From an uncultured Pelagibacteraceae bacterium (lineage in GTDB: Bacteria; Pseudomonadota; Alphaproteobacteria; Pelagibacterales; AG-422-B15), in assembly GCA_902521655.1 (NCBI GenBank), contig CABYSM010000008.1:1-43795 (forward strand): a stretch of 43,795 bases of DNA, written 5' to 3'. The translations under genes and the position numbers were made by a program. Under the pieces are notes generated by a model, which saw only the letters and a program-made list of their open reading frames with translations, was not told the origin of the DNA and did no database searches. Within the stretch, counting starts at the first letter, position 1. Every line of letters starts with the position of its first letter. Positions 1 through 43,795 of this stretch are shown here, one piece after another.

Positions 1-368
1 TAATGGATAATAATGGGCGAAACCAAAAGAGAATTTCAAAACAAGGAGGTAATTACGCAACTCCTGTTTGGTCACCAAGAGGTGATCTTATTGCCTTTAC
101 AAAGTTTTATCAGGGTCAATATTTTATTGGTGTAATGAGAACGGATGGAAGTGGTGAGAGATTACTAACTGAAAATTGGTATCAAGAAGCGCCATCATGG
201 TCATCGAATGGAAGGGTATTGATATTTTATCGTGAAACAAAAGCAAATGACGCGGGAGATGGCCACTCTTCATCTATATGGTCTATTGATCTGACTGGGT
301 TTAATGAGAGAAAACTCATTACGCCGGTTGATGCATCTGACCCATCTTGGTCAAAATTAATACAATAA
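1..368 (+). CDS. tolB: Tol-Pal system beta-propeller protein TolB (C-terminal part, cut by window start)
   Basis: This is the last ~121 residues of TolB, the periplasmic beta-propeller of the Tol-Pal envelope system. TolB binds Pal and helps outer-membrane constriction at division. The frame is open to the left edge (two bases of a split codon precede the first full codon), so the gene starts outside the window. Visible are the repeated propeller signatures [29 protein letters not shown] and DPSWS, and the typical [10 protein letters not shown] stretch. The methionine at base 3 is internal, not a start. pal follows 122 bases downstream on the same strand, the standard tolB-pal order. Identification is firm; only the N-terminal domain is missing. 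Confidence 0.95.
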
Positions 369-490
369 AAGGAATTTAGCCTGTAAATTAGACATATTTT
401 TAAAGAATAAGTAACAACTTTATCCTAGACTTGTGCAAGTTAAGTTAATAGAGTACTTACGGCTTTGAAATATTACGGGAGTTTATTAAA

Positions 491-1012
491 ATGGTTTTAA
501 CCTTTCAGAATTATACCAGATATTTGGTAATTGTATTATTTGCTTTGTTTTTGGCAGCATGTGAAACTGTGCCAAAAGACTCTGCAACTTCAACTGCATC
601 ATCATCATCAACAACTGCAGCTGTAGAAATATTAGATGGTGTTTATGTTGGGTCAGATACAGTAGAGATGCTAGCGGTCAATGTTCCAGATAGAATATTT
701 TTTGCTTACGATAGCTATTCACTTACTAAAGCCGCTCAAGATACATTAGAAAAACAAGCTAAATGGTTAAAAGCAAATGGATCAGCTACAATAGCGATTG
801 AAGGCCATGCTGATGAAAGAGGAACTAGGGAATATAACTTAGCACTTGGAGATCGAAGAGCTAACGCAGCTAAAGACTATTTGATGACACAAGGCATTAG
901 TTCAAGTAGGGTTACCACTATCAGTTTTGGTAAGGAAAGACCTGTGAATAGTGGCTCAAATAAAAAAGCCTGGGCACAAAATAGAAGATCAGTTACTGTA
1001 AGAACGAATTAA
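491..1012 (+). CDS. pal: Peptidoglycan-associated lipoprotein Pal
   Basis: 173-residue outer-membrane lipoprotein that anchors the outer membrane to peptidoglycan and partners TolB. A hydrophobic signal segment (about residues 11-22) ends in the lipobox LAAC, giving lipid-modified Cys24. A Ser/Thr/Ala-rich linker follows, then an OmpA-like peptidoglycan-binding domain (about residues 65-172) with the GHADERGT motif and the NLALGDRRANA helix. The length is normal for Pal. A GGGAG ribosome-binding site lies about 10 bases before the ATG. The 122-base gap from tolB probably carries its own promoter; I saw only an imperfect palindrome there (429-440). Confidence 0.96.
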   Translation: MVLTFQNYTRYLVIVLFALFLAACETVPKDSATSTASSSSTTAAVEILDGVYVGSDTVEMLAVNVPDRIFFAYDSYSLTKAAQDTLEKQAKWLKANGSATIAIEGHADERGTREYNLALGDRRANAAKDYLMTQGISSSRVTTISFGKERPVNSGSNKKAWAQNRRSVTVRTN

Positions 1013-1085
1013 ATAGATATTTAATTATTCACGCCTTTATTTAGACAAAAGATAAGTCTAGGCTTATAAAAAAATATTTATTTTT

Positions 1086-2123
1086 ATGATCAATAAACTG
1101 TATCTTTATTGTTTTGCTACCTTGATAGTCCTTTCAGCATTTAATACAATTCTCTATGCTGAAGAAATTCCATTAGATAAACTTCTTGAAAAGTTAGAAA
1201 CTATCGAAAGTAGAATAAAGGTTCTTGAAAAGGCAACTTTTAGCAATACAACTTCTGGCCAATCAAATAATTTAAGCCTTGACGATTATCAATCAATTAT
1301 TGCAAAACAATCAATCCAGATAGCTGAGCTTCAGAATGAAATTCAATCTTTAACAGCTCAAATTGAAGAAATGATTTTTACGATGCAATCTACAGTCAAC
1401 AACTTTAATACGTTTAAAGAAGATGCAGAATTCAGATTTACTGACTTGAATACTAAAGCTGAGAATATAGAAAAAGTTCAAAACAACTCTAAAACTCAGA
1501 CTTTAAGTGTTATGCAAAGTGAAATGTTTACTGCTAATGAAGAGGAGTTAGATTTAGAGCCAAAATCGCTTGGAACTATAAATATGACGAGTTTACCTGT
1601 AGAAGAAAACTCACCTTTTGAAGTAAAGATTGATAATGATGCAGAGGAGCAACAAATTATCAATACAATATCTCAAGACAATATTGTATCCCTTGGTGAA
1701 CAAAAAATACCTTTATCAATATTGCCAGAAAGTGATGAAGGAAGTCAGTATGAATATGCTATTAATTTACTTAAACAAGGTGACTATGAAACAGCAGAAA
1801 AGGCGTTTACAGAGTTTATTTCTATTGGAGATGATAAAAATTATTTAAGTAATTCTCATTTTTGGCTAGCTGAGACTTATTATGTCAGAGAAAATTATAA
1901 AGATGCTGCTAAGAATTATTTGAGTCTATATCAAACGTTTCCAAATGCAAATAAAGCACCCGATGCTCTATTGAAGCTCGGAATTTCATTAGTGAACATG
2001 CAACAAAAGGAACAGGGATGTATGACATTTATACAACTGCAAGAGTCATACCCTGAAGCTAATCCCTCAATCATTGATAGAAGTAACCTAGAATTAAAAA
2101 GAAATGGTTGTGAAATTAGTTAA
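1086..2123 (+). CDS. cpoB: Cell division coordinator CpoB / YbgF, Tol-Pal associated
   Basis: 345-residue periplasmic protein of the Tol-Pal cluster. In E. coli CpoB links Tol-Pal to the peptidoglycan synthase PBP1B during division. The N-terminus is a Sec signal peptide (hydrophobic residues ~5-23, cleavage probably after ILYA). A long Leu/Glu/Lys coiled coil follows (about 28-130), then a low-complexity acidic linker, then C-terminal TPR repeats (about 220-335, with AINLLKQGDYETAEKAF, HFWLAETYY and DALLKLG). The order pal-cpoB supports the call. The 3' end overlaps the tilS start by 20 bases. The linker is longer than in E. coli YbgF. Confidence 0.9.
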   Translation: MINKLYLYCFATLIVLSAFNTILYAEEIPLDKLLEKLETIESRIKVLEKATFSNTTSGQSNNLSLDDYQSIIAKQSIQIAELQNEIQSLTAQIEEMIFTMQSTVNNFNTFKEDAEFRFTDLNTKAENIEKVQNNSKTQTLSVMQSEMFTANEEELDLEPKSLGTINMTSLPVEENSPFEVKIDNDAEEQQIINTISQDNIVSLGEQKIPLSILPESDEGSQYEYAINLLKQGDYETAEKAFTEFISIGDDKNYLSNSHFWLAETYYVRENYKDAAKNYLSLYQTFPNANKAPDALLKLGISLVNMQQKEQGCMTFIQLQESYPEANPSIIDRSNLELKRNGCEIS

Positions 2124-3195
2124 GCCAATCAATTATAAAAACATAGAGAAGATCACTGATGCAGATTTTGAAAAACAACTCAAACTTCTTGGCGTAAATT
2201 CAAAATTTATCGTCGCTCTTTCTGGTGGGCCGGATAGTTTAGCACTGTTATACCTGGCTAAAAATTTTGCTAAGAAAAATAATTTAAAATTTACAGCTGT
2301 TTCAATCGATCATAACTTACGTGAAGATTCATCTAAAGAAATTGAATGGATAATGAAGCTCATGAAAAAAGAAAAAGTAAGCTTTGTAACAAAAAAAGTT
2401 AAAAAAAAAATAAGCAGTTCTAATACACTTTCAACAGCTAGAAAACATCGATATGAATTATTAGCGGACGTTTGTAAAAAAAATAAATTTAAATATTTAT
2501 TAACTGCTCATCATTTAGATGACGAAATTGAAACATTTTTGATGAGGTTAATTAGAGGGAGTGGAATAAAAGGTTTATCATCTTTAAAGCCTGTTTCTAA
2601 ACATAAAGGAGGTGAGATTAATATTATTAGACCTTTATTGAAATATTCAAAAAAATGTCTGATTAAGTATCTAGCAAAAATCAAGCAATCTTATCTTTAT
2701 GATAACACTAATCAAAATATGAAGTATGACAGATCTCGTATCAGAGGTATTGCTGAAAATTTAATTAATGAAGGGTTAGACAAGAAAAGAATTTTAGAAG
2801 TTATACAAAATTTAAAAAAAGCAGACGAAGCAATCATTGTATTAGTTAATAATTGTTTAAAGAAATGTGTATCACTTGGAGGAAATAGTACTTTAAAGGT
2901 AAAAACTAAAATATTCAAAAAGGCACCGGTTGAGATACAATACCGTATTATCAATAAATTATGTCGCCTTGTAGGCAACAAGGACAAAGTACCTAGATCG
3001 AAGTCACTGCAAAGCCTTATTGATAAAATCAATACCGGGAATTTTAGAAGTCATACTTTAAATGGGTGCATATTTGTTGCTAAAAGTGATGAAATTTTAA
3101 TATCAAAAGAGAAAAGAAGAAGTCGATTTTTAGGTCAAAATTTCAAAGTTATTCTTGCAAATAAGGATTGGCCAAAATTAATAGAGCATTATTAG
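2104..3195 (+). CDS. tilS: tRNA(Ile)-lysidine synthase TilS
   Basis: 363-residue cytoplasmic enzyme that attaches lysine to C34 of the CAU-anticodon tRNA-Ile, using ATP, so that it reads AUA. The PP-loop ATP pyrophosphatase motif SGGPDS is at residues 40-45, followed by SIDHNLR and the TAHHLDDEIETFLMRL stretch typical of TilS. The C-terminal domain is short and divergent, as in many alphaproteobacterial TilS proteins. The start overlaps cpoB by 20 bases, suggesting translational coupling; a later start is possible because the first ~20 residues are poorly conserved. ftsH follows after 97 bases, the usual tilS-ftsH order. Confidence 0.93.
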   Translation: MVVKLVKPINYKNIEKITDADFEKQLKLLGVNSKFIVALSGGPDSLALLYLAKNFAKKNNLKFTAVSIDHNLREDSSKEIEWIMKLMKKEKVSFVTKKVKKKISSSNTLSTARKHRYELLADVCKKNKFKYLLTAHHLDDEIETFLMRLIRGSGIKGLSSLKPVSKHKGGEINIIRPLLKYSKKCLIKYLAKIKQSYLYDNTNQNMKYDRSRIRGIAENLINEGLDKKRILEVIQNLKKADEAIIVLVNNCLKKCVSLGGNSTLKVKTKIFKKAPVEIQYRIINKLCRLVGNKDKVPRSKSLQSLIDKINTGNFRSHTLNGCIFVAKSDEILISKEKRRSRFLGQNFKVILANKDWPKLIEHY

Positions 3196-3292
3196 TGTTA
3201 AACAATTGAAATATATTGTTAAAATTTATACCTTTCTTTTCTTGCATGACGTAAAATAGTAATTATTTAATAACTATAACAAATTTATAAGA

Positions 3293-5203
3293 ATGAATTT
3301 CAGAAACATTACATTGTGGGTATTTATCGCCCTTATCGTCTTTGGTTTATTTAATCTCTTTAGTAACACCAGTGGTGAAAGAAATATAATAGACCTTACA
3401 TATTCTCAATTCCTTGATGAAGTTGAGGCTGGATCAGTCAAAGATGTGGTTATAAGAGGAAGTAATATTAACGGTGCATTTGATGACGGCCGGTCATTCA
3501 AGACCTATGCCGCAAATGACCCTACGCTTGTGGACAGGTTAAATGATAGAGGTGTAAATATTTCTGCTGCCCCTCTTGACGACGGTTACCCTTCACTTCT
3601 GGGAGTACTTATTTCATGGTTCCCTATGTTATTGCTTATAGGCGTATGGATATTCTTTATGAGGCAAATGCAAGGTGGTAGAGGTGGAGCAATGGGTTTT
3701 GGGAGATCTAAAGCAAAACTTTTAACTGAGAATAAAAATAAAGTAACTTTTAATGACGTAGCGGGAATTGACGAAGCAAAGGAAGAGCTTGTTGAGATTG
3801 TTGACTTCCTTAAAGACCCAAGAAAATTTCAAAAACTTGGTGGAAGAATTCCAAAAGGTGCGTTATTAATCGGACCTCCAGGAACAGGAAAAACGCTCTT
3901 AGCAAGAGCCGTTGCAGGCGAAGCTGGAGTTCCATTTTTTACGATTTCAGGTTCTGACTTTGTAGAAATGTTTGTTGGTGTGGGCGCTTCAAGAGTTCGA
4001 GACATGTTTGAGCAAGGAAGAAGAAATTCTCCGTGCATAATATTTATTGATGAGATTGATGCCGTTGGTAGAAGTCGTGGAGCAGGTCTTGGTGGCGGTA
4101 ATGATGAGAGAGAGCAAACGTTGAACCAAATCCTCGTTGAAATGGATGGTTTTGACACGCAAGAAGGCATTATTTTGGTTGCTGCAACAAACAGACCTGA
4201 TGTACTAGACCCTGCCTTACTCAGACCAGGTAGGTTTGATCGACAAGTAGTGGTTCCAAATCCCGATATTATGGGCAGGGAAGCAATTCTAAAAGTTCAT
4301 ATAAAAAAAATCTCTGTCGCTCCAGATGTAGATATCAGAACAATAGCTAGAGGCACTCCTGGATTCTCTGGTGCCGACCTTGCTAACATTGTCAATGAGT
4401 CTGCTTTGCTCGCGGCAAGAAAAAATAAGAAGATTGTAACGATGGTAGATTTTGAAGAAGCTAAAGATAAAGTGATGATGGGTTCAGAGAGAAGATCGCT
4501 TGTTATGAGTCAGGATGAAAAAGAATTGACAGCTTACCACGAAGGTGGCCACGCTATTGTTGCTATAAATCAACCAGCTTCTGATCCAATTCACAAGGCA
4601 ACAATAATACCACGCGGCAGAGCCCTTGGAATGGTGATGAGATTGCCTGAAAGAGATCAATTGTCAATGGCAAGAGAAAAAATGCTTGCTGATATAACCG
4701 TTGCCATGGGAGGAAGAGTTGCAGAAGAAATAATCTTTGGTGATGACAAGGTAACATCCGGTGCATCTTCTGATATTGAAATGGCAACTAAGATGGCAAG
4801 AAATATGGTCACTAAATATGGAATGAGTGAAAAATTAGGACCGCTTCAGTATAGTGAAAACGAAGAAGAGGTTTTTTTAGGTAGGTCCGTTCAAAAACAT
4901 CAAAATGTATCAGAAGATACAGCAAGGTTAATCGATTCTGAAATTAGAATAATTGTTGATACTTGTTATGATCTTGCAAGAAAGATTCTCACTGATAAAA
5001 TAAACGATCTCCATGCTCTTGCTAAAGGCTTGATAGAATACGAAACTTTGAATGGAGATGAAATATTGTCACTTCTTAAAGATGGAAAAATTGATAGACC
5101 GAACCCTGAAGAAGAAATAAATAATGCTGGTCCATCTGTACCTAAAAGTGGCAAGCCTTCAACTGTTGTTCCTGGATTCAAGCCTAAACCTCAGACTAGT
5201 TAA
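3293..5203 (+). CDS. ftsH: ATP-dependent zinc metalloprotease FtsH
   Basis: 636-residue membrane-anchored AAA+ protease that degrades short-lived and misassembled membrane and cytosolic proteins, RpoH among them in known systems. Two membrane helices (about residues 6-24 and 100-123) flank a periplasmic domain. The AAA domain carries Walker A GPPGTGKT (~194-201), Walker [13 protein letters not shown] and the second region of homology [19 protein letters not shown]. The zinc-protease motif HEGGH is at 416-420, with the downstream acidic metal ligand in the SDIEMAT region. Length is normal. Alphaproteobacterial ftsH is often under heat-shock control; I found no convincing sigma-32 promoter in the 97-base leader. 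Confidence 0.98.
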
Positions 5204-5215
5204 GTTGAAATAAAT

Positions 5216-6271
5216 ATGACTGCTGTGCGTAAACTTGTTAAGTATTACGTCAGACCAATACTAAATAACAGTAAAAATAAAGACTCCCTTTGCCTTGGAT
5301 CATCTAGACTTTATTTTGATAAAATTGAATTAATTACAAGAAATGGAAAAGATATATCGTCAAAATATCTTCACTTAAAGGAGATTACCGGACTACCTAG
5401 GGACATTAGTAAGACCATTAAAATTCAATTAAAAAAAATAACAAAGACTAGAAAGAAAATTAAAAGCATAAATTTTAATAAACCCTCAATAATGGGAATT
5501 TTAAATGTTACTCCAGATAGCTTTTCAGATGGAGGAAAATTTTTATCCATTGATAATGCGTATGCCCAATATCAAAAGTTAAAGAAAGAGGGCGCAGTCA
5601 TAGTTGACATTGGTGGAGAGTCCACACGACCTGGATCAAAGACAGTTCCAATTCAAAAAGAGATTCAAAGAATAATGCCTGTTATTGATTTAATTAAAAG
5701 TAAGTCAAAAAGTTCTTTAATTTCTGTTGATACAAGAAAATCTGCCGTAATGAAAGCTGTAATGAAGTATAATATTGATTTTATTAATGATGTATCGGGA
5801 TTAAGGTATGATAATAAAGTTACAGATTTTTTAAGTAATTCTAAAATTCCTTTTGTTATAATGCATTCAATTTCTAATCCTGCAAAAATGCAAAATTCAA
5901 TTAAATATAAAGATGTTTTGCTTGATGTTTATGATTTTCTAGAAAATCAAATAAGAAAATGTAAATTAAAAGGCATATCTGAAAATAAAATTATAATCGA
6001 TCCAGGTATTGGCTTTGGTAAGACTTTGAAACAAAATTTGACACTTATTAAAAAGATTAGTTTACTTCATTCACTTGGCTTACCTGTAATGTTAGGTAGT
6101 TCGAGAAAAAGTTTTATTGGAAAGATACAAAAAAATGAATTATACGAAGATCGTGCAGGGGGATCGATAGCTTCTGTCTTATACGGCTTGTCGCAAGGTG
6201 TGCAATTATTTCGAGTACATGACGTATATGAGACGAATCAAGCAATAAAAGTCTATTCGAAATTAATATGA
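5216..6271 (+). CDS. folP: Dihydropteroate synthase FolP with ~90-residue N-terminal extension
   Basis: 351-residue enzyme condensing p-aminobenzoate with 6-hydroxymethyl-dihydropterin pyrophosphate to give dihydropteroate in folate synthesis. The TIM-barrel begins near residue 90 with MGILNVTPDSFSDGG (from ~93), then DIGGESTRPGS (~133), SVDTRKS, FINDVSG, IIDPGIGFGKT and GSSRKSFIG, all DHPS landmarks. A lysine-rich N-terminal ~90 residues precede the usual enzyme start and contain no motif I recognise. The gene lies 12 bases after ftsH and overlaps glmM by four bases (ATGA), so ftsH-folP-glmM looks like one operon. The catalytic assignment is secure; the extension's role is unknown. Confidence 0.95.
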   Translation: MTAVRKLVKYYVRPILNNSKNKDSLCLGSSRLYFDKIELITRNGKDISSKYLHLKEITGLPRDISKTIKIQLKKITKTRKKIKSINFNKPSIMGILNVTPDSFSDGGKFLSIDNAYAQYQKLKKEGAVIVDIGGESTRPGSKTVPIQKEIQRIMPVIDLIKSKSKSSLISVDTRKSAVMKAVMKYNIDFINDVSGLRYDNKVTDFLSNSKIPFVIMHSISNPAKMQNSIKYKDVLLDVYDFLENQIRKCKLKGISENKIIIDPGIGFGKTLKQNLTLIKKISLLHSLGLPVMLGSSRKSFIGKIQKNELYEDRAGGSIASVLYGLSQGVQLFRVHDVYETNQAIKVYSKLI

Positions 6272-7602
6272 AAAAGAAATATTTTGGAACAGATGGAATT
6301 AGAGCAAGCTCTAATAGCAATAAATTAAATGGACCTTCCCTAATAAATCTAGGAATGGCACTAGGGAAATTTTTTACTAAAGGAAACCACAGGCATAAGG
6401 TTGTAATTGGAAAAGATACCAGACTTTCTGGTTATATGATTGAACAAGCTCTAACATCTGGCCTGCTTTCAATGGGCATGGACGTTTTCTTATTTGGCCC
6501 GATCCCAACTCCTGCGGTCTCAATGTTAACAAAGTCAATGCGAGCTGATCTTGGAATTATGATTACTGCATCTCATAATCAGTATCAAGATAATGGTTTA
6601 AAAATATTCGATAGACTTGGCAACAAGCTCTCTGATGAGACAGAACTAGAGATAGAAAGCCTGATGGAAAGTAAACTTGAAGAATCACTAGCTAAGCCTG
6701 AAAATATAGGGAGAGCTCAAAGATTAGAAGACGCAAATGGCAGATACATAGAATATTTAAAAAATACTTTTCCAAAGACCCAGCGCCTTGATGGATTAAA
6801 AATTGTTGTTGATTGTGCCAATGGTGCTTCATATATATCAGCTCCTCTAATTTTGTGGGAGTTAGGAGCAGAGGTCATTCAAATTGGAACTCAACCAAAT
6901 GGAATAAATATCAATGACAAGTGCGGTTCAACTAATACAGATTTATTGGCAAAAACTGTATTAGAAGAAAATGCTGATATAGGAATTGCATTAGACGGAG
7001 ATGGTGACCGCTTAGCAATAGTTGATGAAAAAGGAAATGTTATTAATGGTGACCAAATCCTTGCGTTGCTAGCATTATATTTGAGCAAAAAAAAATTACT
7101 CCAAAAAAATAAAGTTGTTGGAACATCAATGGCCAATATAGGGTTAGAAAACCTACTCAATGAAAATAATATTGAATTAGTTAGAGCAAATGTTGGCGAT
7201 AGGTATGTTAAAGAAAAAATGATACATGAAAGTCTAAATTTAGGTGGAGAGCAATCAGGCCATATTATCATGAGGGATTATACGTCCTCTGGTGATGGAA
7301 TCATTGTTGCCCTACAAGTACTTGCAATTATTATGAAAAAAGAAAAACAGGCTAGTGAAATTCTTAATTTATTTACTCCACATCCTCAAAACCTCGTTAA
7401 TTTTAAAGTTAAAACTAAGAATATGTTGGAAAGTGATGAAACCAAGAATTTTATTAAAAAGTGTGAGGAAGAAGTTGCAGGTGAAGGTAGAATCGTTGTT
7501 AGAATGTCTGGCACTGAACCACTTTTGAGAGTTATGATAGAGTGTAAAAGTCAGAGTAAAATTGATGAATTAACTGAAAACGTTACAAAATATTTTTCTT
7601 AA
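6268..7602 (+). CDS. glmM: Phosphoglucosamine mutase GlmM
   Basis: 444-residue enzyme converting glucosamine-6-phosphate to glucosamine-1-phosphate on the way to UDP-GlcNAc for peptidoglycan and LPS. The N-terminal KYFGTDGIR motif, the phospho-serine loop TASHNQ (Ser102), the metal loop DGDGDR (Asp243, 245, 247), the sugar-binding GGEQSGH and the C-terminal phosphate-binding RMSGTEPLLR are all present in order. Length is typical. The start overlaps the folP stop by four bases (ATGA), which implies coupled translation. purA follows after 15 bases. Confidence 0.97.
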   Translation: MKKKYFGTDGIRASSNSNKLNGPSLINLGMALGKFFTKGNHRHKVVIGKDTRLSGYMIEQALTSGLLSMGMDVFLFGPIPTPAVSMLTKSMRADLGIMITASHNQYQDNGLKIFDRLGNKLSDETELEIESLMESKLEESLAKPENIGRAQRLEDANGRYIEYLKNTFPKTQRLDGLKIVVDCANGASYISAPLILWELGAEVIQIGTQPNGININDKCGSTNTDLLAKTVLEENADIGIALDGDGDRLAIVDEKGNVINGDQILALLALYLSKKKLLQKNKVVGTSMANIGLENLLNENNIELVRANVGDRYVKEKMIHESLNLGGEQSGHIIMRDYTSSGDGIIVALQVLAIIMKKEKQASEILNLFTPHPQNLVNFKVKTKNMLESDETKNFIKKCEEEVAGEGRIVVRMSGTEPLLRVMIECKSQSKIDELTENVTKYFS

Positions 7603-7614
7603 TATTTAGGATAA

Positions 7615-9788
<2,174 letters not shown>

Positions 9789-9825
9789 ATATTAGATATG
9801 GTACTTATATGCTTATTTTCAATGC

Positions 9826-10797
9826 TCAGCTTTTAATAGAATTTATTAAATTGCTCAAGTAATCTGGGATAACTGACTGAAATAATTGAATTTTTTCTTT
9901 CTGAGGATGAACAAAGCCAAGACTCTTGGCATGCAAAGCTTGCCCTGGCAGTGCATTAATTGCAGAAATTGCACTATCTGATAATTGTTTCAGTTTACTT
10001 TGAGGGGATCTTCCATAGGTCTTATCTCCTATGAGAGGATGACCCTTGTCAGTCATATGAACTCTAATTTGATGAGTCCTGCCAGTATGAAGCTTACATT
10101 CAATTACACTTGCAATTGTATTACCTTTACTGTTTTTTAAGTTTTCAATGGTTTTATAATTCGTTATTGCTTCTTTACCCTTTATCTTAGAGCTCATCAT
10201 TTTTGTTCTATTTTTATTACTTCTTGAGATTAAAGAAGATATTTTTCCACTTGCAGGTTTTATTGATCCCCAGCAGACAGCCATGTATTCTCTTCTAATG
10301 GAATGATCAGCAAATTGAAGTGAAAGGTGTTGGTGACTAAAGTCATTTTTAGCTACAACAACGAGTCCACTTGTATCTTTATCTATTCTGTGAACTATCC
10401 CAGGTCTTTGGGAGTCTCCTACAAATTTTAAACTATTTCCACAATGGTTGATTAAAGCATTTACAATGGTACCTGATTTGTTACCAGCACCCGGATGCAT
10501 TACGATGCCAGCAGGTTTATCAATTACTATTAAATCTTCATCTTCGTAAACAACATTAAGGTCAATTTTTTCACTTTTTAAAGAAGTTTTATTTTTAATT
10601 TCTTCTGTAACTTTAATTTTATCTTTAAGAGAAATTTTATAGTCAGGATCTTCCCATTTGCCATTCACTAGTACCATTTTATTATTTATTAAAAGCTTAA
10701 TTTTTGATCGACTCAGATGAGTCAGTTCTAATGAAATGTATTTATCAAGTCTTAACCCGTTATACTTGATATTATTGACTTTATATTCATAGATCAT
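9826..10797 (-). CDS. rluD: Ribosomal large-subunit pseudouridine synthase, RluD family
   Basis: 323-residue RNA-modifying enzyme of the RluA/RluD family; RluD makes pseudouridines in helix 69 of 23S rRNA. An N-terminal S4 RNA-binding domain (about residues 14-65, RLDKYISLELTHLSRSKIK) precedes the catalytic domain. The signature HRIDKDTSGLVVVAK holds the catalytic aspartate, Asp139. LHTGRTHQIRVHM and GHPLIGDKTYG are also typical. The context, just upstream of rpoH, favours RluD over RluA or RluC. Only 14 bases separate its start from the divergent small gene at 10812, so the promoter regions must overlap coding sequence. Confidence 0.9.
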   Translation of the reverse strand: MIYEYKVNNIKYNGLRLDKYISLELTHLSRSKIKLLINNKMVLVNGKWEDPDYKISLKDKIKVTEEIKNKTSLKSEKIDLNVVYEDEDLIVIDKPAGIVMHPGAGNKSGTIVNALINHCGNSLKFVGDSQRPGIVHRIDKDTSGLVVVAKNDFSHQHLSLQFADHSIRREYMAVCWGSIKPASGKISSLISRSNKNRTKMMSSKIKGKEAITNYKTIENLKNSKGNTIASVIECKLHTGRTHQIRVHMTDKGHPLIGDKTYGRSPQSKLKQLSDSAISAINALPGQALHAKSLGFVHPQKEKIQLFQSVIPDYLSNLINSIKS

Positions 10798-10811
10798 TAA
10801 TAGTATTTTAA

Positions 10812-11084
10812 ATGAACCAGAGAATATTACTATTCATAGTTATTTTTTTAGGATTTTTAATTATTGTTGGCACAACCGTGGTAATCACAACAGTTATTGA
10901 AAGATCAAGAAATGTAGATTTTTTCGAAAATACTACTGATACTGAATTTCATAGTACATGTGGAACATCAGGTATCGAAGATGTTATTAAACTCGAAGAT
11001 CAAAAGATATTGCTTAAATGTTTTGATGGTCCGGTATACATTTATGACTCTAAGAAAAATCAAATTATTACTGAAATTAATTAA
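10812..11084 (+). CDS. Small single-pass membrane protein, unknown function (DUF6476-like by context)
   Basis: 90-residue protein with one strongly hydrophobic N-terminal helix (about residues 4-29) followed by a short mixed region containing a pair of cysteines (CGTSG and LLKCFDG). I recognise no catalytic motif. Small membrane proteins divergent from rluD-rpoH are common in Alphaproteobacteria, and this position suggests that family, but the assignment rests on position and topology only. The C-terminal part after the helix is probably periplasmic, where the two cysteines could form a disulfide. It ends convergently with the GMC gene, sharing TTAA at 11081-11084. Confidence 0.65.
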   Translation: MNQRILLFIVIFLGFLIIVGTTVVITTVIERSRNVDFFENTTDTEFHSTCGTSGIEDVIKLEDQKILLKCFDGPVYIYDSKKNQIITEIN

Positions 11085-12673
11085 TTATTTATAATTGAGT
11101 CAGACGCCTTTTCAGCAATCATTACTGTTGATGCGTTCAGATTACCCGTAATAATATTAGGCATAATTGATGCATCTATGACTCTCAATCCATCTATTCC
11201 GTATACTTTCAGTTCCTCGTCTACAACTGATAAATTGTCTTTACCCATTTTACATGTACATGATGGATGGTATGCAGTATCTCCTTTATCTCTTATAAAA
11301 TTATTCAGATCTTCATCATTGTTTATATCACTTCCTGGTGAGATTTCTTCTCCTCTATATTCATCGAATTCTTTTTGATTAAATATCTCCCTTGCAATTT
11401 TTATTCCTTCTCGCATTTCTCTAAGATCATGTTCAGTTTGCATGTAATTGAATTGGATTGAAGGCGCATCGTTTGGATTAGCTGATTTTAATTTTACTGA
11501 TCCTCTGCTAGTAGGTCGCATCGGTCCAACATGTGCTTGAAAAGCATGGCAGGTAGAGCTCTTTCTTCCATGATCTAAAACTAAAGATGGAAAAAAATGG
11601 AATTGCATATTTGGATAATCAGACATTTCATTGCTCCTCACAAATCCACCTGTTTCTAGATTAGAGTGTGCAGCAACACCCGTCTTAAACAAAAACCATT
11701 CAGCGCCTATCAATGCCATTTTTAACGGGTTCTGAGCGCTGTACAGTGTTACAGGCTTTTTACATTTATATTGAACATAGGTTTCAAGATGGTCTTGCAA
11801 GTTTTTTCCAACTCCCTCTAAACACTCTACTGGCTCAATGCTATATTTTGATAATTCATTTTCTGGACCAATTCCAGAAAGCATAAGTAGTTGAGGTGAA
11901 TTTATAGCCCCAGCAGAAAGCAGGACCTCTTTGCTTGAAAAATATTTTTTATTTTCACCATTCGCCTTGCATTCAACACCAACAGCTTTTTTATCCTCAA
12001 ATAGTATTTTATTTACAGTTACATTTGTTAATATCTCCAAGTTAGATCTGTGCTTTATTGGATGAAGATACGTAACGCTTGTACTTTGCCTCTTTCCATT
12101 AAAAATAGTTGTATCCATTAATCCAAAACCTTCTTGTCTTTCACCATTCATATCATTATTGATTTGATACCCAGCTTGTTGAGCAGCATTTAAATAAACT
12201 TGACTAAGAATATTGCCATTGGGCGATCTTGAAAGTTTTAATGGTCCCGACTCTCCTCGAAAATTTGAGTCTAAACCCTCAACTGACTCAGATTTTTTAA
12301 AATAGGGTAGAACTTTATCATAAGTCCAATCTGTTAAACCTAACTGTCCCCAGTTATCAAAATCTTTTGCATTGCCTCTTACATGAACCATGCCATTGTG
12401 TGAGGAACTTCCTCCCAACATCTTGCCTCTGGGGCAGAACATAGTCCTATTATGCATAAATTGCTCTGGCTCAGATTCATAAAGATAATTATATTTTGGA
12501 TCGTGCATTGTATAAAGCAGTGCTGCAGGCATTGCAGTCTTCCAAGTCTTGTCTGAAGGTCCAGATTCTATTAGCAGGACATTAATAGCTTTATTTGATG
12601 AAAGGCGATTGGCTAGTACACAACCAGCACTACCAGCTCCAATTATAATGTAATCAAAGTTATTTAATTTCAT
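11081..12673 (-). CDS. GMC-family FAD-dependent oxidoreductase, choline dehydrogenase (BetA)-like
   Basis: 530-residue flavoprotein of the glucose-methanol-choline family. The N-terminal ADP-binding fold IIIGAGSAGCVLANRL (~9-24) ends with a ribose-binding acid (LLIES). PRGKMLGGSSSHNGMVHVRGN matches the GMC signature 1 region as seen in BetA, and GAINSPQLLMLSGIGP is signature 2. The C-terminal active-site region has AYHPSCTCKMG with the catalytic His, and then a GNLNASTVMIAEKASD tail. It resembles BetA more than other GMC enzymes, so choline to betaine aldehyde is plausible in this betaine-rich neighbourhood, but GMC substrates are hard to predict and other alcohols remain possible. Confidence 0.8.
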   Translation of the reverse strand: MKLNNFDYIIIGAGSAGCVLANRLSSNKAINVLLIESGPSDKTWKTAMPAALLYTMHDPKYNYLYESEPEQFMHNRTMFCPRGKMLGGSSSHNGMVHVRGNAKDFDNWGQLGLTDWTYDKVLPYFKKSESVEGLDSNFRGESGPLKLSRSPNGNILSQVYLNAAQQAGYQINNDMNGERQEGFGLMDTTIFNGKRQSTSVTYLHPIKHRSNLEILTNVTVNKILFEDKKAVGVECKANGENKKYFSSKEVLLSAGAINSPQLLMLSGIGPENELSKYSIEPVECLEGVGKNLQDHLETYVQYKCKKPVTLYSAQNPLKMALIGAEWFLFKTGVAAHSNLETGGFVRSNEMSDYPNMQFHFFPSLVLDHGRKSSTCHAFQAHVGPMRPTSRGSVKLKSANPNDAPSIQFNYMQTEHDLREMREGIKIAREIFNQKEFDEYRGEEISPGSDINNDEDLNNFIRDKGDTAYHPSCTCKMGKDNLSVVDEELKVYGIDGLRVIDASIMPNIITGNLNASTVMIAEKASDSIINN

Positions 12674-12715
12674 GAAATGATTTTATCAAATATTATATTT
12701 ATAGTACAACATTAG

Positions 12716-13615
12716 ATGATGTTAAAAAACCTAAATCCAAGTTTAGCAATAGTATTATCTACTTTGCTTTGGGGCACATGGTGGTATCCTTTGCGTTTAT
12801 TAAATGAGTATGCAAACAATAATGCGATACCACTAACATTAAGCTTTATGCTTGCTGGCTTTTTTCTTTTAAGTTTCTCACTTCGAAACGTACATTTATT
12901 AACAAAAAAAAATATAATACTTACAATAGTTGCAGCGACCGCAGGTGCGGCCGCAATGTGTCTATACAATGAAGGATTGTTACGTGGTAACGTAGCAAGG
13001 ATTTTAATATTTTTTTATCTTACGGCTGTGTGGAGTACAATTATTGAGATCATATTTTTAAGAACTCCTTTAACTATATACAGGGCCTTTTCCATAGCAG
13101 CCGGATTCACGGGTCTTTTTATTATAACAGGGCTGGACAAAGGTAATATTTTGCCAACTTCTCTCGCTGATTTATTCGGTATAACCTCTGGTTTTTTGTG
13201 GTCAGTTTGTGCAACTATAATCAGAATTAATAAGGAATTGGACGTTAACTTTGGGACTTCAATCTTCATACTCATAGGGGGATTATTTGTTATCATTGCA
13301 ACTCTTTTGCCTGATGGACAAGTACTCACAGGTTTCAATACTGAGATAATATCTAATACTTATATAATAATTTTGATATTTGCTTTTATTTGGTTGCTTC
13401 CTGGATATTGGCTTATTACTTTCGGCCAAGATCAAGTAGATCCAGGTAGGGCTGGTATTCTACTAATGTTTGAAGTTGTTATTGGCATAATATCCGCGTA
13501 TCTTTTAGCCAATGAAATTATTACAATGAGAGAATTTATTGGTGCGGTATTTGTTATGAGTGCCCCATTGATTGAGATATATGCTGGAAATAAATTATAT
13601 AAATCAGTAGCTTAG
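12716..13615 (+). CDS. EamA/DMT-superfamily transporter
   Basis: 299-residue integral membrane protein with about ten hydrophobic helices in two repeats, the layout of drug/metabolite (DMT, EamA) permeases. Early features are SLAIVLSTLLWGTWWYPLR and the second repeat starts near LADLFGITSGFLWSVC. The family exports or imports small metabolites, amino acids or amines; the sequence does not show which. It is divergent from the GMC gene across 42 bases and lies 102 bases upstream of proX on the same strand, so it may be regulated with the quaternary-amine genes. The specific substrate is unknown. Confidence 0.8.
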   Translation: MMLKNLNPSLAIVLSTLLWGTWWYPLRLLNEYANNNAIPLTLSFMLAGFFLLSFSLRNVHLLTKKNIILTIVAATAGAAAMCLYNEGLLRGNVARILIFFYLTAVWSTIIEIIFLRTPLTIYRAFSIAAGFTGLFIITGLDKGNILPTSLADLFGITSGFLWSVCATIIRINKELDVNFGTSIFILIGGLFVIIATLLPDGQVLTGFNTEIISNTYIIILIFAFIWLLPGYWLITFGQDQVDPGRAGILLMFEVVIGIISAYLLANEIITMREFIGAVFVMSAPLIEIYAGNKLYKSVA

Positions 13616-13717
13616 AATTTTCCTATAAACTATTAAAATTTCCCCCTTTTTACCTAGATAGTAGGATGGATATATGTTTCAATTGATCATACAAAAAATA
13701 AAAAATGGGAGTTATGA

Positions 13718-14734
13718 ATGAGTTTATTCTCTAGAAAATCGGTTATTGCAATATTCCTTATAGGTTTTGCGATGATCTTTGCTGTCAGTTGTGACAGAAA
13801 TCAAGAAGTTTCTGACTGTGGTACCATTTCGGTTGCTGAAATGGATTGGGCATCAGCAGAAATGTTTGCTAATTTAGATAAAGTTGTTTTAGAAAAGGGA
13901 TTTGGATGTGATGTCGAGTTAGTCCCTGGTTCAACACAACCAACAACTGCGTCAATGGTTTCTAAAGGGGAGCCAGATGTTGCGCCTGAAATGTGGGCAA
14001 ATGCGAATAGAATTGAACTTGATAAAGCTGTTGATGAAGGCAAGCTTCATTATGGTGCTATGGTTCTTTCAAGTTATGGTGAAGAAGGCTGGTGGATTCC
14101 TCAGTATTTAGCTGACGCTAATCCTGACATTCAGACTGTTGAGGATGCGCTTGCTAGACCTGAATTATTTCCACACCCTGAAGGTGGTGACGGAGCTCTT
14201 CATACTTGTCCGTCTGGTTGGAACTGTCAAATAAGTACTGGCAATTTGTTTAAGGCGTTTGAAGCAGAGTCTAAAGGCTTTAGACTTGTTGACCCTGGTT
14301 CTGGAGCTGGTTTAGATGGTTCGATTGCTGAAGCGTATAATAAAAAACAAGGTTGGATGGGTTATTATTGGGCCCCAACAGCAATTCTTGGAAAGTATCC
14401 AATGAAAAGACTAGATTTTGGAGTTCCGTTTGATGCTGATGAATGGGCTAATTGTACATCTCAAGACTGTGGAGATCCAAAAAAGAATTCTTGGGTTTTA
14501 TCTGAGGTATTCACTTACGTAACAGATCGCTTTAAAAATCAAGCGGGCAGTGGTGCCATGGACTATATGGAGAAGCGAGCGTTACCAAACACAACTGTTA
14601 ACGAAGTGTTAGCTTGGATGGCAGATCAACAAGCCTCTGGTGAGGATGCTGCACTATACTTCTTAAAAAATTATAGTGAGTGGCATGATTGGGTTGATGC
14701 TGATACGCGTAAACTAATAGAAGCAGCTATATAA
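13718..14734 (+). CDS. proX: Glycine betaine/proline-type ABC transporter substrate-binding lipoprotein
   Basis: 338-residue periplasmic binding protein of the OpuAC family. The signal peptide ends in an AVSC lipobox with Cys25, so the mature protein is probably tethered to the inner membrane. The mature part is rich in Trp and Tyr (EMDWAS, PEMWANA, EGWWIPQY, GWMGYYWAP), as expected for an aromatic cage that holds a trimethylammonium group. A good GGGAG ribosome-binding site lies before the ATG. It is followed by a strong terminator hairpin and then proW and proV. Glycine betaine, carnitine, butyrobetaine, choline or trimethylaminoethylphosphonate are all possible ligands. Confidence 0.88.
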   Translation: MSLFSRKSVIAIFLIGFAMIFAVSCDRNQEVSDCGTISVAEMDWASAEMFANLDKVVLEKGFGCDVELVPGSTQPTTASMVSKGEPDVAPEMWANANRIELDKAVDEGKLHYGAMVLSSYGEEGWWIPQYLADANPDIQTVEDALARPELFPHPEGGDGALHTCPSGWNCQISTGNLFKAFEAESKGFRLVDPGSGAGLDGSIAEAYNKKQGWMGYYWAPTAILGKYPMKRLDFGVPFDADEWANCTSQDCGDPKKNSWVLSEVFTYVTDRFKNQAGSGAMDYMEKRALPNTTVNEVLAWMADQQASGEDAALYFLKNYSEWHDWVDADTRKLIEAAI

Positions 14735-14745
14735 CAGCTGATAAC

Positions 14746-14778
14746 AGCGGGCTAATTTCTTTTTAGCCCGCTTTTTTT
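14746..14778 (+). terminator. Intrinsic terminator between proX and proW
   Basis: Ten-base perfect inverted repeat: AGCGGGCTAA at 14746-14755 pairs with TTAGCCCGCT at 14763-14772 across a 7-base loop. A run of seven T (14772-14778) follows. It sits between the proX stop and the proW start within a 47-base gap. It would end most proX transcripts and let a fraction read on into proW-proV, giving more binding protein than membrane complex. It is the clearest rho-independent terminator I found in the window. Confidence 0.88.
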
Positions 14779-14781
14779 AAG

Positions 14782-15678
14782 ATGAACTTGATAGAATTTT
14801 TTACTTCATTCCCTGAAATGAGCTCTGAAAGTCTAAGACTTTTTAAAAAGTCAGTTGATGGCGCTTATAGAAGTTTTTCTGCAAAATACGGTGATGCTAT
14901 AGAAGCTGTTTTTGATCCAGTTCTTTACTTCTTAGTTTGGTTTGAGAAGCTTCTGCATAATTCACCCTGGCCTCTTGTAATACTTGCTCTACTGGGCTTA
15001 GTATATCTTGGCAGTAGAAGCATTTACCTGACTATAGGATCATTATTTGCGTTTTTGTTCATTGGTTACTTTGGAATGTGGGATGATACTATGTCTACAG
15101 TAAGTATCATTGGTGTTTGTACTGCGCTGACTATTGGATTTGGAATTCCTGTTGGTATCCTTATGTCTGGTAGCGATAGAGCAAGAGCAATGATTACCCC
15201 AATATTGGATATCATGCAAACCATGCCAAGCTTTGTTTACCTTATTCCTGTTGTTATGTTACTAGGTATTGGAAAAATTCCAGGATTACTGGCTGTTATT
15301 ATTTATGCAATACCTCCAGTGATTAGACTCACTGATTTAGGAATAAGAGAAGTCAATAAAGAGGTACTAGAAGCAGCTGATGCCTTTGGAGCTAACAGAA
15401 TGCAAAAACTATTTCGAGTACAGCTCCCTTTAGCCCTGCCTACAATTTTTGCTGGGATTAATCAAACAATTATGATGGCGTTAGCCATGGTTGTGATTGC
15501 TTCAATGATTGGTGTTAAGGGTCTCGGTCAACCAGTTTTAAAGGCAATAACTAATCAATACTTTACAATGGGATTACTTAATGGTTTAGCCATCGTCGCA
15601 CTAGCAATTATATTTGATAGAGTATCTCAATCTTATGGTAAAAGAATGCAGCAGCATAGAGCAGGTGCTAATGAGTGA
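14782..15678 (+). CDS. proW: Glycine betaine/proline-type ABC transporter permease
   Basis: 298-residue inner-membrane permease with about six to seven hydrophobic helices. The EAA-loop that contacts the ATPase is visible (EAADAFGANRMQKLFRVQLPLALP region, ~196-219), as is the GIPVGILMSGS and MQTMPSFVYLIPVVMLLGIG stretch typical of ProW/OpuAB. It starts 3 bases after the terminator's T-run and ends overlapping the proV start by 8 bases. Together with proX and proV it makes a complete importer for quaternary ammonium compounds. Confidence 0.93.
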   Translation: MNLIEFFTSFPEMSSESLRLFKKSVDGAYRSFSAKYGDAIEAVFDPVLYFLVWFEKLLHNSPWPLVILALLGLVYLGSRSIYLTIGSLFAFLFIGYFGMWDDTMSTVSIIGVCTALTIGFGIPVGILMSGSDRARAMITPILDIMQTMPSFVYLIPVVMLLGIGKIPGLLAVIIYAIPPVIRLTDLGIREVNKEVLEAADAFGANRMQKLFRVQLPLALPTIFAGINQTIMMALAMVVIASMIGVKGLGQPVLKAITNQYFTMGLLNGLAIVALAIIFDRVSQSYGKRMQQHRAGANE

Positions 15679-16696
15679 AGTTAAAATCAAAATTGAAAAT
15701 CTATATAAAATATTTGGACCTAGGGCCAAAGAGTACACTGATAAAGTAAAAAGTGGGATTGATAAAGATGAACTTCTCGCAAAATATAATCATGTGTTGG
15801 GACTGGACAATATAAATTTAGATATAAAAGAACAATCTATTCAAGTTGTGATGGGTTTGTCTGGTTCAGGAAAATCAACTCTTATTCGTCATATTAATCG
15901 TTTGATAGAGCCAACAGAAGGAACGGTATTGGTTGACGGAGAAGATATAACTAAACTGAACAAAGCAGATTTACTTGAGTTTAGAAGAAATAAAACAGGC
16001 ATGGTATTTCAAAGATTTGCTCTTTTTCCTCATCATAACATATTAGACAATGTTCAATTTGGACTAAGTATAAAAAATTTAGACAAATCAGAGTCGAAGG
16101 ACAAAGCAATGTATTGGATTGAAAAAGTAGGACTTACAGGGTTTGAAAATAAATTTCCAAATCAACTATCAGGTGGCATGCAGCAAAGAGTTGGGCTAGC
16201 TCGAGCACTTGCGATAGATCCAGATATTCTATTAATGGATGAAGCATTTAGCGCACTGGACCCGCTTATAAGGACAGATATGCAAGACCAGCTTCTAGAT
16301 TTACAAAAAAATCTAAAAAAAACAATTATTTTTATAACTCATGATTTAGATGAGGCTCTTAAATTAGGCGATAGAATTGCCATCCTTAATGGCGGAAAAC
16401 TTGTTCAAGATGGTAACGCCGAAGAAATCCTACTCAATCCTGCTGATGACTATGTTTCCAATTTCGTAAAAGATGTAAACCGAATTAAAGTATTAAAAAT
16501 TGGATCTATTATGAACATAGATGGAAATATCAATGAGTCTAATCCATCAGTAATGGTCGATGAAAGTATTGAAAACTGTCTACCAACTATGCTTGAAAGT
16601 GAGTCGGGTCTTAATGTACTCGATAATGATAAAAATTTTGTGGGTGTTATTTCTAAGAATAATATTGCTGAAATCTTGAGAAGATCTAAGGATTAA
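15671..16696 (+). CDS. proV: Glycine betaine/proline-type ABC transporter ATP-binding protein
   Basis: 341-residue ATPase of the betaine importer. Walker A GLSGSGKST (~61-69), signature LSGGMQQRVGLARA, Walker B ILLMDEAFSALD and the H-loop THDLDEA are intact. The C-terminal ~65 residues look like a single CBS-type regulatory repeat, shorter than in OpuAA. The open frame extends upstream to 15614, but I chose ATG 15671: it gives the usual ProV N-terminus (MSEVKIKIENLYKIFG), is preceded by a GCAGGTG ribosome-binding site, and overlaps the proW stop by only 8 bases. The 3' end overlaps the convergent dioxygenase gene by 11 bases. Confidence 0.93.
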   Translation: MSEVKIKIENLYKIFGPRAKEYTDKVKSGIDKDELLAKYNHVLGLDNINLDIKEQSIQVVMGLSGSGKSTLIRHINRLIEPTEGTVLVDGEDITKLNKADLLEFRRNKTGMVFQRFALFPHHNILDNVQFGLSIKNLDKSESKDKAMYWIEKVGLTGFENKFPNQLSGGMQQRVGLARALAIDPDILLMDEAFSALDPLIRTDMQDQLLDLQKNLKKTIIFITHDLDEALKLGDRIAILNGGKLVQDGNAEEILLNPADDYVSNFVKDVNRIKVLKIGSIMNIDGNINESNPSVMVDESIENCLPTMLESESGLNVLDNDKNFVGVISKNNIAEILRRSKD

Positions 16697-17828
16697 TTTT
16701 ATTTAGAAAGTTAAGTCTTCCTATTATTTCATCTCTATCAATATAATATCCCTGCAGGTGTCTTTCACCAGAATTAGCATCATATTCTTTTCGACCGTGA
16801 AGCACCCTTCTATTATTAAAACTGAATATATCTCCAGCTTTAAGTTTGAAATTTATTTCAAATATTGGATCGTGAAGTAAGGCAATTAGTTTTCGGTAAG
16901 CTTCATAAAACTTGTCCATTTGGTCGGGAACGCAGTCCATAACTCCCATATAAGCAACACTAAATCTTATGTCATTAAAATCATTATTGTGATCTAAGGA
17001 AAATAGAGGCTTATGCATTACCCTTATAGCATTTGAAGTATAATCTCTATTTACAAATTTAACAGGAGTTTCCAAGAGAGTTTCAAAGAATTCAGTAAAA
17101 TTTTCTTTCATATAACTAGCAACTTTAAATCCATCGACTGCGACAGACTCACCTCCAGTGGCATTGTTAATCAGACAATGCAAGAATTGATATCCTGGTG
17201 CTATTTCATAGTATGGGAGATCCAAATGATTTCTTAACGCGGCTGCGGTATAAGCAGAATTATTTGGATTAGGAATATCAATAACTTCAAAAGGTGTTTT
17301 AAAAAATGTTTCTCTATGGTGACTAATATTAGCAATTACATCAAATCCAGACTCCTTTTCTGTAGGCGCGTTTTTCACAATAGAAATGCCTTTGTAGTGA
17401 AGTTGCTCAAGCCACTTTTTTATTCCATCATCTCCACTAATAATTTCTTCATAGTCTATTTGAATGTCTTCAAAATTTGACTCCATGCTTTGATCCCATA
17501 GAAAATATGGTGATATATATTTTTTTTTACTGTTAAGTGTATAGCAATTATGTCTTAGCCAATCATTGCCATAGTAACTTGTATGATCACCCTCACTCCA
17601 TTCAATCTCAAGCTCACCTTTATCATTTACTTTATAAGACTTTGGATGAATATCATCTGTAACTGTTAGTAGGTTGAAAGTTCTCTCTCTTGCAGTTGGA
17701 TGAACCTCTGATGGACAATTATCTCTTAGCCATAAAAAATTAAACTTACTTTGTTCACCATCACTCCAATCAACAAGTATTGATTTATCATTCTTTTTCA
17801 ACGACGATATAGATGGATTATGACTCAT
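16686..17828 (-). CDS. Gamma-butyrobetaine dioxygenase-like 2OG-Fe(II) oxygenase (BBOX family)
   Basis: 380-residue non-heme iron, 2-oxoglutarate-dependent oxygenase. Residues ~15-100 form the N-terminal DUF971-type domain of gamma-butyrobetaine hydroxylases; the rest is a TauD-like catalytic fold with iron ligands His201-x-Asp203 (NHLDLPYYE) and His344 (RVLHGR) and a 2-oxoglutarate-binding Arg near 356. It is encoded directly after carnitine dehydrogenase and BKACE, so hydroxylation of gamma-butyrobetaine to L-carnitine is the best fit. In the N-terminal domain the usual CxCxxC zinc ligands read C38-P-S40-E-V-H43, with a His at 82. Trimethyllysine dioxygenase is the main alternative. Confidence 0.85.
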   Translation of the reverse strand: MSHNPSISSLKKNDKSILVDWSDGEQSKFNFLWLRDNCPSEVHPTARERTFNLLTVTDDIHPKSYKVNDKGELEIEWSEGDHTSYYGNDWLRHNCYTLNSKKKYISPYFLWDQSMESNFEDIQIDYEEIISGDDGIKKWLEQLHYKGISIVKNAPTEKESGFDVIANISHHRETFFKTPFEVIDIPNPNNSAYTAAALRNHLDLPYYEIAPGYQFLHCLINNATGGESVAVDGFKVASYMKENFTEFFETLLETPVKFVNRDYTSNAIRVMHKPLFSLDHNNDFNDIRFSVAYMGVMDCVPDQMDKFYEAYRKLIALLHDPIFEINFKLKAGDIFSFNNRRVLHGRKEYDANSGERHLQGYYIDRDEIIGRLNFLNKINP

Positions 17829-17831
17829 AAA

Positions 17832-18803
17832 TTATTTAAAATTATTGTATTTCCTATCCCAATTTGGAAACTTATCTTTTTGATTTTTATTTAAAGTTTT
17901 CATAATTTCAATCAAAAATAAATCTCTTTGTTCCTCAAGCTCTTGGATATTAAACTTTCCAGCCTGTTTTTTTGTTCCAGAAACCATTGCTTTTTTTAGT
18001 TTATTCGTCAATTCAGGAGCTTTCAACTTAGTCCAAGGTAGTTTTAGAGCAGGACCAAATTGCTCCAGCATATGTTTCATTCCAGTTTCTCCACCAGCTA
18101 AATGAAATGTCAAACAAACCCCCATAAAAGCCCATCTTAATCCAGGACCATAGACAATAGCATCATCAACTTCCTCAGTTGATGCTACGCCATCATTTAT
18201 TATATGCAAGGCCTCACGCCATAAAGCTTCTTGAAGTCTGTCTGAAATGTATCCTTCAATTTCTTTTTGAACAATAAGCGGTCGCATTCCAATATGTTCA
18301 TATAATTTTTTTAATTTTTTAACATTTGTATGACTAGTTTTTTTACCAGCTACAATCTCCACAAGAGGCAATAAGTATACTGGATTAAATGGATGTCCGA
18401 TTAAAACTCTTTCAGGAAATTTGCAGGCGGATTGAATTTTTGATGGTAGTAATCCAGAAGAACTAGATGCAATTATAACATTTTTGGGAATTATATTATC
18501 AATTGTTTTTAGAATATTTTTTTTTATTCTTTCACTTTCAGGCGCATTTTCCTGAACAAAGGTTGTTTCATGTAAAGCATCATTCAAATTAGTAAAAACA
18601 TTTAGATTCTTCAATGAAGCGTTTTTATTTAAACCTAACTTTTTAAGACTTTTAAAGGCAGTCTGAATATTTTTTTTTAATTTTTCTAGAGACTCTTTAT
18701 TGGGGTCATAAGCTTTAACAACATAACCTTTAGCAAGAAATCGTGCCGCCCATCCAGCGCCAATTACGCCTGTTCCAATAATCGAAACAATCTTTCTTTT
18801 CAA
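17832..18803 (-). CDS. lcdH: L-carnitine dehydrogenase (3-hydroxyacyl-CoA dehydrogenase family)
   Basis: 323-residue NAD-dependent dehydrogenase that oxidises L-carnitine to 3-dehydrocarnitine. The Rossmann motif [18 protein letters not shown] (~10-27), the catalytic GHPFNP (His137) and the [20 protein letters not shown] helix are clear. The segment [26 protein letters not shown] separates this group from ordinary 3-hydroxybutyryl-CoA dehydrogenases and matches carnitine dehydrogenases. No thioesterase domain is fused at the C-terminus, unlike some carnitine dehydrogenases. It overlaps the BKACE gene by four bases and is three bases ahead of the dioxygenase, so the three form a tight operon. 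Confidence 0.88.
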
Positions 18804-19684
18804 CTTTTTAATCCAAGTTTGATTCTTGCTTCATCAGGACCCATTACATTCGAGCCTAAATTATTTATTATTGTACCAGCCTTCTCAACAAGTGATCCAT
18901 TTGTTGCATAAACACCTTTTTCTAAATAAAGATTATCTTCAAGACCAACTCTAACATTGCCTCCTAATAATACTGCTTGCGCTACCATTGGCATTTGATT
19001 AATTCCAATTCCAAAAGCTCCCCAGTTACTTCCTTCAGGTACCATATCAACCATATTCTTCATTGAACCGGTAGTCGCAGGCGCACCGTACGGTATACCT
19101 AAACAAATTTGAAACAATGAAGGCTGATCTAGCAATCCTTCCTCTAACATCTGGTTTGCAAACCACAAATGACCTGTATCAAAGACTTCTAGTTCAGGTT
19201 TAACTCCTAATTCTTTAATTCTCTTAGCGCCAATTCTTAGTTGTTCTGGGGTTCCAACATAGATCATATTTCCATCACCAAAATTTAGAGTACCGCAATC
19301 TAAGGAACATATATCTGGCAATAGTTCTTCAACGTGACTTAGTCTTTCAAGTGCATTTACAAAATCTGTATTCGAACCAAAGTTTAATAAATCATCTTCT
19401 GGACCAATTTCTATATCTCCTCCCATTCCACTTGTGAGATTAATTATCACATTCGTTCCACTATCTTTAATTCGACTAACTACTTCCTTATAGAGTTCAT
19501 TATCTCGGGATCCCTGTCCAGTTTCAGGATTTCTGACATGAATATGGGCTATAGCGGCTCCAGCATTAGCTGCCTCAATAGAGGCATCAGCTATTTGTTG
19601 AGGAGTAACAGGAATATTAGGATGCTTTCCAACTGAGTCCCCCGATCCGGTAACTGCACAAGAAATGATAACATTTTTATTCAT
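18800..19684 (-). CDS. Beta-keto acid cleavage enzyme (BKACE, DUF849), probable dehydrocarnitine cleavage enzyme
   Basis: 294-residue zinc-dependent enzyme of the DUF849/BKACE family, which exchanges the acyl part of a beta-keto acid onto acetyl-CoA and releases acetoacetate. The [10 protein letters not shown] motif carries the zinc ligands His47 and His49, and VRVGLEDN near residue 255 is the second conserved site. Next to carnitine dehydrogenase, its expected substrate is 3-dehydrocarnitine, giving betainyl-CoA plus acetoacetate. It is first in the minus-strand operon BKACE-lcdH-dioxygenase and is divergent from the aldehyde dehydrogenase gene across 69 bases. Another beta-keto acid is possible but less likely here. 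Confidence 0.88.
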
Positions 19685-19753
19685 AAGACAATGAAGTTAC
19701 AATATTAAAAAGAATTTACAATTTGAATAGTATAGTATGTAATAAAAAACAAA

Positions 19754-21178
19754 ATGAAAAATCTTCAAAAATTTTATATTAACGGTAAATGGGTAAAACC
19801 AAATTCAACTAAAACAATGGCAGTTCTCAACCCCGCAACCGAAGATTTGATAGGTGAGATAATTCTTGGTAATTCTGAAGATGTAGATATGGCTGTGAGC
19901 GCTGCAAAAAATGCATTTAATAGCTTTTCTAAAACCTCAAAAAATGATCGTTTAGAATTATTAAATAAAATTAGGAAGATCTCTGAAAAAAGATTTGAAG
20001 ATCTTGCTAATGCAATGACATCAGAAATGGGAGCTCCTCATAGAATGGCTCGAGATGCACAGGCAGATGCTGCAATAGGACATTTAGATGGTTTTATTGA
20101 TGCATTAAAGAAGCATGAAGAAAAAATTGTTCTCTCTAATTCAGATGTACTTTTAAAAGAGCCAATAGGAGTTTGTGGTTTAATTACTCCATGGAACTGG
20201 CCCATTAATCAAATTACACTGAAAGTCCTTCCAGTGATTGCTACAGGATGCACATGTATCTTAAAGCCGTCTGAGCATACACCTTTATCAGCGATGGTTT
20301 ACGCTGAAATTCTAGATGAGGCCGGAGTTCCTGATGGTGTATTTAATTTAGTACATGGAGATGGAGAAGGAGTAGGTGTGTCGATGTCTCGGCATCCAGA
20401 TATAGAAATGATGTCATTTACTGGCTCAAAAAGAGGAGGTAAGTCAGTAACTATTGAATCTGCTGAAACTGTAAAAAAAGTAACTTTAGAATTAGGTGGT
20501 AAATCACCTAACATTGTCTTTGCAGATTGTGACTTAGATGAAAAAGTAAAAGATTCAGTAAATGAATGTATGTTTAATACAGGACAATCTTGTGATGCTC
20601 CTACAAGGTTACTGGTAGAAAAAAAATGCTACGATGAAGTAATTGATATTGCAAAAAAAACTGCCGAAGAAATTAAGGTAGGTGATCCGACACTAGATGG
20701 TGACCATCTCGGACCACTCTTTGATAAAATTCAATTTGATCGGGTTCAAGATATGATTCAAGTTGGTATTGATGAAGGAGCAAAACTATTAGTAGGTGGC
20801 CTTGGAAAGCCCGATGGTCATGAAAAAGGGTGGTTTGTAAAACCAACAATTTTTTCTGACGTAAATAACAATATGAGAGTTGCTCAAGAGGAAATATTTG
20901 GTCCAGTACTAGTTATAATTCCTTTTGATGATGAGGATGAGGCGATCAGAATAGCAAATGATACTCCTTATGGTCTTGCTGCCTATTTGCAGACGGGAGA
21001 TAAAGAAAGAGCAGAACGAGTCTCAAGGCAATTAAGAGCTGGCGGTGTTCATGTTAATGGTGGCGGTTATAATTACGGCTCACCTTTTGGAGGATATAAG
21101 GAATCTGGCAATGGACGAGAAGGTGGAGACATGGGGCTAGAAGATTACCTTGAAACTAAAGCACTTCACATTGCCTAA
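19754..21178 (+). CDS. NAD(P)-dependent aldehyde dehydrogenase
   Basis: 474-residue aldehyde dehydrogenase. The cofactor region ITPWNWPINQ, the catalytic Glu246 in LELGGKSP and the catalytic Cys280 in NTGQSCDAPTR are intact, and the C-terminal EEIFGPVL and FGGYKESGNGREGG elements are normal. Cluster position suggests a trimethylammonium aldehyde: 4-trimethylaminobutyraldehyde (giving gamma-butyrobetaine) or betaine aldehyde (giving glycine betaine, pairing with the BetA-like gene). The GQSCDAPTR active site is like the CddD-type group rather than classical BetB (GQVCTNGTR), so substrate is open. It heads a plus-strand string with the CoA synthetase, TmpA-like and TmpB-like genes. Confidence 0.9.
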   Translation: MKNLQKFYINGKWVKPNSTKTMAVLNPATEDLIGEIILGNSEDVDMAVSAAKNAFNSFSKTSKNDRLELLNKIRKISEKRFEDLANAMTSEMGAPHRMARDAQADAAIGHLDGFIDALKKHEEKIVLSNSDVLLKEPIGVCGLITPWNWPINQITLKVLPVIATGCTCILKPSEHTPLSAMVYAEILDEAGVPDGVFNLVHGDGEGVGVSMSRHPDIEMMSFTGSKRGGKSVTIESAETVKKVTLELGGKSPNIVFADCDLDEKVKDSVNECMFNTGQSCDAPTRLLVEKKCYDEVIDIAKKTAEEIKVGDPTLDGDHLGPLFDKIQFDRVQDMIQVGIDEGAKLLVGGLGKPDGHEKGWFVKPTIFSDVNNNMRVAQEEIFGPVLVIIPFDDEDEAIRIANDTPYGLAAYLQTGDKERAERVSRQLRAGGVHVNGGGYNYGSPFGGYKESGNGREGGDMGLEDYLETKALHIA

Positions 21179-21198
21179 GATATAATAAAAATTTTAAT

Positions 21199-23145
21199 AT
21201 GCCAAAGTTGCTTTGGAGACCATCTAAGGAAAGAATTGAAAATACAAAATTATATAATTATTTTATTTTTTTAGAAGAAAACAACAAAATACAATTAAAC
21301 TTTGATTATAGTAAAATCTGGTCGTGGAGTATTAATCAACCCGTTGAATTTTGGCTAAGCTTAATTGATTATGTGGGCATAAAGTACAAAGGAAGTTCCA
21401 GTCCTGTTATTGAAAAAGATAAATCTATATATAACCAAGAATTTTTCAAAAATATTAAAGTTAATTATGCCGAAAATATATTATCTAATCTTAACTCATG
21501 CCCGATTACCTTTATCAATGAACTTGGTTTCAAGAAAAGTTATTATAAGGAAGATTTAGTATCAAAAACTTCAAGATTAGCTAACTATTTTAGGTCTATT
21601 GGGGTCAAAAAAGGAGATCGGATTGCAGCTGTTTCCGTAAACAGCGCTGAGACACTCATTGCATTTTTAGCAGTGAACTCTATTGGAGCAATATGGTCAT
21701 CTTGCTCACCAGATTTTGGTGAAGTTGCTATTTTAGATCGTTTTAATCAAATAAAACCAAAAGTATTACTATATTCTAAAATATATTTATATGGTGGAAA
21801 AAAATTTGATGTTGAAAAAAAGATAAAAAATGTAATTAATAAAATTCAATCACTCGAACATACTTTTTGTATTAATTACCCAGACAAGAAACAGGATGAA
21901 GAAATAGAAGGAATAAGTTTAAATTCAATTTTCCAAAAAGAAACTTATGAAGGAAAGATTATTTATGAAGAAAACTTATTCAATGACCCCATGTATATTC
22001 TATATTCTAGTGGAACAACTGGTAAGCCTAAATGTATAGTTCATAATACCGGTGGCCCACTGTTACAACATATAAAAGAGCAACAGCTTCATTGTGATCT
22101 AAAAATAGGTGACAAATTATTTTATTACACAACCTGTGGCTGGATGATGTGGAATTGGCTTATTACAGGTTTAGCGTCAGGAGTTTCATTAGTACTTTAT
22201 GACGGATCCCCATTTTATCCAGAGAAAGAAGCCCTTTTTCAAATTGCTGAAGAAGAAGAAATTACATGCTTTGGAACAAGTGCAAAATTTATAGATGCTT
22301 TAAGGAATGATAAGGTAAATATTTTAGAAAAATATAATTTGGGCAAACTTCAATCAATATTAAGCACAGGATCTCCGCTTATCAGTGAGAGTTTTGAGTA
22401 TGTGTATGAATTCATTAAAAAAGATGTTCATCTGGCTTCCATTAGTGGAGGTACAGACATTGTGTCTTGCTTTGTAGGAGGTAATCCAATGTTGCCAGTT
22501 TACTCTGGTGAAATACAAAGTAAGTGTCTTGGAGTGGACGTAGATGTATTTGATGAAAAAAGCCAGAGCACGCTACAGAAAGGAGAGCTGGTATGTAAAT
22601 CTGCACTTCCATCTATGCCGATTGGGTTTTGGGATGACTTAAATAAAGAGAAATATATTAAGTCATACTTTACAAAATTTAATAATGTATGGACACAAGG
22701 TGATTATGCCAAAATATCTCAAAATAATGGAATAGTTATTTATGGACGTTCGGACTCAACATTAAACCCTGGTGGAATCAGAATTGGTACTGCCGAAATA
22801 TATAGGTCTGTAGAACAAATAGATGAAATTGTTGAATCCATTGTAGTTGGTCAGTCTTGGGACAATGATACAAGAATTGTTCTATTCGTGAAACTTCAAA
22901 ATGATATTGAACTTGATCAAGCTATTATTGATAAAATTAAAAATAATATAAAATCTTCTAATTCTATAAGGCATGTACCAGCAAAAATTATAAAAGTAAG
23001 TGATATACCTAGAACAAGAAGTGGCAAAATAGCAGAAATCACTGTGAGAGATATAATAAATGGCATGAAAGTAAAGAATTTAGAGGCTTTAGCCAATCCA
23101 GTTTGTTTATCTGAATATGAAAATATTGAAGAATTAAATAAATAG
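21199..23145 (+). CDS. Acetoacetyl-CoA synthetase
   Basis: 648-residue adenylate-forming ligase that activates acetoacetate to acetoacetyl-CoA. The N-terminal signature (WSWSINQPVEFWLSLIDYVGI), the phosphate loop ILYSSGTTGKPKCIVH, TTCGWMMWNWLITGL and the C-terminal catalytic lysine motif (PRTRSGKI) fit acetoacetyl-CoA synthetases, as does the length (~650). It starts 20 bases after the aldehyde dehydrogenase gene. In this locus acetoacetate is the expected second product of BKACE cleavage of dehydrocarnitine, so the gene closes the carbon loop to two acetyl-CoA after thiolysis. Acetyl-CoA synthetase is less likely given the sequence around GWMMWNW. Confidence 0.92.
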   Translation: MPKLLWRPSKERIENTKLYNYFIFLEENNKIQLNFDYSKIWSWSINQPVEFWLSLIDYVGIKYKGSSSPVIEKDKSIYNQEFFKNIKVNYAENILSNLNSCPITFINELGFKKSYYKEDLVSKTSRLANYFRSIGVKKGDRIAAVSVNSAETLIAFLAVNSIGAIWSSCSPDFGEVAILDRFNQIKPKVLLYSKIYLYGGKKFDVEKKIKNVINKIQSLEHTFCINYPDKKQDEEIEGISLNSIFQKETYEGKIIYEENLFNDPMYILYSSGTTGKPKCIVHNTGGPLLQHIKEQQLHCDLKIGDKLFYYTTCGWMMWNWLITGLASGVSLVLYDGSPFYPEKEALFQIAEEEEITCFGTSAKFIDALRNDKVNILEKYNLGKLQSILSTGSPLISESFEYVYEFIKKDVHLASISGGTDIVSCFVGGNPMLPVYSGEIQSKCLGVDVDVFDEKSQSTLQKGELVCKSALPSMPIGFWDDLNKEKYIKSYFTKFNNVWTQGDYAKISQNNGIVIYGRSDSTLNPGGIRIGTAEIYRSVEQIDEIVESIVVGQSWDNDTRIVLFVKLQNDIELDQAIIDKIKNNIKSSNSIRHVPAKIIKVSDIPRTRSGKIAEITVRDIINGMKVKNLEALANPVCLSEYENIEELNK

Positions 23146-23161
23146 TTTTATATTTTTTTTT

Positions 23162-24253
23162 ATGGATTTTGATTATGACTCAAAAGAAATAAGGTTTTCT
23201 GTAGGAGATGAGCAATATAAGCTTCATCCTTTATGGATGAGAGAAAGGTCACTAGAAGAAGGTACAGTTGATCAAAACTCATTACAAAGACTCTATGACC
23301 CAGAGAAAATTTCTGAAAATTTAGAAATTAAGGAAGTAAATAAGTTAGAAAAAGACAAACTGTTAATTAAATTCTCAGACAATCATGTAGCTAAGTATTG
23401 TATTAAAAACTTGATTAAAGAGATCAAGAGGGCAAAAGGACTTCCTGATAAAGTTCTTTGGAATAAAGAGAATATCTCACTCAGAAAGTTTAAATTTGAT
23501 TATAGTAAAAATGAAAATAAACAAATTTATGAAATATTAGAATATTATCATAGATATGGATTTGCAATTGTAAGCGCACTGAAACCTGAAGATGGTGAGA
23601 TTATAAATTTTGCAAAAAAAATTGGATATATAAGAGAAACTAATTTTGGAAAATTATTTAACGTCAAGTCTCAAAAGCAACCAAACGATTTAGCATATAC
23701 ATCTATTGAATTAGAGTCTCATACTGATAATCCATATCGAAAACCAGTGCCTTCAATTCAATTTTTATTTTGTATTAATAATAGCTGCCGAGGAGGCGAC
23801 TCAACTATTGTAGATGGCTTTAAGGTTGCAGAGGATTTAAAAAATGAAAATCTAAATGCGTTTAATACTCTTACAAATACTCTAATCAATTTCAAATTTA
23901 AAGACAAAGATGCTATCCTAGAAAAGACAGGTAAGATTATAAAGTTGAGTGAGCGTGGAGAGCTAAAGCAAATAAAGTATAGTAACAGACTAGATTTTGT
24001 TTTTTATCAAGAACCTAAAAAACTCGATGAATTTTACGCAGCAAAAAGAATTATGCATCAAATGATAAATTCATCAAAATATTTATTTAAGTTTCGCCTT
24101 GAGCCTGGAGACCTAATTATTATGAATAATTATAGAACACTTCATGGTAGAACAAGTTATAATACAGCTGAAGGTGGTAGATGGCTGCAGGGATTATATA
24201 TAGATCATGATTCTGCAGAAAGTAAGTTTAAATTATTGGCAGAGGAAATATAA
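23162..24253 (+). CDS. tmpA: Probable 2-trimethylaminoethylphosphonate dioxygenase TmpA (gamma-butyrobetaine hydroxylase-like)
   Basis: 363-residue Fe(II)/2-oxoglutarate oxygenase. The N-terminal DUF971-like region (~1-95) lacks zinc-type cysteines; the catalytic domain has iron ligands His187-x-Asp189 (SHTDNPYR), His328 (TLHGR) and a likely 2OG-binding Arg340. By family it would be called gamma-butyrobetaine hydroxylase, but it abuts an HD-domain oxygenase gene with zero gap. In TmpA-TmpB, characterised in Leisingera, TmpA hydroxylates 2-trimethylaminoethylphosphonate at C1 and TmpB cleaves the product. A different BBOX gene already serves the carnitine genes 6 kb away, which supports a separate role. 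Function is inferred from context plus family. Confidence 0.75.
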   Translation: MDFDYDSKEIRFSVGDEQYKLHPLWMRERSLEEGTVDQNSLQRLYDPEKISENLEIKEVNKLEKDKLLIKFSDNHVAKYCIKNLIKEIKRAKGLPDKVLWNKENISLRKFKFDYSKNENKQIYEILEYYHRYGFAIVSALKPEDGEIINFAKKIGYIRETNFGKLFNVKSQKQPNDLAYTSIELESHTDNPYRKPVPSIQFLFCINNSCRGGDSTIVDGFKVAEDLKNENLNAFNTLTNTLINFKFKDKDAILEKTGKIIKLSERGELKQIKYSNRLDFVFYQEPKKLDEFYAAKRIMHQMINSSKYLFKFRLEPGDLIIMNNYRTLHGRTSYNTAEGGRWLQGLYIDHDSAESKFKLLAEEI

Positions 24254-24805
24254 ATGGAAAAAGTAAAATTTACTCAGATGAAACACGGCACAAAAGAAGA
24301 TTATGATCTTTTAAGTAAGTATGAAGAAAAGTTTTCAAAAGATCTTCCCGACAGAATATTAGATGCTTTGAAAAATTTAGATAGTTCAGTTGATGGTTAT
24401 CAAGTAACAAGGTTAGAGCATTCGCTTCAATCAGCAACTCGAGCTGAAAAAGATGGCGCAGATGAAGAAATGGTAGTGGCGACTCTTGTACACGATATTG
24501 GAGATAATCTTGCCCCATATAATCATAGTCAACTTGTTGCCTCAGTTTTAAGGCCCTATGTTTCTGAAAAAGTATATTGGATTATGCTTCATCACGGGAT
24601 TTTTCAAGAATATTACTATGCTCATCACATAGGGAGGGATCGTAATGCTAGAGATAAATTCATAGATCACCCTTATTATCAAGATGCAGTAGATTTCTGT
24701 GAAAAGTGGGATCAAAGGTCTTTTGATCCAGATTATGAGTCATATTCTCTTGAATATTTTGAACCAAAAGTTAGGAAGTTGTTCTCCAAGGAGCCAAATT
24801 TTTAA
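24254..24805 (+). CDS. tmpB: Probable HD-domain diiron oxygenase TmpB (PhnZ-like), C-P bond cleaving
   Basis: 183-residue HD-fold protein. Likely diiron ligands are His56 (RLEHSLQSATRAE), His80-Asp81 (LVHDIGD), His91, His113 or His114 and Asp153 (EKWDQRSFD); the 24-residue spacing from first His to the HD pair equals my recollection of PhnZ (34 to 58). MIOX/PhnZ-like HD proteins are oxygenases, not phosphohydrolases. TmpB turns (R)-1-hydroxy-2-trimethylaminoethylphosphonate into glycine betaine and phosphate. The ATG directly follows the tmpA stop, with an AGAGGAA ribosome-binding site inside tmpA. It ends convergently with the KAS III gene, sharing TTAA at 24802-24805. An ordinary HD phosphohydrolase is the alternative. 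Confidence 0.78.
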   Translation: MEKVKFTQMKHGTKEDYDLLSKYEEKFSKDLPDRILDALKNLDSSVDGYQVTRLEHSLQSATRAEKDGADEEMVVATLVHDIGDNLAPYNHSQLVASVLRPYVSEKVYWIMLHHGIFQEYYYAHHIGRDRNARDKFIDHPYYQDAVDFCEKWDQRSFDPDYESYSLEYFEPKVRKLFSKEPNF

Positions 24806-25929
24806 GCTATCTTTTTCACAATAACATTCCCAACAGAATAACCTGCCCCAAAAGAGCAAATAATTGCGAGATCATCTTTTTTTAGTGAGTTGTTATGTTT
24901 ATGAAAAGCAATTATTGAACCTGCAGAACTTGTATTAGCATATTCGTCGAGTACGACGGGAGCCAGATTTCTAGAGGCTTCTTTGCCAAGCACATATTTA
25001 GAAATAAGAACATTCATATTTTCATTTGCTTGATGTAAATACATTCCCTTTAAATCCTCGGCGGAAAGTTTATTTTCTTCTAAATGATCCCTTATTAAAT
25101 TAGAAACTTTAGGTATGACTTCTTTAAATACTTTTCTTCCATTTTGATGAAACAATTTATCTGCCTTACCGACTCCTTCAGGAGACGAACTATTTAAAAA
25201 TCCATAATTGTTTCTTATATTATTAGAAAACTCTGTGAGGAGCTTTGTTCCAAGTATTTCATACGAGTTATTTTTATGAATATCTCCACTCATTCTTTCT
25301 AAAACTACAGCTGTTGCAACATCTCCAAATATAAAATGGCAGTCTCTATCTTTAAAATTTAAATGACCAGTACAAATCTCTGGGTTGACCATTAAGGCTG
25401 ATTTAATACTTCCACTCTTTATCATATCAAAAATGGTTTGAATTCCAAAAGTAGCTGAGGAACAAGCAACATTCATATCGAATGCGAATCCCTCAATGCC
25501 TAATTCATTTTGAATCTCGATTGCTATCGCCGGGTAAGCACGTTCTAAATTCGAGCATGCAACAATGACAGCATCTATCTCTTTAACATCAATTTGTGAA
25601 TTTTTTATCGCCTCTTTTGCAGCAATTACTCCCATTTCAGCGAGATTGGATATTTGATCCTCAGATCTTTCATTAAGTCTTGGACGCATAAAAGATGTGT
25701 CTAAAATTCCTGATTTATTTTGAACATATCTAGATTTTACACCTGAAGCTTTCTCAATAAACTCTGCACTAGATTTTTCTAGTGGTTCCACACTTCCATT
25801 ATTTATATCTATAGAGTTTGATGAATTGTATTCATCTACATACTTATTGTATGAGTCGACTAATTCTTGGTTGGAAATTTTTTCTTGAGGAGTGAATAGC
25901 CCTGTTCCCGATATTTGTACTCTAAACAT
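24802..25929 (-). CDS. Beta-ketoacyl-ACP synthase III-like enzyme (PA3286-type)
   Basis: 375-residue thiolase-fold condensing enzyme with the KAS III catalytic triad Cys156 (NVACSSATF), His299 (YLHQANENMN) and Asn332 (YANTSSAGS). It is longer than housekeeping FabH (~317) because of an insertion near residues 30-90, and it closely resembles, from memory, the Pseudomonas PA3286 group that primes fatty-acid synthesis with medium-chain acyl-CoA. Such enzymes can feed beta-oxidation products into new fatty acids. It stands alone on the minus strand, ending against tmpB. A link to the quaternary-amine genes is not evident. Confidence 0.85.
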   Translation of the reverse strand: MFRVQISGTGLFTPQEKISNQELVDSYNKYVDEYNSSNSIDINNGSVEPLEKSSAEFIEKASGVKSRYVQNKSGILDTSFMRPRLNERSEDQISNLAEMGVIAAKEAIKNSQIDVKEIDAVIVACSNLERAYPAIAIEIQNELGIEGFAFDMNVACSSATFGIQTIFDMIKSGSIKSALMVNPEICTGHLNFKDRDCHFIFGDVATAVVLERMSGDIHKNNSYEILGTKLLTEFSNNIRNNYGFLNSSSPEGVGKADKLFHQNGRKVFKEVIPKVSNLIRDHLEENKLSAEDLKGMYLHQANENMNVLISKYVLGKEASRNLAPVVLDEYANTSSAGSIIAFHKHNNSLKKDDLAIICSFGAGYSVGNVIVKKIA

Positions 25930-25996
25930 AAAATTAAGTATACTTAATGGAAACTGATTGTGGCAATTAACTTTTTTAACTGATTATTACAAGGTG

Positions 25997-26023
25997 TAAC
26001 TGACCTCATAATGAGGCCAGTTA
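25997..26023 (-). terminator. Hairpin downstream of the small lipoprotein gene
   Basis: A 12-base inverted repeat with a three-base loop (25997-26008 against 26012-26023) lies just past the lipoprotein stop codon and before the KAS III start. Read on the minus strand the single non-Watson-Crick position becomes a G-U pair, so the stem is fully paired as minus-strand RNA and not as plus-strand RNA. No strong T-run follows, so it may act as a 3'-end protecting stem or an imperfect terminator for the lipoprotein transcript. Confidence 0.55.
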
Positions 26024-26030
26024 AATATCT

Positions 26031-26147
26031 TTATATTCCTGGAATATAAGGAACACCGTCGCCTTTAATAGTCTCATTTATGCTTTGTAACGTAGTACAA
26101 GCTGAAATCATGAAACTAAAAGCTAAAACTGTAAGAGTAGTACGCAT
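26031..26147 (-). CDS. Tiny lipoprotein (38 aa), entericidin-like layout
   Basis: A 38-residue reading frame on the minus strand with a clear lipoprotein signal: MRTTLTVLAFSFMISAC, with lipobox ISAC and Cys17. The mature part would be only 22 residues, ending GVPYIPGI. A perfect AAGGAG ribosome-binding site lies 8 bases before the ATG (26155-26160 on the plus strand), and a stable hairpin follows the stop. Signal, ribosome-binding site and hairpin together make it a convincing gene despite its size. The layout recalls entericidin-type lipoproteins but I do not recognise the mature peptide, and no function can be given. Confidence 0.8.
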   Translation of the reverse strand: MRTTLTVLAFSFMISACTTLQSINETIKGDGVPYIPGI

Positions 26148-26188
26148 GCTTTTTCTCCTTTTGATTCATTGATACTATATTTATTTCA

Positions 26189-26467
26189 ATGCCAAATACA
26201 ATTAATATATCAAAAAATATGAGATTCTTTGTCTATATTATTGGAACAAAACACCCGAAAGTACGAACATATGTAGGTTGGAGTAATGATGTTAAAAAAA
26301 GACTTAAAGCACATAATGAGTCTAAAGGAGCAAAGTTTACAAGAGGATCTAAATGGAAATTATTATATCAAGAGGAATTATCTTCTAAGTCAGAAGCAAT
26401 GAGGAGAGAAATATCTTTAAAACAAGATAGACAATTAAGATCTCAGCTAAGAAATAAATTAATTTGA
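26189..26467 (+). CDS. GIY-YIG nuclease superfamily protein (UPF0213 type)
   Basis: 92-residue single-domain GIY-YIG protein. The motif pair is VYII (~15-18) and YVGWSND (~31-37), with the conserved Arg in KKRLKAHN and the Glu-bearing region AMRREISLKQ. Stand-alone members of this family are common in bacteria and their biological role is mostly unknown; structure-specific DNA cleavage is assumed from the fold. Met11 (26219) fits the usual family start better than the Met at 26189; neither has a good ribosome-binding site. It is divergent from the tiny lipoprotein and ends with a 9-base convergent overlap with the cupin gene. Confidence 0.85.
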   Translation: MPNTINISKNMRFFVYIIGTKHPKVRTYVGWSNDVKKRLKAHNESKGAKFTRGSKWKLLYQEELSSKSEAMRREISLKQDRQLRSQLRNKLI

Positions 26468-26881
26468 AATACCATAATTACTTCGGCCTTTCTTTCTTAG
26501 TCCGTACGGACCAGCGATATAGATAGTGACTGGCTTGATACCAGGCTCTAAGTCAACTCTGTGCAAGTTATCAGCACTTCTAAAACCAACATAGAATCTG
26601 CCTCTCCAGATTTTATTTTTATTTTTATCTGTCTCCCAGTATCCTCCACTGATAATAATTGTAATATATGGAAAAGGATGATTATGAAGGCCCACACCAT
26701 GATCATCATCTAAAATATGATGTATTAATATATTAAATGGAAACCAGCGGGGTCTTTTTCTGAACAAAAGATAATATCTTGCTGTCCAAGGCTTTGCCAA
26801 GCAATATTCAGGATGTGATGGGCCTCTATCCATAACAACTTTTTTCCTGCCTAATTTTTCTAGTATCTTTAGTAAAAGCAT
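26459..26881 (-). CDS. Cupin-fold protein, unknown substrate
   Basis: About 140-residue small beta-barrel protein with cupin features: ILDDDHGVGLHNHPFPYITIIISGGYWE carries a His-rich metal site (HNH) followed by the typical beta-strand Gly pattern, and LHRVDLEPGIKPVTIYI holds the second His. It may bind a metal and a small ligand or act as a dioxygenase. The open frame reaches 26920, but the first 13 codons would run into the tRNA-Arg gene on the other strand; the Met at 26881 avoids this and starts a reasonable N-terminus (MLLLKILEKLGRKK). It has no recognisable operon partner. Confidence 0.7.
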   Translation of the reverse strand: MLLLKILEKLGRKKVVMDRGPSHPEYCLAKPWTARYYLLFRKRPRWFPFNILIHHILDDDHGVGLHNHPFPYITIIISGGYWETDKNKNKIWRGRFYVGFRSADNLHRVDLEPGIKPVTIYIAGPYGLRKKGRSNYGISN

Positions 26882-26905
26882 GTTACTTGAAATAATAATA
26901 TAGAT

Positions 26906-26982
26906 GCGTCCATAGCTCAACTGGATAGAGCATCAGACTTCGGATCTGAGGGTTGAGGGTTCGAATCCTTCTGGGCGCACCA
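26906..26982 (+). tRNA. tRNA-Arg(TCG)
   Basis: 77-base cloverleaf with encoded CCA. The acceptor stem is GCGTCCA/TGGGCGC with one G-U pair. The D loop has GGA (A20, an arginine identity base), the anticodon stem is TCAGA/TCTGA, and the loop CTTCGGA gives anticodon TCG. The T loop is TTCGAAT. It reads CGA and possibly other CGN arginine codons. A protein gene begins only eight bases after the CCA. Confidence 0.95.
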
Positions 26983-26990
26983 AGAAAAAT

Positions 26991-27590
26991 ATGAAGATAT
27001 ATAAACCATTTGGACCAACAATTGGAAAAACAAAACTGACACTAAGTGCGGTCGCTCGTTTAAACAAATTTTCTGAACAAGTGTCTAATAATAAAAGGCT
27101 CTCGAAAAGATATGACTATGATCACAGATTAGTGGGAAGCATGAAACAGCAGTTTAGGATACCCTCAAAAATCTTAAAAATTGGAATTGAAAAACAGATT
27201 ATTAAGTCTGTAAAAGATTATTATGACAAAACACTTAATATCAAAGTTAAAAAAATAAGAATAGAAAAAGCTTGGATAGTCAGCCAATTTGCTGGAGATT
27301 TTAATCCACCACATTTACATAGAGGTAATATTAGTGGAGTAGGTTATTTAAAGATACCGAGTTCAATTAAGCGTAATAAAGAAAAAGATTTAGCAGGATT
27401 AATTTCTTTCTTTGATGGCCGAGTGTCTCTTCCAAGAAATAGCCCGCCGCTTGTGAAACATAGAGAGACTTTTAAGCCCAGAGAAGGAGATTTATACATA
27501 TTTCCATCATTTCTAATGCATGACGTTCACCCTTTTAGAGGAGATGGAGAAAGAAGGTGCTTTTCCTTTAATGCATTTGTTGATGCATAA
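26991..27590 (+). CDS. Putative 2OG-Fe(II) oxygenase (phage/marine-type family)
   Basis: 199-residue protein with a double-stranded beta-helix oxygenase signature: PPHLHRGNISGVGYLK supplies the first iron ligands, and FPSFLMHDVHPFRGDGERRCFSFN supplies the distal His and the 2-oxoglutarate-binding Arg. This small family (putative 2OG-Fe(II) oxygenase, PF13759-like) is frequent in marine Alphaproteobacteria and cyanophages, and its substrate is not known to me. The ATG is eight bases after the tRNA-Arg CCA, so it may share the tRNA transcript and be released by tRNA 3' processing. It stops three bases short of the convergent tsaC stop. Confidence 0.78.
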   Translation: MKIYKPFGPTIGKTKLTLSAVARLNKFSEQVSNNKRLSKRYDYDHRLVGSMKQQFRIPSKILKIGIEKQIIKSVKDYYDKTLNIKVKKIRIEKAWIVSQFAGDFNPPHLHRGNISGVGYLKIPSSIKRNKEKDLAGLISFFDGRVSLPRNSPPLVKHRETFKPREGDLYIFPSFLMHDVHPFRGDGERRCFSFNAFVDA

Positions 27591-27593
27591 TTT

Positions 27594-28232
27594 TTAATCA
27601 AGCAACAAATTTTTTTTTAAATTACGTTCAATTGATTTTTTTGAAATAGAACCTTTTCTTAAGAGGTTTATTTTGTTTTTATTCACTTCAACCAAAGTTG
27701 ATTCTGAAAAGCTCATTCTGTAGTGACTACTTATCGCATGCGTAACATCATCATTATAAAGTAGGCTAAGATGATTGATATTATTACTATTTTTTTCTTG
27801 ATGAATATTTGCACTGGTAGTTGCGAGCGGCTTATTAACGACCTTAAGTAAGTTCATAACATCTTTATTTTTTGGAATGCGAATTCCTATTTTTGAAAGT
27901 CTTTTATCACCGTTATAGATATTTCTATTTTTTTTTCTAAGTATAAGCGTAAGGGGTCCAGGCCAGTAATGTGTTGCTAAGAACTCCTCAACATCATTGA
28001 AATATGCATATTTTTTTGCCTCTTTTATGGACTTTACAAATAAAATAAGTGGATAGGTTCTTGGTCTTTTCTTAATTTTGAAAATATTTTCAACCCCTTT
28101 CTCGTTAGTTGCATCTGCTGCAATGCCATAAACAGTATCTGTTGGTATAATTATTGTTTTACCATTCAGTAGACTTCTAGCAGCTAATTTTATAGAGTTT
28201 ATATTGGCTTTAATTACTTTTTTTGAATTCAT
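27594..28232 (-). CDS. tsaC: L-threonylcarbamoyladenylate synthase TsaC (Sua5/YciO/YrdC family)
   Basis: 212-residue enzyme making threonylcarbamoyl-AMP from threonine, bicarbonate and ATP, the first step of t6A37 modification in tRNAs that read ANN codons. The family motif IIPTDTVYGIAADA (~29-42), the KKRPRTYPLILFV segment and TTSANIH are clear. It is the short form, lacking the Sua5 C-terminal domain. The start is two bases from the divergent deacetylase-family start, so their upstream regions lie inside each other's coding sequence. Confidence 0.92.
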   Translation of the reverse strand: MNSKKVIKANINSIKLAARSLLNGKTIIIPTDTVYGIAADATNEKGVENIFKIKKRPRTYPLILFVKSIKEAKKYAYFNDVEEFLATHYWPGPLTLILRKKNRNIYNGDKRLSKIGIRIPKNKDVMNLLKVVNKPLATTSANIHQEKNSNNINHLSLLYNDDVTHAISSHYRMSFSESTLVEVNKNKINLLRKGSISKKSIERNLKKNLLLD

Positions 28233-28234
28233 CT

Positions 28235-29164
28235 ATGACACAAACTTTTGTATATTTTGACGACTGTTTTAAAGGTCACGTACAATCCTTGGATTATCCA
28301 GAGTGTTCCGATCGTGTCCAAAATATCATTGAACTCATAAATAAAGAAGAGTTTAAAAATATAATAATTAAACAACCTAATAAAATAGAGCAATCACTTA
28401 TTTCTGCTGCCCATGATGAGAAATTTGTTAAGGAAACTCTTGCAAGATTTCCATCTGATGATCAAATAGTTTTCTTAGATCAAGAAACTCCAGTTTCAAA
28501 AGGTTCTCTGGATGCAACCTTAAGAGCTGCCGGAGCGGGAATAGACGCGGTAAATGCTATAATGAGCAATAACAGTCATAATGCTTTTTGTATTGTCAGG
28601 CCACCTGGTCATCATGCATGTTATGATCGATCAATGGGTTTTTGTGTTTTTAACAACGTTGCAATTGCTGCACATTATTTAATTAACAAGTATAAGTTTA
28701 AAAACATAGCCATTATTGATTTTGATGTTCATCATGGAAATGGTACTCAAGATATATTCTATAATAATTCAAAAGTTACCTATTACTCAACACACCAGTA
28801 TCCCCTATACCCCGGTACAGGTGATGTAAATGAAATAGGAGTAGGTAATATTGTTAATGTTCCACTCATATCAGGAACAAATTCAGATAAATATCAGCAG
28901 ATATTTGATGAAAGAATTGTAAAAAAATTAGAAGAGCAAAGGCCAGATTTCCTTCTAATTTCTGCTGGGTTTGACGCGCATACAAAAGATCCTCTCGCCT
29001 CGCTGGAGCTTGAAGAAAATGATTTTAGGCTAATTACAAGCAAGTTAAGAGAAATTGCAAATAAATATTGTGGAGGAAAAATAATATCGATGCTTGAAGG
29101 TGGTTATGATATAAAAGCACTAGAAAATTCAATGATTACGCATCTAAGTGAGCTCCAAAAATGA
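28235..29164 (+). CDS. Histone deacetylase-family (AcuC/acetylpolyamine amidohydrolase-like) protein
   Basis: 309-residue zinc-dependent amidohydrolase of the HDAC superfamily. Catalytic His pair RPPGHHACYD (126-127), zinc ligands Asp164 and His166 (DFDVHHGNGTQ) and Asp247 (SAGFDAHTKDPL) are all present, with the closing GGYD motif near the end. Bacterial members deacetylate acetylpolyamines, acetyl-lysine or other small amides; the substrate here is unknown. I chose ATG 28235 over the TTG at 28223. It overlaps xseB by four bases; HDAC-xseB-ispA is an arrangement I know from other Alphaproteobacteria. Confidence 0.9.
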   Translation: MTQTFVYFDDCFKGHVQSLDYPECSDRVQNIIELINKEEFKNIIIKQPNKIEQSLISAAHDEKFVKETLARFPSDDQIVFLDQETPVSKGSLDATLRAAGAGIDAVNAIMSNNSHNAFCIVRPPGHHACYDRSMGFCVFNNVAIAAHYLINKYKFKNIAIIDFDVHHGNGTQDIFYNNSKVTYYSTHQYPLYPGTGDVNEIGVGNIVNVPLISGTNSDKYQQIFDERIVKKLEEQRPDFLLISAGFDAHTKDPLASLELEENDFRLITSKLREIANKYCGGKIISMLEGGYDIKALENSMITHLSELQK

Positions 29165-29394
29165 GTAAAATTCCTGAGGAAATAAATAAACTATCTTTTG
29201 AAAAAGCAATGGAAGAACTATCTGAAATTGTAGAGAATCTTGAAAGTGGGAATATAGATTTAGAAAAGTCTATTGAGTATTATACTAGAGGGTCGCATCT
29301 TAGATCTCATTGTCAGAGGAAATTAGATGAGGCGGTCCTTAAGCTCGACGAAATTAAAGTATTGTCTGATGGAAAAATCTCAAAAAAAAAGTGA
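29161..29394 (+). CDS. xseB: Exodeoxyribonuclease VII small subunit XseB
   Basis: 77-residue helical protein, the small subunit of exonuclease VII, which degrades single-stranded DNA from both ends. The core LSFEKAMEELSEIVENLESGNIDLEKSI is the family signature, and length and charge are typical. It starts inside the preceding gene's stop (ATGA) and ends directly at the start of the prenyltransferase gene (TGA then ATG), so three genes are translated in tight succession. The large subunit xseA is not in this window. Confidence 0.94.
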   Translation: MSKIPEEINKLSFEKAMEELSEIVENLESGNIDLEKSIEYYTRGSHLRSHCQRKLDEAVLKLDEIKVLSDGKISKKK

Positions 29395-30213
29395 ATGAGG
29401 CATCAGACCATCAAAAAAGATTTGAGAAGTTTTAGTAAAGAATTTAATCCATTTCTAAAAAAAAAATTTATTCTAGATAAAAACACCTTAAATCAATCAA
29501 TTAAATATTCGATAAATTCTGGCGGAAAAAGATTCAGGCCATATTTGGTTTATATATTTGGTAAAGAATTTCAATTGTCAAAAAATACAATTTTTAATTT
29601 AGGTTCTGCTATTGAAATGCTGCATAACTATTCATTAGTGCATGATGATTTGCCATCTATGGACAATGATAAATATAGGAGGGGGAAGAAAACAACTCAT
29701 TACAAATATAATGAATTTACAGCTGTTCTTGCTGGTTGTGGGCTTCTGACAAAATCCTATTTAACTATAGCGAGTAAGAAATTTAATTTAAGCGAAGGTA
29801 AAAAAATAAAATTGATACAGCTATTGAGTGAATTTTCAGGTGAAAAAGGTTTGTTATTAGGACAATATATTGATTTAAGCTCTTCAAATATAAAATTAGA
29901 AGAAAGGATTGAGCTAAATCAACTTAAAACAGGAGTATTAATGTCATTTTGTTGTCAGGCAGTAGCAATATGTGCTGGAAAAAGTAAAAAAATTGAAAAA
30001 TCTCTTGCTGATATAGGAATGTATATTGGTGAAATTTTTCAAATAAATGATGATTTTGAAGACTTTCCAAGTATGTCAGCAAAAAATAAAAAGTTTCTTG
30101 AGAATTACAAATTTAAACTTTCTCAAAAAATTTTTTCAATTTTCAAAAAAATAAATCTTAAAAATAAGAAAACTTATTTACTTATTGAATTTTTATTAGA
30201 CCTTAAAGTTTAA
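29395..30213 (+). CDS. ispA: Polyprenyl synthetase, probable farnesyl diphosphate synthase IspA
   Basis: 272-residue short-chain prenyltransferase building farnesyl (or geranyl) diphosphate from IPP and DMAPP. The first aspartate-rich motif is in [12 protein letters not shown] (DD-x4-D form, typical of bacterial FPPS, with GGKRFRPYL ahead of it) and the second is INDDFEDF. It is slightly short at the C-terminus for the family (~290-300). The context after xseB supports IspA; the usual third member, dxs, is absent. It ends convergently with aroC, sharing TTAA at 30210-30213. Confidence 0.9.
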
Positions 30214-31292
30214 CTGCACTGAGCCTTGTTACGCATGATGTGATCAGCTAACACACATGCTGTCATTGCTTCAGCAATAGGAACTGCCCTTAAACCCACA
30301 CATGGATCGTGCCTTCCTTTTGTGGATATGGTTGTATTCTTTAATCTATTATTAATCGTCTTTTTTGTTTTTAAGATTGAAGATGTTGGCTTCACTGCAA
30401 TACTGATATTTATATCTTGACCGCTTGAAATACCTCCTAAAATGCCACCAGAATTATTCGATGAAAAGGAAATTTTCTTACCGTTAGCTCGTATTTCATC
30501 TGAATTTTCATCACCAGTGATTTCAACAGACTCATTTCCTAAACCAATCTCAACTCCTTTAATCGCGTTGATGCTCATCATTGCGGATGCTAAGTCAGCA
30601 TCTAATTTACCGTAAATAGGCTCACCAAGTCCTGAAGGAACATTCTTTGCATTTACGAGTATTTTTGCACCTAAAGAAGTTCCGTTTTTACGTGTTACAT
30701 CTAAATACTCTTCCCATGTCGATAGGATTTTTTTGTCAGGACAAAAGAAATTATTTTTACGAACTTCATGCCAGTTAAAATGCTGTGGATTTATGCTCAT
30801 CTTCCCAATTTGTGTTACTGCCCCTTGTATCAATATCTTTTTCTTTGAAATATGACCAATAACTTTTCTAGCTACCGCTCCTGCAGCAACACGACTAGCT
30901 GTTTCTCGAGCAGATGAGCGACCACCTCCGCGGTAGTCTCTTATTCCGTACTTAAGAAAGTAAGTAATGTCTGCATGGCCAGGTCTAAACTTATTCTTTA
31001 TTTCAGTATAATCTTTTGATTTTTGATCCTTGTTCCAGATTAAGAGCAAAATAGGTGTACCAGTTGTTTTTCCATCAAAAACCCCAGAGAGAATAGAAAC
31101 CTTGTCATCTTCTTTTCTCTGAGTTACAAAACGAGAGGTTCCGGGTTTTCTCATATCTAAATATTTTTGAATATCTTTTTCATTAAGTGGAATCATTGGA
31201 GGACATCCATCAATTACACAACCAATAGCTACACCATGGGACTCTCCCCAAGTGGTAAAACGAAATAATTTGCCAAATGTATTATGTGACAT
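30210..31292 (-). CDS. aroC: Chorismate synthase AroC
   Basis: 360-residue enzyme turning 5-enolpyruvylshikimate-3-phosphate into chorismate with reduced FMN, the last common step to aromatic amino acids and folate. N-terminal [17 protein letters not shown], the [29 protein letters not shown] region and C-terminal [19 protein letters not shown] are the three family signatures, and the length is normal. It is three bases behind ispB on the same strand, so the two are probably cotranscribed. Confidence 0.97.
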
Positions 31293-31295
31293 GGT

Positions 31296-32276
31296 TTACT
31301 TTTCTCTTATCGCCAAGTTATCTACTAAACTTGTAAGATACACCTTATATCTATTATCTTCAAATTTATTAATACTCGACTTTGCTTTTTCATTATATTT
31401 GAGCAGAAAATCAATCGACTTTTGATAAGAGTCAGTTTTTTTCATTAATTTTAATAAAACAGTAAGATCTTTCTTATTTCTTTTTTTCTTAAGAAATAGT
31501 TTTGCAATAATTACTTTTGATTTCTGATCAGAATCTCTAAAGCATCGTATCACAGGATATGTAACTTTTCCTTCGTAAAAATCTTTCCCAATTGATTTAC
31601 CCATTTTATTTGAATGTCCAAAATAATCTAAGATATCATCTGACAACTGAAACGACATGCCAAAATAATATCCAAATTCATTAAATATTTTTTGAATTTT
31701 ATTATTTTGTTGTGCAATTATGGTTGGAAGAAAGCATGATACTCTAAACAGCTCTGCTGTTTTAGCATTAATAATTGATAGGTATTGTTTTTCACTCAAT
31801 TTTATATTTTGGGTATTGCCAACATCTTGTATTTGGCCTCTCGCTAGTACGAGCGAAGTTTGTGATAAGATCTCTAAAAGCTTAAGTGACTTATTTTTGA
31901 CCATGAGTTTAAATGCCTTACTTAAAAGATAGTCACCCACGAGGACGCTAACCTTATTGCCCCAAATTTCGTTAGCACTTTTCTTGCCTCTGCGTATTTT
32001 TCCAGTATCTATAACGTCATCATGCAATAAAGTTGCGTTATGTATGAATTCAATGCATACAGCCAGCGTCACATCAGCATTACCTCTATATTTAAGCATT
32101 CTGGAAATAATAAGTGTCAGAAGTGGTCGAATTTTCTTTCCATCAGAATTGATTAAGTGACCAGCCGTTGCAGTTATGAGTTTTTCCTCATCCTTTATAT
32201 TGTCTTTGATTTCTTTATTAACTCTTTTTAGAGAGGACCTTAAGGTTTTTGAAAGGGCATGAATAGGATGACTCAT
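31296..32276 (-). CDS. ispB: Long-chain polyprenyl diphosphate synthase (octaprenyl/decaprenyl type) IspB
   Basis: 326-residue trans-prenyltransferase that makes the side chain of ubiquinone. GKKIRPLLTLI, the first aspartate motif LLHDDVIDTG (DDxxD), GDYLLSKAF and the second motif LSDDILDYFG with the GK(S/D)FYEGKVTYPVI stretch are as expected of the IspB group. The first motif has the two-residue DDxxD spacing, unlike the ispA gene nearby. Chain length (C40 or C50) cannot be read from sequence by eye. A 95-base divergent gap separates it from the S49 peptidase gene. Confidence 0.92.
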   Translation of the reverse strand: MSHPIHALSKTLRSSLKRVNKEIKDNIKDEEKLITATAGHLINSDGKKIRPLLTLIISRMLKYRGNADVTLAVCIEFIHNATLLHDDVIDTGKIRRGKKSANEIWGNKVSVLVGDYLLSKAFKLMVKNKSLKLLEILSQTSLVLARGQIQDVGNTQNIKLSEKQYLSIINAKTAELFRVSCFLPTIIAQQNNKIQKIFNEFGYYFGMSFQLSDDILDYFGHSNKMGKSIGKDFYEGKVTYPVIRCFRDSDQKSKVIIAKLFLKKKRNKKDLTVLLKLMKKTDSYQKSIDFLLKYNEKAKSSINKFEDNRYKVYLTSLVDNLAIREK

Positions 32277-32293
32277 TTAATAAACTAATGTTT

Positions 32294-32321
32294 TTGTTTT
32301 ATATTTTGCTGTAGTTATAAT
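32294..32321 (+). promoter_or_regulatory. Candidate sigma-70 promoter for the S49 peptidase-glyS pair
   Basis: A consensus -10 hexamer TATAAT (32316-32321) follows a weak -35 TTGTTT (32294-32299) at a 16-base spacing, about 50 bases before the ATG at 32372. The gap is AT-rich, so the -35 is only modest support; the perfect -10 and the position in a divergent intergenic region are what make it credible. Confidence 0.45.
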
Positions 32322-32371
32322 ATAGTCTCGAATAATTAAAAGTTATAGATTTCTGGTAAATAATTCTAAAT

Positions 32372-33178
32372 ATGAGCATCTTTTCAACTAAAACTCGCAT
32401 TAATATTGTTGGCTTAAGAGGAGTAATTGGTGACCTTGGTAGGTTCCAAAAAGGACTAACTCTTGAAAATTGTTCAAACATACTTGATAAAACTTTTACT
32501 TACAAAAAACCAAACGTTGTTGTTATTAAAATTAATTCTCCTGGTGGGTCTCCAGTTCAATCAGAGTTGATCTATGATAGAATTAAAACTCTTTCAAACA
32601 AAAATAAAGTAAAAGTGATCACTATTGCTGAAGATGTCGCCGCCTCAGGAGGCTATATGCTAATGTGCGCAGGTGATATTCTCTTGGCAAATAAAAGTTC
32701 TATCGTTGGGTCAATAGGAGTTATTAGCGCATCTTTTGGATTTAAAAAACTTATTGATAAAGTTGGTATTAAAAGAAGAGTTTTTACTAAAGGAGACCGT
32801 AAATCATTTTTAGATCCTTTTGAGGAAGTATCAAAAAAAGATGTATCAAAATTAATAAAGGTTCAAGATAGCATTTTTGAAAATTTCAAAGACTTAGTCC
32901 TAAAGAGTAGAAAAAAGAAGATAAAGCCCACTCAAGTTTTCAATGGTGAATTCTGGACTGGAGAACAAGGAAAAAACATTGGATTAGTGGATTCCAATGA
33001 AAATTTGAATACCTATCTTGAAAAAAATTATGGAAAAAACATAAAGATAAGACATATTGAGGAAAAAAAATCTTTTGTAAAAAATTTATTCAGTAGTAGA
33101 TACGGTTCTAATGATCTGGTTGATCAATTTATTCAGGCAATAAAGGAAAATTCTTTTTGGAGCCGTTATGGTCTCTAA
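32372..33178 (+). CDS. S49-family serine peptidase (SppA/SohB-like)
   Basis: 268-residue single-domain peptidase of the SppA/SohB group, which degrades cleaved signal peptides in membranes. The catalytic Ser92 is in [12 protein letters not shown] and the likely general base Lys144 in [20 protein letters not shown] and SIVGSIGVI are family landmarks. No signal peptide or clear transmembrane helix is visible, so it may be peripheral or cytosolic, unlike E. coli SppA. Its end overlaps the glycyl-tRNA synthetase start by 11 bases, suggesting coupled translation. Confidence 0.88.
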
Positions 33179-34526
33179 AAATATGGAAGAACTTGTTTCT
33201 CTTTGTAAAAGACGGGGCTTTATATTCCAATCAAATGAGATTTACGGAGGACTTCAGGGAGTTTATGATTACGGGCCACTTGGTGTCGAATTAAAGAATA
33301 ACCTTAAATTGTCCTGGTGGAAATCTATGATTTATGAAAGGGATGATGTCGAGGGCTTGGATGCATCTATCCTAACGGGAAAGCAAGTTCTTAAACACTC
33401 AGGACACGAAGATACATTTTCTGATCCACTAGTTGATTGTAAAAGTTGCAATCATAGATTTAGAGCTGACCAACATAATGACAATAAATGTCCTCAGTGT
33501 GGTTCAATAGACTTAACTGATCCACGGCCTTTCAATTTAATGTTTAAAACTGCGGTTGGACCGGTTGATGATGGAAGTAACTATGCATACTTAAGACCTG
33601 AAACGGCGCAACAAATATTCACTAATTTCAAAAATATTTTAGACTCTACGAATAAAGTAGTACCTTTTGGTATCGCGCAGATAGGTAAAGCTTTCAGAAA
33701 CGAAGTGACTCCTGGAAAATTTATTTTTCGAGTTCGAGAGTTTGAGCAAATGGAGCTTGAATTTTTTATTGAACCTGGAAAAGATGAAACGTGGCATGAC
33801 TACTGGGTTGCTCAAAGGTACGATTGGTGGGTTCATCAAGGAATTGATCCCAATAATCTAAAAAAACTTAATGTAGAAAAAAGTGATTTATCTCATTACT
33901 CAAAAGCAACAGTAGATTTGATGTATGAATTCCCTCACGGTTTAGAAGAATTAGAGGGAATAGCCAACAGAACAGATTTTGATTTAGGTTCACATACAAA
34001 AAACCAGAGCGACTTTAAAATTTCTGCAGAAGTTATGGAAAATAAAAACTCAACTACAAAACTCGCTGTTCAAAATTCTGAAAGTAAAGATTGGTTTATA
34101 CCTTACGTGATTGAGCCATCAGCAGGGGTTGATAGGGGAGTCTTAGCACTTTTAAATGAAGCTTACCGTGAAGAAAAGTTAGAAAATGATAACACGCGTA
34201 TTGTGTTAGCACTTAAACCTCATTTGTCTCCTATCAAAGCTGCTGTTATTCCCCTTAAAAGAAACAATGAAGAGTTAGTTAATAAGGCGAGAAATATAAA
34301 AAAAGATTTGCAAACACTTGGATTGGGCCGAGTAATTTTAGAAAATTCAGGCAATATTGGTAAAGGTTACAGAAGGCATGATGAAATTGGCACTCCTATA
34401 TGTATAACTGTAGATTTTGAAACCTTGGAAGATGAAACTGTAACAATAAGAGACCGCGATACTATGCAACAAAAAAGAGTCTCAATAAAAGAACTTACAG
34501 CTGAGTACCAAAAAATTTTTGAATAA
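33168..34526 (+). CDS. glyS: Glycyl-tRNA synthetase, single-chain homodimeric (alpha2) type
   Basis: 452-residue class II synthetase charging tRNA-Gly. It starts [22 protein letters not shown], the hallmark of the eukaryote/archaea/Thermus-type dimeric enzyme. Zinc-like Cys pairs (CKSC and CPQC), motif 2 [21 protein letters not shown], motif 3 [14 protein letters not shown] and a C-terminal anticodon-binding domain ([15 protein letters not shown]) follow. It is not the GlyQ/GlyS alpha2beta2 enzyme usual in Proteobacteria. A GGAG site six bases before 33168 supports this start. It abuts the convergent GNAT gene with no gap. Confidence 0.95.
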
Positions 34527-34985
34527 TTAAATATTTCTTCCAGGAAAATCAAATGCCTTGAATGGCCATGATTCCTCTAGCCAACTTTTAATTGTGGTTC
34601 CTAGTTCAGGCTCGAGACCCTCTCTCAAAAGATTTTCTTTGATCCAGAAAAAAACTTGAACTTCATATTGAGTATCTGCTGAAGGATAAATATAACAACA
34701 GCCTATAATTTTATTACTTTCTGGAGATAAAACAGTATACGCAAAAGAGTGACCTAAGGTAAACTCTCTTTGATGCCAGCCAAGATCAATTAAATTTTCT
34801 TGCAAAGATAAACCTTTGGGCCATTCACTGTTATCCATCAATTTATAAAGATGATCTACGCTACTCATTACTACTTCGTAGTCTTCTTCTACATACTCTA
34901 TTGTGAGTGGACGTAATACAAATTTTTCTGTTATATATTCAGTTGGAGCATTAAATTCATTAGGAATGATTGACCTGCTGTACAT
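34527..34985 (-). CDS. GNAT-type N-acetyltransferase-like protein
   Basis: 152-residue protein with the general pattern of small GCN5-related acetyltransferases: EKFVLRPLTIEYVEEDYEVV at the start, a central FAYTVLSPESNKIIGCCYIYP strand pair and an FFWIKENLLREGL segment. The acetyl-CoA loop (normally Q/RxxGxG/A) is not recognisable, so catalysis is uncertain. It begins directly after the nadC stop codon, which puts it at the end of the nad operon, but I see no functional link to NAD synthesis. Confidence 0.65.
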   Translation of the reverse strand: MYSRSIIPNEFNAPTEYITEKFVLRPLTIEYVEEDYEVVMSSVDHLYKLMDNSEWPKGLSLQENLIDLGWHQREFTLGHSFAYTVLSPESNKIIGCCYIYPSADTQYEVQVFFWIKENLLREGLEPELGTTIKSWLEESWPFKAFDFPGRNI

Positions 34986-35816
34986 TTAGATATTTAATCC
35001 AAAATCTACATTATTAATGCTGTGAGTAAGATGGCCTATAGAGATACGGTTCACTCTTGTCTTTGCATAAGACAAAAGATTTTTTAAATTTATTTTTCCC
35101 GATGCTTCACATTCAAATCTACCATTTATAATTTTAAGACAATTTTTGACCTGTCCTGGGGTCATGTTGTCTAATAAAACCACTTCAACTTTTTGATCAA
35201 TAATTTCTTTAAGCTGACTTATATTATCTACTTCAACAGTAATTTTTTTCTTTGGATTAAATTTTCTAAGTTTGTGAATACATTCTTTTATGTCAGAATT
35301 TGTCTTCAAATGATTATCTTTAATGAAAAAGAAATCATCGAGCGTTTCTCTATTAATATAAGCCCCTCCGACTGTTAGTGCATATTTTTCAAGTTTACGA
35401 ATACCAGCAATGGTTTTACGAGTAGAATAGATTTTTGAACCATATGGATTAGCTATATCTGAAAATTTTTTTGCTTTAGAAGCAATACCAGACATTAAGC
35501 CTAAAAAGTTTAGCACAGTTCTTTCCGCAGTTAGGATACTTTGCGTTTTTCCTATTATTGTAATTATTTTTTCTCCCTTGCTTACGAGTTCGCCATCTTT
35601 CTTAAGAATTTTAATTTTTAGTGACTTATCTAATTTTTTAAAGGTCTGTTCAGCAAATTTAACACCACATATTACAGCTCTTTCTTTGACAACAATTGTT
35701 GCTTTTGAAATAGATGATTTAGGTATTAATACCTTTGATGTTATGTCGCCCTCTCTTCCTATGTCTTCCAAGAGAGCTGTAAGTATTAGCTGATTTATAT
35801 ATTTTTTAGTTAACAA
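34986..35816 (-). CDS. nadC: Nicotinate-nucleotide pyrophosphorylase (quinolinate phosphoribosyltransferase) NadC
   Basis: 276-residue enzyme joining quinolinate and PRPP to give nicotinate mononucleotide, CO2 and PPi. EDIGREGDITSKVL near the N-terminus, ERTVLNFLGLMSGIASKAK, TRKTIAGIRKLEKYALTVGG and the late EVDN, LLDNM and FECEASGKIN elements are the NadC pattern. Its start overlaps nadB by 11 bases. It is third in the nadA-nadB-nadC operon for de novo NAD synthesis from aspartate. Confidence 0.95.
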   Translation of the reverse strand: MLTKKYINQLILTALLEDIGREGDITSKVLIPKSSISKATIVVKERAVICGVKFAEQTFKKLDKSLKIKILKKDGELVSKGEKIITIIGKTQSILTAERTVLNFLGLMSGIASKAKKFSDIANPYGSKIYSTRKTIAGIRKLEKYALTVGGAYINRETLDDFFFIKDNHLKTNSDIKECIHKLRKFNPKKKITVEVDNISQLKEIIDQKVEVVLLDNMTPGQVKNCLKIINGRFECEASGKINLKNLLSYAKTRVNRISIGHLTHSINNVDFGLNI

Positions 35817-37419
35817 CTTGTTTATGATTTGCGTTATCAGTCAAATTTAAGATCTCTTTAATTTTTTTATCTAAATCTGAGAATTTGAGATCAAAATGTA
35901 GAATAAAATTATCTTCTGTATTTTTATAGTCAGATCTTAAGTGGCATCCTCTACTTTCTTTTCTCAAATACGCTCCAATAATGATAAATTTACTTACTAG
36001 TATCATATCATTTAGCTTAGCAGATAGCCCTTTCGACTCTCGTTCAATCTTAAGAATATCATGAAGCCCCCTTACAATTGAGCTATGGTTTCTTACAATA
36101 CCTATATTTCTCATCATAGAAGAACGAAGTTGCCAAATATATTTCTTCGCTCTAATTCTATTCTTAGTTTTTTCTTTATGCATTCTTATGAAGTCAGGAT
36201 TAATTTTATTTACCCTTTTAATTGGTATATTATTTATATTCTTTGCAACAATTCTTCCAAACACCATAGACTCAAGTAATGAATTAGAAGCTAAACGATT
36301 TGCACCATGTATTCCTGTTGCCGCAACTTCACCACAACACCAAAGCCCTTCTATTGAAGTTTTTCCTTCCAAGTCTGTTTTAACTCCTCCAATGTGATAG
36401 TGAGCGACTGGAAGTATTGGTAACAAATCTTTTTTTGGATTAAGGCCTGCTGCTTGACAGTACGATGCAACTTGAGGGTATTTTGTTTCAAATACACTGC
36501 TCACCTTGCGGCAATCAAGAAAGACAGAGTTGCCTTGCTCAATTTGTTTAAATAAATTTTGAGCAACTAGGTCTCTGGGTGCTAACTCATTTTCTGGATG
36601 AACCCCGAGCATAAACCTTTCTTCATTTTGGTTAACTAGATAAGCGCCGTCACCCCTAATGGCTTCAGTGGCAAGAGGAGTGGGGTCCAAACCAAAATCA
36701 AGTCCTGTTGGGTGGAATTGAATAAACTCCATATCTGTTAAAACTGCACCTGCTTGAGCAGCAAGGGCTATTCCCTCACCATAAGAGCTTCTCGGGTTAG
36801 TTGTATTTGCAAATATTCCTCCAAGACCCCCAGTTGCAAGTACAACATTTGAACATTCAATAATGACATGATTATCTGGAATATTATCTTGAGCCAATCT
36901 TCCAATAACTCCATGAATAGTGTTATTTTCTGACATAATGCTATCAATTGAGACGTTTTCTAAAACAGTAATATTGTTACTATCATGAACTTTTTCTATT
37001 AACCCTCTCATAATTTCAATGCCAGAACTATCGCCTTTTGACCTTACTATTCGGTTACTGCTATGTGCTGCTTCTAATCCTAAATCAAAAGAGCCATCAT
37101 CATTTTTATCAAAGTTCACACCAAAGCTCTCAAGATCATTAATAATATTTTTTGCCTCATTGACTACTTTGACAATGACATTCTCATCGGCAAGTCCTTT
37201 TGCAGTTGCTACTGTATCTTCAATATGACTTTTGACACTATCATTAATTCCAACCGCAGCAGCAATTCCACCTTGAGCCCACATACTTGAGGTATTCACT
37301 CCTAAAGTACTTTTAGTAATAATGCATACTTTTCGCGGTGCAAGGTTAAGCGCTGTGGTTAGTCCAGCCACACCACCTCCCACGATAACCACGTCTGGTC
37401 TATAGATAGAGTCAGTCAT
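35806..37419 (-). CDS. nadB: L-aspartate oxidase NadB
   Basis: 537-residue FAD enzyme oxidising L-aspartate to iminoaspartate. The FAD-binding VVIVGGGVAGLTTALNLA, the SSMWAQGGIAAAVG loop, FIQFHPTG, TEAIRGDGAYLVN and the catalytic stretch VAHYHIGGVKTD with WCCGEVAATGIHGANRLASNSLLE are all present. It lies two bases downstream of nadA and overlaps nadC. Unlike SdhA it has no flavin-linked context, and the operon settles the identity. Confidence 0.96.
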   Translation of the reverse strand: MTDSIYRPDVVIVGGGVAGLTTALNLAPRKVCIITKSTLGVNTSSMWAQGGIAAAVGINDSVKSHIEDTVATAKGLADENVIVKVVNEAKNIINDLESFGVNFDKNDDGSFDLGLEAAHSSNRIVRSKGDSSGIEIMRGLIEKVHDSNNITVLENVSIDSIMSENNTIHGVIGRLAQDNIPDNHVIIECSNVVLATGGLGGIFANTTNPRSSYGEGIALAAQAGAVLTDMEFIQFHPTGLDFGLDPTPLATEAIRGDGAYLVNQNEERFMLGVHPENELAPRDLVAQNLFKQIEQGNSVFLDCRKVSSVFETKYPQVASYCQAAGLNPKKDLLPILPVAHYHIGGVKTDLEGKTSIEGLWCCGEVAATGIHGANRLASNSLLESMVFGRIVAKNINNIPIKRVNKINPDFIRMHKEKTKNRIRAKKYIWQLRSSMMRNIGIVRNHSSIVRGLHDILKIERESKGLSAKLNDMILVSKFIIIGAYLRKESRGCHLRSDYKNTEDNFILHFDLKFSDLDKKIKEILNLTDNANHKQVVN

Positions 37420-37421
37420 AA

Positions 37422-38441
37422 TTAGCTTCTTCCAATTTCCAACATCCGATCAATTGATAACCTAGCTTGGTCAATAATATCTTTGTCGACTTCTATCTGA
37501 AATTGATTAAAACGAATTGCATCGTATATTTTTTTAAGAGAGATTCTTTTCATATGTGGACATAGATTACAAGGCCTTACAAATTCAACATCAGGATTTT
37601 CAATAGCTACATTGTCACTCATTGAACATTCAGTAACCATTATTACTTTTTGGGGCTGATTATCTTTTACATAATTACTCATACCAGCTGTTGATCCAGT
37701 AAAATCACTAACAGCTACGACTTCTGGAGAACACTCAGGATGGGCAAGTACAACAATGTCTTTATGTTGTTCTTTATAGGCTAATATTTCTTGAGCTGTA
37801 AACCTCTCATGTACTTCACATCGCCCTTTCCATGAAATAATTTTTACATTAGTCTGAGCAGCAACATTTTTTGCTAGAAACTCATCAGGTAAAAATATAA
37901 CACTATCTGTTCCAAGTGCTTCTACAACTTTTTTTGCGTTACCAGACGTACAACACACATCTGTTTCAGCTTTCACTTCTGCGGATGTATTGACATAAGT
38001 AACTACTGGAACACCAGGATATTTTTGTTTTAACAATTTTATATCATCAGCTGTAATAGAGTCAGCAAGTGAACATCCTGCTCTCATATCTGGTATTAAA
38101 ACATTTTTGTCAGGACTTAAAATTTTTGCAGTCTCAGCCATAAAATGAACACCACAAACAATTATTGTTTCAGCATTTGAATCTCTCGCTTCATAGGCAA
38201 GCTTTAGCGAGTCTCCAACAATATCGGAAACACAATGAAATATTTCAGGTGTTTGATAGTTGTGTGTAAGAATGGCGATGTTTTTCTCTTTTTTTAGTTT
38301 ATTAATCTCATGAATTAAGGGCGCGTGAAATGGCCATTCTACAGCGGGAATTACTTTTTCAACTCCTTTATAAAGTTCAGCTGTCGCATTTTGAACTTCA
38401 GGAGTAAAATTTGAGGGATATTTTAATTCTTCTCTTAACAT
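37422..38441 (-). CDS. nadA: Quinolinate synthase NadA
   Basis: 339-residue [4Fe-4S] enzyme that condenses iminoaspartate with dihydroxyacetone phosphate to quinolinate. The three cluster cysteines are likely Cys123 (AGCSLAD), Cys208 (GRCEVHERF) and one of Cys291/294 (RPCNLCPHM). [23 protein letters not shown] and [10 protein letters not shown] also match NadA. It is first in the minus-strand nadA-nadB-nadC-GNAT string; the 90-base gap upstream, shared with the divergent tRNA-Leu, must hold its promoter. Confidence 0.96.
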
Positions 38442-38509
38442 ATATTATTTTTAATATTATCTATTATTACAATTATAATTAAATGTATATATTTCAACAA
38501 TACAACTTA

Positions 38510-38526
38510 TCCCTATAAAATAGGGA
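38510..38526 (+). promoter_or_regulatory. Palindrome over the likely -10 box of tRNA-Leu
   Basis: A perfect 7-base inverted repeat with a three-base centre (TCCCTAT, AAA, ATAGGGA) contains TATAAA at 38514-38519, a plausible -10 hexamer for the tRNA-Leu gene starting at 38532; a weak -35 (TTTCAA) would be at 38492-38497. The symmetry could mark a regulator site in the nadA/tRNA divergent region or be chance. Confidence 0.35.
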
Positions 38527-38531
38527 AATAT

Positions 38532-38617
38532 GCCGTCGTGCTGGAATTGGTAGACAGGCTGGTTTGAGGGATCAGTGAACATAGTTCGTGAGAGTTCGAG
38601 TCTCTCCGACGGCACCA
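38532..38617 (+). tRNA. tRNA-Leu(GAG)
   Basis: 86-base class II tRNA with a long variable arm (around GTGAACATAGTTCGT) and encoded CCA. The acceptor stem GCCGTCG pairs perfectly with CGACGGC. The anticodon stem CTGGT/ATCAG has one G-U pair and the loop TTGAGGG gives anticodon GAG, which reads CTC and CTT. The T loop is TTCGAGT. Confidence 0.95.
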
Positions 38618-38648
38618 AGTAAATATATGATATAAATAAACCCTAATT

Positions 38649-39536
38649 ATGAATATTTTATTTATAGGACCCACACGGATTGGAGATACCATTTTAGCAT
38701 CATCAATTATAAATTTTTTAATTGATCATAATAACCAATCTAAATTTACTATTGTCACCAGTCCATTCGCTAGGGATCTTTATAAAAAAATGCCCAATCT
38801 TGAAAAAATCATTGTAATAAACAAAAAAAAATATGGCTTGCATTGGTTAAATGTTTGGAGGTCATGTATTACTAAAAAATGGGATCTGGTTGTTGATTTG
38901 AGATCATCTATTACAGCATATTTATTATTCGCAAAGTCTCGTAAAATTTTTAAGGGAAATGACAAATCTCACAAAATTATTCAATTTAAAAAATTTCTTG
39001 ATACATCAAAAAAAATATCACCATATATTTGGCATGATTTAGTCGATGAGTCAGAAAGTGAAAACAAAATTAAAACTGGTGGTCCTTTTATAGCGGTTTC
39101 ACCTTACTCTAATTGGAGGCAAAAAGACTGGGCTATTGAAAAATATTTCGAATTATTTAAAAACGAGTTTTTCAAAGACTATACAATAATATTCACGGGG
39201 ATATCAAAAGATATTCCAAATAAAGAAAAGTTTTTTAAAATGATCGATGACTCATCACTCAATATAATTAATTTATTTGACTGGGGAAACTTACGTCATA
39301 TGGTACCTATTTTTAACAAATGCAATTTTTTTATTGGAAGCGACAGTGGACTTATGCATCTTGCTGCATCAACAAGGTGTAAAACATTTGCCCTTTTTGG
39401 ACCAACTAATGAAATTGTTTATGGTCCCTGGGGAGATCACAAAATTATAAAATCAATGGACTATCCAGGAATTGATGATCCTCTTAATTTATCTGTTGAA
39501 AAAGTACTAAATGCAATTAAAACAGAGATGGAATGA
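38649..39536 (+). CDS. Glycosyltransferase family 9 protein (ADP-heptose:LPS heptosyltransferase-like)
   Basis: 295-residue GT-B fold enzyme of family 9. FIGPTRIGDTILASSIINFL at the N-terminus corresponds to the heptosyltransferase start, WDLVVDLRSS is the conserved Asp strand, and the donor-binding domain shows VSPYSNWRQKDWAIEKY and FIGSDSGLMHLAASTRCKTFALFGPTN. Family members add heptose or related sugars to the LPS core; the exact sugar and acceptor are unknown. It is preceded by tRNA-Leu and overlaps the dihydroorotase start by four bases (ATGA). It is shorter than E. coli WaaC/WaaF (~320-350). Confidence 0.88.
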   Translation: MNILFIGPTRIGDTILASSIINFLIDHNNQSKFTIVTSPFARDLYKKMPNLEKIIVINKKKYGLHWLNVWRSCITKKWDLVVDLRSSITAYLLFAKSRKIFKGNDKSHKIIQFKKFLDTSKKISPYIWHDLVDESESENKIKTGGPFIAVSPYSNWRQKDWAIEKYFELFKNEFFKDYTIIFTGISKDIPNKEKFFKMIDDSSLNIINLFDWGNLRHMVPIFNKCNFFIGSDSGLMHLAASTRCKTFALFGPTNEIVYGPWGDHKIIKSMDYPGIDDPLNLSVEKVLNAIKTEME

Positions 39537-40843
39537 TTGATCTTATACTTGAAAATGGAACAGTAGTATCGCACGATAAAGTTAGCAATGCAGACATAGC
39601 AATTAAAAATGGAAAAATATTCAAGATCGGAAACTTAAGTAAAGAAAAATCAAAAGAAAGATTTAACGCCTCAGGACTCCATATTCTTCCAGGTGTTTTT
39701 GACACTCAAGTACATTTTAGAGAGCCAGGAAATACTAAAAAAGAGGACTTAAAATCAGGTAGCTACGCAGCTGTTGCTGGAGGTGTTACGTCTGTATTTG
39801 ATATGCCTAATAATAAACCGAGCATTACAACAAAGTCATTATTTACGAAAAAATTAGGAATGGCAAAAAATAGAATGGTTTGCAATTACGCTTTTTATTT
39901 TGGTGCAGAAAAAGACAATATTTCTGAAATTAAAAAAGTTGAGAAGCTCAGAGGATGCTGTGGTGTAAAAGTATTTGTAGGATCTTCTACAGGAACATTA
40001 TTAGTATCTAACCATAAAGACATTCAAAATATAATGAAAAATACAAAAAAAATGATTTCATTCCATTCAGAAGATGAAGATTTATTAAATATAAGAAAGA
40101 AATATATTAAAAACAGTCAACCTAGGTCACATGAAGTATGGAGAAATGTTGAAACAGCAATTAGATCGACAAAAAATCTAATTAAATCTGCAAATATAAC
40201 AAAAAAGAAAATTCATATTTTACATATCACAACTGCTGATGAAGTAAAATTACTTCTAAGAAACAGAAAATATGTAACGTTTGAGGTGACTCCCCAACAC
40301 TTAGTTTTGTCATCACCTGATTGTTATAAAAAAATAGGCACGTATGCTCAAATGAATCCGCCAATAAGAGGAAATAAGCATAGGGCATATCTTAGAAAAA
40401 CTCTTAAAGAGGGTAAAATTGATGTTATTGGATCTGATCATGCTCCTCATTTAAAATCTGAAAAAAATAAATCTTATCCAAATAGTCCCTCAGGCATGCC
40501 AGGCGTACAAACATTATTACCTATTTTATTAAATGAAGTTTCAAAAAAAATAATTTCCATTATGGATGTTGTAAAATTGACCAGTTTCAATCCAAGAAGA
40601 ATTTTCAAAATTAAGAATAAAGGTTTAATTAAGGTAGGTTTCGATGCAGATATTACCATTGTTGATTTAAATAAAGAAAAGAAAGTACTTAATAAAGATA
40701 TGAAAAGTAAATGTGGATGGTCACCTTTTCATGGAGAAAAATTAACCGGTTGGCCTGTTGGTACGATTGTTAATGGAAGAAAAGTTTTTTGGAATAATAA
40801 AATTGTAAAAAATGTTTATGGAAAGCCAATAGATTTTAATTAA
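39533..40843 (+). CDS. pyrC: Dihydroorotase (class I, PyrC family)
   Basis: 436-residue amidohydrolase that closes carbamoyl-aspartate to dihydroorotate in pyrimidine synthesis. GVFDTQVHFREPG holds the first metal site, but the usual HxH reads Gln59-Val-His61. The bridging lysine is probably Lys146 (GVKVFVGSSTG), then His178 (FHSEDEDLL), the HILHITT His and the catalytic Asp in GSDHAPH. SGMPGVQTLLPILLNEV is the late signature. Length fits class I. I recall Gln at this place in other alphaproteobacterial homologues, so it may still be active. It ends on the convergent cysQ, sharing TTAA. Confidence 0.88.
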   Translation: MIDLILENGTVVSHDKVSNADIAIKNGKIFKIGNLSKEKSKERFNASGLHILPGVFDTQVHFREPGNTKKEDLKSGSYAAVAGGVTSVFDMPNNKPSITTKSLFTKKLGMAKNRMVCNYAFYFGAEKDNISEIKKVEKLRGCCGVKVFVGSSTGTLLVSNHKDIQNIMKNTKKMISFHSEDEDLLNIRKKYIKNSQPRSHEVWRNVETAIRSTKNLIKSANITKKKIHILHITTADEVKLLLRNRKYVTFEVTPQHLVLSSPDCYKKIGTYAQMNPPIRGNKHRAYLRKTLKEGKIDVIGSDHAPHLKSEKNKSYPNSPSGMPGVQTLLPILLNEVSKKIISIMDVVKLTSFNPRRIFKIKNKGLIKVGFDADITIVDLNKEKKVLNKDMKSKCGWSPFHGEKLTGWPVGTIVNGRKVFWNNKIVKNVYGKPIDFN

Positions 40844-41616
40844 CTTTTGGCTATAAACGAAGTATTTTTAAATCCAGGTTTACCATACTTCATGATTTTT
40901 CTATCCAATGTTTTTATGCTACCTCCAGCATATCTTAAGATCGCATCACCAGCAGCAATATCCCATTCCATAGTCCTGCCATGTCTAGGGTAAATATTTG
41001 CAGTACCATCAGCGATATAGCATAATTTTATTGAACTTCCTGATCTGATGATCTTATTAGCATTAAATTTCTTAAATACTGTTTTCCTAGCTTCTAACAT
41101 CTTTTCTTTAGATAAGCCATGCGAGCGACTAAATACCAAAATATTTTTCATTCTTTTTTTAACCTTAATAACTTTTATATTTCTTAGTTTTCCTTTTTGA
41201 TCAAATTTAGCAAAATACGATTTTTTATTCTTTGTATAATAAAATTTATTCTTAGCTGGCATGTAAATTAACCCATATATAGGCTTTTTATTGATAATCA
41301 GAGCAATGTTAACTGTAAATTCGCCATTGCCCTTAAGAAATTCTTTGGTTCCATCTAGTGGGTCAACAAGCCAAAATATTTTTTTGTTTTTAATGTGACT
41401 ATTATCCAATTCTTCTGAAACGATAGGTATTTTTGGGAAATATTTTTTTAATCCTGCACATATTATGCTGTTTGCTTTTAAATCAGCGTTAGTCACAGGG
41501 CTATTATCTGATTTAAGTCTTTTAGTAACTTTTTTATTGTAAATGCTTACAATTTCTTGTCCTGCATTAAATGCTAAAGTAGTTAATTTTTGAGATTTAT
41601 CCTCGTCTATAATCAT
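40840..41616 (-). CDS. cysQ: 3'(2'),5'-bisphosphate nucleotidase CysQ (inositol monophosphatase superfamily)
   Basis: 258-residue Mg-dependent phosphatase that removes the 3'-phosphate from PAP, a by-product of sulfate assimilation and phosphopantetheinyl transfer. VSEELDN holds the first metal glutamates, WLVDPLDGTKEFLKGNGEFTVNIALI is the central motif in its CysQ form (GTKEF), and EWDIAAGDAILRYAGG is the C-terminal metal site. Length is typical. It is divergent from mnmA across 73 bases and convergent with pyrC. Confidence 0.92.
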   Translation of the reverse strand: MIIDEDKSQKLTTLAFNAGQEIVSIYNKKVTKRLKSDNSPVTNADLKANSIICAGLKKYFPKIPIVSEELDNSHIKNKKIFWLVDPLDGTKEFLKGNGEFTVNIALIINKKPIYGLIYMPAKNKFYYTKNKKSYFAKFDQKGKLRNIKVIKVKKRMKNILVFSRSHGLSKEKMLEARKTVFKKFNANKIIRSGSSIKLCYIADGTANIYPRHGRTMEWDIAAGDAILRYAGGSIKTLDRKIMKYGKPGFKNTSFIAKS

Positions 41617-41689
41617 TTTTAATTTGTTTTTGCTAGATTAGACAATATGACAAATATATTATACATACCAATTGAATTTAATAACTATT

Positions 41690-42784
41690 ATGCAAAGTAC
41701 AACACTTCAAATAAAAAATAAAAAGCCGACGGTTGTAGCCATGTCGGGAGGAGTTGACTCTTCCGTTGCAGCGGCGCTAATGAAGAGAGAAAATGATAAT
41801 GTCATTGGCGTTACATTAAGATTATATGACGAAAAGAAAATTTCAAAATCAAAATCCTGTTGTTCTGGCGTAGATATAATAGATGCTAAGAAGATCGCAA
41901 ATGATATAACAATTCCACATTACGTCTTAGATTATGAAGAAATATTTAGAAAAAATGTTATAGAGCCTTTCATCAACGAATATGAAAAAGGCCGTACCCC
42001 AATTCCGTGTATTAGTTGCAATGAAAAAGTTAAATTTTTAGACCTTATCGAATTCGCAAAGAGTTTAAATGCAAAAAGCCTAGTAACTGGTCACTATATA
42101 AAAAAAATTAAAGTCAATAATGAGTGGAGATTGTATATTCCAGAGGATACTGATCGTGATCAATCTTATTTTTTATTTACTACAAAAAAAAAGGATCTTG
42201 ATTTTTTAGATTTTCCTCTTGGTTACCACAAGAAAGATGAAATAAGAAATATAGCAAAGAATTTAGAATTTCATTTACATGATAAAAAAGATAGCCAGGA
42301 TATTTGTTTTGTTCCAGATGGCAATTATAAAGATTTTATTAAAGACAGTGTTAAGAATTCAAAAGGAGATATTGTTGATACTGAGGGCAGAGTACTCAAT
42401 TCACATGAAGGTATTCACAATTTTACAGTTGGGCAAAGAAGAGGATTGGGAGTTTCAAAGAAAAATCCTTTATATGTTAAAGAAATAAATTCAGAAAAAA
42501 ATCGGGTTATAGTTGCTGAAAAAGAGGAAGTAAAATCTTCAACTATTACAGTTAATAAATTAAATCTTCTCACGGACATATCTGATCTCAATATATTAGT
42601 AAGAGTGAGGTCTAGTGGAAGCTTATTAAAATCAGTAATAGAAATTCAATCAGATAAAAGAGCTATAGTTAACTTGTCAAAACCAGAAAGTAGTGTTTCA
42701 CCTGGTCAAGCATGTGTCTTTTATTCTAAAGATGAATACGGAACACGTCTCTTAGGTGGCGGATGGATCCAGTCGACAAACTAA
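41690..42784 (+). CDS. mnmA: tRNA-specific 2-thiouridylase MnmA
   Basis: 364-residue enzyme that thiolates U34 in tRNAs for Lys, Glu and Gln. The PP-loop SGGVDSS is at residues ~19-25, the catalytic Cys107 in PCISCN, and the persulfide-bearing Cys206 in QDICFVPDG. FTVGQRRGLGV and a C-terminal beta-barrel (SPGQACVFYS) complete the family pattern. I chose ATG 41690; the frame reaches a TTG at 41672. It is followed 26 bases later by tRNA-Met. Confidence 0.96.
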   Translation: MQSTTLQIKNKKPTVVAMSGGVDSSVAAALMKRENDNVIGVTLRLYDEKKISKSKSCCSGVDIIDAKKIANDITIPHYVLDYEEIFRKNVIEPFINEYEKGRTPIPCISCNEKVKFLDLIEFAKSLNAKSLVTGHYIKKIKVNNEWRLYIPEDTDRDQSYFLFTTKKKDLDFLDFPLGYHKKDEIRNIAKNLEFHLHDKKDSQDICFVPDGNYKDFIKDSVKNSKGDIVDTEGRVLNSHEGIHNFTVGQRRGLGVSKKNPLYVKEINSEKNRVIVAEKEEVKSSTITVNKLNLLTDISDLNILVRVRSSGSLLKSVIEIQSDKRAIVNLSKPESSVSPGQACVFYSKDEYGTRLLGGGWIQSTN

Positions 42785-42810
42785 TTAATTTGTATATTAT
42801 GGCATTCTTT

Positions 42811-42887
42811 GGCGGGGTAGCTCAGTTGGTTAGAGCGGAGGAATCATAATCCTTAGGTCGGGGGTTCAAATCCCTCTCCCGCTACCA
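42811..42887 (+). tRNA. tRNA-Met(CAT), elongator type
   Basis: 77-base cloverleaf with encoded CCA. The acceptor stem GGCGGGG pairs with TCCCGCT using G-U at both ends, the D arm is GCTCAGTTGGTTAGAGC, and the anticodon loop ATCATAA gives CAT. The T loop is TTCAAAT. The stem and D-arm sequence match elongator tRNA-Met; it lacks the mismatch and GGG/CCC anticodon stem of the initiator. A lysidine-modified tRNA-Ile2 has the same anticodon but a different usual acceptor stem. Confidence 0.92.
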
Positions 42888-42909
42888 ATGCAATTATTTA
42901 AAGAGTCTA

Positions 42910-43795
42910 TTATATATTAAGGTATTCAGTGACTTTTGCATTCCAAGAGTATTCATTTCTTGCTCTTTCTCTGCCATTTTTTCCCAATTTAACTCTCAAT
43001 TCTTTATTACTAAGTAATTTATCAATATTTTTCGTAATGCTGACTTGATTGCCCTCTTCACATAATAATCCCGTTTTGTTATCAAGCACTGCGTCTGATA
43101 TTCCTCCACTAAGAGTTCCAATGCTAGCAATTCCATGAAAGGCAGCATCAATAAATACCATACCAAATCCTTCAATAGACTCCCCAACCTGACTTGGAGT
43201 CATTATAAATATATCAGAGCTTTGTAAAACTAATGACTTTTCTGGTTCAGTAATCCAACCAAGAAACATAACATTCTTTTCAAGTTTCAACGTTCTTACA
43301 TATTTTTTAATTTCATCTAAGTATGGCCCTTTACCCGCGACCAGATAAAGCATATTAGGAAATTTTGATTTTAATTCTGATATTGCGTTTATTACAAATT
43401 TATGGCCCTTTCTTTTTTCAACTCTAGCAAGAGTTGTAATAATAGGAGATGCATCTTTAATAATTTTTTTAACATTCTCTCTATCTTCATTACTTATAAA
43501 ATCCTCATAGACATCAATTCCTGGGTGAATAATTTTTACTTTATCAGAGCTTATTTTTAATGATGCTATCATAAGATCTCTAGTATAGGCAGAATTAGCA
43601 GCAATTATTTGACAATTTTCATAAGATTTAATTATCCGTCTTTTTTTAATATTTAAATATGCGTAAAATTTATCAAAATATTTTTTTGGTATTTCAGTGC
43701 CATGAGCTAGTACAACTATTTTTACATTTACTTGTTTTAAATATTCAACACTTTTCCATGAATCAGCATAAATAGCTTCGATATTGTTATTTGCT
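42910..43795 (-). CDS. Glycosyltransferase family 4 protein (partial, 5' end beyond window)
   Basis: GT-B glycosyltransferase whose minus-strand frame stays open to the right edge, so the start lies outside; ~294 residues are visible. The Met at 43572 is internal. Upstream of it the frame continues with AHGTEIPK and ANSAYTRDL, then the donor domain shows KIIHPGIDVYED, TLARVEKRKGHKFVI, YLVAGKGPYLDEIKKY, NVMFLGWI and the acidic pair region ESIEGFGMVFIDAAFHGIASIGT, the family 4 EX7E-type site (EGFGMVFIDA). It probably builds surface polysaccharide; substrate unknown. It lies on the opposite strand to tRNA-Met with a 22-base gap. Confidence 0.9.
   Translation of the reverse strand, partial: ANNNIEAIYADSWKSVEYLKQVNVKIVVLAHGTEIPKKYFDKFYAYLNIKKRRIIKSYENCQIIAANSAYTRDLMIASLKISSDKVKIIHPGIDVYEDFISNEDRENVKKIIKDASPIITTLARVEKRKGHKFVINAISELKSKFPNMLYLVAGKGPYLDEIKKYVRTLKLEKNVMFLGWITEPEKSLVLQSSDIFIMTPSQVGESIEGFGMVFIDAAFHGIASIGTLSGGISDAVLDNKTGLLCEEGNQVSITKNIDKLLSNKELRVKLGKNGRERARNEYSWNAKVTEYLNI

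Follow-up and report, generated by a model that had tools for sequence, protein, structure and literature searches.

The window, the whole stretch of 43,795 nucleotides analysed here from an uncultured Pelagibacteraceae bacterium, harbors two intact ORFs in tandem on the forward strand. The first, TMPA (23162–24253, 363 aa), is predicted to be an Fe(II)/2OG oxygenase of a clade sister to TmpA, and the second, HD (24254–24805, 183 aa), an HD-domain protein that is a diiron oxygenase by fold, of a family distinct from TmpB and PhnZ. The earlier note had reported a zero gap between them, and indeed the TAA stop codon of TMPA at 24251–24253 is followed directly by the ATG of HD at 24254.

The surrounding genes are those of carnitine and choline metabolism, as had been described, including a ProV-type ABC transporter. 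On the reverse strand lie a choline-dehydrogenase-like (BetA-like) GMC oxidoreductase (11081–12673; PRK02106, 772 bits, cut-off 605; betA, 702 bits, cut-off 732), a gamma-butyrobetaine-hydroxylase-like (GBBH-like) 2OG oxygenase that is a separate paralogue with Asn at 191 (16686–17828; TIGR02409, 305 bits, cut-off 415), a carnitine 3-dehydrogenase-like gene (CDH, 17832–18803; NF005471, 370 bits, cut-off 414), and a BKACE (18800–19684; PF05853, 315 bits). The last is the probable dehydrocarnitine cleavage enzyme, the BKACE reaction being general background and the substrate being suggested by context. On the forward strand, an aldehyde dehydrogenase (19754–21178), under the cut-off of all 25 listed models (best HpaE, 451 bits, and BADH, 435 bits), precedes an acetoacetyl-CoA synthetase directly upstream of the pair (21199–23145; TIGR01217, 753 bits, cut-off 521). 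No phosphonate family scored over cut-off in the 20 ORFs scanned of the 21 between 9826 and 30213, and the proposal that the organism uses a phosphonate as a phosphate source finds no support there.

The 2OG oxygenase

Residues H187, D189, and H328 of TMPA are invariant and T188 is nearly so in a 16-row alignment, consistent with the HTD motif and His328 by which the first ORF had been recognized as a 2OG oxygenase. The top PDB match is TmpA (6NPB, 195 bits), with human GBBH behind at 151 bits. The predicted model (pLDDT 86.0) cannot separate the two, because its VIA Z scores of 34.5 to TmpA and 34.1 to GBBH are tied.

TMPA scores below the cut-offs of the TmpA model NCBIfam NF049936 (341 bits, cut-off 400), the gamma-butyrobetaine hydroxylase model TIGR02409 (292.8 bits, cut-off 414.75), and the trimethyllysine hydroxylase (TMLH) model TIGR02410 (179.4 bits, cut-off 268.3). 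Two other members of its clade lie on either side of the first cut-off, L249 passing with 423 bits and L248 missing with 398 bits; thus, the model alone cannot separate the clades. In a tree of 50 of the 61 non-redundant 2OG rows (11 SAR11 rows thinned by hand; LG+G4 without mixture), 23 TMPA-like rows form one clade (100/99), separate from BBOX and sister to 20 TmpA rows (100/99), and, provided that the root is placed within the BBOX and TMLH-like rows, these two groups are separated from them (99/95). The 20 TmpA-clade rows comprise 13 encoded beside a TmpB over cut-off, six beside sub-cut-off HD proteins, and the Leisingera caerulea TmpA. Judged by sequence and tree, TMPA is nearer to TmpA than to GBBH or TMLH, yet outside the TmpA clade. 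It shares the fold and cage positions of BBOX and TMLH, as well as an Asp at the place of TMLH residue 231, but falls outside both in the tree and under both cut-offs, which rules out a plain GBBH or TMLH.

Residue roles in the 2OG site were taken from PMC9296572, PMC4497603, and PMC7764450, and 61 of 196 rows were tabulated (80% identity cut). TmpA coordinates its phosphonate via N187, N287, and R288 (PMC9296572). Asp176 of TMPA (codon 23687–23689, forward strand) aligns with the first of these, and the column holds Asp in 34/34 TMPA-like rows and Asn in 20/20 TmpA-clade rows. The same column contains BBOX Asn191 and hence human TMLH Asp231, the equivalence of TMLH 231 and BBOX 191 being that given in PMC7764450 rather than aligned here; Asp231 is a proposed binding residue for the trimethyllysine alpha-ammonium (PMC7764450). 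Arg276 (codon 23987–23989, forward strand) aligns with the phosphonate ligand Arg288 (PMC9296572), a column with Arg in 33 and Lys in one of the 34 TMPA-like rows and Arg in all 20 TmpA rows. TmpA N287 is retained as N275 in the window, the column holding N in 7, P in 18, T in 5, and G in 4 of the 34 rows. The aromatic cage positions are F162, F166, and Y179. In L248 and L249 the cage is absent (W/A/M), and both genomes have carnitine genes adjoining TMPA.

The HD-domain protein

HD residues 40–84 align without gaps to PhnZ 18–62, in keeping with the PhnZ-like spacing observed earlier. All six diiron ligands are present (H56, H80, D81, H91, H114, and D153), beyond those first noted, and they are invariant in a 15-row alignment and kept in 36/36 window-type rows of the residue table, which covers 57 of 194 HD rows (75% identity cut). 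The sequence matches to PhnZ (32 bits) and TmpB (27 bits) are limited to residues 40–86, and the scores against the TmpB/PhnZ-type models are 36.7 bits for NF049941 (cut-off 300), 43.1 for TIGR03276 (cut-off 214.6), and 30.3 for NF052439 (cut-off 300). A search of phage records with HD gave no match.

The predicted model (pLDDT 88.8) gives VIA Z scores of 17.0 to PhnZ, 16.5 to TmpB, and 11.2 to MIOX, with the next other entry at 7.3. The corresponding superpositions have rmsd values of 2.4 (154 residues), 2.8 (156), and 3.3 (141), and the first ten Foldseek matches are all PhnZ or TmpB. The MIOX match is not counted by itself, because helical models can reach Z of about 13–14 by chance. Together, predicted fold and ligands point to a diiron oxygenase of the PhnZ/TmpB/MIOX type ahead of hydrolases, and a phosphohydrolase was rejected on the fold (Z 17 to oxygenases versus 7.3 to the next others). 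Neither of the outcomes that had been named as contrary to the original reading was found: TMPA does not group with GBBH or TMLH, and HD keeps its ligands and does not group with phosphohydrolases.

The substrate loop of PhnZ and TmpB carries a YxxE motif, Y24/E27 and Y30/E33, respectively (PMC8177086). These places hold V46 and Y49 in the window HD, and the Tyr46 and Glu49 combination occurs in 0/36 window-type rows; TmpB/PhnZ-type rows have Glu49 in 21/21 and Tyr in 20/21. Column 118 is Gln in 36/36 window-type rows and Lys in 21/21 TmpB/PhnZ-type rows. Arg53 (36/36) and Asp84 (35/36) recur in the window type. These sequence differences suggest a family distinct from TmpB and PhnZ. The HD oxygenases named in PMC8177086 are MIOX, PhnZ, and TmpB, to which PMC10574752 adds the methylphosphonate PhnZ and the fungal PhoF. 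MIOX (myo-inositol oxygenase) cleaves a C–C bond and lacks YxxE (PMC8177086). The window HD likewise lacks this motif, but MIOX shares only 14% identity with it, has a larger chain, and has no 2OG partner.

Linkage and distribution

The 2OG–HD pair is found again in distant genomes with its gene order unchanged, so the pairing is not due to chance. Among 147 SAR11-order genomes, 106 carry both genes, six HD only, two TMPA only, and 33 neither, counts that, like their Fisher values, take no account of genome relatedness. TMPA was counted at E < 1e-90 (weaker in 11 of 119 listed genomes), and G031, G079, and G089, whose sole HD match is short and weak, were left out. The co-occurrence holds even where the genes are unlinked. 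Outside SAR11, TMPA at this threshold occurs in 4/398 genomes; all four carry HD, adjacent in three. In the phylum sample, 54 of the 59 HD-bearing genomes are without TMPA at E < 1e-90, and HD may accordingly have its own, general substrate. Its neighborhoods outside SAR11 show no common theme among 10 proteins scanned, which were a permease, an EamA protein, a class II aldolase, a WS/DGAT, two cyclases, a LysR, and three without a match.

Carnitine and betaine genes adjoin the pair in several other loci: BKACE, CDH, and a GBBH-like gene in L251, BKACE and CDH (beside TMPA) in L252, the glycine betaine transporter genes ProX/ProW in L049, and a choline SBP and a BetA-like gene in L031. In L151 and L154, a GBBH-like gene lies 6–9 kb away. 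Only named genes were used in high-GC loci, where simple-script gene calls were partly wrong (they overlooked the pair in L250 and HD in L031). In L151, another HD gene, of the TmpB/PhnZ type and with YxxE, is located some 1 kb away from the pair, which may cast doubt on which HD protein partners TMPA in that locus. TmpB itself exceeds its curated cut-off at 13 loci in 13/337 genomes, each adjoining a TmpA-clade ORF; the window pair instead joins the other hydroxylase clade to the other HD family.

In L151 and L135, the pair adjoins a homocysteine S-methyltransferase-family gene; this gene is not called a SAR11 Bhmt because a search run without a positive control did not find it in 15 chosen genomes. 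Also encoded close to the pair in L151 is a protein of the DMGDH family, which has counterparts in 13 of the same 15 (only 33% identity in G000, none in G001 and G007) and occurs in 71/147 SAR11-order genomes. Because it is also present in congeneric genomes without the pair (G011, G024, G026, G064, and G066) and, in the listed rows, was not found at that threshold in the family of the window, it is uninformative about the pair.

An Arctic SAR11 genomic island for carnitine and choline contains two BBOX-labelled genes, and section 7 of PMC12421898, which describes it, names no HD protein. Among the matches listed in a literature search, to which subscription papers were mostly closed, no title or abstract concerned the pair or a bacterial trimethyllysine HD oxygenase.

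Candidate reactions

The favored reading, considered more likely than not, is of a two-oxygenase module that works as TmpA–TmpB does, derives from another lineage, and converts another substrate, a non-phosphonate quaternary-ammonium zwitterion, to a betaine. It probably degrades a methylated nitrogen compound other than choline phosphonate. As fold, motifs, and tree suggest, the cage F162/F166/Y179 of TMPA would hold a trimethylammonium, or possibly a sulfonium, group, with the substrate's polar end lying between Asp176 and Arg276, although these residues may simply pair with each other. TMPA would then use 2OG, O2, and Fe(II) to hydroxylate a carbon adjoining the polar end, and the PhnZ/MIOX-type diiron site of HD would oxidatively cleave the bond beside the new carbinol. 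The altered phosphonate-site features of the two proteins, on which this assignment depends, make a C–C bond the most likely target. The products would be a betaine carboxylate, which could enter the surrounding butyrobetaine/carnitine/glycine-betaine route, and a small fragment, for example glyoxylate. The absence of the cage in L248 and L249 counts against this model, which also leaves unexplained the Pelagibacter locus L046, where HD stands without TMPA between purF and gshA.

Trimethyllysine and carnitine/butyrobetaine are the leading candidate substrates, each with contrary evidence. In a tentative proposal for the former, TMPA would form 3-hydroxy-trimethyllysine and HD would cleave C2–C3 to gamma-butyrobetaine, glyoxylate, and ammonia, in line with the general chemistry by which hydroxy amino acids undergo C–C cleavage. 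Butyrobetaine would then be taken on to glycine betaine by the GBBH, carnitine dehydrogenase, and BKACE encoded in the locus. Asp176 at the place of TMLH Asp231, an Arg276 that could hold the carboxylate, and the GBBH-like, CDH, and BKACE genes found with the pair in the window and in L251 (in L151 and L154, the more distant GBBH-like gene) are consistent with this proposal. The likeness of Asp176 to TMLH is an analogy only, however, because TMPA lies in no TMLH lineage of the tree; its TMLH model score is low (179 versus 268 bits), and the trimethyllysine chain is two carbons longer than the TmpA substrate. Moreover, 31 of the 106 pair-bearing SAR11 genomes, 25 of these being from families other than the window's, have neither BBOX (E < 1e-60) nor CDH (E < 1e-50), and in the absence of a further route a butyrobetaine or carnitine product could not be processed in them. 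Conversely, G004 and G006 have BBOX and CDH and lack the pair.

The same 31 genomes, set beside the carnitine-gene linkage elsewhere, are consistent with a reaction that bypasses carnitine dehydrogenase, in which butyrobetaine or carnitine is oxidatively cleaved directly to glycine betaine and a two-carbon acid (glycolate or glyoxylate), with glycolate and 2-hydroxycarnitine as possible compounds. The MIOX-like lack of YxxE and the transporter genes of L049 also agree with this reaction. It is considered rather doubtful: Asp176 differs from the Asn/Ser of six GBBH-like rows, and many genomes carry both routes. G004 and G006 have BBOX and CDH and lack the pair. To our knowledge, no HD oxygenase cleaves carnitine.

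A divergent TmpA–TmpB that converts 2-trimethylaminoethylphosphonate to glycine betaine and phosphate is unlikely. Both pairs have a 2OG oxygenase followed by an HD oxygenase; TMPA is sister to TmpA, Arg288 is conserved and Asn287 kept in the window, HD has the oxygenase fold and its six ligands, choline/betaine genes are nearby, and L249 exceeds the TmpA cut-off (423 versus 400 bits). In contrast to the choline phosphonate-degrading pair of L. caerulea, Asp replaces Asn187 in every TMPA-like row, and HD lacks both YxxE and the Lys, matches over residues 40–86 only, and scores far under the TmpB, PhnZ1, and Phn-HD cut-offs; the context is carnitine/betaine without a phosphonate family over cut-off in the 20 of 21 ORFs, and true TmpAB is a separate lineage. 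TmpAB proper was rejected on the model scores, Asp176, and the HD residue table. Of the TmpA–TmpB identity proposed in the earlier note, the enzyme classes are right, given the sister clade and the ligands and fold of HD, whereas the choline phosphonate reaction is not supported, in view of Asp176, the missing YxxE, Gln in place of Lys, and the sub-cut-off scores. The aminoethylphosphonate-degrading PhnY–PhnZ is a parallel in that hydroxylation is followed by HD-oxygenase cleavage and PhnZ is the best fold match, but the window HD lacks the PhnZ loop and its partner is of the GBBH/TmpA type, PhnY being of another family.

That HD is of the phosphohydrolase type, with chemistry unrelated to TMPA and a coincidental operon, is very improbable, since its occurrence alone near purF/gshA in L046 and its varied settings elsewhere are set against the oxygenase fold, the six ligands, and the co-occurrence of 106/6/2/33 even when unlinked.

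If the pair is indeed such a two-oxygenase module, naming its genes butyrobetaine hydroxylase, TmpA, or HD phosphohydrolase would be misleading in an abundant ocean group, both genes being present in 106/147 genomes, and a TmpA-model match such as that of L249 (423 bits) need not mean phosphonate use. One more lineage would join the small HD-oxygenase set, and which other methylated amines SAR11 consumes would become testable. A further, speculative possibility is a new oxidative route, common among SAR11 genomes, by which a C–C bond of a methylated nitrogen compound is cleaved through a TmpA-like hydroxylase together with a new HD diiron oxygenase family, in the boldest form a bacterial trimethyllysine-to-butyrobetaine pathway. 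There, a single HD oxygenase may take the place of the eukaryotic aldolase and aldehyde dehydrogenase, and the released glyoxylate, given what is generally known of glyoxylate use by SAR11, may be a glycine source.

Gene pair, setting, and distribution

TMPA (23162-24253, + strand) and HD (24254-24805, + strand) encode a 2OG oxygenase of 363 residues and an HD-domain protein of 183 residues; both ORFs are present as the earlier note had claimed, and the stop codon of TMPA directly adjoins the start codon of HD. On the opposite strand, a beta-ketoacyl-ACP synthase III-type gene (24802-25929, −; PRK07515, 595 bits) overlaps the end of HD by four bases. The contig belongs to a genome of 1.0 Mb in 43 contigs (76% complete). 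A BetA-like GMC dehydrogenase and a ProV-type ABC transporter flank the pair, as do a separate oxygenase resembling γ-butyrobetaine hydroxylase (GBBH), a carnitine dehydrogenase (CDH)-like protein, BKACE, ALDH, and acetoacetyl-CoA synthetase, confirming the earlier placement of the pair inside a carnitine/betaine locus. No phosphonate family exceeds its cut-off in 20 scanned ORFs of the 21 between 9826 and 30213.

Among loci from other genomes, L251 holds the pair together with BKACE, CDH, and a GBBH-like gene, and L252 holds TMPA with BKACE and CDH, HD being on a separate contig. In L151 and L154, the pair has a GBBH-like gene at a distance of 6-9 kb, ProX/ProW occur at the L049 pair locus, and a choline SBP occurs at L031. 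Many Pelagibacter TMPA loci contain none of these carnitine/betaine genes in the loci examined, and 31 of 106 pair-bearing genomes encode neither GBBH nor CDH. In eight Pelagibacter genomes (G042, G046, G068, G099, G119, G123, G125, and G134), the GBBH-like match carries one in-frame stop and the CDH match one or two, which may reflect decay or an alignment edge; TMPA and HD of the same genomes have no in-frame stops.

Of 147 SAR11-order genomes, 112 encode HD and 108 encode TMPA (both in 106, HD only in 6, TMPA only in 2, neither in 33). The two co-occur even when distant, at 556 kb in the single-contig genome G005 and 71 kb in G013, and both are missing from at least five near-complete main-genus Pelagibacter genomes (G011, G024, G026, G064, and G066). 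HD directly follows TMPA in 23 of the 80 TMPA loci fetched and is not found within the retrieved stretch of the other 57; by record name, all 80 loci kept are SAR11-type or uncultured Alphaproteobacteria. In the Pelagibacter locus L046, the HD orthologue (7878-8438) lies between purF and gshA/gshB, the 2OG partner being absent there. Gene sizes suggest that this setting is common to most other Pelagibacter loci (L044-L058), the genes being named in L046 only. Outside SAR11, a TMPA-clade match (E below 1e-90) turns up in 4 of 398 genomes; HD is present in all four and adjoins TMPA in three. On a P. aeruginosa plasmid, TMPA again precedes HD, and genes for a choline-binding protein, a BetA-like dehydrogenase, and an ALDH come next. 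The window-type HD family itself occurs in 59 of 398 Pseudomonadota genomes (E below 1e-20).

Relationships and active sites of TMPA and HD

Among named sequences, TMPA is closest to those of Pelagibacteraceae single cells, including AG-894-A11 (98%) and AG-333-C14 (96%); together with the record names of the 80 loci, this marks the source as a SAR11-type bacterium. Against the PDB, TMPA scores 195 bits with TmpA and 151 bits with human GBBH, and its structure model (pLDDT 86) matches both equally well. It falls below the NCBIfam cut-offs for TmpA (341 of 400 bits), GBBH (293 of 415), and trimethyllysine hydroxylase (TMLH; 179 of 268). The yardstick for TmpA was the set of 13 TmpB loci that exceed the curated cut-off in 337 genomes of the class; a TmpA-like ORF adjoins TmpB in all 13. 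In a 50-row tree, TMPA lies inside a 23-row clade (support 100/99) that is sister to a 20-row TmpA clade (100/99), with GBBH- and TMLH-like rows outside both (99/95); human GBBH and the oxygenase of locus L212 form long branches whose relative placement is unsure. The earlier identification of the first protein as TmpA thus holds for its nearest characterized relative but not for clade membership or model score.

The two clades are also kept apart by the columns of a 61-row residue table (34 TMPA-like and 20 TmpA rows among them). TmpA N187, N287, and R288 are reported to hydrogen-bond the phosphonate (PMC9296572), and N191 and N292 of BBOX (the γ-butyrobetaine hydroxylase) the carboxylate (PMC4497603). 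At the N187/N191 column, all 34 TMPA-like rows have Asp, whereas all 20 TmpA rows have Asn. BBOX column 292 is Ser in 32/34 versus Asn in 20/20, and column 177 is Phe (31) or Trp (3) versus Tyr in 20/20. The R288 position is retained (Arg 33/34, Lys 1/34; TmpA Arg 20/20), and N287 is mixed in both clades (Asn in 7/34, including the window, and in 15/20). TMLH D231, the homologue of BBOX N191, is reported as the likely ligand of the trimethyllysine α-ammonium (PMC7764450).

HD resembles PhnZ and TmpB in sequence only locally, over residues 40-86, and is far under the three TmpB/PhnZ-type model cut-offs. Its AlphaFold model (pLDDT 88.8) gives Z scores of 17.0 for PhnZ, 16.5 for TmpB, and 11.2 and 9.9 for MIOX, with further entries at 7.3 or less; the first ten Foldseek matches are PhnZ/TmpB. 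Because helical models can reach Z near 13-14 by chance, the weight rests on the PhnZ and TmpB matches. In 57 non-redundant rows (36 window-type, 21 TmpB/PhnZ-type), H56, H80, D81, H91, H114, and D153 are kept in 36/36 window-type rows, as are Arg53, Trp109, and Gln118; position 84 is Asp in 35 and Glu in one. Tyr46 and Glu49 never occur together in these 36, whereas TmpB/PhnZ-type rows have Tyr46 (20), Glu49 (21), Lys118 (21), and His84 (19). Published work assigns YxxE to PhnZ and TmpB and finds it absent from MIOX (PMC8177086), which in this resembles window-type HD. The local match, the modelled fold, and the distinct residues together assign HD to a distinct family with the HD oxygenase fold. 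Of the proposed PhnZ/TmpB-type diiron oxygenase, the fold and six ligands stand, while YxxE, Lys118, and the model scores do not.

Other oxygenases in related genomes

A second HD protein (178 residues) occurs in Pelagibacter loci L059 (6066-7436), L062, L064, and L066 next to a BetA-like dehydrogenase and within or close to a BKACE/CDH locus; in L059 and L064 it also adjoins a TauD-like 2OG oxygenase. It keeps YxxE and Lys in both rows checked (L059 and L066) and in L059 scores 153-168 bits with TmpB/Phn-HD models. Its locus is a better SAR11 phosphonate-oxygenase candidate than the window pair. At L151, a TmpB/PhnZ-type HD gene with YxxE (7510-8055) lies about 1 kb upstream of a TMPA-HD pair, so one locus can hold both HD types. 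Genomes from the window's own genus encode a 199-residue PhnZ1-like HD oxygenase (L060, 6865-7464; L061; L065) beside a PhnD/PhnE-type transporter and a 171-residue ORF; in L060, where the models were run, it scores 188 bits (cut-off 300). The L212 oxygenase (2-1189, −) scores 251 bits with a trimethyllysine dioxygenase model (cut-off 268), and its residues in columns 191 and 181 are Asp and Trp. Its neighbours are a gene of the TmpA clade and one for a TmpB-like HD protein that misses the cut-off; the oxygenase is possibly a bacterial TMLH.

Proposed substrate class and reaction

The Asp-plus-Arg site of TMPA would suit a group with an ammonium or hydroxyl plus a carboxylate. Given this altered anion site and the missing HD features, we prefer a reading in which TMPA would hydroxylate a quaternary-ammonium substrate and HD would then cleave a C–C bond to yield a betaine carboxylate. 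Trimethyllysine fits in part as the substrate: it matches the Asp at the TMLH D231 place and the gene set of the window locus, but not the joint absence of GBBH and CDH from the 31 genomes or the missing aromatic cage in two TMPA-clade members found in carnitine settings. For those 31 genomes, direct cleavage of butyrobetaine or carnitine is the better account, yet it matches the Asp poorly, and likewise fits in part. Action on choline phosphonate, as proposed in the earlier note, is unlikely, since Asp replaces TmpA N187, HD has Gln for Lys and lacks YxxE, and TMPA stands apart from the TmpA clade.

The logic of a 2OG hydroxylase followed by an HD oxygenase is already known; in the excerpts of the literature matches listed, the described pairs do not include this HD family, hydroxylase clade, or probable substrate class. 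The carnitine/betaine genes linked to TMPA or to the pair suggest that the substrate is a quaternary-ammonium compound and that its product would enter betaine metabolism.
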